44,084 nucleotides of DNA. It comes from Bacillota bacterium (lineage in GTDB: Bacteria > Bacillota > Sulfobacillia > Sulfobacillales > Sulfobacillaceae). Both the position numbers and the translations under genes were made by a program. Position 1 is the stretch's first letter; each line of letters begins with the position of its first letter. Of the stretch, positions 1 to 44,084 are shown piece after piece. Location: assembly GCA_023475835.1 (NCBI GenBank), contig JAMCVM010000034.1:1-44084 (forward strand). The letters are read 5' to 3'. Under the pieces are notes generated by a model. The model was not told where the DNA came from and made no database searches. It saw nothing but the letters and a program-made list of their open reading frames with translations.

Positions 1-148
1 GACCCACATCGCATTCCCCCGTCGCCACCACGTGGCGAAAGGAGCGACGGGGCATCTTGATGAGGGCCCAGTAACACTGGGGCTCAGGGCACCACCGACG
101 GGACACCGATGGGCGTTTCCTGCCATCCTTCTCCTGCCGGGATCTTGA
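1..148 (+). CDS. TnpB (IS605/IS1341 type) C-terminal end, partial
   Basis: The frame starting at base 2 is open to a TGA at 146-148. Its central part, a VAKGATGHLDEG segment, matches the VKGATGHLEEG segment at the end of the TnpB pseudogene on the minus strand near 12600-12640. I infer that this is the last part of an RNA-guided TnpB nuclease gene whose body lies left of the window. The other frame also resembles its counterpart in the second copy (both end GERSDGAS then TGA at 58-60), so the true stop is uncertain. No catalytic motif is inside the window, so the call rests on homology to the second copy and on the adjoining structured RNA. Confidence 0.4.
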   Translation, partial: THIAFPRRHHVAKGATGHLDEGPVTLGLRAPPTGHRWAFPAILLLPGS

Positions 149-308
149 GCGGGGAGCCGGGGAAACGCATCCCGACTCCATGGGGCGGAAGCCACCCCCG
201 AGCAGACAATGAGCTTTACAGCGAGTCCTGGGGCTCCTGTGAGGACTGCGGGTCCCATAAGGGGCTGAGAAAAGCCGAAAGAGATTATTGTAGGTTTTTC
301 TAACCAGG
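10..308 (+). ncRNA. TnpB-associated omega/reRNA scaffold and element right end
   Basis: This block aligns almost end to end with the minus-strand block 12369-12660. Hairpins are preserved although their sequences differ. Stem 154-161/171-178 (8 positions, loop GAAACGCAT) pairs in both copies with two compensatory base pairs. Stem 67-71/77-81 around TAACA shows two more. Stem 225-229/242-246 (GTCCT/AGGAC) is invariant. Similarity stops abruptly after TTTTTCTAACCAGG at 308, which I take as the right end of the element. In the TnpB family, the transcript running from the gene's 3' end to the right end forms the guide scaffold, and flanking DNA supplies the guide. The RNA call follows from that family knowledge; expression is not shown. 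Confidence 0.62.
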
Positions 309-584
309 GCTCGAGGACTTTAATATATCCCGACGGCATGCGTTCCAGTGGCCGTCTTCAGATCGGCCTGGGAAAATCCGTTAGGGCTTTTCTACGCGGC
401 TATTGCAAGCGTCATGCGAACCGGGTTCTCGATAGTATCGGTCTAGAGGACCTAGCGCCAAAGCCTCCCCGTAGCTTCAGTACGGTAAAACAAAAAAACC
501 GTGGGGTCGGGCGAATCGAATGACGTGCTTTGGTTCCCACCGATCCCACGGGTGGTCGCGAAAGGTGTCGGCAAGATCTTCTGC

Positions 585-1130
585 TTAGGCTTGTCGACTC
601 AGCTTTCGCCACCAAGGTTGCCGTTTGGTCTCTAGAATTTTGCGGACTTGGTGTACCAATTCTTTGTCTCGGAAATCCAACATCCGATTGCGTTCACGTT
701 CCATATCCTTGGCTAATTGTTCCTGTTGGTCTAGCTTTTCGAGCAATTCGTCGCGCAAAAACTCCATTTCCTTGCGCATTTGATGCTGTTCGGATCCAAT
801 TAATGTTAGGCTATCCCCTAGTTTTTGTCGCAGGTTGGTCAGGGCTTCGCCAAGACTAACCGGAAGCGCGTCCTCTCCGGCCACCGTGATCATCATCGGC
901 ACCCCGTTTTCTGACAACGAAGCCTCTACTTGATCCGAGGTTCTGCCTCTCGCGTATTGGTCGCGAATTTGGACCAGCAGGTTGACGGCGTTCCGGGCGA
1001 TCATATAGTTTCGATGATTTTTTCGGGTGTTGAGATGGTGACCGTGTTGGGCCACGTATCGGCGAATCGTACGGTCTGGGATCCCGGTAGATTTCTCCAC
1101 CTCGGCAATGCTGAGCCATTCCTCTTCCAT
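585..1130 (-). CDS. MerR-like HTH / coiled-coil DNA-binding protein
   Basis: A protein of about 181 residues. The first 50 residues (WLSIAEVEKSTGIPDRTIRR) form a helix-turn-helix of the MerR/excisionase kind. Residues about 105-165 are rich in E, K, Q and R with heptad-like leucines and probably form a coiled coil, and the end is basic. This is the layout of the short MerR-like proteins with a C-terminal coiled coil found on Firmicute chromosomes and plasmids. I chose the ATG at 1130 because GGAGGGAG lies about nine bases upstream; an upstream in-frame start at 1190 would add residues lacking any domain. The gene is divergent from niaR, with 215 bp between. Its target and function are unknown. 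Confidence 0.7.
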   Translation of the reverse strand: MEEEWLSIAEVEKSTGIPDRTIRRYVAQHGHHLNTRKNHRNYMIARNAVNLLVQIRDQYARGRTSDQVEASLSENGVPMMITVAGEDALPVSLGEALTNLRQKLGDSLTLIGSEQHQMRKEMEFLRDELLEKLDQQEQLAKDMERERNRMLDFRDKELVHQVRKILETKRQPWWRKLSRQA

Positions 1131-1345
1131 AGTTAAGACTCCCTCCTCTGGGACCGAAGGGTACCCGGCCAAACGGCCGCCTCTCGGCACAGGTAATTTA
1201 TGCCATTTGATCCAGTATTTGTCAATTGCCTAGATCCGAAATCGTTAGCCCCCGGTCATGGATTAAACTGCCAACGCTCCCTCGATTCGAGTTATGATGA
1301 GAATCAGCCAAATTAGCGATTTGATCGTTTCTGGGAGGCCCACTC

Positions 1346-1867
1346 ATGACCAATGACCACGAAACTCGTCAGAGTCAACTGCTCTCTTTTTTGTCGGATG
1401 CCGCGGGACCGCTCCGAGGTGAAGACCTTGCTAAAACCCTGGGAGTGACCCGCCAAGTCGTGGTTCATGACATTGCCTTATTGCGAGCTTCCGGAGTGGA
1501 CGTGGTCGCGACTCCCCGCGGATACTATCTTGCCCGGGCGTCCTTGGGACGCCATCGAGAAGTCTTAGCCGTGCGCCATGGAGTTCAACAGACCGGGGAT
1601 GAACTGTATACTTTGGTCGATCATGGCATTTTAGTGGTTAATGTGATGGTTGAACATCCAGTATATGGGGAAATCTCAGGAACTCTACGCATTGAATCGC
1701 GGCTCGATGTCGACCAATTTTTAGATAAAATCAGCCGCCATCATGCCCATTTGCTGTCGGATTTGACCGGTGGCTACCATATGCACGAGGTGGAATTCAG
1801 CCATCGTGTCCAATTGGATAAGGCGGTCGCAGCGTTGGAGGCACGGGGCATCGAGGTCTTTCCCTAG
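1346..1867 (+). CDS. niaR: NiaR-type niacin-responsive transcriptional repressor
   Basis: A 173-residue protein with an N-terminal HTH_11 winged helix (about 8-60) and a C-terminal 3H domain (about 70-170). Candidate metal and ligand residues of the 3H domain are His78, Glu86, His145 and His147, spaced as in the family (RHGVQQTGDELY and YHMHEVEF). NiaR/YrxA proteins repress NAD biosynthesis and niacin uptake genes when nicotinic acid is plentiful. The start has GGGAGG seven bases upstream. The next plus-strand gene is an NCS1 permease 448 bp away, so niaR may control both itself and that transporter. Family assignment is confident; the regulon is inference. Confidence 0.85.
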   Translation: MTNDHETRQSQLLSFLSDAAGPLRGEDLAKTLGVTRQVVVHDIALLRASGVDVVATPRGYYLARASLGRHREVLAVRHGVQQTGDELYTLVDHGILVVNVMVEHPVYGEISGTLRIESRLDVDQFLDKISRHHAHLLSDLTGGYHMHEVEFSHRVQLDKAVAALEARGIEVFP

Positions 1868-2065
1868 CCCGATGGTTGACAGCGGCTGAACACGATCTGC
1901 AGTCGATTGCAGTCCGCAATGATGGTCTAAGTCGGCTTTGATCATTTTGCTGTTATCCATGGTTCCTTCCCAGCCTGGCTCCGCACCTAGCGTTTTCGCT
2001 GCCGAGCTCGGACTTAATTAAAAGATCGTCCGGCTTGTCCATAATCATCTTTTATGTGTTAACGT

Positions 2066-2077
2066 CTGTATATACAG
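2066..2077. promoter_or_regulatory. 12-bp palindrome, candidate repressor operator
   Basis: CTGTATATACAG is a perfect palindrome in the AT-rich stretch between niaR and the NCS1 permease gene, 239 bp before the permease start. Its position suggests an operator, possibly for NiaR. I have not matched it to a known NiaR consensus. Confidence 0.35.
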
Positions 2078-2122
2078 TGAAGCTCCTTCCGACCGTCATC
2101 GCTGGCGAAACTCGGGTGCGAG

Positions 2123-2143
2123 TGAAACTTAGGCCGCGTCGGG
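2123..2143 (+). other. GC-rich leader hairpin
   Basis: GCCGCGTC and GACGCGGC form a perfect 8-bp stem with a five-base loop in the long untranslated region before the permease gene. No run of T follows, so it does not look like an intrinsic terminator. It may be part of a structured leader. Confidence 0.35.
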
Positions 2144-2315
2144 CGGACGCGGCTTGGATGCACACGGGAGCTCAGGGTCATGGGCAATGGCCAGCGAAAA
2201 GGGTTGTCGGAGGCCATCCGAGGAGATCCAGGAGGGAACTGAAACCACAATGAGGACAAATGTATGGGATCGATCGGGACCCGGTGCCGAAAATTCGCAG
2301 GGAGTGTGATCGGCA

Positions 2316-3680
2316 ATGAAATCGATAGGCAATGGTGCAGTGTACGGAGAGACTGTAGTTCAGATAGAACCCTATGGGGCTCAGATAGTCCCGGATTCAG
2401 AACGGCACGGCAACGCTCGTGGTCAATTTACCTTGTGGTTAGGCAGTAATCTAACCATTGCCGATTACGCGCTGGGATTTTTTCCGATTTACCTTGGCAT
2501 GTCCTGGACATGGACCATTTCCGCGATATTGGTGGGAAATCTCCTGGGCGGACTGGCGATGGCCCTATGCGCGGGACTGGGACCCGAATATGGGGCCCCC
2601 CAATTAATTATTAGTCGTTTGGTGTTTGGCCGACGGGGAGGGTACGTTCCCGCTTTCTTGAACTACATCAGTACGATTGGTTGGTTCTCGGTCAACAATA
2701 TCCTGGGCTCTTTTGGGCTCAAGGTGCTTTGGCCCAGTCTTCATTTTTGGCAGGCGGCGGTTCTCTTGGTTGTGGTGCAGGGCATCGTCGCGGTTTTTGG
2801 GTACAATTTTATTCATCTCTACGAGCGTATCATGGCGGTGGTGTTGGGGCTTATGTTTCTTGGAGTCACCGTGATGGCTTTGGACAAGCCAGCGAAACTC
2901 GCCGCCTATCATCCCGTGATGCATTCGCCTTGGATTGCGTTTGCGATTATGGTAGCGGCAGCCTTGTCCTATATTGGAAGTTGGGGACCTTACGCCGCCG
3001 ACTACAGCCGCTATTTACCTTTGGTTACGAAACGCATGCCAGTCGTGGTCTGGAGTTTTCTTGGAGCCTTTATTGCCTCTGTCTGGCTCGAATTGGTGGG
3101 CGCCCTGGTCGGAGTGTTAGCTGGAGCCAGTGCCAATCCGATTGACGCGTTGCACCGAGTCACGGGCAGCCTAGGCGATGTCTCGGTGGTCGCCATTATT
3201 TTAGGGGGGACTGCGGCCGATGCGCTTAACATTTACTCCAACTCTCTGTCCGCCGGGGCTCTTGATATTAAAATGCCAAGATGGCGGTTGGCCGTCCTGG
3301 CTGGACTGCTGGGACTCGGGCTAAGCATCGCTGGATCGGGCGCGTTCGAAACCTATTATGACAATTTTCTACTGCTGCTGGGCTATTGGATGACACCATG
3401 GATGGGGGTGCTGTTTGCCGAGCTCTATGGACGGCATACTCAGACGAAAAATATCGACGGAATTCGGTGGCGTGGTCTAATCAGTTTTTTGGTCGGACTG
3501 ACCATCTCTGTCCCCTTTATGAGTTCGACCCTCTTTGAGGGCCCGATTGCTAAACGCTTGGGTGGGGCCGATTTAACCTTCTACGTCGGATTCTTGGTCG
3601 CTTTTTTTCTGTATTGGGGTTGGGGACGGGTCCTGAACGGGGTTGGTTCTAGCCATCTACGAGACGAAAAGCCTTCGTAG
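2316..3680 (+). CDS. NCS1-family nucleobase/vitamin permease
   Basis: A 454-residue, very hydrophobic protein of the nucleobase-cation-symport-1 family, with about twelve predicted membrane helices from residue about 45 on. The first helix segment (LTIADYALGFFPIYLGMSW) and the WGPYAADYSRYLP region with its conserved Asp/Tyr and Arg are typical of the cytosine/purine/allantoin/thiamine permease fold. A polar N-terminal tail of about 40 residues precedes the first helix. NCS1 members import cytosine, purines, hydantoins, allantoin or vitamins, and yeast Nrt1, a nicotinamide riboside importer, also belongs to this superfamily. The gene follows niaR, so an NAD-precursor substrate is plausible but unproven. 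GGGAG lies about 12 bases before the ATG. Confidence 0.85.
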   Translation: MKSIGNGAVYGETVVQIEPYGAQIVPDSERHGNARGQFTLWLGSNLTIADYALGFFPIYLGMSWTWTISAILVGNLLGGLAMALCAGLGPEYGAPQLIISRLVFGRRGGYVPAFLNYISTIGWFSVNNILGSFGLKVLWPSLHFWQAAVLLVVVQGIVAVFGYNFIHLYERIMAVVLGLMFLGVTVMALDKPAKLAAYHPVMHSPWIAFAIMVAAALSYIGSWGPYAADYSRYLPLVTKRMPVVVWSFLGAFIASVWLELVGALVGVLAGASANPIDALHRVTGSLGDVSVVAIILGGTAADALNIYSNSLSAGALDIKMPRWRLAVLAGLLGLGLSIAGSGAFETYYDNFLLLLGYWMTPWMGVLFAELYGRHTQTKNIDGIRWRGLISFLVGLTISVPFMSSTLFEGPIAKRLGGADLTFYVGFLVAFFLYWGWGRVLNGVGSSHLRDEKPS

Positions 3681-4418
3681 GGCGGCCCGCTGGCCCTTGA
3701 GGTCTTCCCGCAGACTTTTTAAGAGGGGTTTTGGTCCGCAACAAAAAAGTCGTTTTTTCACCAAACGACACTTTTGGGATAGATGGAGACGGGTTATTAA
3801 GGCTCTTTCAAGCGGCTCGGTCCGCGTAGACGAGTCAGGAATGCCTGTCATTGTGGGTTCACGACCGCAAACAACATGGCCAACGGGGGATCATTTCAGG
3901 TGAATGTTTTGGGGCACGGTCGATACGGCAGATGCCAATGCAGCAAAGAGGATTTTAACGCGGAGCACCGATTTTGAGATCAAACCGTGGATGACCAAAG
4001 AGGCTATTATCCTCCTCGCGGACGACAATAGACGAAATTTCGTTACGGTTTGCCGCCGGTTCGGTGAGAGAATCCGATGGCGTTGCTCCTCAACTCAACC
4101 CATCTATGGTGATCTGCGAGGCGGATAACAAGATCTTGGATCAGCCAAACGCTCAATTACGGGAGCAATCCCCGGCGCCAATTCAGAAGTGGCTAGGCTT
4201 TTACAGACACTCGTCACCGTTATGGCCAGACTCCAACTGGAGGAAAACACCGTGGTTCCAAAAGCGGAGAGCGAACAATCAGCGGAAAACGAACGTGGGG
4301 AACTTTAGGTGAGTGTTCGGTAACGGTCGCTGGGACCACCGACGGCGACCTTAGTCCTTCTTAGTCCTTGGGGTGGGCGGCCCCACGTATGAGCAGCGGA
4401 CAAAATAACGCGGGGTCC
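3681..4418. other. 738-bp region without a convincing gene; possible decayed insertion
   Basis: Short overlapping frames occur on the plus strand, none with a good ribosome binding site and a family I recognise. A weak inverted repeat (GTCGTTT 3749-3755, AAACGAC 3763-3769, then ACTTTT) could terminate the permease transcript. The peptide near 3990-4080, including FVTVCRRFG, faintly resembles the N-terminal helix-turn-helix of IS481/IS3 transposases. A frame at 4147-4307 reads smoothly but has no start. I regard the region as degenerate. Confidence 0.3.
3745..3776 (+). terminator. weak terminator-like hairpin after the NCS1 permease
   Basis: A 7-bp stem (GTCGTTT/AAACGAC) with a seven-base loop is flanked by a run of A and followed by CACTTTT, 65 bp past the permease stop. 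The stem is AT-rich and the T run is short, so the call is tentative. Confidence 0.3.
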
Positions 4419-5156
4419 TCACTCTTTTTTAGCCATTTCTGACGCCATCTCGCCGTCATTTTTGGCTGATACCAATCGGCCCAGTTGTTCAAAAATTTGA
4501 TTCCACATCGGTGGAGTTAACCGCCCGCTGCGGGTGTTACGCTGGGAGCAATGATAGCTGGCCAATAGCCAACGTTTATTTCGGTCAAAACGATAGACGC
4601 GGCCGTGCTCAAATACCGGTCGTTTCTTCAGCCCCTCCCCCATCTCCTGAAGCCATCGGATATAGCCTTCAAATGCTACTCGGCCCAGGGTTAGCACACC
4701 TTCTGAGCGTGGCAGCAATGTGAGTTCTTGGTGCAAGAAGGTTTGGCAGGCGTCGATTTCATCACGCGAAGGCTTGTCCCCGGGCGGGGCGCAACGCACC
4801 AAATTAGTGATGTACACGTCACGCAGAGTCAGCCCATCATTCATCGCAATAGATGATGAGCTATTGGCAAACCCGTATCGAAACAAGGCATCATAAAGCC
4901 ACCCGCCAGCGGCATCCCCGGTAAATGGTCGGCCAGTGCGGTTGGCGCCATGACGCCCTGGGGCGAGTCCGATGATGACGATGCGTGCATTCTGGTCGCC
5001 AAATCCGGCTACAGGCTTTCCCCAATAGGGCTGGTCGCGATACCGTGCCTGTTGCCCCTGGGCGGTCTCACACCATGCTCGCAGTCGTTGGCAACGATCA
5101 CAAGCATGGACTAAAGACGCCAAGCCAGATAACGATAATGATTGCTCCATATGCAT
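4419..5156 (-). CDS. uracil-DNA glycosylase, family 5 (UDGb type)
   Basis: About 245 residues from the ATG at 5156 (or 5150). Motif A is GLAPGRHGANRTGRPFTGD, which is characteristic of family 5 enzymes because Ala-Pro-Gly replaces the usual acidic residue. Motif C is YHCSQRNTRSGRLT, with Cys where Pro is usual. Cysteines at about 19 and 22 (CDRC) and a later pair in the RCAPPGD...ACQ stretch are the likely 4Fe-4S ligands. The enzyme should remove uracil, and probably hypoxanthine or other deaminated bases, from DNA, which suits a thermoacidophile. The frame runs open upstream to 5519, but that extension has no domain and is unlikely to be translated. No clear ribosome binding site is visible. 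Confidence 0.85.
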   Translation of the reverse strand: MHMEQSLSLSGLASLVHACDRCQRLRAWCETAQGQQARYRDQPYWGKPVAGFGDQNARIVIIGLAPGRHGANRTGRPFTGDAAGGWLYDALFRYGFANSSSSIAMNDGLTLRDVYITNLVRCAPPGDKPSRDEIDACQTFLHQELTLLPRSEGVLTLGRVAFEGYIRWLQEMGEGLKKRPVFEHGRVYRFDRNKRWLLASYHCSQRNTRSGRLTPPMWNQIFEQLGRLVSAKNDGEMASEMAKKE

Positions 5157-5563
5157 AGTATAGCTTAGAAAAGAAGATGTCGAAACCAAACCCCGAGCGC
5201 AGGCGGCCAAAGGCAGATGAATGGGCTTCCCCCCACCCCGTCGGCCGATGTGGCCAATGTTGGCTTGGAGGCAATCATCCATGAGGCGGCGCCGTGACGT
5301 CGAAACGATTGTTCCGCGGTTGGCGATCTGGGCACCATAAAGGAAGACATGGGGTTGCTCTAGACTGTCGTCGTGAGATCTCTTGGGCCGGTGTGCGTTC
5401 CCTAAGTGCCTAACCTGGTGGCTGGCAAGCCCATCGCCCGGTCTTGGATGCCTACGAGCTACCGTTTTGAGGCTGCTCGCCGAAGAGGAAGAGCCCAGTG
5501 GAGGAAGATCGGATGACACTCGGTTAAGATTCTTTCGTCCCGAAATACCAAGGCGAGACTTTA
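5157..5563. other. 407 bp with no recognisable gene
   Basis: The region lies between the UDG start and a small plus-strand reading frame. It holds only a meaningless extension of the UDG frame and short shadow frames. TATACT at about 5157-5162 on the minus strand sits just before the UDG ATG, but I see no matching -35 box. Confidence 0.4.
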
Positions 5564-5773
5564 GTGTCTAAGGTCCGAACGTTAGCGGATGTGAGTCATA
5601 GCAATGCGAAGGTGGTGGATTTTCCAAAAAATCGTCAGCAACGACACTCGTTTTCCGATTGGTTGCATAGTTCTAGAAGAGCAGAGTGTGCCTGGATCAA
5701 GCGATCGGGCGAAGGGAAGGAAATTGAGCAACTCGCCCACCTGATGACGGACCGCTCACGCTCCACGTCATAG
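5564..5773 (+). CDS. hypothetical small protein
   Basis: A 69-residue reading frame starting with GTG, with only a weak GGCGAG upstream. The product is polar, with basic N-terminal and central stretches (KNRQQR, SSRRAEC) and no domain I recognise. It precedes the GT2 gene in the same direction by 58 bp and could be its upstream partner, or be chance. Kept as a low-confidence call. Confidence 0.25.
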   Translation: MSKVRTLADVSHSNAKVVDFPKNRQQRHSFSDWLHSSRRAECAWIKRSGEGKEIEQLAHLMTDRSRSTS

Positions 5774-5831
5774 GCTTTCTGGGCAAAAGGCAAGGAAGTA
5801 CAAAATTGGCCCCTCAGAGGAGCAAAAGGCC

Positions 5832-6812
5832 GTGCACAACGCTATTCGTGACCAGTTCAATCCGCCGTGGCCGGAAGCGGAAAGAGCGGGCGTATTGAAT
5901 CAGCAGGGACATTTGCAGTGGAACTCGGCGAGCCTAGAGGAACATCCGTTGCATTGGAAATGGTCCGCTGTCATTCCGGCTCACAACGAAGGACGTACGA
6001 TCGCCCAGGTTCTGCAAGCAGTGCAGGAACTACCGCTTGATCAAATCATTGTGGTCGTCAATGGGTCGATTGACGATACCAAGGCGGTAGCGGAACGCTA
6101 TGGCTGCCGCGTGTTAGAATACGACTCGGTGCTGGGTCACGATATTGGCCGGGCATTGGGGGCAAAATCGGCGATCGAGGCGGATGCCGAGGCGGTGTTA
6201 TTCATGGATGCCGATATCATCGTTCGCAGTCATGAGTTATTTCCATTCCTCTCGGGCGTAGAGCGAGGCCTTGATGTGGCGCTTAATGATGTGAGTCGCC
6301 TCACGCTGTTCAATCCTCAACATCCCGTCAATATCGCCAAGGCCTACTTGAATTGGGTGCTCGGTCGATCAGACCTAGGTTATAGCTCCATGACGGGGAT
6401 CCCTCACGCCCTTAGCCGCAAAGCCATCGAAGCCATTGGCTGCGCGCCACTGGCAGTGCCGCCACTGGCCCATGCGAAAGCGGTGCTGGCGGGTCTCAGC
6501 GTAGGGGTGGCCGGCCCCGTCGATGTCGTGGCCAGAAACCGAATCCACGGCGTGGATTCCCGCTTCAGTTCCGGGCAGTTGGAGCACATCATCTTAGGCG
6601 ACCATTTAGAGGCTCTCGCCTATCTGGTTAGTATCCGCGGAGTCCGAGGAGGCTTTACCGATGGAGAACGGGAGCGCTCCCGCCTGGGTCCTTTTGAGGC
6701 GAGGCCGCCGGGATCTTTGGCGAGTGCCCCGGCGACCCGAGCAGTCGTACCTCACGGATGGGCCCAGAAACTTAAATCTTCTGGAAGTGATCCACATCCA
6801 AAACAAAGATGA
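5832..6812 (+). CDS. family 2 glycosyltransferase
   Basis: A 326-residue cytoplasmic GT-A glycosyltransferase. The nucleotide-sugar fold begins at about residue 44 with WSAVIPAHNEGRTIAQVL. It continues with VVVNGSIDDTKAVAERYG and the metal-binding FMDADI (DxD-like) near 126. The middle part (SMTGIPHALSR) fits the acceptor side of GT2 enzymes such as GpgS/dolichol-phosphate-type transferases. The start is GTG, with GGAG about 12 bases upstream. The last roughly 60 residues are low in hydrophobicity, rich in Arg, Pro and Ser, and overlap the convergent darA gene by 41 bp. A recent frameshift may therefore have replaced the original C-terminus. The acceptor is unknown. Confidence 0.75.
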   Translation: MHNAIRDQFNPPWPEAERAGVLNQQGHLQWNSASLEEHPLHWKWSAVIPAHNEGRTIAQVLQAVQELPLDQIIVVVNGSIDDTKAVAERYGCRVLEYDSVLGHDIGRALGAKSAIEADAEAVLFMDADIIVRSHELFPFLSGVERGLDVALNDVSRLTLFNPQHPVNIAKAYLNWVLGRSDLGYSSMTGIPHALSRKAIEAIGCAPLAVPPLAHAKAVLAGLSVGVAGPVDVVARNRIHGVDSRFSSGQLEHIILGDHLEALAYLVSIRGVRGGFTDGERERSRLGPFEARPPGSLASAPATRAVVPHGWAQKLKSSGSDPHPKQR

Positions 6813-7098
6813 CCGCGCCTCCGACCGACACAGTGACCGGAGAGACGTACGCGTCGGGGTGCATCGAACCCAGGTCGGGCTTGTGCATGACGTCGCGACG
6901 ATGACAATGACGAGAAATCAGATCAATGACGGAATTGACTGCGCCGTCGTCTACGCCGGCCATGATCATGACACTGCCACGCTGTAAAAATCCTCCACGA
7001 GTCTTGACACTGGTGTGGGCCACTTTGCCTTGGCGAAGAGAACGCGTGACCTCGTTGGAGTCTTGGTCTTGCACTATGGCTACGATCATTTTCATCAC
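6772..7098 (-). CDS. darA: PII-like cyclic-di-AMP receptor DarA
   Basis: About 108 residues closely following the Bacillus DarA (YaaQ) pattern. It starts MKMIVAIVQDQDS, then has a TRGGFLQRGS loop, GVDDGAVNSVIDLI, and ends with VGGAVIFVLDVDHFQ. This trimeric ferredoxin-like protein binds c-di-AMP in the cytosol and passes the signal to partners not yet settled. AAGGAG lies eight bases before a GTG at 7098 and eleven before the ATG at 7095; either could be used, and homologues begin at the ATG. The gene stands alone and converges on the GT2 gene. In Bacillus it sits near tmk and holB, which are absent here. Confidence 0.88.
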   Translation of the reverse strand: MMKMIVAIVQDQDSNEVTRSLRQGKVAHTSVKTRGGFLQRGSVMIMAGVDDGAVNSVIDLISRHCHRRDVMHKPDLGSMHPDAYVSPVTVSVGGAVIFVLDVDHFQKI

Positions 7099-7116
7099 TA
7101 GGCCTGCTCCTTAAAA

Positions 7117-7134
7117 CGTGGACGGATATCCACG
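7117..7134. other. hairpin near the end of a TnpB relic, upstream of darA
   Basis: CGTGGA/TCCACG makes a 6-bp stem with a six-base loop. Read on the plus strand it is followed by CTAGATTTTT and resembles a short terminator. Read on the minus strand it lies between the TnpB relic and darA and could be the subterminal hairpin of that element. It also lies within the likely darA 5' leader. Confidence 0.3.
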
Positions 7135-7199
7135 CTAGATTTTTCCTGGTTGCACGTGTTCCGACTCCCATGGGGCTCGGTACTGTGGGGGTTAACACT

Positions 7200-7380
7200 T
7201 CCCAGGCGTAACTGTTCGAGAAGCTCTCAGTAGTGAAACTCCCTGAGGATTTGATGCCCCTCAGCTTGGGCCAAGTTTTTCTCCGCATTTAGACCACGGT
7301 CTACGCGAGCCCCGCAGTTGGAGGCATGCTATCTCCGATTCTTCAAAATGAAAGCGTGTCGCTTCTAGCCACCACAACAA
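7200..7380 (-). pseudogene. relic of a TnpB/OrfB C-terminal zinc ribbon (IS200/IS605 family)
   Basis: On the minus strand the peptide SNCGARVDRGLNAEKNLAQA matches the end of the TnpB zinc ribbon, whose usual form is CxxCGxxxDRDxNAAxNL. The upstream half (RFHFEESEIAC) lies in another frame, and removing one C in TGCCTCCAACTGC would join the two halves. A stop interrupts the peptide soon after, at FHY. The rest of the nuclease is not recognisable, so this is an old degraded insertion. It belongs to a different TnpB group from the copies at the left end and near 13000, whose C-termini look different. Confidence 0.55.
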
Positions 7381-8396
7381 CCCCATGGACTCGAAGGAGA
7401 AAATGGACGGACTTCCCGCGCCTCGACCCGTATTTTTTGCGCATTGTACAAGCCTCTGCTTAACCGCATAAATCCTGAATTGTTAAATCGCGTAGATGAG
7501 ATGGCAGTTCTTGAGCATCCCTCATCCCCGTGGTAATTAAACCCTGGCGGATTGCTGATGTTTTTTCTTGAACTTAGGCGGTTCCAAAGGCCTTTAAAGA
7601 ATCTTCGATACGCCACTTGCGCATGGATGATCGCTGTTTTCTAGGCTTTCGAAGAGACACGTTGAGTCCACGGATAGGCGCGGGCACCCGTTTGCCGGAT
7701 CCACCGGTCAAAAGCATCCGCGGACAGAAAAGGTAATCCTGGGTGGGATCGTGCTTGGTGGGTCACCGCATCCAAGTGATACCGGCACCCCCCGAAGGTT
7801 GGACCCATCGGTTGACGCTGCGCTGGCGTTGAGTGAATTTTCGTCCGGTCCGCTGTTAACATCAGGCTCCTCCACAATCTGAGTGTTATACTTCCGTAAC
7901 CATCCATCTGCGCGGAAAACAATCCCGATCATCGTGAAGTGTCCGAACGCCTTGATACTCCAAATATTGTCAGTGGATATAATATCTCCGATTGCTCGGA
8001 GCGCGGTGGAATTTGAATCAACCCGAAGCATCCCAACGTTCTGACGTCTTTACCGTGATGCCCAACATTTAGGGGAATCCCTGCCTCCATGGACGAATCG
8101 TTCGCAGCCAGCACTTCTCTTAGGCCCATTACGACCGACCGAGGCATGATCTCCTACCATGATTGGGTGGCCTCCCCTGGGTCGAGCGAGAAATTGCAAG
8201 TAGCGCCGTTCCGAGTGTACCCCGAAGTCGCACCGAGGTGAAGTGCCATAGCTAACCCGGCGCCATTGAGACCATCGGCAATCGATGCCATTTTTTCCGC
8301 ATTTCCCCTCATTCAATATTAGCACTCTGCTTGCAGTACGGCATAGGGTAAGCCATGGATTAGGCAAATTGGCCAGGGACCTCGAAGGCCATAAGC
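7381..8396. other. about 1 kb of decayed sequence before asnB
   Basis: Several overlapping minus-strand frames of 60-107 codons lie here with no ribosome binding site and no family I can name. Smooth stretches change frame repeatedly around 7900-8150 and 7640-7760, as in an old pseudogene. I see no RNA gene or clear promoter. Confidence 0.35.
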
Positions 8397-8414
8397 GGAG
8401 GGGTGGCAGAGGTA

Positions 8415-10262
8415 ATGTGCGGAATAGCGGGCTGGATTAATTGGGAACGGGACCTGGGGGCCGAGCGGAGCAGCATGATAGCCATGGCAGACAAGATGGT
8501 GTGTCGTGGTCCGGATGCCGAAGGATGGTGGGCCCATGGTCATGCCGCATTTTCGCACCGCAGGCTTATTGTTGTCGACCCGGAGGGCGGGCAGCAGCCC
8601 ATGGTCAGGGAACGCTCGGGTCAACATTATGTTTTGGTCTATAACGGGGAAATATACAACACCGTAGAACTTCGACAGCAGCTCACCGCGTTGGGCCACG
8701 AGTTTCGCGGCCATGCGGACACGGAAGTCGTTTTGGAGGCGTACCTGGAATGGGGGCCTGCCGCAGTCGAGCGCTTTAATGGGATTTTTGCTATCGGCCT
8801 TTTGGATGAAGGCCGCCGAACACTGTGGTTGGCGCGTGATCGGATGGGTGTCAAACCGCTGTTTTGGGCGGTTCGCGGTCGTGACCTCATCTTTGCGTCC
8901 GATCTTCGGGCGATGCTGGCCCATGAATTGATCGAACCTGAAGTCGGCCCCGACGGGCTTTCGGAAATATTTGGTCTGGGGCCCGCGCGCACTCCGGGTC
9001 ACGGAATCTTCCAAGGCATTGAAGAATTAAAGCCCGGCCATTGGCTGGAATATTCCACTCGCGGTCTCAGCGATCACGTCTATTGGGCGCTGCAAAGTCA
9101 CGCGCATGAGGACGATCTCCCCACCACCATTCACCACTTGCGGAATTTATTGGAAGACACCGTGGTGCGCCAATTAGTAGCCGACGTCCCGGTGGTTACT
9201 TTGCTGTCAGGGGGACTGGATTCGAGTATTGTGACCGCAATGGCGGCCAAAGCCTTTGACCGGGCCAACCGAGGACCGCTTGATACGTATTCGATCGACT
9301 TTGTGGATATGGGGCGCTATTTTCAATCGAATGGCTTTCAGACCAACCTCGACGCTCCTTGGGTGGAAGTCGTATCTGAGTACTTGGGCACGCGCCATCA
9401 TCGCGTGGTGCTCGACACGCCGGAATTGGTCGATGATCTCCTGCCCGCCCTTCACGCTCGCAACTATCCCGGCATGGCCGATGTGGATAGTTCACTCCTG
9501 ACGTTTTGTCGTGAAATTAAACGCAATGCCACCGTAGCCTTGTCGGGGGAAGCGGCGGATGAAATCTTCGGCGGCTACCCCTGGTTTCATATGGAGGGTG
9601 CACTGCGGGCTACCACATTTCCCTGGGCACGCACGCTCGATCGACGTTTGGCGGTTTGGTCCGAAGAGCTTCTTGGCTTGACTCATTTAGCCGACTATGT
9701 GCACGACCGATACCAGCAAGCGCTAGCCGAGGTGCCGCGTTTGGCCGGTGAGCCTCGCGATCAAGCTCGGCTGCGGGAAATTGCCTACCTCAGCATTACG
9801 CGGTTTATGCCCACCTTACTTGACCGTAAAGATCGCATGAGTATGGAAGTGGGGTTAGAGGTCCGCGTACCCTATTGTGATCATCGCATTGTCGAATACG
9901 CGTGGAATATTCCTTGGCCATGGAAGTGTTTGGGTGGCCAATCGAAAGGCATTCTGCGTCAGGCAGTGGCCGATCTGTTGCCGCCCGCGGTGGTCTCGCG
10001 CCAAAAAAGCCCCTACCCTTCCACGGTCAATCCCTCATATCGTGAGGCCATGCGTGCCTGGCTTCGCCAGACTTTGGCTGAATCGGACTCTCCGTTGAAG
10101 CCCTGGGTTGATCATGAGTTTCTCAAACGCTTGATCGATGGTCAAAACGAAGTAGCCGACATCCCCTGGTTTGGTCAACTAATGGGCACTCCTCAACTCT
10201 TTGCATTTTTGATCCAATTGGACCATTGGCTACGGACGTATCACGTTCGGATTCGGGGATAG
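8415..10262 (+). CDS. asnB: asparagine synthetase, glutamine-hydrolysing
   Basis: The start is placed at the ATG 8415 so that the nucleophile Cys is residue 2 (MCGIAGW), as class II glutamine amidotransferases require. GGAGGGG lies 12 bases upstream. The 615-residue protein has an N-terminal glutaminase domain (about 1-210) and a C-terminal ATP-dependent synthetase domain with the PP-loop SGGLDSS near residue 260 and the SGEAADEIFGGYPW segment. Late motifs LDRKDRMSMEVGLEVRVPY and GGQSKGILRQA are also typical. It makes asparagine from aspartate, glutamine and ATP in the cytoplasm. The gene appears monocistronic and convergent with a Nudix-like gene 27 bp away. The length matches Bacillus AsnO/AsnB. 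An amidotransferase acting on another carboxylate is possible but less likely. Confidence 0.9.
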   Translation: MCGIAGWINWERDLGAERSSMIAMADKMVCRGPDAEGWWAHGHAAFSHRRLIVVDPEGGQQPMVRERSGQHYVLVYNGEIYNTVELRQQLTALGHEFRGHADTEVVLEAYLEWGPAAVERFNGIFAIGLLDEGRRTLWLARDRMGVKPLFWAVRGRDLIFASDLRAMLAHELIEPEVGPDGLSEIFGLGPARTPGHGIFQGIEELKPGHWLEYSTRGLSDHVYWALQSHAHEDDLPTTIHHLRNLLEDTVVRQLVADVPVVTLLSGGLDSSIVTAMAAKAFDRANRGPLDTYSIDFVDMGRYFQSNGFQTNLDAPWVEVVSEYLGTRHHRVVLDTPELVDDLLPALHARNYPGMADVDSSLLTFCREIKRNATVALSGEAADEIFGGYPWFHMEGALRATTFPWARTLDRRLAVWSEELLGLTHLADYVHDRYQQALAEVPRLAGEPRDQARLREIAYLSITRFMPTLLDRKDRMSMEVGLEVRVPYCDHRIVEYAWNIPWPWKCLGGQSKGILRQAVADLLPPAVVSRQKSPYPSTVNPSYREAMRAWLRQTLAESDSPLKPWVDHEFLKRLIDGQNEVADIPWFGQLMGTPQLFAFLIQLDHWLRTYHVRIRG

Positions 10263-10289
10263 GGGTGGCTAGCCAGGGATGCCGGTTTC

Positions 10290-11048
10290 TTAGGAGAATG
10301 CTTGCTGATGCGGATCGCGACCGGTCGCAGAGGACGGGGCGGCAGATAGTTCGGGGGCGAGCAAAAAATCTTGAACGGAACGCAAGACACGAAAATCCTG
10401 CCATCGTTCAGGGGCAAGGCCCGGTCGAATCGCGTCCACATCAGACAATTCCGGCTCCGACAAACGGATGAGATGTTGGCGAATAGGACGAGACAGGTCC
10501 GCCCAGGCCCAGGGCACGTCGAAACGGACAGCAATGGCGATGCTTCCGTTTGCTAGCTGGCTAAACCCTCGAACTGCGCCGTGTAAGGGCTCCAGTCCGG
10601 TCTCTTCGGCTAATTCCCTTTTCGCCGCTGCCACCGGGTCGAAATAGCCGGAGCGGATATCCTCGAGGCTCGGCGATCCGCCGATGGGTTGCATCACATT
10701 CGGTTTAGAGCTTTTCGGATGCGTCAGTCCTACGATGGCCAGGCCATCGGCTGTAATCACCCAAGCGCAAGCGGTGACGATTCTAACGTGATAGGGATGG
10801 CCTGGCTCTAGGTAGCGCCGGCTGAACAAAAAATGGGCGAAATCCGTGAAGCGCGTCTCGATACCAGTTTCCCCCTGCCTGTCCCATCCGTCCCGGTCTA
10901 CCGCCAGGACGGGCCCTCGGTAAAAATGAGGACGATCACAAAGGACTTTAGACCAATGCAGATTCACCTGATCTAACCATTCCGGAGCTAACTGCCACCG
11001 TGTCGGGGACACTCGCACCACTAGTCGCTCTGTGGGCTTCCACGTCAT
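10290..11048 (-). CDS. Nudix-fold protein with an atypical Nudix box
   Basis: A 252-residue protein. Residues about 95-205 carry a Nudix fold: a strand (TACAWVITADGLAIVGLT), QPIGGSPSLED, then AAAKRELAEETGLE, which holds the REXXEExG core. The conserved Glu expected eight residues before the Arg is Phe or Asp (GYFDPVAAAKREL), and the segment after GG is longer than usual, so catalysis may be altered. The N-terminal 95 residues contain many Trp, Arg and His and no domain I recognise. The ATG has only a distant AAAGGA upstream. Its substrate cannot be predicted. Confidence 0.65.
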   Translation of the reverse strand: MTWKPTERLVVRVSPTRWQLAPEWLDQVNLHWSKVLCDRPHFYRGPVLAVDRDGWDRQGETGIETRFTDFAHFLFSRRYLEPGHPYHVRIVTACAWVITADGLAIVGLTHPKSSKPNVMQPIGGSPSLEDIRSGYFDPVAAAKRELAEETGLEPLHGAVRGFSQLANGSIAIAVRFDVPWAWADLSRPIRQHLIRLSEPELSDVDAIRPGLAPERWQDFRVLRSVQDFLLAPELSAAPSSATGRDPHQQAFS

Positions 11049-11313
11049 AAACCGCTCACGCTCGCATCATCCTTTGTGTGGAGACTTTTTCCGTCCCTAC
11101 CTAATCGCCATCAAAAACGCCCAGCACGCTCCGCCCCAACAAAGTCGCAAACAACCAAAAGCGCACGAAAACCCCCACCCTCAGATTCCACGCTAGCCTG
11201 AATACTCCAAACGTAACGCCTTGGGATTTTGCCTTATCCTTAGGCCACTCGCAATTCTCGTGGGCTAAGCGTACCATACATAGGGATAAACATCCAAAAC
11301 CGCAGGAGGTTTT

Positions 11314-12078
11314 ATGCACATGCCAAACACCTATCGCTTGATCGACCTTCGACCCGATCGCCATCCCGATTTACTACCATGGTCTCCGGTCTTGGCAGAA
11401 ACCGCCGCGCGACGCGTGGCTGCTACCAACATGCCAGCCATTTTGTTGCGTAGTCAATCAGCTTATGTTCTTTTGGGTCCCCAAGATCGACGTCTGCCTA
11501 AATTGAGCGAGGGGCTGCGTTGGCTTAAATCCCAGGGATTGCCGGTGTTGTTCCGTCTGGGTGGAGGCTCGGCGGTGCTTTTGGACCACCATTGCGTCAG
11601 TTTTGCAGTGATTCGTCCATCGCGGGATTTAACCGCATGGCGAACAAATTTTATTGTCATGACTCAAGGAGTGTTGCGAGGATTGGCTATGCTCGGGGTG
11701 TCGGCCCAATTTGGCGAGGCTCCAGGTTCTTATTGCCCGGGCCCGTACGATCTGCTAGTGGCCGGAAAAAAAGTGGCTGGCGTCGCTCAGGCGATTCGCG
11801 GAGGGTATGCAATGGTTAGTGGCATGCTCATTGTTGACCAAGACCCAGTAGCGACGACTGCGCTGCTTCAGGAGTTCTACGACCGTGCTGGAAAGGTTCA
11901 GCTCCTTCGGTCCGAGGCGGTGGCCGACCTCGCTTCGTGGGTTCCGGTAACCGTTAACCAGGTGTTTGACGCGATCATCGAGGGCTACTCGCAAACCGAC
12001 GTTCTCCATCAAGACCCATTGACTCACGATGAAATCATGTTGGCTCAGCGTTTATATCAAGAACGCAATCTGGCTTAG
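11314..12078 (+). CDS. lipL: LipL-like octanoyl-[GcvH]:protein N-octanoyltransferase
   Basis: A 254-residue member of the biotin/lipoate protein ligase fold. FRLGGGSAVLL near residue 80 is the substrate loop. The segment SYCPGPYDL, followed by GKKVAGVAQ, places Cys141 where LipL and LipM carry the acyl-thioester cysteine, with Lys152 and Lys153 as in lipoyl-binding enzymes. SYCPGxxDL fits LipL (transfer from GcvH to E2 subunits) better than LipM (transfer from acyl carrier protein). GGAGG lies a few bases before the ATG at 11314 and ten before the ATG at 11320; either may start it. No other lipoylation gene is nearby. A plain lipoate ligase is the main alternative. Confidence 0.75.
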   Translation: MHMPNTYRLIDLRPDRHPDLLPWSPVLAETAARRVAATNMPAILLRSQSAYVLLGPQDRRLPKLSEGLRWLKSQGLPVLFRLGGGSAVLLDHHCVSFAVIRPSRDLTAWRTNFIVMTQGVLRGLAMLGVSAQFGEAPGSYCPGPYDLLVAGKKVAGVAQAIRGGYAMVSGMLIVDQDPVATTALLQEFYDRAGKVQLLRSEAVADLASWVPVTVNQVFDAIIEGYSQTDVLHQDPLTHDEIMLAQRLYQERNLA

Positions 12079-12368
12079 CCGCGGCACGGACATCGCCATT
12101 TCGATGGCATAGGGAACGCGGGTCAAAGTTGACGGTTTGATGCCAAAGCCATGGGCGTCTGTAACCCTTGCTATGTGATGGTTCCCAAGTACTCTGACGG
12201 TTTCCCAGCCATGGAAACTATATATCCGGCACTAAAGAATTTAAACTCTACAGCCCGACGAAACATGCTCAGTCACCGGAGTCGGGCGAAAATGGACGTT
12301 ATAAGATCTTTAATGCCGGCTATATATGCTCTCAAGCAAAATAAAATCCAACAGCATTGGGTCGTAGA
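12079..12368. other. 290 bp between lipL and the TnpB element end
   Basis: A small stem-loop with a TTCG tetraloop (GCCAT/ATGGC near 12096-12109) lies just after the lipL stop but lacks a T run. The rest is AT-rich, with only a doubtful 78-codon plus-strand frame. Bases 12349-12368 are where a guide would be read from on the minus strand. Confidence 0.35.
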
Positions 12369-12660
12369 CCTGGTTAGAAAAATCTAGGATAATTTCTTTC
12401 GGTTTTTCTCGGTTGCTGACGGAACCTGCAGTCCTCACCGGCGCCCCAGGACTGGACGTAAACCTCGTCGTTTGCTCGGCGGCGGCTTTCGCCCCATCGA
12501 GCGAGGATGCGTGTCCCTCGCTCACCTCCGAGGATCCCGGACGGAGAAGAGAACGGCGAACCGTTCCGGTTTCTGTTCGGTGATGCCCTCAGCCCGGGTG
12601 TTGCCCGCCCTCTTCAAGATGCCCCGTCGCTCCTTTCACCATGTGGGAATGCGGTATGGG
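12369..12660 (-). ncRNA. second TnpB-associated omega/reRNA scaffold and element right end
   Basis: Read on the minus strand this matches 10-308 (+) from GCATTCCC to the terminal TTTTTCTAACCAGG. It keeps the same stems: 12516-12523/12499-12506 around GACACGCAT, 12604-12608/12594-12598 around CAACA, and 12448-12452/12431-12435 (GTCCT/AGGAC). Differences between the copies fall in loops or are paired changes within stems. It lies at the 3' end of a broken tnpB gene and overlaps its last codons, the arrangement known for TnpB guide RNAs. Similarity to the first copy ends at 12369, taken as the element's right end. Confidence 0.62.
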
Positions 12661-13299
12661 GCATTCTGGGAACAGGATCTTGCGATCTCTTAACCATCGC
12701 CTCAAATCCTGATGACGCGATGCCAACGTCCTTGACAGGAACCGTTGAATCTGAGCCCAGGCGCTCCAATCCTTCTTGGGTACGCCACGTCGTCCCCTGG
12801 ATGCTGGGTTCGCGTGTACTGTCGTAAGGCTTTCGAGACGTTCTCGCGGCGGACTTTCAACCCCCCACGGCGTCCAATGACCAGAGTTGCCGCGTGATGG
12901 GCGATGATACCGTATCGGGGGTGATACTTGAAGCGCCCAATGGTGGAGGGATAGGCCGATGAGACCTTACGGATGGCCACGCCTTCCCGAGCCTCCTCGC
13001 GTTCAATGGCCGTCAACAAGGCGCGATAGTTAAATTGATGGGTCTGGCGATTAAACTGGCCGCTGACCTCGCGGTCGGGGAATGAATGGTAAGTCTTCGA
13101 CTACCTTTGCCAATACAAACAACCATTCGTCCGTCTGCCACCGGTAACCATGATGCCCTACGGTAAAAGGCAATCGTATATTCATTGTAATCAGTTTAAC
13201 CCTTCCCCGGTTCGGTTTTGGGCTCAATGCCCGCTCGTCGCCGGGAAGATCTAACCAAATATCGAGCCGCTAAATCGGTTCTTTTGCCAGGACTTTCAT
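12589..13299 (-). pseudogene. broken tnpB (IS605 OrfB-family RNA-guided nuclease)
   Basis: Pieces of a TnpB protein are readable in three frames. Around 13299-13090 the N-terminal/wedge region reads MKVLAKEPI, TAG at 13270-13272, RLDIWLDLPGDERA, then YRWQTDEWLFVLAKVVEDLP. After a frame change near 13085 comes FNYRALLTAIEREEAREGV, then AYPSTIGRFKYHPRYG and AATLVIGRRGG, the well-conserved AYTSxIGxxKYxxxYGxxxHxAAAxVIGRR block of TnpB. A second frame change near 12785 leads to KKDWSAWAQIQRFL and RRWLRDRK. The stretch that should hold the first RuvC aspartate is missing at the 13085 junction. A coherent frame at about 13381-13590 may be more of the N-terminus. Confidence 0.7.
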
Positions 13300-13664
13300 T
13301 GTCAAGGTCGATGACGTTCCGGCGATGATATCATGAGCGTCAACCCGCCTGACGCTTGCGCTCGGTTTTCAGTGAGGAGATTAACGTTCGGCCAGCACGC
13401 GATCAATGCCTTTGGGCGACGCCAACAAACCAGCACCCGACAGCAGCGGAAGCTTCCCCAGCCCAAAGCCAGCGGAGTTCTCTTTCCAGGAAGGCTTTTT
13501 CCGGCCGCTTTCGCCGAGGACCTGGCGGTCCGACGCCGCCAGCATAGGGATGAAAGTCGTGGCCGGTTCCCACGTCCTCGGCTCGACCTAAAGCCCCCCA
13601 TCCCCTAATCGAGGGCTCGGGCAGCGGTAGGTGAGTTCTTGGCAAAGCCGTCTAAGTGTGGAGG
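13300..13664. other. 365 bp upstream of the tnpB pseudogene
   Basis: GC-rich sequence with overlapping frames on both strands. One minus-strand frame ending in TAA at 13381-13383 (including FGLGKLPLLSGAGLLASPK) has protein-like composition and may be the lost N-terminal part of the tnpB pseudogene. No left end of the element is recognised. Confidence 0.3.
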
Positions 13665-13925
13665 TTAGGGGGTCAAAAGCGCTCGATGTCGACGGACTTT
13701 TTTTCGCCATTGCAAATCCATTCTTCGAGCTGCAGTGAGATATCGTACGTTTGGTGGATAGAGCCGAACTAAAACGATTTGTGGGATGGTCACCTCCAGA
13801 TGCCCACATAGGGTGCATTGCGTACCGTCTACGACGGTAACCAGCATCTGGGTGCCTTCCACGGTTAGAGGGCCGGTCTTTACGACGTCTAATGATCCAC
13901 AGGTTTGGCAACGTTCTTCCTTCAT
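13665..13925 (-). CDS. YgiT/MqsA-type zinc-ribbon protein
   Basis: An 86-residue protein with two CxxC pairs (CQTCG near residue 6 and CTLCG near 38) around a beta-rich segment (GTQMLVTVVDGTQ), as in the N-terminal zinc domain of YgiT/MqsA antitoxin-like proteins. The C-terminal 35 residues are basic (LYPPNVRYLTAARRMDLQWR) and lack an obvious MqsA helix-turn-helix. GGGAGG lies nine bases before the ATG, so it is probably translated. No toxin gene of the MqsR type is next to it. A DNA-binding or zinc-binding regulator is plausible; function is unknown. Confidence 0.65.
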   Translation of the reverse strand: MKEERCQTCGSLDVVKTGPLTVEGTQMLVTVVDGTQCTLCGHLEVTIPQIVLVRLYPPNVRYLTAARRMDLQWRKKVRRHRALLTP

Positions 13926-13993
13926 GGTGCAAATCCTCCCATCGACGAAATCTTACTCTATGCTTTCTCTTTGCCGATGGCCGTTTCCTCCTT

Positions 13994-14047
13994 CTATCCC
14001 CAGGATACTCACAGTTTTTTCACAACTTTATCCCCATTATATCCACA
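13994..14047 (+). promoter_or_regulatory. cluster of DnaA-box-like 9-mers
   Basis: CTATCCCCA (13994-14002), TTATCCCCA (14028-14036) and ATATCCACA (14039-14047) each differ from the DnaA box TTATCCACA by one or two bases and share orientation. They sit in an AT-rich gene-free stretch containing TTTTTTCACAAC. Chance is possible. Confidence 0.3.
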
Positions 14048-14173
14048 AAGGTCGACGAGTTTCGTCACAAGCAGAGCTCCTCTCAGATCCAAGCGTTGAC
14101 GCCGAGCGACACTGCCGGATCGGCCGTTTCGGCAGGCGAGCCTGTTCGCCTAAGGTGTGCGGGTTTTTAATGC

Positions 14174-14344
14174 ATGGCACATTCAGAGCGTGATGAGGAT
14201 CGGCGAAGCCATGAGCCTATTTTCGTACCTATTTTCCGAGCCCTTTCTCCTCTGGTCGACGCTGTTGACGCTAACCTCAGGCAGGTTAAATACCTAGATC
14301 TCGGGCTGATGTTTTGGAGCTTTCCGTGTCGTCGGGCAGATTGA
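14174..14344 (+). CDS. possible small hypothetical protein
   Basis: A 56-residue frame from an ATG at 14174. It reads coherently (PIFVPIFRALSPLVDAVDAN, then VKYLDLGLMFWSF) with an amphipathic middle, but there is no ribosome binding site and I recognise no family. It may be a gene fragment. Confidence 0.2.
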   Translation: MAHSERDEDRRSHEPIFVPIFRALSPLVDAVDANLRQVKYLDLGLMFWSFPCRRAD

Positions 14345-14466
14345 TCCAAGCGGTTGACTTCGGAAGCGTTAAAAGGTCGGCTAAGTGGCGCGGGGGGCCT
14401 GATTACGATCGGTGCTTCTTAGCCAGATATTCTTGGCGAAGCCGCCGAAATACCGCGAGCGACTGG

Positions 14467-14985
14467 TTAGACCAGTGTAGGTCCGGTGCGCCGGGTCGCT
14501 TCAACTTGGCGGATGAGCGCTATTTGCGAATCAAGCATTCCTCTAGGCAAATGCTGCAGGGGATGCCAGGCGCCCGACTCAATCTCTCCATCCCATGATG
14601 TTCCGATAGAGTCGGGAAAGGCGGCATCATCTTCCAGGGAATACACCACCTCAAAGTGGCGCGGCCGAACAAATCCCATTTGAACGCAGCGCAAATGCGG
14701 ACCGGATGATAGGACAATCCCGGTTTCCTCGGCGATCTCTCGCAACGCGGCCTGCTCGAGGGTTTCGCCCCGGTCGACGAACCCTGTAATCAGACCCCAT
14801 GGATGGCGTGGACGGTATCGATGGCGCAATAGCAACACTTGGTCATTGCGAAAAGCCACAACCGCCACCGCTATCAAAAATTTGGCGTGCGTCCACCAGA
14901 CGAAAACGGACACCGCCTGCGCAGGACAATATTTCAATGCTTCTAAGCCCAGGATGCGAAGCTGCCTCAAAAGTTGCTTAAGCAT
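14467..14985 (-). CDS. Nudix hydrolase
   Basis: About 172 residues. A complete Nudix box is present: GFVDRGETLEQAALREIAEE followed by TGI, matching Gx5Ex7REUxEExGU. It is preceded by the strand LIAVAVVAFRNDQVLLLRHR and RPRHPWGLITG. Such enzymes hydrolyse nucleoside diphosphates linked to another group; HxPWGLITGFVDRGE resembles the NADH pyrophosphatase/ADP-ribose branch, but I cannot fix the substrate. The start is either ATG 14985 or an upstream TTG at 14997; neither has a clear ribosome binding site. The N-terminal 40 residues (LKQLLRQLRILGLEALKYC) are an amphipathic helix rather than a zinc ribbon. Confidence 0.8.
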   Translation of the reverse strand: MLKQLLRQLRILGLEALKYCPAQAVSVFVWWTHAKFLIAVAVVAFRNDQVLLLRHRYRPRHPWGLITGFVDRGETLEQAALREIAEETGIVLSSGPHLRCVQMGFVRPRHFEVVYSLEDDAAFPDSIGTSWDGEIESGAWHPLQHLPRGMLDSQIALIRQVEATRRTGPTLV

Positions 14986-15215
14986 GGAAAACCGCAAGCG
15001 TAGGGATTATTTTACACCAAAGCGGTTCAAGTGTTGCCCAGGTTCCCATTTGGCTTCCCCTTTGCTGTTATTCGTCATGCCGTCGGTGATTGCATCGGCT
15101 ATGGTTCATAATATGTCCTTGGCCACAGATCATGTGCACTTCACCGGGCGCCTTCAATCGGTTAACTAGCAAGGAAAAATGCCGGGTGAAACGTCTAGAG
15201 GGCTGGCTTCAGGGA

Positions 15216-15461
15216 ATGGGGATTGAGGAGGCGAAGAAGAGACCACTCGATAAGAATTATGAAAAGTCCGAATGTTGGACATCTAAGGCGAAGCAAGGAC
15301 CTAGCCGTGACGGACGTCTGACGAAACATCGTCTCATACCCAGGGCCTCAGTGACGAAAAAGTCGACCCGTCCCAACAAGCCGGTCCAAGACACGACATG
15401 GGATGGGGATGTTGGGCTGCCGACTCGAAATGAAAAAGTGCTATCCGAACATGACTTATGA
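15216..15461 (+). CDS. doubtful basic hypothetical protein
   Basis: An 81-codon frame rich in Lys, Arg, Ser and Thr (GIEEAKKRPLDKNYEKSE at its start). It overlaps the stop of the convergent leucine dehydrogenase gene by six bases. CAGGGA immediately before the ATG is too close to act as a good ribosome binding site. Composition and lack of family make it doubtful. Confidence 0.2.
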   Translation: MGIEEAKKRPLDKNYEKSECWTSKAKQGPSRDGRLTKHRLIPRASVTKKSTRPNKPVQDTTWDGDVGLPTRNEKVLSEHDL

Positions 15462-16529
15462 CGGATTGCGATAGATTCTTCGGATTCGATTTAACAAATC
15501 CAGTCGCTCGTCGACGATGCGCATAGCTACGTCCAACGTCGACAATTGCTCTTCGTCGGCGGCCGTGAATATAGCGGTCAACGTATCATAGATAGCCTCG
15601 ACCTGATGGTGAGCCCGGTCGCTACGATAGCCTTTCAGTTCATCTGCCACTTGGATGAGGCCTCCAGAATTTACGATAAAGTCCGGAGCATACAAAATGT
15701 TTTGATCGCGCAGACGAGACGCGTACGAAGCATCGGATAATTGGTTATTCGCTGACCCAGCAATAATCGCACATTTCAACCGAGGTAGAGTCTCTTCGTT
15801 GACGACGTTGCCTAGGGCGCAGGGCGCAAAGATATCGCAAGGCGTTTCCAAGATTGCCCAAGGATCGGTCGGTTCCACATTCAGTTCGGCTACGGCTTTG
15901 CCAACCGCGTGCGGATTAATATCGGCGACAATAACCGAAGCGCCCTCGGACAAGGCTTGACGGACCACTCTCAGTCCCACTTTACCCAGCCCCTGCACCG
16001 CGATCGTCCGTCCACTGAGCGACGGCGACCCGAATCGATACGCTAAGGCTGCCCTCATGGCGATAATCACACCCAGCGCGGTGACGTCCCGAGTATCACC
16101 TGAACCGCCGTATGCCGTAGGTAGACCGACGACATACGGCGTCTCCTTGGCGGTATGTACAAAGTCCTCCGCATTGGTGCCGACGTCTTCGGACAGCGTG
16201 ACCCGGCCCTGCAACGTTTGGACAAAACGTCCTAAGGCTCGAAATAAGCCCTCGCTTTTTCCCGAACTAGGATCGCCAATAATGACGGTCTTTCCACCGC
16301 CAAAGTCCAAACCGGCTGCCGCTGCTTTGTAAGTCATACTTTCTGACAGGCGCAAGGCATCTTCTAACGCATCATCGGAGTTTTCATAAGGCCACATTCT
16401 ACATCCGCCAATCGCAGGACCCAGGGTTGTGTCGTGAATCGCGATGATGGCCTTCAGCCCGCTAGCCTTGTCGTAATTAAATATGACTTGCTCGTGGCCG
16501 CGTTTGGCCATCTCTCGAAAGATATCCAT
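15456..16529 (-). CDS. leucine/branched-chain amino acid dehydrogenase
   Basis: A 357-residue Glu/Leu/Phe/Val dehydrogenase, close to the 364 of Bacillus leucine dehydrogenase. GPAIGGCRMWPY and GLDFGGGKTVI hold the substrate-binding and catalytic lysines. SEDVGTNAEDF follows, and the Rossmann loop is VQGLGKVGLRV. The short N-terminus and MDIFREMAKRGHEQVIF start are typical of Leu/Val dehydrogenases rather than glutamate dehydrogenase. It catalyses reversible NAD-dependent oxidative deamination of leucine, valine and isoleucine. The ATG at 16529 has GAGGA about ten bases upstream; the longer frame to 16565 is unlikely. A sigma-A-like promoter lies at 16616-16645. Leu versus Val preference cannot be read from sequence. 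Confidence 0.88.
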   Translation of the reverse strand: MDIFREMAKRGHEQVIFNYDKASGLKAIIAIHDTTLGPAIGGCRMWPYENSDDALEDALRLSESMTYKAAAAGLDFGGGKTVIIGDPSSGKSEGLFRALGRFVQTLQGRVTLSEDVGTNAEDFVHTAKETPYVVGLPTAYGGSGDTRDVTALGVIIAMRAALAYRFGSPSLSGRTIAVQGLGKVGLRVVRQALSEGASVIVADINPHAVGKAVAELNVEPTDPWAILETPCDIFAPCALGNVVNEETLPRLKCAIIAGSANNQLSDASYASRLRDQNILYAPDFIVNSGGLIQVADELKGYRSDRAHHQVEAIYDTLTAIFTAADEEQLSTLDVAMRIVDERLDLLNRIRRIYRNPS

Positions 16530-16615
16530 CAGCTTGGGTCCTCTTTCCAGAGAACTCGTCACCACCCTTATCCTGACTTAGTGCCACCTTGCTCGCACAT
16601 CAATCATACTCGATC

Positions 16616-16645
16616 ATTATAAGCGACTGCGTGGATCAAGCTCAA
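16616..16645 (-). promoter_or_regulatory. sigma-A-like promoter of the leucine dehydrogenase gene
   Basis: On the minus strand, TTGAGC (16640-16645) and TATAAT (16616-16621) are separated by 18 bp, about 90 bp before the dehydrogenase start. The -35 box overlaps the last codons of the CofE-like gene, suggesting separate transcription. Confidence 0.6.
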
Positions 16646-17478
16646 ATGCAATTGAGCGGAAGTTCCGGCGGTTCGATTTGGCCCAATCCCGGCCAGGATG
16701 CGACCGGGGTGCCCGCTCCCTCCGCATTGGGGTCAAGATTCCACGGCGGCGGCCGCCTAGAGGAAGGCAACGGCCGAAACACGGCCACTGGAGTCCCTTG
16801 GCCGCCCTGGCCCATCGGATTGTCATGAGTCAGAGCCCGAACCCACTCCGGATCGGCTGGGCCGTAAACGGCGATCACTTCGCTGCCGACATCGTTCACA
16901 TCGACAATAGCCACCGTCGCCCGACTAAGTCGTGAGGACAAGGTGCGAGCCAGAGTTTGACTCTGAAGCGGGGCCAGAACCACAAACTGATTGTAAGGCT
17001 CGATCGTGTCAGGTCCAGGCCCATCGATGGCCGCCACTCGGCGACCGGCGATCCGATAAAAATCACCACTTCGGCCAATGAGCCGGTCGAAGGCACCTAC
17101 TACCGCAGCTACCCCTATCCGCCACAGGCCGGCTTCGGCAATCGCCATTTGCATCGTTTCAGGGCGATTCAGGCCGAGGCCATAGCCCAGTGGACCGATA
17201 TAACGGGAGAGCAAGCGCGCTGGGCCGCGAACTTTGATCGAGTCCAGCGATCGAGCCCGCCCTTCACTAATGGCGACAATTTTTTCGCTAATCAAAACGA
17301 TATCTTTAGGGCCGACGGCTGCTCGGAGATAAGGTAGAAGGGTTACGCTAAGCTTTTCGTTCGGTGCGACCAGATGGGTATGCACCACGTACCGACGAAA
17401 CCGGCGTCCTCCCACTGTCTGCGCGGGTTTTTCTATCCAATCATCCATAATCATCGACCCCAGCTCTGGCTCAGTCAT
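16642..17478 (-). CDS. CofE-like (F420-0:gamma-glutamyl ligase family) protein
   Basis: A 278-residue protein of the coenzyme F420:L-glutamate ligase fold. Motifs include HLVAPNEKLSVTLLPYL near the start, KDIVLISEKIVAISEGR (the SEKIVAISxG signature), GLNRPETMQMAIAEAG, AIDGPGPDTIEPYNQFVVLAP, and TVAIVDVNDVGSEVIAVYG. True CofE adds glutamate to F420-0 using GTP; many Firmicute homologues lack other F420 genes and their role is unknown. The ATG at 17478 has AGGGGTG six bases upstream, better than the in-frame GTG at 17487. The last 50 residues are Pro- and Gly-rich and probably disordered. No other F420 biosynthesis gene is present in the window. Confidence 0.75.
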   Translation of the reverse strand: MTEPELGSMIMDDWIEKPAQTVGGRRFRRYVVHTHLVAPNEKLSVTLLPYLRAAVGPKDIVLISEKIVAISEGRARSLDSIKVRGPARLLSRYIGPLGYGLGLNRPETMQMAIAEAGLWRIGVAAVVGAFDRLIGRSGDFYRIAGRRVAAIDGPGPDTIEPYNQFVVLAPLQSQTLARTLSSRLSRATVAIVDVNDVGSEVIAVYGPADPEWVRALTHDNPMGQGGQGTPVAVFRPLPSSRRPPPWNLDPNAEGAGTPVASWPGLGQIEPPELPLNCI

Positions 17479-17587
17479 TCTCTTCACCCCTTAGAAGCGT
17501 AGTAGATCCAGCCGTTCCCGATGCTACTAAGGTATTCAGAGATTATCAAACGGAACCTAACGAGCGGTGATGATTGGCTGGCGGTCG

Positions 17588-18490
17588 TTAAATGCTGAAC
17601 TCAGACAAGAGCGAATGAGCAGCTTGGGCCACACTTAAGGCTTCAGCGTACGACCGCTGCCACACACTGCGGCCAAAGATGAGACCCGTAGCCCCACCTT
17701 CCAAGCACAGCCGAGCTTTGGCCATGGTTTCGCTAACCGTGCCGCGTTCTCCTCCCGCAAAAATAACCAGCGAGCGTCCCGCCGAACCAATGACCTGAGC
17801 TATGGCACTCGTTTCAGTCCACTCGCGTTGATAGCCTTTGGGCGATTTAGCCAGTTGAGCGGGATCAATGCTCGGCACATTCAGCTTGACGACATCGGCT
17901 CCTAATTCTTGGGCAACCCGAGCGGCATAGTCGACTGCGTATAATCCGTCTTTCCCGCCCTTAGCATCGACTGCATGACCCCGAGGATAGGCCCAGGCAA
18001 TGACGGGGATTCCATAGCGTTCAGCGTCTCTGCGCACCTCAGAGAATTGTCGAAAATCTTCATCTTGGCGCGCCGAGCCGACGTAAAGAGTGTAGCCGAC
18101 GGCGTCTGCCCCCAAACGCACAGCATCTTGCACCGTACCGTTCAAGGGCGAAAAGGGCGCGTCGTCCGACGGAATTTCCGTCTTGCCGTTAAGTTTCAGC
18201 ACTAGCGGCACCTGACCAGCAAATTCCGGGTAAAATTTTTCGGCAAGACCGATTTGCACCGCGATGGCTGAGAAATTGGCCTGAACCGCCAGACGAAATT
18301 CAAATCGAGGGTCTCCGCTCTCGGTTGCATCCAAAAAATCACGAGGCCCGTGTTCCAATCCCTGGTCGATGGGCAAAATCATCAGGGTCCCATTGGCCGG
18401 ACCAGATTTGTAAAGCAGACGATGCAACCGAGCCTTCTTGCCAGTCGATAACTGTAGGTCTTCCAACCGAATCCGTTGCGGGTTTGCCAT
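17588..18490 (-). CDS. fbaB: class I fructose-bisphosphate aldolase, DhnA/archaeal type
   Basis: A 300-residue TIM-barrel protein. Phosphate and substrate motifs include LPIDQGLEHGPRDF near residue 40, RLGADAVGYTLYVGS, VIAWAYPRG, the Schiff-base lysine segment GADVVKLNVPS, and FAGGERG plus GGATGLIFGRSVWQR at the C-terminus. The family cleaves fructose 1,6-bisphosphate into the two triose phosphates through a lysine Schiff base. Related members act on 2-amino-3,7-dideoxy sugars, but the EHGPRDF and GRSVWQR motifs favour the glycolytic type. AAGGAG lies eight bases before the ATG. It is the first of three minus-strand genes, followed by the CofE-like gene 109 bp downstream. Confidence 0.85.
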   Translation of the reverse strand: MANPQRIRLEDLQLSTGKKARLHRLLYKSGPANGTLMILPIDQGLEHGPRDFLDATESGDPRFEFRLAVQANFSAIAVQIGLAEKFYPEFAGQVPLVLKLNGKTEIPSDDAPFSPLNGTVQDAVRLGADAVGYTLYVGSARQDEDFRQFSEVRRDAERYGIPVIAWAYPRGHAVDAKGGKDGLYAVDYAARVAQELGADVVKLNVPSIDPAQLAKSPKGYQREWTETSAIAQVIGSAGRSLVIFAGGERGTVSETMAKARLCLEGGATGLIFGRSVWQRSYAEALSVAQAAHSLLSEFSI

Positions 18491-18882
18491 CTTAAATCTC
18501 CTTATTGATAAGTTTTAGCTAGATGATCGGACGCTTTCAGGAGATGGCAACGACTTTCGCACTCCAAGCCGTTTCGCTGGCTCCACAGTTCCAGACACCT
18601 TCGCTCAATTGCGGTCGGTGCGAAGCAACGACCGCACGTTTATGTTACCACGTCTGTTCATCGTCGTGGTCCTAGAGAGTTGGTGCATACGTCCTAAAAG
18701 AGCGGACGGAGAACCCTGAAATCTGCATGGTTGCCATGGTCGAAAGACAGATTGTCGGGTTTCGCACCAGTCTCGTAGAGCGTAACTTAGCCTTGGCGCT
18801 GCCGACCTATCGTGGGAGACGACACCCTGCGAATTCGAACCGAATCGTTGGTCAAATCGAGCCTTGCCGCGAGGCATGCGGC
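18491..18882. other. 392 bp between DUF2203 and the aldolase
   Basis: Only shadow frames are present, with no RNA gene or clear hairpin. On the minus strand TTGCCA (about 18544) and GATCAT 16 bp further could form a weak promoter for the aldolase. Otherwise I see nothing. Confidence 0.35.
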
Positions 18883-19293
18883 TTAACGCGAGGGCAGCGG
18901 CCTACGGCCCGTATAACCTTCGTCCACACCGTGAAAAAACCCGATTTCGGGCTCATCCATCTGCCAACAAAGATACACTTCAGCGCCGTCGATTTGCGAC
19001 GGAAAATCGACTAACCCCATCTCAACATCGGTGACCCGGCAGCCGACCTCGTTGATTGCGGTCAGAAGTCGATTGGCTTGGTTGACTACATCGTCAAATT
19101 CCCGCTTGGCTAATTGGTAGTCGGTCAGCATCACTAAATTGCCGTCTTTGCGGTAACCGACTTCGCGGATGTCGCGCATTTCTTCATAGCGGGTTCTAGC
19201 CTCCGTTTGAAACGTTCGCAAGCGTTCGAGCATTAATCGGAGTTCCGGAACGCGCTGGTTAGCCTCCTCAACGCTAAACCATCGCCTAATCAT
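18883..19293 (-). CDS. DUF2203 family protein
   Basis: A 136-residue protein with the DUF2203 signature. The N-terminus (WFSVEEANQRVPELRLMLER) is followed by a long coiled-coil region, then GCRVTDVEMGLVDFPSQIDG, EVYLCWQMDEPEIGFFHGVD and GYTGRRPL at the end. The family is widespread in Firmicutes and Deinococci, and its function is unknown. AAAGGAG lies six bases before the ATG. It stands between the aldolase and a membrane protein gene, both on the same strand. Confidence 0.85.
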   Translation of the reverse strand: MIRRWFSVEEANQRVPELRLMLERLRTFQTEARTRYEEMRDIREVGYRKDGNLVMLTDYQLAKREFDDVVNQANRLLTAINEVGCRVTDVEMGLVDFPSQIDGAEVYLCWQMDEPEIGFFHGVDEGYTGRRPLPSR

Positions 19294-19379
19294 AGGCTCT
19301 CCTTTCGGCGCTTTAAAGCTTCGAGTGGACGTAGCATTGTCGTTTCAAAAGCGTCTTAAGGGCTAGGCGCACCAAACGT

Positions 19380-20216
19380 TTAAATGCCTGATTTGAGATG
19401 GATCAAGTGTTCGCTAAGTAACGCTGCCGCACCCGCGCTCATAAGCCACGACGCCACCATTTTACGCTTGCCGGGTCTTTCGAGCAACCACACGACGCCG
19501 ATCGCGGTAGCCAGAAGGGCCGCTATGCTGCCTAGCGCTTCCAGCGCGGCTAAGGGCAAGCGGTGGATAAGGAGCACCAGGGTCAGGTAGGAAGCAGCGT
19601 TGGTTATGGCACTTAACAGGGACCATAGTGGTCGCTCGCGGACGAGGGCGACTACGGCTCGCTCCTGAGCTAAACATAATATCATGACCGCTACCCACAG
19701 GCTTATGCAGGTAAACAGGCTGGCGGCGTAGGCCAACGGATAGGTTGGCGGCTGGCCGACATCGGCCTGTCGCCCAACCGCCAACACCAAGCAGGCAGCC
19801 ACCATCAGCAGAACCGGTCGAAAATTTCGAGACTCCCCCCGCTCGACCCCGAGTCCCATGGCGATCACAAAGCAGGTGAGACCGATACCCGCCAGCCAAC
19901 CCCCAAAGGGATTCCACAAGTAGAGCAATAGCACGGTCAAATTTGTCCATGGACTGACTGCCGCCACGTCTCCCTCGCTGAAGGCGGTGACATAAAGGAC
20001 AAAATGGGCGGCGTAGATTAGCGAAGGGAAAAACGCGGCGGAGACCCACCTCAGGTGCCCCGATCCGGCCGCTGCCATCCACAGCAAACAGGCAGCGCCA
20101 CCAAACGCCACCATCGTCGTGACCAACCCATTTTTCTTTTCCCCGAGGAAATGAAAAAATAGGCGTTCTCCGGTCAGACTGCCGACTCGACACACCACCG
20201 TCCAAAACAGTCCCAT
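19380..20216 (-). CDS. DMT/EamA-like multi-pass membrane protein
   Basis: A 278-residue protein with about nine hydrophobic segments. The repeated layout and loops such as HFVLYVTAFSEGDVAAVSPW and LPLAALEALGSIAALLATAI resemble drug/metabolite (EamA-type) exporters, in which the fourth and ninth helices carry such motifs. It lacks the first helix of a canonical ten-helix EamA protein, or begins within it. ATG 20216 has GGGGGAGCCCC upstream, a modest ribosome binding site. The substrate is unknown; it may act with the VanW and GT-C genes upstream on the same strand, though the spacing of 64 bp gives no proof. Confidence 0.6.
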   Translation of the reverse strand: MGLFWTVVCRVGSLTGERLFFHFLGEKKNGLVTTMVAFGGAACLLWMAAAGSGHLRWVSAAFFPSLIYAAHFVLYVTAFSEGDVAAVSPWTNLTVLLLYLWNPFGGWLAGIGLTCFVIAMGLGVERGESRNFRPVLLMVAACLVLAVGRQADVGQPPTYPLAYAASLFTCISLWVAVMILCLAQERAVVALVRERPLWSLLSAITNAASYLTLVLLIHRLPLAALEALGSIAALLATAIGVVWLLERPGKRKMVASWLMSAGAAALLSEHLIHLKSGI

Positions 20217-20280
20217 AGGCGGGGCTCCCCCTTCCTATGGCGAGGCTATGCGGGAGGTTAAGAACAAATTCCCCGACACG

Positions 20281-21135
20281 CTAACGCGTTGGACTGTGAA
20301 CGATAATCCGCGGGCTGGGCCGATAGCGGTCGGTACCCAGCGGTTTCATTTCAGAACCGTCGCCGGTTTTGATGGTGAGCCAGGTTTTCACCAACACGCC
20401 GTCTTGTCCTGGGGACAAAATCTTCGTCTGACCCGGGGCGAGCTGGGGGTCGTAATGCACGACCGTTCGAAACGGATACCTTTGCAGCACTTGATGATGT
20501 ACCACGATAGTTGGTGGTGGAGTGGACCCCCACAAGGCAATGCGGAGGTGGCGGTCTTGGGCTTGAGCGGTGATGAGGATTGGAGTCCGCTGATCATTGC
20601 GAAATCTGAAGTTGAGATAGTCTTCGGCCACGGTGGCATCTTCTCCCGGAGGCAGGTACGGCACGGTCAGTCCGTGATGATGGCGTTCGAGAACCGGCAA
20701 GCCGGTTCTTAGGACGGCCGCGTAGAGAGTGGAGGCCCCTTGACACACGCCGCCTCCAACTGAGGGCACGATCCGATCGCCAACGAAGGCGCGTCCCCAG
20801 CCATACCCATTGGCGGCAGTATACGGTCCGACTACCCGAAAATAGTTGAACGTGCCCCCGGCGGGGATGACAGTGCCGTTAAGTCGACGCGCGGCCAGTT
20901 CAATATTTAACGCCTGACTGGGACTGGCATGGTAGTAATTGGTCGTCTGTTCTGCCAACCGAAAAGATAGCTGCAATGCTTTCGCCTGACTGCCTGGATG
21001 GGTTGGGTTCGTGATAATCCAAGGCGATGGCCTAACAGCGACATCGGTCGCAACAGGTACCGATTTGGCCCAGACTGAGGCTGGGGTCGCACTAGATATC
21101 AGGGCCAAGCATAAGCTGGTCAGCCAGAGTTTCAT
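20281..21135 (-). CDS. secreted VanW family protein
   Basis: A 284-residue exported protein. A signal peptide covers residues 1-23 (hydrophobic LTSLCLALISSATPASVWA, cleavage after Ala). The VanW domain occupies about 75-200: GGTFNYFRVVGPYTAANGYG, then PSVGGGVCQGASTLYAAVL with its conserved Cys, and RHHHGLTVPYLPPGEDATV. VanW domains occur in cell-envelope proteins of Gram-positives; their biochemical role is unsettled. The C-terminal beta-rich part (about 215-284) may be a G5-like module. AAGGAGGGA precedes the ATG. The start codon overlaps the stop of the upstream membrane glycosyltransferase by four bases, indicating translational coupling. Confidence 0.8.
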   Translation of the reverse strand: MKLWLTSLCLALISSATPASVWAKSVPVATDVAVRPSPWIITNPTHPGSQAKALQLSFRLAEQTTNYYHASPSQALNIELAARRLNGTVIPAGGTFNYFRVVGPYTAANGYGWGRAFVGDRIVPSVGGGVCQGASTLYAAVLRTGLPVLERHHHGLTVPYLPPGEDATVAEDYLNFRFRNDQRTPILITAQAQDRHLRIALWGSTPPPTIVVHHQVLQRYPFRTVVHYDPQLAPGQTKILSPGQDGVLVKTWLTIKTGDGSEMKPLGTDRYRPSPRIIVHSPTR

Positions 21136-22541
21136 GACGTTCCCTCCTTGAGATCATGGAAATGAGTGTGAATCCAAGCGCGAATCCTAAAAGCCGTGAC
21201 TCCTAGGCTCAACCAAATCATGGCAAATTGAAGAATTTGTCGATCGGCAAAGTCTGGATAGGTTGGCCAAGCCAATACCTGGATAGCCTCCACCCAACCG
21301 AGCCAGAACACCATCCGGGGAGCCCGAGGATGATTACTGAGGAGATAAAATGGCAGGGCCCAGAGCAAATACCAATATTGGAACCAAGAGAGGCCAATCA
21401 GTGCAAATGCAATCAAGAGATCCCCGAGGATTATGGGGTCGCCTTTTATGCCGAGAAATCGTTTGCCCCGTTCGAGCAAAATGACGATCCATACTAATAC
21501 CCCGCCCAGCGTCGCTAGATGGCGATCCACGGTTCGACTACTCCGCAAGAGGTGGCTTAATCCACCTTGAAGGATGAAATCGAAGGAACGAAGGTCTAAG
21601 GACTGGTTTGCCCAGGGCGCCAAAAGGAAAGGAAACCCTGGCCAATCCAGGAGATACATGGCGGTGAGAGCCGCTGCGCCTACGACCAGAATAAGGACTT
21701 GGTCGAACGCGCTCAATCCCACCAGCAATATCGGCAATAAGATGAGCGGAACGAATTTGATTCCTGTGGCCAAGGACCAGAACAGAGCAAACGCTAGGTA
21801 GCGTCGGCGTTGGTAGGCGCCATAGCCCAGGACCATCAGAAAAATCAATGCGGCATCATTGTGACCATTGGCTAACAGTTCCAAACCCACCAAGGGGTGC
21901 AGCGCAAAACCGAGGCCACGGGCTCGACCGACCCGGTGGCCGAGTAAATAAGCGGTGGCTAGGACCATCACCACATTGCTGGCCTTAATCCATATAAACT
22001 GTTGCCAAAACGGATGAGTTAAATGGCCGCTTAGGGTTTCCCATTCGGCCCACAAGGGGCCGTATGGAGTAATGCTATGGGCCCAACCGGCGTGCGCCAG
22101 CCAGAAATCATGCTGCCAGTGCGGGATATTGGCGATGAGTGTGGATAGCGGATTGCGGTGGAACACTGCCGCCATTTGCGCTTCGCCAATGTAGCTAAGC
22201 AGGTCATGGGATAATAGCGGCAGAGAACCGCCGGCTAAGGCTGCATACCCGGCCAAATAGATTCGCTGCCACGATCGTCGCCACTGAATCAGGCGGCGGC
22301 AGAGTGCAGGGTAACTGAAGCCCACCAGCATTAGACCTACGATAAACCAAACGCACTTGGGAAAACTACCCGCGTCCGCCGGTTGGCCGAAGGTTAGGAT
22401 CATCACGACCGGACTTTTCGCCCGATCGAGCGCCAAAACCGTAGGCAGGTCCCACCACAGCCAGCCCATGAGAAATGTCCAGGCGGCTAGCGAGGGTCGA
22501 TTAATAGACGATTTCACCACCGAGTCTTTGATCACAGCCAT
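21132..22541 (-). CDS. GT-C type membrane glycosyltransferase
   Basis: A 469-residue protein with about twelve membrane helices. The first loop contains SHDLLSYIGEAQMA, an acidic motif at the position used by lipid-linked GT-C enzymes, followed by NPLSTL and ITPYGPLWAEWE, the Y-GPLW pattern shared with polyprenol-phosphate-dependent mannosyltransferases (DUF2029/MptB-like). Later helices include ELLANGHNDAALIFLMVLG and LATGIKFVPLILLPILL, also typical. It probably transfers a sugar from a polyprenyl-phosphate donor at the outer face of the membrane. AAGAGG is close before the ATG. Overlap with the VanW gene suggests a shared job in the cell envelope. Donor and acceptor are not predictable. Confidence 0.75.
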   Translation of the reverse strand: MAVIKDSVVKSSINRPSLAAWTFLMGWLWWDLPTVLALDRAKSPVVMILTFGQPADAGSFPKCVWFIVGLMLVGFSYPALCRRLIQWRRSWQRIYLAGYAALAGGSLPLLSHDLLSYIGEAQMAAVFHRNPLSTLIANIPHWQHDFWLAHAGWAHSITPYGPLWAEWETLSGHLTHPFWQQFIWIKASNVVMVLATAYLLGHRVGRARGLGFALHPLVGLELLANGHNDAALIFLMVLGYGAYQRRRYLAFALFWSLATGIKFVPLILLPILLVGLSAFDQVLILVVGAAALTAMYLLDWPGFPFLLAPWANQSLDLRSFDFILQGGLSHLLRSSRTVDRHLATLGGVLVWIVILLERGKRFLGIKGDPIILGDLLIAFALIGLSWFQYWYLLWALPFYLLSNHPRAPRMVFWLGWVEAIQVLAWPTYPDFADRQILQFAMIWLSLGVTAFRIRAWIHTHFHDLKEGTS

Positions 22542-23890
22542 CGACCTCTTGCCGCTAGCATGACTCGAGAACCCAAGCGTTATTCTCTTGGTTTCGGTCG
22601 GGGCGACTATTCAGCGAGCGACAAACGATGGACTGGCTCGGTCCAGTGCGAGCGTTTTCGGCTGCTGGAACCGTCGGGATCGGCAAACGTTGCAGGACCG
22701 GGTAAAATTCGCGGTCCCCCACGTTTTCACCAAAGACTGCGGGTTTTAGGCATTGACAATGGGACTGGGCCAAAAATTTTCCCCAACTATTGCCCCAAGC
22801 GAACCCTGCACTATCTTGTCCAGCTGTGGAGGCACCGTGGTACGACGCTTATTTGTGGCCAATTTTACGGGATGACGTTGGTAACCGCATTGCCGCGCAA
22901 CGGTTCCACCGCTTAACCTGCGCATCGATTTGCGCTTTATGGGAATTGATGTGTTTCTCGAATGGCTGTTTTAGGCTGCGTCCCGACGGTCGGCGATTCG
23001 GGCCTATATAGCGATTAGCGATTCACGCTGATGCTTGTATTCCTTGACAATGGTCGATTAGAGATGTTTGCTCCCCATCAAAATAGATATTTAAGATCCT
23101 GCCTAAAGAATTAAACCGGAGACTGAAATGGCAAGTCTGGAGCTTGAGCGTGACACTCCCCACGCTTAACCGCGAGAGATTCTTACGAGGAACGCCCTTA
23201 TGTGAGCTTTGCTTGCAAACGGTTGGCTAAAAGCCCACCGGCCACTACCAATACTATGCCCAATTTTAAAAGAATGACACGTGACTTCTGATATCACCGA
23301 TCAAAGCCTTGTTCGGAATAGCTTTCGCCTGACGGAGAGCGCCTTATATCCCCAGATCTTTAAGCTAGTGGTTTTACGGCGCATTTCATAAAGAAGAATG
23401 GCAAGGCTCCCGGCCTATCCGAATAGTTTCAGGAACCGGTGGACAGAACTTTCTGGATAAGGAATTTGAGAACCCCCACCGGACTTTGGAGCCAAATAAC
23501 GTGAACCCGCACACAATAGCATGATCGGTCGTCGGTGGTTGGGGCTGAGTATGGCGCAGGGCATGAATTCTCCGGGGGCAGGCAGCTTCTATGCCTGCGC
23601 AATGAATGAATGATGGTCTACCCGTACCGAGAACCCTGTAGTCCGTGTGCTGGCGATAGTTCGAATACGCCAGGCCAAGATGAATCAAGAGCCATACCGT
23701 GCCCGGGTCGACCTTCGTGGCAACACCAGACGATGGTATTCGTAGTGTCCGAGCCCGAAAATTGACGACGATTTCCATGATGATCCATAGGGCCCCTCAG
23801 GGCCCAAGAAAATCGGGAGCGCAGATTCATTCAAACCCTCCATAGAGCATTGGCCGTTCGTAGCCACCAAAACCCAGTTCGGGGTTTTAC
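22542..23890. other. about 1.35 kb without a recognisable gene
   Basis: A 118-codon plus frame (22560-22916) and several minus frames near 23386-23870 lack ribosome binding sites and known motifs. The latter look like one old reading frame broken by shifts. On the minus strand near 23200-23280 a hydrophobic peptide (LKLGIVLVVAGGLLANRLQ) runs to a stop but has no start codon. I see no RNA gene. Confidence 0.35.
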
Positions 23891-23920
23891 TTGCCTGAGA
23901 GCGCTTAGATCCGGTAAATT
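23891..23920 (+). promoter_or_regulatory. sigma-A-like promoter of hom
   Basis: TTGCCT (23891-23896) and TAAATT (23915-23920) with an 18-bp spacer lie 28 bp before the hom ATG. The leader is too short for a T-box or riboswitch. Confidence 0.5.
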
Positions 23921-23947
23921 AGAGTTATATGCCTTCAGGAGGACTCT

Positions 23948-25096
23948 ATGATACGAATCGGATTGCTCGGCTATGGTACCGTTGGCCAGGCGTTTGCGGA
24001 ACTGGTGGCACGGCAAACGAGAGTTCAGACACTAATCGAAGTCGCGCTCGTCCGCAATCCCGAGCGGCCGCGAAAGGGACCCCAAATCCGGCTGACCGGC
24101 AACCCCGAAGACGTGATCGATTGTCCTGATATTGATGTCATCGTGGACGTGATGGGTGGAAGCGAACCCGCACGGCAATGGCTGGTACGCGCCATTGAAC
24201 AGAACAAATCGGTGATTAGCGCGAATAAAGAAGTGATGGCAGATTACGCATCCGAACTTGGCCAGTTGGCAGCGAGGCACAATGTATACCTGGCTTGGGA
24301 AGCCGCGGTGGGAGGAGGCATTCCTCTCTTGGAACCGCTGAAAAGTCACTTTTCTGGGGCGCCGGTGTCTAGATTTATCGGCATCTTAAACGGTACTACC
24401 AATTATGTGCTCTCGCGACTCGAAACCGGAGAATCGTACTCCGAAGCATTGTCTGACGCACAGCGCGCCGGATATGCCGAGGCGGATCCAGCCAACGACT
24501 TGAACGGCAGCGATGTCGCGCGTAAATTGGAACTCGTATTCGGCGCGCTGTTTGGAACTCCGAAAAACTTTTCCATCACTCCACGCCGAGGAATTGACGA
24601 AGATTTGTCCCGGATCGTTAAACGGGTCGAACCCTGGGGATGGCGCGTGAAGGTCCTTGCGGTCGCCGACCAGTTGGGCGGCACTCAAATTTGGCCGACG
24701 TTGGTCCGGGCCGATCATCGGTTGGCTCAGGTCACGGGGGTGATGAACGTTGCCGGAGTCGAAATTTACGGCCAATGGTTTTGGATGGAGGGACCGGGCG
24801 CCGGAGGCCCTGCCACCGCTCTTAGCCTGTTGGCCGACTTTTACCGCGGTTACGAAACCGGGTTTCACCGACTTCGCTTGTCGCCATTGTCCGAAAAATT
24901 GGTGCACCCAATCAGCATGCCGTGGATGGGGTTTGCTCTGGATCCAGATCGCTCATTGTCAAGTTTTAACGTCCCCGACGGGGCGATCATGCATCAGGAC
25001 TATTGGATGACTCCTCCTCTCGACCAGATCTCTGCAGCCAATTGGCTGGCCGAAAATCCCGGGCTGTTAGCCTACCCCGTCCTTTTAGACGCATAA
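23948..25096 (+). CDS. hom: homoserine dehydrogenase without ACT domain
   Basis: A 382-residue NAD(P)-dependent enzyme that reduces aspartate semialdehyde to homoserine, feeding threonine and methionine synthesis. The Rossmann motif is GLLGYGTVGQAF. The substrate region is VISANKEVMADY and FIGILNGTTNYVLSRLE, and the signature GYAEADPANDLNGSDVARKL holds the catalytic acid and lysine. Bacillus-type enzymes of about 430 residues carry a C-terminal ACT domain for threonine feedback; here the last 80 residues (after about 300) do not look like a full ACT fold, so inhibition may differ. CAGGAGG lies five bases before the ATG. The gene stands alone, without thrC or thrB beside it. Confidence 0.9.
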   Translation: MIRIGLLGYGTVGQAFAELVARQTRVQTLIEVALVRNPERPRKGPQIRLTGNPEDVIDCPDIDVIVDVMGGSEPARQWLVRAIEQNKSVISANKEVMADYASELGQLAARHNVYLAWEAAVGGGIPLLEPLKSHFSGAPVSRFIGILNGTTNYVLSRLETGESYSEALSDAQRAGYAEADPANDLNGSDVARKLELVFGALFGTPKNFSITPRRGIDEDLSRIVKRVEPWGWRVKVLAVADQLGGTQIWPTLVRADHRLAQVTGVMNVAGVEIYGQWFWMEGPGAGGPATALSLLADFYRGYETGFHRLRLSPLSEKLVHPISMPWMGFALDPDRSLSSFNVPDGAIMHQDYWMTPPLDQISAANWLAENPGLLAYPVLLDA

Positions 25097-25100
25097 TTAT

Positions 25101-25126
25101 GGGAATGGGCGCGAGCGCCCATTCCC
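25101..25126. terminator. long GC-rich hairpin after hom, no T run
   Basis: GGGAATGGGCG/CGCCCATTCCC forms an 11-bp perfect stem with a four-base loop, five bases after the hom stop and ten before the convergent SASP stop. It may terminate transcripts from both sides although no T run follows. Confidence 0.5.
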
Positions 25127-25135
25127 GAGGGGATC

Positions 25136-25306
25136 TTACTGTTTCAGCTGTTCTTCTGCCAAACGGATCGCTTCCCGGACCAGGTTTCCGCATTCGCGGG
25201 CCGGTACGGCGCCCCACCCTTCCTTACGGACGATGTCAGCAATACCCAATTGTTCTCCGAGTTTCAGCTTCGTGGCATCGGACATCAACTTAGCCAGTGA
25301 AATCAC
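25136..25306 (-). CDS. small acid-soluble spore protein, alpha/beta type
   Basis: The C-terminal 50 residues match the alpha/beta SASP family: KLMSDATKLKLGEQLGIADI, then GWGAVPARECGNLVREAIRL and AEEQL, corresponding to the usual ELAxELG...GxxxxxxxGxxV...AExxL pattern. These proteins coat DNA in the spore and protect it from UV and heat, and are cleaved by Gpr at germination. The start is uncertain. The frame is open to 25465, but AGGGGGTGAT, nearly a perfect anti-16S sequence, lies at 25302-25311. That points to a start just after it (CTG 25297 or TTG 25288). The GTG given here (25306) lies within it. Confidence 0.75.
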   Translation of the reverse strand: MISLAKLMSDATKLKLGEQLGIADIVRKEGWGAVPARECGNLVREAIRLAEEQLKQ

Positions 25307-25325
25307 CCCCTGTTTAGTATGGATC

Positions 25326-25880
25326 TCACCATGTGATCCCATACACCAGGTGATACACGCGCTGATACCAAAGCACTCGGGCGACAAAGCTTCGAGTTTC
25401 GGGATAGGGGATGTCGACGCCGCTTTGCACATTCCATCGCAAACGGCCTTGTCGCAGCCAGCCATCGGTGACCGATGGGCCGCTGTTATATGCCGCTAGA
25501 GCCAAAATCAAGTTATGATGGTACCGAGCTAAAAGATACGACAAGTACCACGCGCCAAGCGCGATGTTCTGCCTGGGGTCGGTCAGATTCAAACTCGGTG
25601 AGGAACCGTTCCCACTCTCTTTTTGCACCCACCGCGCCGTTGCTGGCATGAGTTGCATTAAGCCGACCGCTCCCCTAGAACTGGTGACGGTCGGTCGATA
25701 GCTGCTCTCTACCCGAATCACGGCGGCCACCAAAGCGGGTTCGAGCCGCCGCTGATGAGCTTCTTGGCGGACGATGGCGGTGTAGCGCACGGGCACCATG
25801 GAATCTACACCCACCACGGCGACTAGCAAGATGAGTGCAAGTCCTAGCAGGGCTCGAAATCGGCGTTGACCTGTTCCCAT
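25326..25880 (-). CDS. membrane-anchored lytic transglycosylase (Slt type)
   Basis: A 184-residue protein. A single N-terminal membrane anchor (LLGLALILLVAVVGV, about 12-27) is followed by an SLT domain. The catalytic Glu is in VIRVESSYRPTVTSSRGAVG, then LMQLMPATA, QNIALGAWYLSYLL and ALAAYNSGP, all standard for the family. It should cleave peptidoglycan glycan strands outside the cell with formation of 1,6-anhydro-muramic ends. The ATG at 25880 lies inside the end of coaE (37-bp overlap) with GAGG about ten bases upstream. This placement next to coaE recurs in Firmicutes and suggests co-transcription. Confidence 0.85.
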   Translation of the reverse strand: MGTGQRRFRALLGLALILLVAVVGVDSMVPVRYTAIVRQEAHQRRLEPALVAAVIRVESSYRPTVTSSRGAVGLMQLMPATARWVQKESGNGSSPSLNLTDPRQNIALGAWYLSYLLARYHHNLILALAAYNSGPSVTDGWLRQGRLRWNVQSGVDIPYPETRSFVARVLWYQRVYHLVYGITW

Positions 25881-26467
25881 AAAGTAAAGACCTCTCGTTT
25901 CAGGTGATCCAAGGAGCCGGTGTTGTTGATGATGCGGTCGGCCTGGGTAATCTTTTGCGCCAAAGCCATTTGGGAGGCAATACGTCGGTCGACTTCCTTC
26001 CCATTGAGACCATCGCGGTCGATGACCCGTTGACGCTGTTGTTCGATGGTTGCATACACGACCCATACTTCATCTACCGCGTCGGCCCATGATGACTCCA
26101 ACAAGAGAGGTATATCTAAAATAAGCGGCCGAAATGCCGTGCTTTGCCATTCTCTGAGATGGCGCTGAATGACGTTATGCACGATGGGATGAACCACGGC
26201 ACTGATGTGTTGCTGAAATTGCGAATCCGAAAAGAGTCGGCGAGACACCTTGGAACGCAGCAATTCGCCGCTCGCATCAAAATACGGCCAGCCCAAGTCT
26301 TGGAAATACCGCGACCACAGCAGATTTCCCCGGGCTTGTAATTGGTGCACAATGGCGTCTGCGTCCAAGACTTCCGCTCCATATTGTCTAAGCAGACGAC
26401 TGACCGACGATTTGCCGCTGCCGATCCCTCCGGTCAAGCCAATACACGGGGTTCGAGGCGACCCCAC
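25844..26467 (-). CDS. coaE: dephospho-CoA kinase
   Basis: About 207 residues. The P-loop is GLTGGIGSGKSS, then EVLDADAIVHQL (the DAD motif of the CoA-binding region), RPLILDIPLLLES, and DRIINNTGSLDHL near the end. It phosphorylates dephospho-CoA with ATP, the last step of CoA synthesis, in the cytoplasm. I place the start at GTG 26467, where GGTGAGG lies just upstream and six bases separate it from the stop of the preceding gene. A TTG at 26500 would overlap that gene. The 3' end overlaps the transglycosylase gene. The polA-mutM-coaE order is a conserved Firmicute arrangement. Confidence 0.88.
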   Translation of the reverse strand: MGSPRTPCIGLTGGIGSGKSSVSRLLRQYGAEVLDADAIVHQLQARGNLLWSRYFQDLGWPYFDASGELLRSKVSRRLFSDSQFQQHISAVVHPIVHNVIQRHLREWQSTAFRPLILDIPLLLESSWADAVDEVWVVYATIEQQRQRVIDRDGLNGKEVDRRIASQMALAQKITQADRIINNTGSLDHLKREVFTLWEQVNADFEPC

Positions 26468-26472
26468 GGACC

Positions 26473-27753
26473 TCACCTTTGCCACTGAATTGAGGACCAA
26501 TTCAACGCGCCGTCAGAGAATATCGACATACGCGCTACCGAAGGCGACACCGCCCATAAATAGCCCGCATGGGCTAACGGTACGGTCAGAGAATGCGAAA
26601 AGCGGTTGCGACGTCCAATATAAGCGCTGATGGTGCCTTGAGCTGCTAAAGCGGTCAGCCGCGCGCCGCTGGTTTCGTGGACCGAAACCAAAGGTTCCAT
26701 CGCAGCCAGGGTCTGAGCCAAGTCTACGGCTAGCGTGTCGGATGCATTAACCCATACAGTCATGGGCCGGTTGCGCAGCAACGAACTTGGCCAACGGGAG
26801 CTCAGCGAGGTCACATGAGGGCCCAAGGCGCGACGAATCCATTGGCGGATCGACCAGGCAGAGTACCCGCTCCCTCGACCCCCACGGTAATACAGGCTGA
26901 GCGTGCCCGAGGTCGGAAACAAGCGCAGATAGGACCGCCATCGTTTTTTCAGCGTGGGCACCTCCCCCGGATTGACCGGTGCGGCGTCGAGGACACCGTT
27001 AACCACACTCAACACCGACTGCCGCTGGTTTTGGTAGACGACCACCTCGATTTGGGAAGGATCCTGCCCGGGCCGGTTTCTCTGAAACAAAAGCGAAGAG
27101 TCCAACGACCAATCCTTAAGAATCCACGGCGTGGTCCCAATCAGGTTGGTGAATTGCCAATTAGCTTGACCCTGACTCTGATCGGTAATGGGGACGATAG
27201 CCAAACTGGGGCTGGCCAGGCCGTGGAGAAATTGGGAGATGTTGGCGCCCGGCGACAAATCGATATTAAAACTTTCGCTGCCGGTGACTACGACGCCCGA
27301 CAAAAAGCGGCTGCTCCCGGCGATGACCTGACCCGATCCGACGATTGGAGAAAGCAGGCGGCGGGCGGCTGCGGATCCCACCTGACTCCAAAGCGGTCGA
27401 GCCAGAGATTCAGCGACCATCGATGCGCTCACCCGGTGGCCAGAGGTAGTTTCTGCGCGCGATAAAGTCACATGAATGACTCGACCCTGCACGGTGACCG
27501 TTCGGGCCAAATCGGGAATCAGTTCCCCGCCCCGACTCTCTTGCAACAACGTTTGAAAGATATTTTGAGTGATTGCCGAAGCGGCCAGATTGTCTGCCAG
27601 TGCCGGGTCTAAGGTGTTAGGGTTTTGATTGATCGCCAGCGTGAATTCCCGGTTGGTCACACGCTCAGTCACGCTTTGGCTGGGTACCCGGATCAAGAGC
27701 GCGATTGAGAGCGCGAATGCGACTAAAATCCAGGGCCAAAGACGTTTGCCCAT
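26473..27753 (-). CDS. family 5 (peptide/nickel-type) extracellular solute-binding protein
   Basis: A 426-residue exported protein with an N-terminal hydrophobic segment (residues 5-22, WPWILVAFALSIALLI). There is no lipobox Cys, so it is probably membrane-tethered. The early motif FTLAINQNPNTLDPALADN, then NIFQTLLQESRGGELIPDLA and HRVSASMVAESL, is characteristic of SBP_bac_5 proteins, but it is shorter than the usual 500-plus residues. No permease or ATPase gene is nearby. It sits between mutM and coaE, starting right after the stop of a 63-residue gene, and so probably belongs to the same transcript. The ligand is unknown. Confidence 0.75.
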   Translation of the reverse strand: MGKRLWPWILVAFALSIALLIRVPSQSVTERVTNREFTLAINQNPNTLDPALADNLAASAITQNIFQTLLQESRGGELIPDLARTVTVQGRVIHVTLSRAETTSGHRVSASMVAESLARPLWSQVGSAAARRLLSPIVGSGQVIAGSSRFLSGVVVTGSESFNIDLSPGANISQFLHGLASPSLAIVPITDQSQGQANWQFTNLIGTTPWILKDWSLDSSLLFQRNRPGQDPSQIEVVVYQNQRQSVLSVVNGVLDAAPVNPGEVPTLKKRWRSYLRLFPTSGTLSLYYRGGRGSGYSAWSIRQWIRRALGPHVTSLSSRWPSSLLRNRPMTVWVNASDTLAVDLAQTLAAMEPLVSVHETSGARLTALAAQGTISAYIGRRNRFSHSLTVPLAHAGYLWAVSPSVARMSIFSDGALNWSSIQWQR

Positions 27754-27945
27754 CTATACAGGTTTCCCAGGCACTTGGGCAATCTCAAGTGGCGTTAAAT
27801 CCGTTTCACTAATCACGTCAATCTTAAACTTTCCTTCCATCGGTATGACTCCGATTTCGCCTCGGACGCCAAGCGTCTGCCAAATGGTCTCCACCGCCTT
27901 TTCCAGTTCTTCTTCGCTATTGACCGAGATGCTGAACTTCTGCAT
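27754..27945 (-). CDS. conserved-looking small protein of unknown function
   Basis: A 63-residue acidic protein (MQKFSISVNSEEELEKAVET onward) predicted to form a beta-alpha-beta layout with no cysteines or membrane segment. AAGGAGGAG lies eight bases before the ATG at 27945, a strong initiation signal, so the longer frame to 27999 is rejected. The stop codon directly abuts the start of the solute-binding protein gene, which implies coupled expression. I do not recognise a family. Confidence 0.65.
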   Translation of the reverse strand: MQKFSISVNSEEELEKAVETIWQTLGVRGEIGVIPMEGKFKIDVISETDLTPLEIAQVPGKPV

Positions 27946-27987
27946 GCTGTACGCTCCTCCTTGATATTTAGTTTCCATGGAACTAAG

Positions 27988-28028
27988 AGCCTTGGCCAAC
28001 CTCTGCCGACCCGTTCACGGCCAAGGCT
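27988..28028. other. 10-bp inverted repeat between mutM and orf63
   Basis: AGCCTTGGCC (27988-27997) and GGCCAAGGCT (28019-28028) are perfect complements separated by 21 bases, upstream of the small gene at 27754-27945. No T run follows on the minus strand. It could be an operator, an attenuator or an mRNA-stabilising stem. Confidence 0.4.
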
Positions 28029-28107
28029 TTTGCAGCATGGCGTCATCCGATTGACTCACCGCGGTTCCTGGAATCCGGCGAGCCTTGATCGGTGCCATCG
28101 CGAGATC

Positions 28108-28932
28108 TCATGCGGGCAGAGGCTGACATCGGGAACAAAAATGACTGGTTCTTCCCCCAATCACCATAGTTTCGATGGCGCTCCCGCACCGGAGGCACGA
28201 TTGACCACGCCGACCATACACTTTGAGATAATCTTGATTGCGCCCTGGCTCCCCCAGAGCATCCACATAGTCGGAAAACGAAGTCCCTCGGTTCTTTAGG
28301 CTTTGTCTTAGCACCCGGCGAATATTGCGTGCCAGCTCTGCGGCCCGGGTTGCACCGACATGCTTCGCCGGCTGGGCGGGGTGAATCCGGCTTAAATACA
28401 GAGCTTCATCGACGTAGATATTGCCTAAACCCGCAACGATGGCCTGATTTAATAGCAGTGCTTTGATCGGAGCACTGCGACCTTCCAGTTTGTGTGCCAA
28501 GTATTGCCCAGTGAATTCCCGGCTGAGCGGCTCGATACCTAGATGCGCGTCGAGCGAACCTCGTTCCTTGAGCCAGCCCACCCGTCCAAATCGCCGGGGA
28601 TCTCTTAACCGCAGGTCCAAGTCGCTGAACCGAATCACCATATGCGTATGGGGCAAAAATGCATCGGAACTTGGCTGGACCGTAAGTCGCCCGCTCATCC
28701 CCAGATGCACCACCAAATATCCATGTGGCGGCCAGCAAAACAGCAAATACTTTCCGCGCCGATCCACCGCCGACAGTTGCCTACCCACAAGATTAGTGGT
28801 CAATCCGTCCACATCGCATTCTCCTAATTTTATCATGCGACCGTCTAAATGCGGGACCGACAACACTGGCTTGCCTACGATCTGGTCCGCCAAATACGCC
28901 CGAATGGTCTCGACTTCGGGTAATTCTGGCAT
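28108..28932 (-). CDS. mutM: formamidopyrimidine-DNA glycosylase (Fpg/MutM)
   Basis: A 274-residue bifunctional glycosylase/AP lyase that excises 8-oxoguanine and formamidopyrimidines from DNA. The N-terminus MPELPEVETIRAYL supplies the catalytic Pro2 and Glu3. DRRGKYLLF carries the conserved Lys. The helix-two-turn-helix region with NIYVDEALYLSRIHP follows, and the C-terminal zinc finger has cysteines in CLRCG and CSRCQ. All key residues are present and the length is standard. The ATG overlaps the polA stop (TAATG), so the two genes are translationally coupled, as in Bacillus. Confidence 0.95.
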   Translation of the reverse strand: MPELPEVETIRAYLADQIVGKPVLSVPHLDGRMIKLGECDVDGLTTNLVGRQLSAVDRRGKYLLFCWPPHGYLVVHLGMSGRLTVQPSSDAFLPHTHMVIRFSDLDLRLRDPRRFGRVGWLKERGSLDAHLGIEPLSREFTGQYLAHKLEGRSAPIKALLLNQAIVAGLGNIYVDEALYLSRIHPAQPAKHVGATRAAELARNIRRVLRQSLKNRGTSFSDYVDALGEPGRNQDYLKVYGRRGQSCLRCGSAIETMVIGGRTSHFCSRCQPLPA

Positions 28933-31475
28933 TAGCGTGCCTCCAAGGCAAACGCCGTCATTTGCTCCCAGTTGGGGCCGTGCTTCAGTTCGACCACCAG
29001 CGGGACGCTAAGCGGCATGACCGAGGTCATGATCCGGTCGGCCACGTCCATCACCTCGGCTTCTTCTTCTGGCACCATATCCCAGATCAACTCGTCGTGT
29101 ACTTGCAATGTGAGTAGGGACTTCCAACGATGACCGCGGCTCTCGCGGTCAAACGCGACCATGGCCGATTTGATTAAATCGGCGGCACTGCCCTGAATCA
29201 CGGTATTAATTGCCATTCGTTCCGCATATTGCCGACGTACGCGATTTTTGTGCAGAATATCCGGCAACGGACGCACCCTTCCCAAAATTGTGGATACTTC
29301 TCCATGGTGACGCGCGAATTCTAAGATTTCATCAAAATATTGCTTCAGACGAGGATATCGACCGTAGTAACGGTCGATGTAGGCTGACGCTTCCTTGGCA
29401 GAAACCCCGGTATCGCGAGCCAGACCGAACCCCGAGATTCCGTAGATGATCCCAAAATTAATCGCTTTGGCTCGATTCCTCCAGGTGCTGTCGACTTGCT
29501 CTAGCGGAATATTAAACATTTCGGCAGCCGTGCGTCGATGAATGTCTTCACCGTCTTGAAAGGCCTGAATCAGATGGTCGTCTGCCGATAAATGAGCCAG
29601 CATGCGCAGTTCAATTTGAGAATAGTCCGCTGCTGACAACAGGTTTCCCTGGCTCGGGACAAAGACGCCGCGGACTCGTCGACCCATCTTTTCTCGCACC
29701 GGGATGTTTTGTAGATTGGGATCGCTCGAAGACAGACGGCCTGTAGCGGCCACGGTTTGATGAAAGGTGGTGTGGATTTTGCCGTCGGCGCCAATCAGAT
29801 TAATCATTCCGTCGACGTACGTGCCTTTAATCTTCATCAATTGGCGATAGCTCAGCATTTTATCAATGATCGGGTGAAGGGGTCGCAACTTCTCTAACGT
29901 GTCCGCGTCGGTGGAGTAGCCGGTTTTGGTTTTCTTACCGACAGGCAATTTCAATCGGTCGAACAGCACCTCCGCCAACTGCTGGGTGGAGTTGATATTA
30001 AACTCGCAGTCGGCCAGTTGGTAGATCTCTTGTTGCAAATCCCCGAGAAGCGACTCGCACTCCTGCCCGAGAAGTCTAAGCCTCGGTCCGTCGACCCCAA
30101 TCCCATGGCTTTCCATGTGGGCCAAAACAGGAATTAAGGGCATTTCAAGGTCCCGATACAGCGCCTCTAATCCTTTGTCGACCAGGCGTTGCGCTTGTCG
30201 TTCGATCAGGGCTCGGACGAGACGGATTTGATATTCGGGATCGTCTTGCCACTTGGCGCCATAGCTCGCGGCAACATCAGCCAACGTGTACGCGCGGGCT
30301 TCGGCATCGAGCAAATAGGCTTGAATCTCTCCGTCATGGACAAAGGTGACCGATTCTCCACGGCCCTCCAGTTGGCTTAGCAGAGCTTTCGTGCTCCATC
30401 CGATGTAGCGGGCTTGCGGCAGCGGCAGCGGGGTTGGCCACTCAGTGAGGCGTCCATCCTCCGACAGCAAGAGATACGGGCGGTCGGCCGAAAGGATGGT
30501 CAGTTCGTCGTGGACGTTGAGCATAAATTCGGCCGGATCCACCCGTTTGGCCTCATCAGGCTCCCAGCCGAGATCGGCTGGTGCCGCCTCCGAGGATGAC
30601 GTTTTGGAGTCATTTCGCCCGAATCGACGTCGGAGGCTGTCCATCTCCATGGTGGCTAAAAATGTATCGAGCGCTTCAGAATAGCGCACAAGCAAGGGCT
30701 CTTTCACCTCTGGCCACCCAATCGGAGCATTGCAGTCAATAGTAGCGAGGTCGCGTGAGGTGATGGCCTCTTCATGCTGAGATTCTAGAGCCTTTCGCCA
30801 ACGGGGATTAGTGATAAGCGTCAAGTCCTGGTACACCGCATCGATACTGCCATATTGGCTAATCAGTTGTACGGCAGACTTTTCCCCAATCCCAGACACC
30901 CCGCGAATGTTATCTGAAGGATCTCCCATGAGTCCTTTGAGGTCCGGGATTTGTTCAGGAGACACCCCCATTTTGAGTATACAGGCTTCGCGATCGATCC
31001 GATCCAGGCCACTCATTCCCACCCGCTGAGTAAGATAGATGGTGACCCTATCTGAAATTAATTGTAAGAGATCGCGGTCTCCGGTAATGATCTCGGAATC
31101 ATATCCGCGCTCTTGCCCTAGACGACTGAGAGTGCCAATTAAATCATCGGCCTCATACCCGGCCAAAGACACCCGCGGAATCAAAAGATGGTCGAGAAAT
31201 TCCTCGACAAACGGCAATTGACGTTTGAACTCGTCGGGCGTTTCAGCTCGCGTGCCCTTGTATTCGGGGTACAAGCGGTGACGAAACGTAGGATGCGGGG
31301 CATCAAAGGCCACAACGGTCCGGTCGGGCTGGTGGTCTTCGATGACTTTCAGCAGCATGTTAGCGAACCCGTAAAGAGCTCCGGTTGGACTGCCGTCGGC
31401 GCGGGTCAGTGGCGGCAGCGCGTGATAAGCCCGAAATAAGAGGCTGTGACCATCGATGAGAAGCTGTTTGGGCAT
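28932..31475 (-). CDS. polA: DNA polymerase I
   Basis: An 847-residue family A polymerase. Residues 1 to about 290 form the 5'-nuclease domain (LLIDGHSLLFRAYHAL, VVAFDAPHPTFRH, GYEADDLIGTL, GDPSDNIRGVSGIGEKSA). The middle domain (about 300-470) has the 3'-5' exonuclease fold but lacks the DxE metal ligands, so proofreading is probably absent, as in Bacillus and Thermus. The polymerase domain shows motif A (ADYSQIELRMLAHLS), the O helix (RNRAKAINFGIIYG) and motif C (VHDELI). The start is ATG 31475 with GGGAGG nine bases upstream; the open frame to 31565 adds an unrelated extension overlapping the divergent hydrolase gene. It serves Okazaki fragment processing and repair. Confidence 0.95.
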   Translation of the reverse strand: MPKQLLIDGHSLLFRAYHALPPLTRADGSPTGALYGFANMLLKVIEDHQPDRTVVAFDAPHPTFRHRLYPEYKGTRAETPDEFKRQLPFVEEFLDHLLIPRVSLAGYEADDLIGTLSRLGQERGYDSEIITGDRDLLQLISDRVTIYLTQRVGMSGLDRIDREACILKMGVSPEQIPDLKGLMGDPSDNIRGVSGIGEKSAVQLISQYGSIDAVYQDLTLITNPRWRKALESQHEEAITSRDLATIDCNAPIGWPEVKEPLLVRYSEALDTFLATMEMDSLRRRFGRNDSKTSSSEAAPADLGWEPDEAKRVDPAEFMLNVHDELTILSADRPYLLLSEDGRLTEWPTPLPLPQARYIGWSTKALLSQLEGRGESVTFVHDGEIQAYLLDAEARAYTLADVAASYGAKWQDDPEYQIRLVRALIERQAQRLVDKGLEALYRDLEMPLIPVLAHMESHGIGVDGPRLRLLGQECESLLGDLQQEIYQLADCEFNINSTQQLAEVLFDRLKLPVGKKTKTGYSTDADTLEKLRPLHPIIDKMLSYRQLMKIKGTYVDGMINLIGADGKIHTTFHQTVAATGRLSSSDPNLQNIPVREKMGRRVRGVFVPSQGNLLSAADYSQIELRMLAHLSADDHLIQAFQDGEDIHRRTAAEMFNIPLEQVDSTWRNRAKAINFGIIYGISGFGLARDTGVSAKEASAYIDRYYGRYPRLKQYFDEILEFARHHGEVSTILGRVRPLPDILHKNRVRRQYAERMAINTVIQGSAADLIKSAMVAFDRESRGHRWKSLLTLQVHDELIWDMVPEEEAEVMDVADRIMTSVMPLSVPLVVELKHGPNWEQMTAFALEAR

Positions 31476-31559
31476 CGGTCGGGTGCCTCCCAGTCCTAAA
31501 TATGATAGGTTTATGTTAGCAAATAAGCGCGTCGAAAGACAGAGCAGAGTGAGGGTTTG

Positions 31560-32237
31560 ATGCAACCGCTATTATTCGTGCACGGCGCCTGTTCCACGGG
31601 CGCAATTTGGGTTCGTCAGCGACGAACCTTTCTCAACGGCGAGTTTCCTACGCTTCCCGATTTAGCGGTAGCGGATCAGCAATTGATTGCAGCATGGGCG
31701 GATTGGCTCGCTCAATCTTATTCTGGTTCCCATCTTGTGGTAGCCCATTCGATGGGAGGCGCAGTAGCCCTAAGCCTCGCCCGGCAGCATCCCGATGCCG
31801 TGGCCGGCTTGGTGCTGGTCGGAACGGGGCCGGATTTGACGGTCAGTCCCGACCTTTTATACCAGCTCCATCATTCGCCCAAGGAAGCCCTTGGCTTAAT
31901 TGCCGAGTGGTCGCTGTCGCCGACTGCGCCCACATCCCTTCGAAATTCCTCGAAACTGCAAATCCAACGGGTGTCGCCGCTTAGAGCCCAACAGGAGTTT
32001 CGCGCGGCCAATGCGTTTTCGGCCAAGTCTTGGCTACAAGAGGTGGTGCCGGCGCTGGCGATTGTCACCGGTGGCGACGATCTAATGACGCCTCCTGCCT
32101 TAGCCCGCGAGTTTCTTCAGGCCTGGCCTGATGTGCCCTATTATGAGTTGGAGCATGCTGGCCACCTAGTGATGATGGAACAACCGGAGCGATTCAACGC
32201 GCTCTTGATCAAGATCCTAAGCTCCTATGGCAAGTAA
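31560..32237 (+). CDS. alpha/beta hydrolase
   Basis: A 225-residue protein with the alpha/beta hydrolase core. The oxyanion-hole strand LLFVHGACSTGAIW, the nucleophile elbow VVAHSMGGAVAL (Ser in HSMGG), the acid in TGGDDLMTPPA, and the catalytic His in LEHAGHLVMMEQPERF are all present, so it should be active. The cap is small. The substrate cannot be inferred; esterase or peptidase-like relatives are common. GAGGG lies four to five bases before the ATG at 31560. It diverges from polA and ends in a strong terminator abutting the tRNA-Leu gene. Confidence 0.85.
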   Translation: MQPLLFVHGACSTGAIWVRQRRTFLNGEFPTLPDLAVADQQLIAAWADWLAQSYSGSHLVVAHSMGGAVALSLARQHPDAVAGLVLVGTGPDLTVSPDLLYQLHHSPKEALGLIAEWSLSPTAPTSLRNSSKLQIQRVSPLRAQQEFRAANAFSAKSWLQEVVPALAIVTGGDDLMTPPALAREFLQAWPDVPYYELEHAGHLVMMEQPERFNALLIKILSSYGK

Positions 32238-32240
32238 CAA

Positions 32241-32275
32241 AAAAGCCCCCAAGCACATTGGGGGCTCAATTTTTT
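32241..32275. terminator. intrinsic terminator between the hydrolase and tRNA-Leu
   Basis: AGCCCCC (32244-32250) and GGGGGCT (32260-32266) form a perfect stem with a nine-base loop. CAATTTTTT follows on the plus strand and a run of A/T on the other side, so it should also act for the minus-strand tRNA gene. Confidence 0.85.
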
Positions 32276-32362
32276 GGTGCCGAAGGCCGGACTTGAACCG
32301 GCACGTGGGATCACCACACACGATTTTGAGTCGTGCGCGTCTGCCAATTCCGCCACTTCGGC
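32275..32362 (-). tRNA. tRNA-Leu (anticodon CAA)
   Basis: On the minus strand the acceptor arms GCCGAAG and CTTCGGC pair, the anticodon stem CACGA/TCGTG encloses loop CTCAAAA, giving anticodon CAA (reads UUG), and a long variable arm and a GGTTCAAGTCC T-loop are present. The 3' CCA is encoded (32275-32277). Class II size of 88 bases including CCA fits tRNA-Leu. Confidence 0.95.
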
Positions 32363-32399
32363 GCCGACTTCGTCATTATACGCTACGGAAACCGAGAAA

Positions 32400-33812
32400 T
32401 CAACTGTTGAAATAAAGTTCAAACTCCATCGGATGCGGACGGAGATTGACCACATCGACCTCGTTTCGACGCTTGTGATCGATCCAAGTGTTCAGCAAAT
32501 CCTCGCTGAAGACGTCGCCTTCCAGCAAAAAGTCGTGGTCCGCTTCTAAAGCCGCCAGCGACTCCGCCAAGGATCCGGGCACACTTTGAATTCTCTCGCG
32601 CTCCCCTTCACTCAAGGCATAGATGTTCTTATCGACCGGACCATAACCCATCTTACGAGGATCCCAGCCGTGCTTGATACCGTCGAGCCCGGCCATCAAA
32701 CAGGCGGCAAAGGCCAAATAAGGATTCGAGGTGGCATCGGGGGTGCGAAACTCGATGCGGCTGGCTTCGGCACGATTGGTGACCGGGATGCGGATGGCCG
32801 CCGAACGGTTTCCTCGTGAAAACACGATGTTCACCGGAGCTTCGTAGCCAGGGACTAGTCGACGATAGGAGTTGGTCGAGGGATTCGTCAAAGCTAACAG
32901 CGCCGGACCATGTTTTAAAATCCCGGCAATGTAGGCCATGCCCACGTCCGAAAGATGGGCATAACTTTCTGCTTGATAAAAGAGCGGCTTGCCGTCTTTC
33001 CACAACGACTGATGCACATGCATCCCACTGCCGTTATCGCCAAACAGGGGCTTGGGCATGAAGGTGACCGTCTTGCCGTGTTGCTGAGCCACATTGCGCA
33101 CCACATACTTATACATCATGACGATATCCGCCATGCGGGTCAACGAGTTAAAGCGAAGATCAATTTCCCCTTGGCCGCCCGAGGCGACCTCGTGATGATG
33201 CATTTCCACCTGAATGCCAATGCTTTGCAAGGCTTTCACCATGGCCGTGCGCACGCCGTAGGTGGCATCCAGGGGGGCGACAGGAAAGTATCCTTCTTTG
33301 GGGCGGATGGTGTGTCCCAAGCCCTCCCGTCCGGAGTTCCAGTACCCTTCCTCCGAGTCAACATAGACAAACGATTCGTGACCGTGACTGGCGTAGCGCA
33401 CCGAATCGAAAATAAAGAATTCGAGTTCCGGCCCCCAGTAACTGATGTCGGCAATTCCCGACTTCTTTAAATAGGCCTCGGCGTTTTGAGCGATGCGCCG
33501 CGGGTCGCGTTGATAGGCTACGCGTTCTGGGTCATAGACATCGGCAATGATGCTGAGCGTGGGAACGGCTGCGAAAGGGTCCACCATCACGGTTTTTAAA
33601 TCAGGCACCATCAGCATGTCGCTCTCTTCGATGCCTCGAAACCCGCGCAAGCTGGATCCATCGAAGGGAATGCCGCCGTCGAGTATTTCTTCATCCACTT
33701 GGCTAATCGGTAAAGTCACATGCTGCCAGATTCCTGGCAGATCAATCAAATGGAAATCCACCATTTCGATTTGTTTCTCGCGAATGAGTCGCATCACTTC
33801 ACTGGTATTCAC
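32400..33812 (-). CDS. glnA: glutamine synthetase type I
   Basis: A 470-residue GSI subunit that makes glutamine from glutamate, ammonia and ATP as a cytoplasmic dodecamer. Motifs are GIPFDGSSLRGFRGIEESDM, GPELEFFIFD (catalytic Glu pair), EMHHHEVASGGQGEIDLRFN, KPLFGDNGSGMHVHQS and NRSAAIRIP. The length and a Tyr at 398 in KNIYALSEGERE, followed by VPGSLAESL, match the beta subtype, in which this Tyr is the adenylylation site in Proteobacteria. Whether it is modified here is unknown. The start is GTG at 33812 with GGAGGG nine bases upstream. A strong promoter lies at 33864-33893. No glnR neighbour is seen. Confidence 0.93.
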   Translation of the reverse strand: MNTSEVMRLIREKQIEMVDFHLIDLPGIWQHVTLPISQVDEEILDGGIPFDGSSLRGFRGIEESDMLMVPDLKTVMVDPFAAVPTLSIIADVYDPERVAYQRDPRRIAQNAEAYLKKSGIADISYWGPELEFFIFDSVRYASHGHESFVYVDSEEGYWNSGREGLGHTIRPKEGYFPVAPLDATYGVRTAMVKALQSIGIQVEMHHHEVASGGQGEIDLRFNSLTRMADIVMMYKYVVRNVAQQHGKTVTFMPKPLFGDNGSGMHVHQSLWKDGKPLFYQAESYAHLSDVGMAYIAGILKHGPALLALTNPSTNSYRRLVPGYEAPVNIVFSRGNRSAAIRIPVTNRAEASRIEFRTPDATSNPYLAFAACLMAGLDGIKHGWDPRKMGYGPVDKNIYALSEGERERIQSVPGSLAESLAALEADHDFLLEGDVFSEDLLNTWIDHKRRNEVDVVNLRPHPMEFELYFNS

Positions 33813-33863
33813 TGTGTAATCCCTCCGCCTCGCGCCTTGTAAGGTTTGCGATATTTCATGTTA

Positions 33864-33893
33864 AGTATAGGGGGAGCGTTGTGACCATGTCAA
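33864..33893 (-). promoter_or_regulatory. sigma-A promoter of glnA
   Basis: On the minus strand a perfect TTGACA (33888-33893) and TATACT (33864-33869) are 18 bp apart, about 50 bp before the glnA GTG and just past the glucokinase stop. Confidence 0.75.
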
Positions 33894-33898
33894 CGGCT

Positions 33899-34846
33899 CT
33901 AGATTCGCGGTGATTTGGCGGGATCGCCGATGATGGCCACCGCAATCGCACCGATGAGCCCCGTGTCATCACCGAGGCTGCTTAAGAACAACTCGGTCTC
34001 GTGATACAAGGTAGGCATACTGTAGAACTCGGTCCAATGGGTAATTCGCGCCAAAAATGGCAGCCCCGCGTTCATCACTCCCCCGCCCAGGACAATCCGT
34101 TCTGGGTTGACCAAATTGACTAAAATGCCAAGGCCGTGTCCCAGGTATTGAGCAATCTGTTCGACGATCTCCGAAGACACTGGGTCTTGTTGCTGCCATC
34201 CTCGAATCACGTCTTTGGCGCCGATGTCGGCCGGATCCAGCGAGCGCAAATAGGCACTTGCGGAGGCCCGCTCGCGGCCAATTCGGCCCATGGCCGTCCC
34301 ACTGGCCACCGCTTCCAGGCAGCCAGTCAGACCGCAATTGCAAGGGGGTCCCGCCGGATCGATAACAATGTGACCAATTTCGGCGGCATTGCCGTGCGGG
34401 CCGCCATAGGGGGCGCCGTTGAGGACCAGACCGGCGCCTACTCCAGTCGATACCGTGATATAAGCCATGTCTTGGCTATTCTTCCCCTGACCGAACATCC
34501 ACTCACCAACGGCGGCTGCGTTCCCATCGTTTTGCAAATAAGCAGGGCGATCCAGTCGCGCGCTCAGGCTTTCAGCCAGGGCGATGCCATCCCATCCCGG
34601 TAGATTGGCCGGCTGGGCGAGGCGCCCATTATGAAACGGACCGGGACTGCCGATGCCTATCCGAGTAATATCTTGACCGTGTTTGGTGCCAAGGCGCTTG
34701 CCGATTTCTGCGACCCGATCTAGCGTAGCCTCCGGTGTCTTGGTCTCAGCGACTAAGAAGCGATCTTGTTCGATTAACTTGCCTGATTCACTAGCTAATC
34801 CGATCGCGATTTTTGTTCCTCCGATGTCCACTCCTAAGAGCGCCAT
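33899..34846 (-). CDS. glcK: ROK-family glucokinase
   Basis: A 315-residue kinase. The ATP phosphate motif GVDIGGTKIAIGL opens the protein. Sugar-binding QNDGNAAAVGEW, STGVGAGLVLNG and the EIGHIVIDPAGPPCNCGLTG segment follow, with the zinc-binding His and three Cys that mark ROK sugar kinases, then CLEAVASGTAM. Lack of an N-terminal winged helix means it is an enzyme, not a ROK repressor. It phosphorylates glucose in the cytoplasm and is divergent from the tkt operon, supplying glucose 6-phosphate to zwf. GGAGGGG lies four to five bases before the ATG. Confidence 0.88.
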   Translation of the reverse strand: MALLGVDIGGTKIAIGLASESGKLIEQDRFLVAETKTPEATLDRVAEIGKRLGTKHGQDITRIGIGSPGPFHNGRLAQPANLPGWDGIALAESLSARLDRPAYLQNDGNAAAVGEWMFGQGKNSQDMAYITVSTGVGAGLVLNGAPYGGPHGNAAEIGHIVIDPAGPPCNCGLTGCLEAVASGTAMGRIGRERASASAYLRSLDPADIGAKDVIRGWQQQDPVSSEIVEQIAQYLGHGLGILVNLVNPERIVLGGGVMNAGLPFLARITHWTEFYSMPTLYHETELFLSSLGDDTGLIGAIAVAIIGDPAKSPRI

Positions 34847-34916
34847 AAAATCCCCTCCAATTTGTCAGTGTGCCTCTAGGGTACCATGACTGAGGAAGAC
34901 CTGGCGCGGTGTACGT

Positions 34917-34945
34917 TTGCTAGGAAGATCATCGAAGTCTACAAT
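34917..34945 (+). promoter_or_regulatory. sigma-A-like promoter of the pentose phosphate operon
   Basis: TTGCTA (34917-34922) and TACAAT (34940-34945) with a 17-bp spacer lie about 130 bp before the tkt start in the divergent region shared with the glucokinase. Confidence 0.5.
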
Positions 34946-35076
34946 GGATAAGGACAAGTTAGCGGTCGTGGCCTAAAAAGTCGGCGGCTAAAACTGTGTA
35001 GCACTGAAGAACCTAATTCCCGTTTGGGTACAGACCGTGAAAAGTCTTGGCGTGGAATTAGATGGAGGGTGATTGG

Positions 35077-37077
35077 ATGCCAGACAAATTGATGAGTGTA
35101 CGGGCGATTAACGCCATTAGATTTTTAGCGATTGACGGAGTGCAGCAGGCGAATGCGGGCCATCCGGGCATGCCGATGGGGGCGGCTCCGATGGCGTTTA
35201 CTTTATGGACCCAATTCTTAAGACATAATCCGAAAGATCCCATGTGGCCCAATCGAGATCGTTTTGTTTTATCGGCAGGCCATGGCTCGATGTTATTGTA
35301 CGCATTGCTTTACTTGACCGGCTACGATCTTCCCCTATCAGAATTGGAACGTTTTCGTCAACTCGGTTCCAAAACTCCCGGACATCCGGAATATGGGTTA
35401 ACCCCCGGGGTGGAAACCACTACCGGTCCCCTCGCCCAAGGCTTTGCTACGGCGGTGGGCATGGCTATGGCTGAAGTTCATCTCGCCGCGCGATATAATC
35501 GTCCCAATCATCCGGTCGTGGATCATTATACATACGGCATCGTGAGTGACGGCGATCTAATGGAAGGTCTGTCAGGAGAGTCTGCCTCGCTGGCCGGCCA
35601 TTTGGGCCTCGGCAAGATCATTTTTCTCTATGACGACAACCATATTTCCATCGAAGGCAAGACCGAGATTACGTTTACTGAGGATGTGCTCAAACGTTTT
35701 GATGCTTATGGCTGGCATACTCAAAGGGTGACCAACGGAACGGATACGGTCGCGATTGCCGAGGCGATTGCGGCCGCTCAACTGGCCACGGACCGTCCTA
35801 GCTTGATTGCCGTTCGCACTCACATTGCTGAGGGCAGCCCCAATAAGCATGATTCCGCTTCCGCCCATGGCAGTCCGCTCGGCGTCGAGGAAGTGCGCCT
35901 GACCCGAGAGAATTTAGGCTGGACCGACGGCCCCTTCCAAGTTCCTGACGATATTCGTCAGTTTTTCTTGACCGCTCAAGCCAAGGGAGAAGCATGGCAG
36001 CGGGCGTGGCAGGATCAGGTGTGGGCACCGTACGCTGGAGAATATCCGGATTTGGCTCGGGAATTGGAGCAAGCGTGGCGACGAGGCCTGCCTTCAAATT
36101 GGGACCAGGATTTGCCGGTGAGTGAGGTCGGATCGAGTGTAGCTACTCGGAGCGCTTCGGGAGCCGTACTGAACGCCCTGGCCGCGAAAGTCCCCTCATT
36201 GTTTGGGGGTTCGGCCGACTTGTCTCCTTCGACGGACACCTATTTAAAGGGAGCCGGCGATTTTTCGCCCCAAGACTACGCCGGTAAGAACATCCACTTT
36301 GGCGTGCGCGAGCATGCCATGGCGGCGGCTCTAAACGGTATGACGCTTCATGGGGGATTGCGAGTATTTGGGGGGACATTTCTGATCTTTTCCGATTACT
36401 GTAAACCCGCGATTCGCTTGTCGGCACTGATGCATCAACCGGTGGTTTATGTGTTTACTCACGATTCGATTGGACTCGGTGAAGACGGGCCTACTCATCA
36501 GCCGATTGAGCAGTTGGCCGGTCTTCGTGCGATACCCGGACTTTGGGTGGTTCGTCCGGCAGATGCCAACGAAACCCGAGAAGCCTGGAAGGTCGCTATG
36601 ACTTCGGTCGACCACCCAGTGGCTTTAGTCTTAAGTCGGCAAAAATTACCGGTACTGCCGATTAAATCCCCTGACGTTGCTAAAGGTGCCTATATTGCTC
36701 GCGACAGCGCGCAGTTGGATGTGATCTTGATGGCGACGGGCTCTGAGGTCTCTTTGGCTTTTCAAGCGGCTGAAGCGTTAGATGCACAAGGGGTTGGTGT
36801 CCGCGTGGTCAGCATGCCGTCGTGGGAGTTGTTCGATCAGATGCCAGAGGCGTATCGGCAATCGGTGTTGCCTCCGGCCGTCACCGCCCGCGTGGCCATT
36901 GAAGCCGCAAGCCCAATGGGGTGGGCACGTTTTGTCGGACCGCAGGGACGAATCGTCGCCATGAACAGTTTTGGGGAGTCCGGGCGGATTGAAGATCTAC
37001 TGCCCCACTTTGGATTTACCGTGGACCACGTGGTCAGCGAAGCGCGAGCCGCGATGGCCGCTCAGCACACTAAATAG
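35077..37077 (+). CDS. tkt: transketolase
   Basis: A 666-residue thiamine-diphosphate enzyme exchanging two-carbon units between sugar phosphates. N-terminal [14 protein letters not shown], the TPP/metal motif [20 protein letters not shown] with a later Asn-containing [27 protein letters not shown], and the catalytic Glu in [15 protein letters not shown] are all present, with [15 protein letters not shown] further on. The length is normal. The start is ATG 35077, eight bases after GGAGG; an upstream in-frame ATG at 35062 overlaps that ribosome binding site. It leads the operon and is followed by tal-pgi 26 bp downstream. Confidence 0.95.
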
Positions 37078-37103
37078 GCAAGATAGAACAAGGAGGCACG
37101 CTT

Positions 37104-39884
37104 ATGACTTCCATTGAACAATTAAACCAGTTGGGACAAAGCGTTTGGTACGATAATATTCAACGCGGTCTCATAGATTCCGGCGCCTTGGCCGAATTGA
37201 TAGCCAAAGGGGTGAGTGGAATCACGTCCAATCCCACCATTTTTGAAAAGGCGATCGGCGGGTCGCATGATTACGATCAAGCCATTCGTGACGGTGTCAT
37301 GCGTTCGCTTTCCCTAAATGCCATCTACGACCAACTAACGCTCGAAGATATCGCTCGCGGAGCGGATCTTCTTCGTCCGGTGTACGATCGCACTGATGGG
37401 GCTGACGGATTCATTAGTATCGAAGTGCCCCCGACTTTGGCTCGCGATACCGAAAAGACCCTGATCGAAGCGCGACGGCTGTTTAACACACTCGGCCGAC
37501 CTAACGTGATGATTAAGGTACCCGCCACAGAGCAAGGAATTCCGGCAATCCAGCAACTAATCAGTGAAGGCATTAATGTCAACGTCACCCTCATTTTCAG
37601 CCTAAAGGCATATGCTCAGGTCATGGATGCGTTTTTGAACGGACTTGAGATGCGTGCCCACCGCGGCGAACCCGTCGATCATGTCAACTCCGTCGCCAGT
37701 TTCTTTGTGAGTCGGTTAGACACCTTGGTAGACCGTTTGATTCAAGAACGGCATCAGAACCCCGATCTTTCGGGCAAGGCAGCGATTGCTAACGCCAAGA
37801 TGGCCTATCAATTGTTTCGTACTCGATTTTCGGGTCCCCAGTTCGCCAAACTGGCGGCGAAAGGTGCTCGCGTCCAGAGGCCGCTTTGGGCGTCGACTAG
37901 CACAAAAAACCCCAGCTATCCAGAACTGCTCTATGTTCGAGGCCTCATCGGCCCGGATACGGTGAACACGATGCCGCCGGCAACGGTCGACGCCGTGCTT
38001 AAAGCCTCCGATTACGCACGAACGGTGGATCAGGACCTGGCCGCGGCCAAAGCCCATTTAGATGCTTTGGCGTCCCACGGTATTGAGATGGACGAAGTGA
38101 CGGACCAACTGCTGCGAGAAGGCGTAGAGAGCTTTGAAGCCTCCTTCGTCAGTTTATTTCGAGGCCTCGCGGAAAAGCGGTTGAGCGTGTTGCGGGAGTT
38201 GCATCCCGACCAGTACGCTTTAGGAGCTTATCAAGCGGCTATCGAGACTGAGGCGGCAAAATTGACCGATGCTAAAGCCGTGGATCGCCTCTTTAGTCAT
38301 GATGCCACCTTATGGAGTGCTGAGGCGGAGCACCAGGCCATTATTACCAACGCGCTGGGATGGCTGACCGTCCCCGAGTGGGCCGCGCCAAAAGCGCAAG
38401 ATCTGGAGGCTTTTGCTCGCCAGGTTCGCCAAGAAGGCTACACGGATGCGGTGGTGTTAGGCATGGGTGGATCAAGCCTGGTGTCTGACGTCTTGATTGA
38501 AGCGTTCCCTCAGGGAGAACAGGGACTCACCCTGCACGTGCTGGATACCACGAATCCTCTTTTCATTGAAGAATTGGGAAAATCCTTGCCACTGGAACAT
38601 ACCTTGTTTATCGTCGCATCGAAGTCGGGTACCACCACCGAACCGAATGCCTTTTACCACTACTTCTGGAAGTTGGTAACCGATCACTCTATTGTCCATC
38701 CCGAAAACCATTTCATCGCGATCACCGATCCGGCTACCAGTTTGGAGAAAGAAGCGACGGAAAAGCATTTTCGTCGGGTCTTCATCAACCCGGCTGACAT
38801 CGGCGGCCGTTATTCGGCACTTTCATTGTTTGGTTTGGTGCCGGCGGCGCTTAAGGGCCTGGCTGTGAGCGACATGCTCGACAGGGCGTTGGCTGTCTCT
38901 AAGCTCTGCCACCAGCCCAAGATTGAGCAAAATCCCGGAGCCTTTTTAGGCGTGGTTCTGGGCACGTTGGCTCGATCCGGTCGAGACAAGGTGACCTTTC
39001 TCTTGCCGCAGGGCATTAGTCATATGGCGGATTGGATCGAGCAATTGTTAGCGGAGTCCACCGGAAAACAGGGACGGGGCCTAATTCCCATCGCCCACGA
39101 GGATGAAATTCAAGCTAGCGCTTATGGCCAAGACCGTGTGTTTGTGACCTATCGCACGCCGAGTCATCCGACGCGCACTAAGCTGATCGACGAGTTGGTC
39201 GAGTTGGGTCATCCTGTCGTCGATTTCTATTTGGATCAGACGATGGACTTGGCCGGTGAGTTCTTTCGCTGGGAAGTAGCGACCGCGTTAGCCGGGGCCG
39301 TTCTGGGCATCGATGCCTTCGACCAGCCCAACGTTCAAGAGAGTAAAGACAACACCAAGCGGCTTTTGCAATACCATGCTGACCACGGCGGGTTGCCGGA
39401 AACCCCGGTGGACTGGGGCCAAGGGCCGTGGGAGGTCCGATCCAACCGCATCAGCGTTGCCGGGGTCAAAGCGCCTACCGATCTTTGGGTTGCATTGCAA
39501 GCCGTGTGCCAACCCGGGGACTATCTTGCGCTATTGGCCTACGTGAATCCCTCTCGAACTGCTCACACCGATTTACAAAGGCTTCGCGGGCAACTCCAGC
39601 AAGTACTGCCCGTCGCGACCACGCTGGGATTTGGTCCGAGATTCTTGCATTCCACGGGGCAGTTGCACAAGGGCGGACCCGACAGTGGGGTTTTCGTTCA
39701 AATCATCGAAGTAGGTGGCCCCGACGTCGAGGTGCCGAACCAAGGTTATGATTTCGAAACCTTGATTTTAGCCCAAGCGTTGGGGGACTATGAGTCGTTG
39801 GTCGGGAAAAACCGCAGAGTGTTGAGCATTCGCATCCACGGCAGTTTTAGCGCTCAACTGCGAAAACTCATGGAGCATGCGTAA
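37104..39884 (+). CDS. tal-pgi: bifunctional transaldolase/glucose-6-phosphate isomerase
   Basis: A 926-residue fusion. Residues 1 to about 370 are a transaldolase (SVWYDNIQRGLIDSG, KGVSGITSNPTIFEKA, NVMIKVPATEQGIPA, INVNVTLIFSL, and the Schiff-base Lys region PLWASTSTKNPSYP). Residues about 375-926 are a glucose-6-phosphate isomerase (VVLGMGGSSLVSDVL, ASKSGTTTEPNAF, FINPADIGGRYSALS, GKQGRGLIPI). Both active sites look complete. The first half moves dihydroxyacetone units between sugar phosphates and the second interconverts glucose 6- and fructose 6-phosphate. Fusions of this type are known in Actinobacteria, Acidobacteria and some acidophiles. AAGGAGG lies about eight bases before the ATG. 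It sits between tkt and gnd. Confidence 0.93.
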   Translation: MTSIEQLNQLGQSVWYDNIQRGLIDSGALAELIAKGVSGITSNPTIFEKAIGGSHDYDQAIRDGVMRSLSLNAIYDQLTLEDIARGADLLRPVYDRTDGADGFISIEVPPTLARDTEKTLIEARRLFNTLGRPNVMIKVPATEQGIPAIQQLISEGINVNVTLIFSLKAYAQVMDAFLNGLEMRAHRGEPVDHVNSVASFFVSRLDTLVDRLIQERHQNPDLSGKAAIANAKMAYQLFRTRFSGPQFAKLAAKGARVQRPLWASTSTKNPSYPELLYVRGLIGPDTVNTMPPATVDAVLKASDYARTVDQDLAAAKAHLDALASHGIEMDEVTDQLLREGVESFEASFVSLFRGLAEKRLSVLRELHPDQYALGAYQAAIETEAAKLTDAKAVDRLFSHDATLWSAEAEHQAIITNALGWLTVPEWAAPKAQDLEAFARQVRQEGYTDAVVLGMGGSSLVSDVLIEAFPQGEQGLTLHVLDTTNPLFIEELGKSLPLEHTLFIVASKSGTTTEPNAFYHYFWKLVTDHSIVHPENHFIAITDPATSLEKEATEKHFRRVFINPADIGGRYSALSLFGLVPAALKGLAVSDMLDRALAVSKLCHQPKIEQNPGAFLGVVLGTLARSGRDKVTFLLPQGISHMADWIEQLLAESTGKQGRGLIPIAHEDEIQASAYGQDRVFVTYRTPSHPTRTKLIDELVELGHPVVDFYLDQTMDLAGEFFRWEVATALAGAVLGIDAFDQPNVQESKDNTKRLLQYHADHGGLPETPVDWGQGPWEVRSNRISVAGVKAPTDLWVALQAVCQPGDYLALLAYVNPSRTAHTDLQRLRGQLQQVLPVATTLGFGPRFLHSTGQLHKGGPDSGVFVQIIEVGGPDVEVPNQGYDFETLILAQALGDYESLVGKNRRVLSIRIHGSFSAQLRKLMEHA

Positions 39885-39912
39885 CCAAGACCACGACAAG
39901 GAGGTTGAATTG

Positions 39913-40809
39913 ATGCAAGTTGGCATGATAGGCCTGGGCCGCATGGGCGGCAATATGGTGGAACGCTTAATCCGTCACGGTCATCAAGTCGTGGCTTACG
40001 ATCGGGATTCAGAGGCGGTGGCACGAGTGCAAAAGCTGGGTGCCACCCCGGCTTCTTCTTTGGAATCCTTAGTCTCCGAAATGTCCGCACCTCGAGTCAT
40101 TTGGGTGATGGTTCCGGCCGGCGAGGCGACCGAATCGACGATTGCCACGCTCGCTAGCGCGATGGATCCCGGCGATCTCATTATTGATGGCGGGAACTCC
40201 AATTTCCGTGATGGCATGCGTCGGGGCCAGGAACTGGCCGAGCGTCATTTAGGCTTTATCGACGCCGGAACCAGCGGCGGAGTGTGGGGACTAGAAAACG
40301 GCTACTGCCTGATGGTTGGTGGCACCGAAGAATCGGTAGCTAAGGCTCTGCCTATTTTTACGGCCTTGGCACCAAAAGGCGGCTTTTTGCATGCCGGTCC
40401 GGTCGGATCGGGGCACTTCGTAAAAATGGTCCACAATGGCATTGAGTACGGCTTGTTAGCTGCCTACGGTGAGGGCTTTGAAATCTTGAAGGAATCGGAG
40501 TTTCCCTTAGACTTGCCCGCAATTTCCGAACTCTGGCGTCATGGGAGCGTGGTTCGATCATGGCTTTTGGACCTGCTCACCGATGCGTACGCGAAGAACC
40601 CAGAATTCAAGGGAATCCGTGGATTTGTCGAGGATTCCGGAGAGGGCCGATGGACTGTGGCGGAGGCGATCGCGGAGAACGTTCCCGCTCCGGTTATTAC
40701 CTTGTCCCTGCTCAGCCGCCTGGCCTCGAGGCAAGACGAGTCGTACAGTGCCAAGGTGATTTCCGCGCTGCGCAATGAATTTGGCGGACACCCGATCAAG
40801 CCGGAGTAA
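39913..40809 (+). CDS. gnd: 6-phosphogluconate dehydrogenase, decarboxylating, short form
   Basis: A 298-residue enzyme converting 6-phosphogluconate to ribulose 5-phosphate and CO2. GMIGLGRMGGNMVERL is the nucleotide fold, followed by DGGNSNFRDGMRRGQEL, FIDAGTSGGVWGLENGYCLM and the catalytic GHFVKMVHNGIEYG. It belongs to the short (about 300-residue) class, which often prefers NAD, rather than the 470-residue NADP class. AspArg after the second strand (YDRDSE) is compatible with either cofactor. I chose ATG 39913 because AAGGAGG stands nine bases upstream; the frame open to 39877 overlaps the tal-pgi end. Confidence 0.93.
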   Translation: MQVGMIGLGRMGGNMVERLIRHGHQVVAYDRDSEAVARVQKLGATPASSLESLVSEMSAPRVIWVMVPAGEATESTIATLASAMDPGDLIIDGGNSNFRDGMRRGQELAERHLGFIDAGTSGGVWGLENGYCLMVGGTEESVAKALPIFTALAPKGGFLHAGPVGSGHFVKMVHNGIEYGLLAAYGEGFEILKESEFPLDLPAISELWRHGSVVRSWLLDLLTDAYAKNPEFKGIRGFVEDSGEGRWTVAEAIAENVPAPVITLSLLSRLASRQDESYSAKVISALRNEFGGHPIKPE

Positions 40810-40836
40810 TAGCAGACTGCCGAAAAGGGGAGCACT

Positions 40837-42366
40837 ATGGAGCAGACCGTTTTGAATCTACCTAGCGAGACCACCGGGGACAGACATCCTGCGCCATTTG
40901 TGATGGTGATTTTTGGCGCGGCCGGTGATCTATCGCATCGCAAACTGTTTCCCGCGTTATACAACTTGGTCGTCGACCAATGGTTGCCGGAAGAGGTGGC
41001 GGTCGTAGGTGTGGCGCGCCAGAAGAACGATTCCGCATCTTTTCGAGCCTCCATCACCCAGTCGGTGCGGAAATTTTCTCGACGACCCGTGGACGAAGCG
41101 GTGTGGTCGAAATTCGAGGCTAACGTGCATTATGTCGAAGGCGACTTTGGCAAGCCTGAAGTGTATGATCGCTTGAAGGATGCATTGGAGATGGTCGAAA
41201 AGGAGATGCCAGCGGCGACCAATCGTCTCTATTATTTGGCGACTCCGCCTTCGTTCTACCCGGTCATCGCTGAACAACTGGGACGAGTCGGTTTAAACAA
41301 TCCGCGCGACCCGGCCGCCTGGGTGCGAATTGTGGTCGAAAAGCCGTTCGGACGAGACCTAGACTCGGCTAAAGCCTTGAATCAGGACTTGCACCAAGTC
41401 TTTGGCGAAAATCAGATTTTCCGCATCGACCATTACTTGGGCAAAGAGACGGTGCAGAACATTTTGGTGTTTCGGTTCGCCAATGGGATCTTCGAGCCGC
41501 TGTGGAACCGTCGCTACATCGATCACGTGCAAATTACGGTGGCCGAATCGCTGGGTATCGAGGGCCGCGGTCACTATTACGACCACGCCGGAGCGATCCG
41601 CGACATGATTCAGAATCACATGATGCAATTGCTTTGTCTTATCGCTATGGAACCGCCGGTCGTGAACGAGGCCGATTCTGTACGCGATGAGAAGGTGAAA
41701 GTGCTTCGCGCCATCCATCCCCTGTCGACCCGCGAGGTCGCAGAAAATACGGTGCGGGCACAGTATGAGGGTGGCACCGCCGAGGGCAAGGCGGTCGTCG
41801 GCTACTTGGATGAACCGGATGTTCCATCGGATAGTCGCACCGAAACGTTTGTTGCGCTCCGCCTTTTCATCGATAACTGGCGTTGGGCGGGGGTGCCCTT
41901 CTTTCTGCGAACGGGAAAACATTTGGGCAAACGGGTCACAGAAATAGTCATCCAATTTAAAGGGGTCCCCCACCCTTTCTTTCGTCAGTCTGGCTCCGAA
42001 TTGGAGGCCAATCAACTTATTTTGAAGATCCAACCGGACGAAGGGATTTCTTTGCGCTTTGGCGCCAAAGTTCCGGGGAATCAGATGCGGGTGCGCACGG
42101 TCAACATGAACTTTTTATATAACACCTCATTCGACGATGCCGCGCCCGAAGCCTATGAACGCTTACTGTTGGACGCGATGTTTGGAGATTCGACGCTATT
42201 TACCCGAAAGGACGAAGTAGAGACCGCATGGGCTTTAGTTTCGTCCATTCTTCAGGTGTGGGATCGCGGTCGGGGCCCGATTCCTACCTACGCAGCGGGG
42301 TCTTGGGGACCAAAGGAAGCAGACGCGCTCATTGCCCGCGATGGATTTGAGTGGCGCCTACCATAG
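40837..42366 (+). CDS. zwf: glucose-6-phosphate 1-dehydrogenase
   Basis: A 509-residue enzyme oxidising glucose 6-phosphate to 6-phosphogluconolactone. The nucleotide motif is VIFGAAGDLSHRKLFPALYN. The substrate signature is FRIDHYLGKETVQNI, with the catalytic His in the nearby ESLGIEGRGHYYDHAGAIRD segment and VEKPFGRDL before it. FFLRTGKHLGKRVTEI is also conserved. The length is typical. AAAGGGGAG lies five bases before the ATG, and the gene is 27 bp after gnd. A long hairpin follows directly after the stop. Confidence 0.95.
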   Translation: MEQTVLNLPSETTGDRHPAPFVMVIFGAAGDLSHRKLFPALYNLVVDQWLPEEVAVVGVARQKNDSASFRASITQSVRKFSRRPVDEAVWSKFEANVHYVEGDFGKPEVYDRLKDALEMVEKEMPAATNRLYYLATPPSFYPVIAEQLGRVGLNNPRDPAAWVRIVVEKPFGRDLDSAKALNQDLHQVFGENQIFRIDHYLGKETVQNILVFRFANGIFEPLWNRRYIDHVQITVAESLGIEGRGHYYDHAGAIRDMIQNHMMQLLCLIAMEPPVVNEADSVRDEKVKVLRAIHPLSTREVAENTVRAQYEGGTAEGKAVVGYLDEPDVPSDSRTETFVALRLFIDNWRWAGVPFFLRTGKHLGKRVTEIVIQFKGVPHPFFRQSGSELEANQLILKIQPDEGISLRFGAKVPGNQMRVRTVNMNFLYNTSFDDAAPEAYERLLLDAMFGDSTLFTRKDEVETAWALVSSILQVWDRGRGPIPTYAAGSWGPKEADALIARDGFEWRLP

Positions 42367-42370
42367 ACTG

Positions 42371-42410
42371 GGCTATCGAAGCGGGCAAAGCCACGCCCGC
42401 TTCGATAGCC
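42371..42410 (+). other. perfect 16-bp hairpin between zwf and pgl
   Basis: GGCTATCGAAGCGGGC (42371-42386) and its exact complement (42395-42410) enclose an eight-base loop, four bases after the zwf stop and 36 before the pgl start. No T run follows. It may stabilise the zwf 3' end, attenuate transcription, or bind a protein. Confidence 0.7.
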
Positions 42411-42446
42411 TCATCGTTGGTTCAGCCAGAGTCAAAGGAGGACAGC

Positions 42447-43166
42447 ATGGCGACCTTACATATTGAAGCAGACGCCGATGACCTCGTCGTCAGCTTGGCG
42501 AAATGGGTGAGTGCACAGGCCGAGCAGGCGATTTTAGAGCGCGGTCGGTTTTCCTGGGCACTGTCTGGGGGCAGCACCCCAAAACAATTGTTTGCAACAA
42601 TGGCCGAAGCGAGCCAGCAATCGTCCTTTCCTTGGGACAAAACGGACCTCTTTTGGGGAGATGAGCGCGATGTCCTCCCCACCCACCCTGACAGCAATTT
42701 TGGGGTAGCCGACGCTATTTTGCTTCGGCAATTGTCGGTTCCACCGCGGGGCGTGTACCGGTGGCAGACTGAGTACCGACCACCGGCAGTCTTGGCCGAC
42801 TACCGAGCTAAACTGGAGTTCCTGGCGGAGGGATCCGTGCCTGAGATGGATTTAGTGCTTTTGGGCTTAGGGCCAGAAGGCCACACGGCCTCACTTTTTC
42901 CCCACTCGCCGGTTTTAGCGAGCCAAGATTGGGTAGCCCATGTCTACGTGCCCGAGCATGCGACTTGGCGGTACACGCTCACTCTGTCGGTAATCAACCG
43001 GGCCCGGACCATCGCTTTTCTGGTCACCGGTGAGGCCAAAGCCAAGATTGTGCAAACGATTCAAACCACCCCACCAGATCCCCTATGGCCAGCCACGATG
43101 GTGGCTGACGATGGTCGCCTGCATTGGTTTTTAGATCGCCGAGCCGCCTCGCAAATATCACACTAA
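42447..43166 (+). CDS. pgl: 6-phosphogluconolactonase
   Basis: A 239-residue DevB-type lactonase that hydrolyses 6-phosphogluconolactone. Family motifs are FSWALSGGSTPKQLF, FWGDERDVLPTHPDSNFGVA and LVLLGLGPEGHTASLFPHS, which contains the catalytic His. ATG 42447 has AAAGGAGG six bases upstream. The longer open frame to 42351 runs through the hairpin and the zwf end and is rejected. Its place after zwf closes the oxidative branch of the pathway. Confidence 0.93.
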   Translation: MATLHIEADADDLVVSLAKWVSAQAEQAILERGRFSWALSGGSTPKQLFATMAEASQQSSFPWDKTDLFWGDERDVLPTHPDSNFGVADAILLRQLSVPPRGVYRWQTEYRPPAVLADYRAKLEFLAEGSVPEMDLVLLGLGPEGHTASLFPHSPVLASQDWVAHVYVPEHATWRYTLTLSVINRARTIAFLVTGEAKAKIVQTIQTTPPDPLWPATMVADDGRLHWFLDRRAASQISH

Positions 43167-43185
43167 AAGGAGGATGGTAAAAGAT

Positions 43186-43872
43186 ATGGTGTTGCTAATT
43201 GTAGACATTGACGGCACGTTAGTGGACGCCGAGGGCGCAGCCTTGCGCGCGATGAACCGGGCTATCGAGAAACTTTTCGGCATCGAAAACGCCATGGCGG
43301 GACAAGCCGCCTCGCATTTTGGGCAGACTGATCCCCAATTGCTGGAAGAGGCCTATCGTAAACACCAGTTACCTTTGCCTCCCAACTGGCCTGAATTAGA
43401 GGCAACATACCATGCCTTTTTGGCGGACGATCTGAGACAACGTCCGGGACGAGTCATTTTAGGTGCCAAAGCTTTTAGCCAGCGTATGGCCGTTCGAGAC
43501 AGGGTGGCTTTGGCCTTGGGGTCCGGTAATTTTCGGCAAGGTGCGTATTTAAAATTAGCGGCCCATCAGTTGGCGGGGTTTTTTCCGACCGGAGGATTTG
43601 GTGAAGATGGCCCCAAACGCAGCCAGATAATGGCCCGAGCACTTTCAAACTCCGAAGCTTATTATGGCGAGTCCTTCTTGCAATCGGCGGTGGTGATTGG
43701 AGATACTCCTCTAGACATTGAGGGCGCCCACGAAATTGGGTTGCCATGTCTGTCCGTGGCGAGCGGCCGTTACACCGTGGATGAGTTGCAGGCGGCTGAC
43801 GCGGACATGGTGGTGCCCAATTTATCGAATGCTGACGACATTTTGGCCGACCATTTTGGATCAAAATGGTAA
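43186..43872 (+). CDS. HAD-family phosphatase
   Basis: A 228-residue haloacid dehalogenase-fold hydrolase. Motif I is LLIVDIDGTLVDAEG (DxDGT), motif II LALGSGN, motif III the Lys in EDGPKRSQIM, and motif IV VVIGDTPLDIEGA. The cap domain is helical (about 15-85), as in phosphoglycolate phosphatase-like enzymes. The substrate is probably a small phosphate ester; in this operon a sugar phosphate or a side product such as 4-phosphoerythronate is possible. AAAGGAGG stands before 43174, so the ATG at 43186 (12 bases on) fits better than the ATG at 43174, which directly follows it. Confidence 0.82.
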   Translation: MVLLIVDIDGTLVDAEGAALRAMNRAIEKLFGIENAMAGQAASHFGQTDPQLLEEAYRKHQLPLPPNWPELEATYHAFLADDLRQRPGRVILGAKAFSQRMAVRDRVALALGSGNFRQGAYLKLAAHQLAGFFPTGGFGEDGPKRSQIMARALSNSEAYYGESFLQSAVVIGDTPLDIEGAHEIGLPCLSVASGRYTVDELQAADADMVVPNLSNADDILADHFGSKW

Positions 43873-43898
43873 GCGTAAGAACGAGCCTTTAGTGTGAA

Positions 43899-43935
43899 CT
43901 CACGGGAACCGACGGTCACGGTCGGTTCCCGTGAG
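43899..43935 (+). terminator. long hairpin ending the pentose phosphate operon
   Basis: CTCACGGGAACCGAC (43899-43913) and its exact complement (43921-43935) enclose seven bases, 26 bp after the last stop of the operon. It is followed by CTTTGC, not by a real T run, like the hairpin after hom. Confidence 0.6.
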
Positions 43936-44084
43936 CTTTGCGAGCACACTGTTTTCGCCGCTATAACGTGCTTAAGCATATTTACACAGACCCATGCAGA
44001 AATCTCCTAGATCTGCACATTCCTGAACACGTCTGGAATTGTTCGCTCTTTCGGAGGCCGCAGTTTTGCTCCTAGCCGTCTCCG
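43936..44084. other. window end without a recognised gene
   Basis: The 149 bases to the window edge contain no complete gene, RNA or clear promoter that I can support. Confidence 0.4.

What the first reader, a model, noticed from the sequence alone, without database searches (positions are those of the whole stretch)
12589..13299. Dead tnpB beside an intact-looking guide RNA
The gene has an in-frame TAG (13270-13272), frame changes near 13085 and 12785, and lacks the segment expected to hold the first RuvC aspartate. Yet the adjoining RNA still folds like the other copy. Either the RNA has simply not decayed yet, or it is kept for use with another TnpB or for regulation.
Basis: partly seen in the sequence, partly recalled or inferred. 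Interest (0 to 1): 0.55.

Follow-up and report, generated by a model that had tools for sequence, protein, structure and literature searches.

The report
Decaying IS607 relic with guide-RNA remnant
This is the broken tail end of a bacterial jumping gene whose guide RNA is decaying along with its nuclease gene, so the copy itself is ordinary; the same genome, however, also holds tiny jumping elements made of little more than that guide RNA, which is the more interesting lead.

Summary
Partly right. Window 13105-12369 (minus strand) is a 5'-truncated copy of a 2.5-kb IS607-family element (TnpA, ~506-aa TnpB, ~275-305-nt structured RNA ending in CCAGG). Only the last 29% of tnpB remains, frameshifted; 13106-13299, with the cited TAG, is not tnpB. 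The RNA is not intact: an 11-nt deletion, shared with a related species, removed one arm of its first stem, and in that species' contig most of the RNA is gone. It breaks 10 of 83 conserved pairs (0-6 in the 16 tnpB-linked copies that defined them); neutral decay at the rate I infer from the tnpB fragment predicts about 12. So stems and coding remnant decay alike, within error. An apparently complete element of the group lies on contig C230.

The unexpected part: the two genomes of this genus carry at least nine minimal elements, left end plus guide RNA with no usable tnpA or tnpB. One pair is 99% identical at unrelated sites; one insertion has a precise empty site ending in GGAGG in the related species. 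Sister copies keep RNA pairs somewhat better than chance. They may be parasites that borrow TnpA and TnpB in trans; this is suggested, not shown.

The parts
12369..13105 (-). 5'-truncated copy of an IS607-family element (3' 727 nt of a 2526-nt element)
   Evidence: blastn and local alignment to L090, element 1800-2526
12664..13105 (-). tnpB fragment, codons ~359-506 of 506, frameshifts at about 13082 and 12780, stop position reads TGC
   Evidence: sequence read directly
12369..12646 (-). guide-RNA (omega/re-RNA) scaffold remnant, 5' arm of stem I missing (11-nt deletion)
   Evidence: alignment A1, pair counts, same deletion in G001
12369..12373 (-). right-end terminus CCAGG
   Evidence: end of similarity among the copies listed
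12353..12368 (-). presumed guide segment (flanking DNA just outside the right end)
   Evidence: position only; one other site with 2 mismatches in the genome, none with fewer
1..308 (+). second copy of the guide-RNA/right end; the contig starts at the tnpB stop codon, so its gene cannot be seen
   Evidence: keeps 81 of 83 pairs
13106..13299 (-).
   Evidence: no similarity above shuffles

Best explanation
The feature is a dead, 5'-truncated copy of a Sulfobacillaceae IS607-family transposon. SHOWN: the full element has an IS607 TnpA, a ~506-aa TnpB and a structured region with compensatory pairs that starts just after the tnpB stop and ends at the right end (CCAGG); full copies sit directly after GGAGG. 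The window copy has lost its left end, tnpA and about 70% of tnpB, and its RNA lost one arm of stem I before the split from the related species. INFERRED: by analogy with IS607 TnpB systems, the RNA once guided TnpB to cut empty copies of its own insertion site next to the GGAGG motif and so kept the element in place. After truncation both parts drift at about the neutral rate; the structure still seen was inherited from the time when the copy worked, and selection does not hold it now.
For: Truncation and homology. TnpA is NF033518 IS607 (203 bits, cut-off 110); TnpB matches TIGR01766 (37.2, cut-off 32) but is below the cut-off of NF040570 (45 against 100). RNA structure is real: 47 predicted pairs, 23 with changes on both sides, over 27 copies. 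End branch of this copy 0.18, the longest of 39, median 0.037. Broken pairs: 10 of 83 against 0-6 in the 16 tnpB-linked copies. tnpB fragment: private changes at codon positions 1/2/3 are 14/118, 16/130, 21/61; six other tnpB copies have 0-6 of 130-135 at position 2, from which I infer ~0.08 neutral changes per site. Simulated neutral decay at 0.084 per site gives 12.5 broken pairs, 95% range 7-20. G001 shares the 11-nt deletion; the 128-nt relic there is 88% identical while the flanking blocks over 250 nt are 93-98% (small blocks next to the junctions 68-89%), and its contig has no RNA beyond the point matching 12619 but a dispersed ~125-bp repeat instead. Folding z-score -0.84.
Against: For its whole distance from two near relatives the copy breaks fewer pairs than random changes would (8 against 13.6, P = 0.03; 9 against 18.1, P = 0.0035). 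I put this down to time spent functional before truncation, but it also fits weak retention. The rest of the RNA could lie on another, unexamined G001 contig: only 23 of 94 G001 candidates were scored (best other match to the RNA 81% over 280 nt; an 87-nt piece 83%). MAFFT slides over the 11-nt deletion, so '10 broken' is approximate, and an alternative 5' hairpin can form. The 0.08 estimate rests on an assumed ratio of position 2 to position 3 changes. Folding z-scores do not sort working from broken copies: two tnpB-fragment copies have -3.0 and -3.2, and their end branches and that of C22 are long or moderate as well (0.17, 0.055, 0.15). No expression data exist.
Confidence: 0.85

Rival explanations
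1. The window RNA is still used in trans by the TnpB of an intact element (C230 or C239), which would cut empty versions of this site.
For: Same-group TnpB reading frames of full length in the genome: C230 and C239; RNA downstream of stem I mostly pairs; fewer broken pairs than expected for the total distance.
Against: Stem I arm deleted and left end and upstream region gone; rest of the RNA not found at the same locus of the related species; pair loss within the neutral expectation.
Confidence: 0.09
2. The RNA has become a regulator (TldR-like guide), pairing with another chromosomal site.
For: A broken nuclease beside a guide RNA is the kind of situation from which RNA-guided regulators could arise (TldR; PMC13418256, seen only as start of abstract in a search listing).
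Against: The remaining tnpB has 29% of its codons and two frameshifts; the 16-nt guide has only one other site with at most 2 mismatches in the genome, C125:6482-6497, whose neighbourhood was not examined.
Confidence: 0.02
3. For the gene-less left-end-plus-RNA elements elsewhere: the RNA part is kept only as DNA, because the right end carries TnpA binding sites, and no RNA function is selected.
For: The last ~75 nt is a frequent separate match; G021 has a ~139-nt element with both ends and only the last ~95 nt of the RNA, so a complete RNA is not needed to have both ends; L007 and L029 break 9 and 12 of 83 pairs, C222 and C26 of G001 lack one whole hairpin (10 pairs), and C74 has lost much of the RNA.
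Against: Eight of the nine keep 264-305 nt of RNA, far more than that; sister copies break fewer pairs than random.
Confidence: 0.45

Closest known systems
IS607-family insertion sequences (serine-recombinase TnpA, GG target, no target duplication)
   Same: TnpA over the NF033518 cut-off; GG at the right end and at the target, no longer duplication at the C65 empty site, as described for IS607 in PMC6188088 (passages seen)
   Different: The window copy lacks the left end and tnpA
RAGATH-18-derived reRNA / IS607 TnpB (ISFba1; PMC11061315, passages seen)
   Same: RNA lies downstream of tnpB; reported TAM 5'-AGGAG or GAGGG, and here elements sit after (A)GGAGG. That paper reports 64% (10,258/16,029) of RAGATH-18 RNAs next to IS607 TnpB, so by subtraction 36% are not
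   Different: No RAGATH-18 match in the window at gathering or in four other sources at E up to 5; structured region ~275-305 nt against a TnpB-bound RNA of 184 nt; TnpB ~506 aa against 387 aa, with His where I expect the third RuvC Asp
PATE / MITE-like end-only elements of IS200/IS605 (PMC7290912, one passage seen)
   Same: Short elements with both ends and no genes, said to be often moved by a transposase in trans; the solo elements here look alike
   Different: Different transposase class (serine recombinase), and most of a guide RNA is inside eight of the nine
Standalone trans-acting omega-RNAs reported with IscB (Altae-Tran et al. 2021; recalled, paper not held)
   Same: Guide RNA copies away from their nuclease gene
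   Different: IscB rather than IS607 TnpB; details recalled only

Membership tests
IS607 family element (the full copies to which this relic belongs) | Serine-recombinase TnpA of IS607 type | tested here: met
   C230 TnpA: NF033518 203 bits, cut-off 110; Pfam Resolvase plus MerR
IS607 family element (the full copies to which this relic belongs) | Insertion at GG without target duplication | tested here: met
   Two precise empty sites: G001:C326 for the C65 solo element and G016:C1 for the full element of G029. In four more distant genomes (67-71% identical) the GGAGG is not kept at the aligned place
IS607 family element (the window copy itself) | Left end, tnpA, complete tnpB | tested here: not met
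   Only element 1800-2526 remains
TnpB RNA-guided nuclease | TnpB/Cas12f-like fold and sequence | tested here: met
   TIGR01766 above cut-off; best Foldseek hits AsCas12f, E 6e-7 but TM-score only 0.3-0.4, from a model with pTM 0.48; NF040570 below its cut-off and no Pfam match
TnpB RNA-guided nuclease | RuvC catalytic triad D-E-D | tested here: inconclusive
   D301 and E362 invariant in 8 and 11 aligned sequences (partly the same loci); the place where I expect the third Asp is invariant His428; model too weak there (pLDDT < 50)
RAGATH-18 reRNA | Match to the Rfam model | tested here: not met
   No match in the window at gathering nor in four other sources at E up to 5
Functional omega/re-RNA (window copy) | All conserved stems present | tested here: not met
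   Stem I arm deleted; 10 of 83 pairs broken
Functional omega/re-RNA (window copy) | Transcribed and bound by TnpB | not testable with these tools
   No expression data
MITE/PATE-like non-autonomous element (solo copies, not the window copy) | Both ends, no transposase gene, several copies at unrelated sites | tested here: met
   C65/C96 99.3% identical over 565 bp with unrelated flanks; C246/C70 about 90%; no tnpA/tnpB by tblastn in seven of nine, short tnpA-start pieces in C65 and C96

The most novel reading that the evidence does not exclude
Elements made only of a TnpA-binding left end and a guide RNA are parasites of RNA-guided transposons: they borrow TnpA to move and TnpB to cut empty sites, each copy carrying its own guide for its own site. 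The window relic may show one path towards them, since its RNA outlives the nuclease gene for some time.
Probability: 0.4. Interest if true: 0.6.

Novelty: new member of a known kind. Interest (0 to 1): 0.33.

Why it matters
For the window copy, little: a decaying relic of a kind common in this family. The value lies in the system it exposes. A genus-level set of IS607 elements, fragments and gene-less guide-RNA elements, with empty sites, would let one test whether a guide RNA alone is enough to protect a transposon when TnpB is supplied by another copy.

Tried and rejected
Rejected: tnpB reaching 13299. Too weak to use: the third RuvC position in the predicted structure (pLDDT < 50). Rfam gave no family for the RNA. 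The 2.35-kb duplicated unit in G001 that ends at a solo element's right end was not explained. Empty sites were sought for nine minimal elements in four genomes (G000, G001, G002, G034; 40 of 141 and 40 of 114 candidates scored in G000 and G001) and for six full elements in eight genomes of one genus: one precise site each (C65; the G029 element). C74 has both flanks in G001 with about 170 nt and no clear element between them; at C70's site the G001 match stops 55 nt before and resumes 80 nt after the junction. The other minimal elements could not be judged, and of the other full elements I examined no junction. The fate of the RNA beyond 12619 in G001 is limited by a contig end at a dispersed repeat and by unscored candidates. 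One search used a strict right-end pattern that found ends only in type-2 copies; searches stopped half-way on type-2 copies and were done. In the tree and pair counts the copies cut by contig ends were left out, except L027, L148 and L153. The left-end count takes the best match to a pattern that itself begins with AGG, so only the GG before it is independent evidence; lower-scoring matches and the inner left-end-like stretches of C65/C96 (CGAGG) were not counted, and L093 gave none. The left-end search in the 40 other-genus regions also gave four matches with 4 mismatches that I did not count.

Full report
WHAT THE WINDOW HOLDS. Complete copies of the element there run for about 2526 nt between unrelated flanks and carry an IS607-type TnpA, a 506-aa TnpB and a structured RNA region that ends at ...ACCAGG. 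The window copy matches only positions 1800-2526, as window 13105-12369 on the minus strand. The two frameshifts are real.

IS THE RNA INTACT? Across 27 copies the RNA has a well supported fold: 47 predicted pairs, 23 with changes on both sides. I defined a fuller structure (83 pairs) on 16 copies joined to tnpB, leaving the window copy out, and scored 39 copies. Those 16 break 0-6 pairs and the window copy 10. The five type-2 tnpB copies break more (17-20) because the structure was not made on them. By eye the damage is larger: compared with functional copies (CATTCCC, then 11 more nt, then ACGTGG) the window reads CATTCCCACATGG, without the 5' arm of stem I. The window copy's end branch, 0.18, is the longest of 39 (median 0.037); C232 (0.17), C22 of G001 (0.15) and C74 (0.14) come next.

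AGE AND RATE. The related genome G001 (same genus) has the same locus split over two contigs. Flanking blocks over 250 nt are 93-98% identical, small blocks beside the junctions 68-89%, the 128-nt piece of relic 88%, with the same 11-nt deletion. Beyond the place matching 12619 its contig turns into a dispersed repeat. Other G001 matches to the RNA reach 81% over 280 nt, or 83% over an 87-nt piece, but only 23 of 94 candidates were scored. So the RNA was damaged before the two species split, and I find no orthologous remainder. In the tnpB fragment, changes private to the window copy fall at 14/118, 16/130 and 21/61 of conserved codon positions 1, 2 and 3, against 0-6 of 130-135 at position 2 in six other tnpB copies. 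Read as a functional phase followed by a neutral one, the neutral part is about 0.08 per site (my inference). Random decay of six better-kept RNAs by that much breaks 12.5 of 83 pairs on average, range 7-20; the window copy's 10 is inside. Against this: over its whole distance from two near relatives the copy breaks fewer pairs than random (8 against 13.6, P 0.03; 9 against 18.1, P 0.0035), as expected if most of that distance was travelled while functional, but also if weakly retained. Folding z-scores are -0.84 for the window copy and -2.4 to -3.1 for three tnpB-joined copies, yet -3.0 and -3.2 for two tnpB-fragment copies, so they do not decide.

COULD IT BE USED IN TRANS? Contig C230 of the same genome holds an apparently complete element: a TnpA frame of 230 codons, TnpB 506 aa, a left end after GGAGG, RNA with 81 of 83 pairs. 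C239 has a full-length TnpB too, and C203, C225 and C62 have open but contig-cut frames. So partners exist, but the window copy lacks the stem I arm and everything upstream of tnpB codon ~359. Its 16-nt guide has one other genomic site within 2 mismatches, not examined further.

GENE-LESS GUIDE-RNA ELEMENTS. By my tally of the matches (21 distinct copies), four copies are joined to long tnpB frames (C230, C239, C225, C203), two to tnpB fragments (window, C232), six have a left end joined to the RNA with no usable tnpA or tnpB (C246, C70, C154, C74, C65, C96), one is cut inside the RNA (C96:1119), and eight stop at or near contig ends and cannot be judged. C65 and C96 still carry a short remnant of the tnpA start between two left-end-like stretches. 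G001 has at least three more (C440, C222, C26; the last two lie in a 2.35-kb duplication) (20 of 37 G001 candidates were scored). Lengths are 287-562 bp. C65 and C96 are 99.3% identical over 565 bp with unrelated flanks. The C65 insertion is absent from G001, where the flanks meet at TTGGAATGGGGAGG/TTAGAC; the full element of G029 has a like empty site in G016, while four more distant genomes (67-71% identical) do not keep GGAGG there. GGAGG stands at the left end in 9 of 9 full copies whose end is set by alignment, and in 25 of 27 copies found by pattern, AGAGG in the other two (the pattern itself begins with AGG). Since in both close empty sites it is there before insertion, I read it as a target motif; the TAM reported for other IS607 TnpBs is AGGAG or GAGGG (PMC11061315, passages). 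Comparisons of sister copies break fewer pairs than random changes would: L007/L029 4 against 9.4 (P 0.026; reverse 3 against 9.0, P 0.0075), L143/L144 1 against 4.4 (P 0.038), type-2 tnpB copy against C96 1 against 6.7 (P 0.0035); L145 with L146 (which has no left end) gives 0 against 4.2 (P 0.004) one way and 2 against 4.4 (P 0.12) the other. These are among 15 comparisons, uncorrected, and a pair of tnpB-fragment copies gave P 0.06. L007 and L029 also carry more broken pairs (9 and 12) than the tnpB-linked copies, C222 and C26 lack a whole hairpin (10 pairs), and C74 has lost much of its RNA. So selection on the RNA of these elements is suggested, not shown. In 40 further regions fetched from other genera, two short left-end-to-right-end elements appear by pattern (G021 C129, about 139 nt; G024 C91, with a run of N).

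NOVELTY. The window copy is a new but ordinary member of a known kind. My literature searches (open-licence papers only, most listings capped at 8-20 titles) listed no paper, by title or abstract start, describing gene-less IS607 guide-RNA elements. Two papers that could bear on it were not held, and by subtraction from PMC11061315 36% of RAGATH-18 RNAs are not next to an IS607 TnpB.

Noticed in passing
G000 C246:2700-3065, C70 (L156), C154 (L160), C65 (L158), C96 (L159), C74 (L157); G001 C440, C222, C26: Minimal elements of left end plus guide RNA without a usable tnpA or tnpB, 287-562 bp; one pair 99% identical, one with a precise empty site in the related species.
   Followed up: partly
L007, L086, L105, L106 and others; L009 1718-1750; L147: A ~27-nt block GACGAGCTTTACAGCGAGTCCTGGGGC sits in the guide RNA of copies in G000, G001 and G010 (variants in G030) but not in most of the relatives' copies aligned; the same block is the 3' coding end of a canonical (PF07282) tnpB on C84, and a variant is inserted in frame inside the tnpB of L147. 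Module exchange between guide RNAs of different TnpB families?
   Followed up: partly
Insertion sites of the full elements (e.g. L092, L094): The target motif (A)GGAGG equals the Shine-Dalgarno consensus (recalled); in L092 and L094 the rejoined site reads AGGAGG followed shortly by ATG, so the element may prefer ribosome binding sites.
   Followed up: no
TnpB of L084, L187 and relatives, residue 428: Invariant His where I expect the third RuvC Asp of canonical TnpB, in the 8 and 11 members aligned, while D301 and E362 are invariant.
   Followed up: partly
L165:3475-5826 and L166:4895-7229 (G001): A 2.35-kb unit, 93% identical at two loci, ends at the right end of a solo guide-RNA element although its left boundary does not look like a left end of the family.
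   Followed up: partly
window 12117-12221: Part of a dispersed repeat of about 125 bp with dozens of copies in G000 and G001 (not all candidates scored).
   Followed up: no
window 12219-12243 and 12302-12326: 25-nt inverted repeat, 84% complementary, 58 nt apart, just downstream of the relic; perhaps another small mobile element.
   Followed up: no
L277 1027-1195 (G010 C18): A 48-nt tandem repeat (3.5 copies, 97%) directly before the last ~77 nt of a guide-RNA right end; similar units in L275.
   Followed up: no
G001 C361 (L146, L167): A guide-RNA copy without a left end joins what looks like the C-terminal part of an iscB gene to a cold-shock-like gene (names recalled from the sequence, not searched).
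   Followed up: no
window 7272-7448: Weak remnant of a canonical (PF07282) tnpB with two TAG codons, below the family's cut-off.
   Followed up: no
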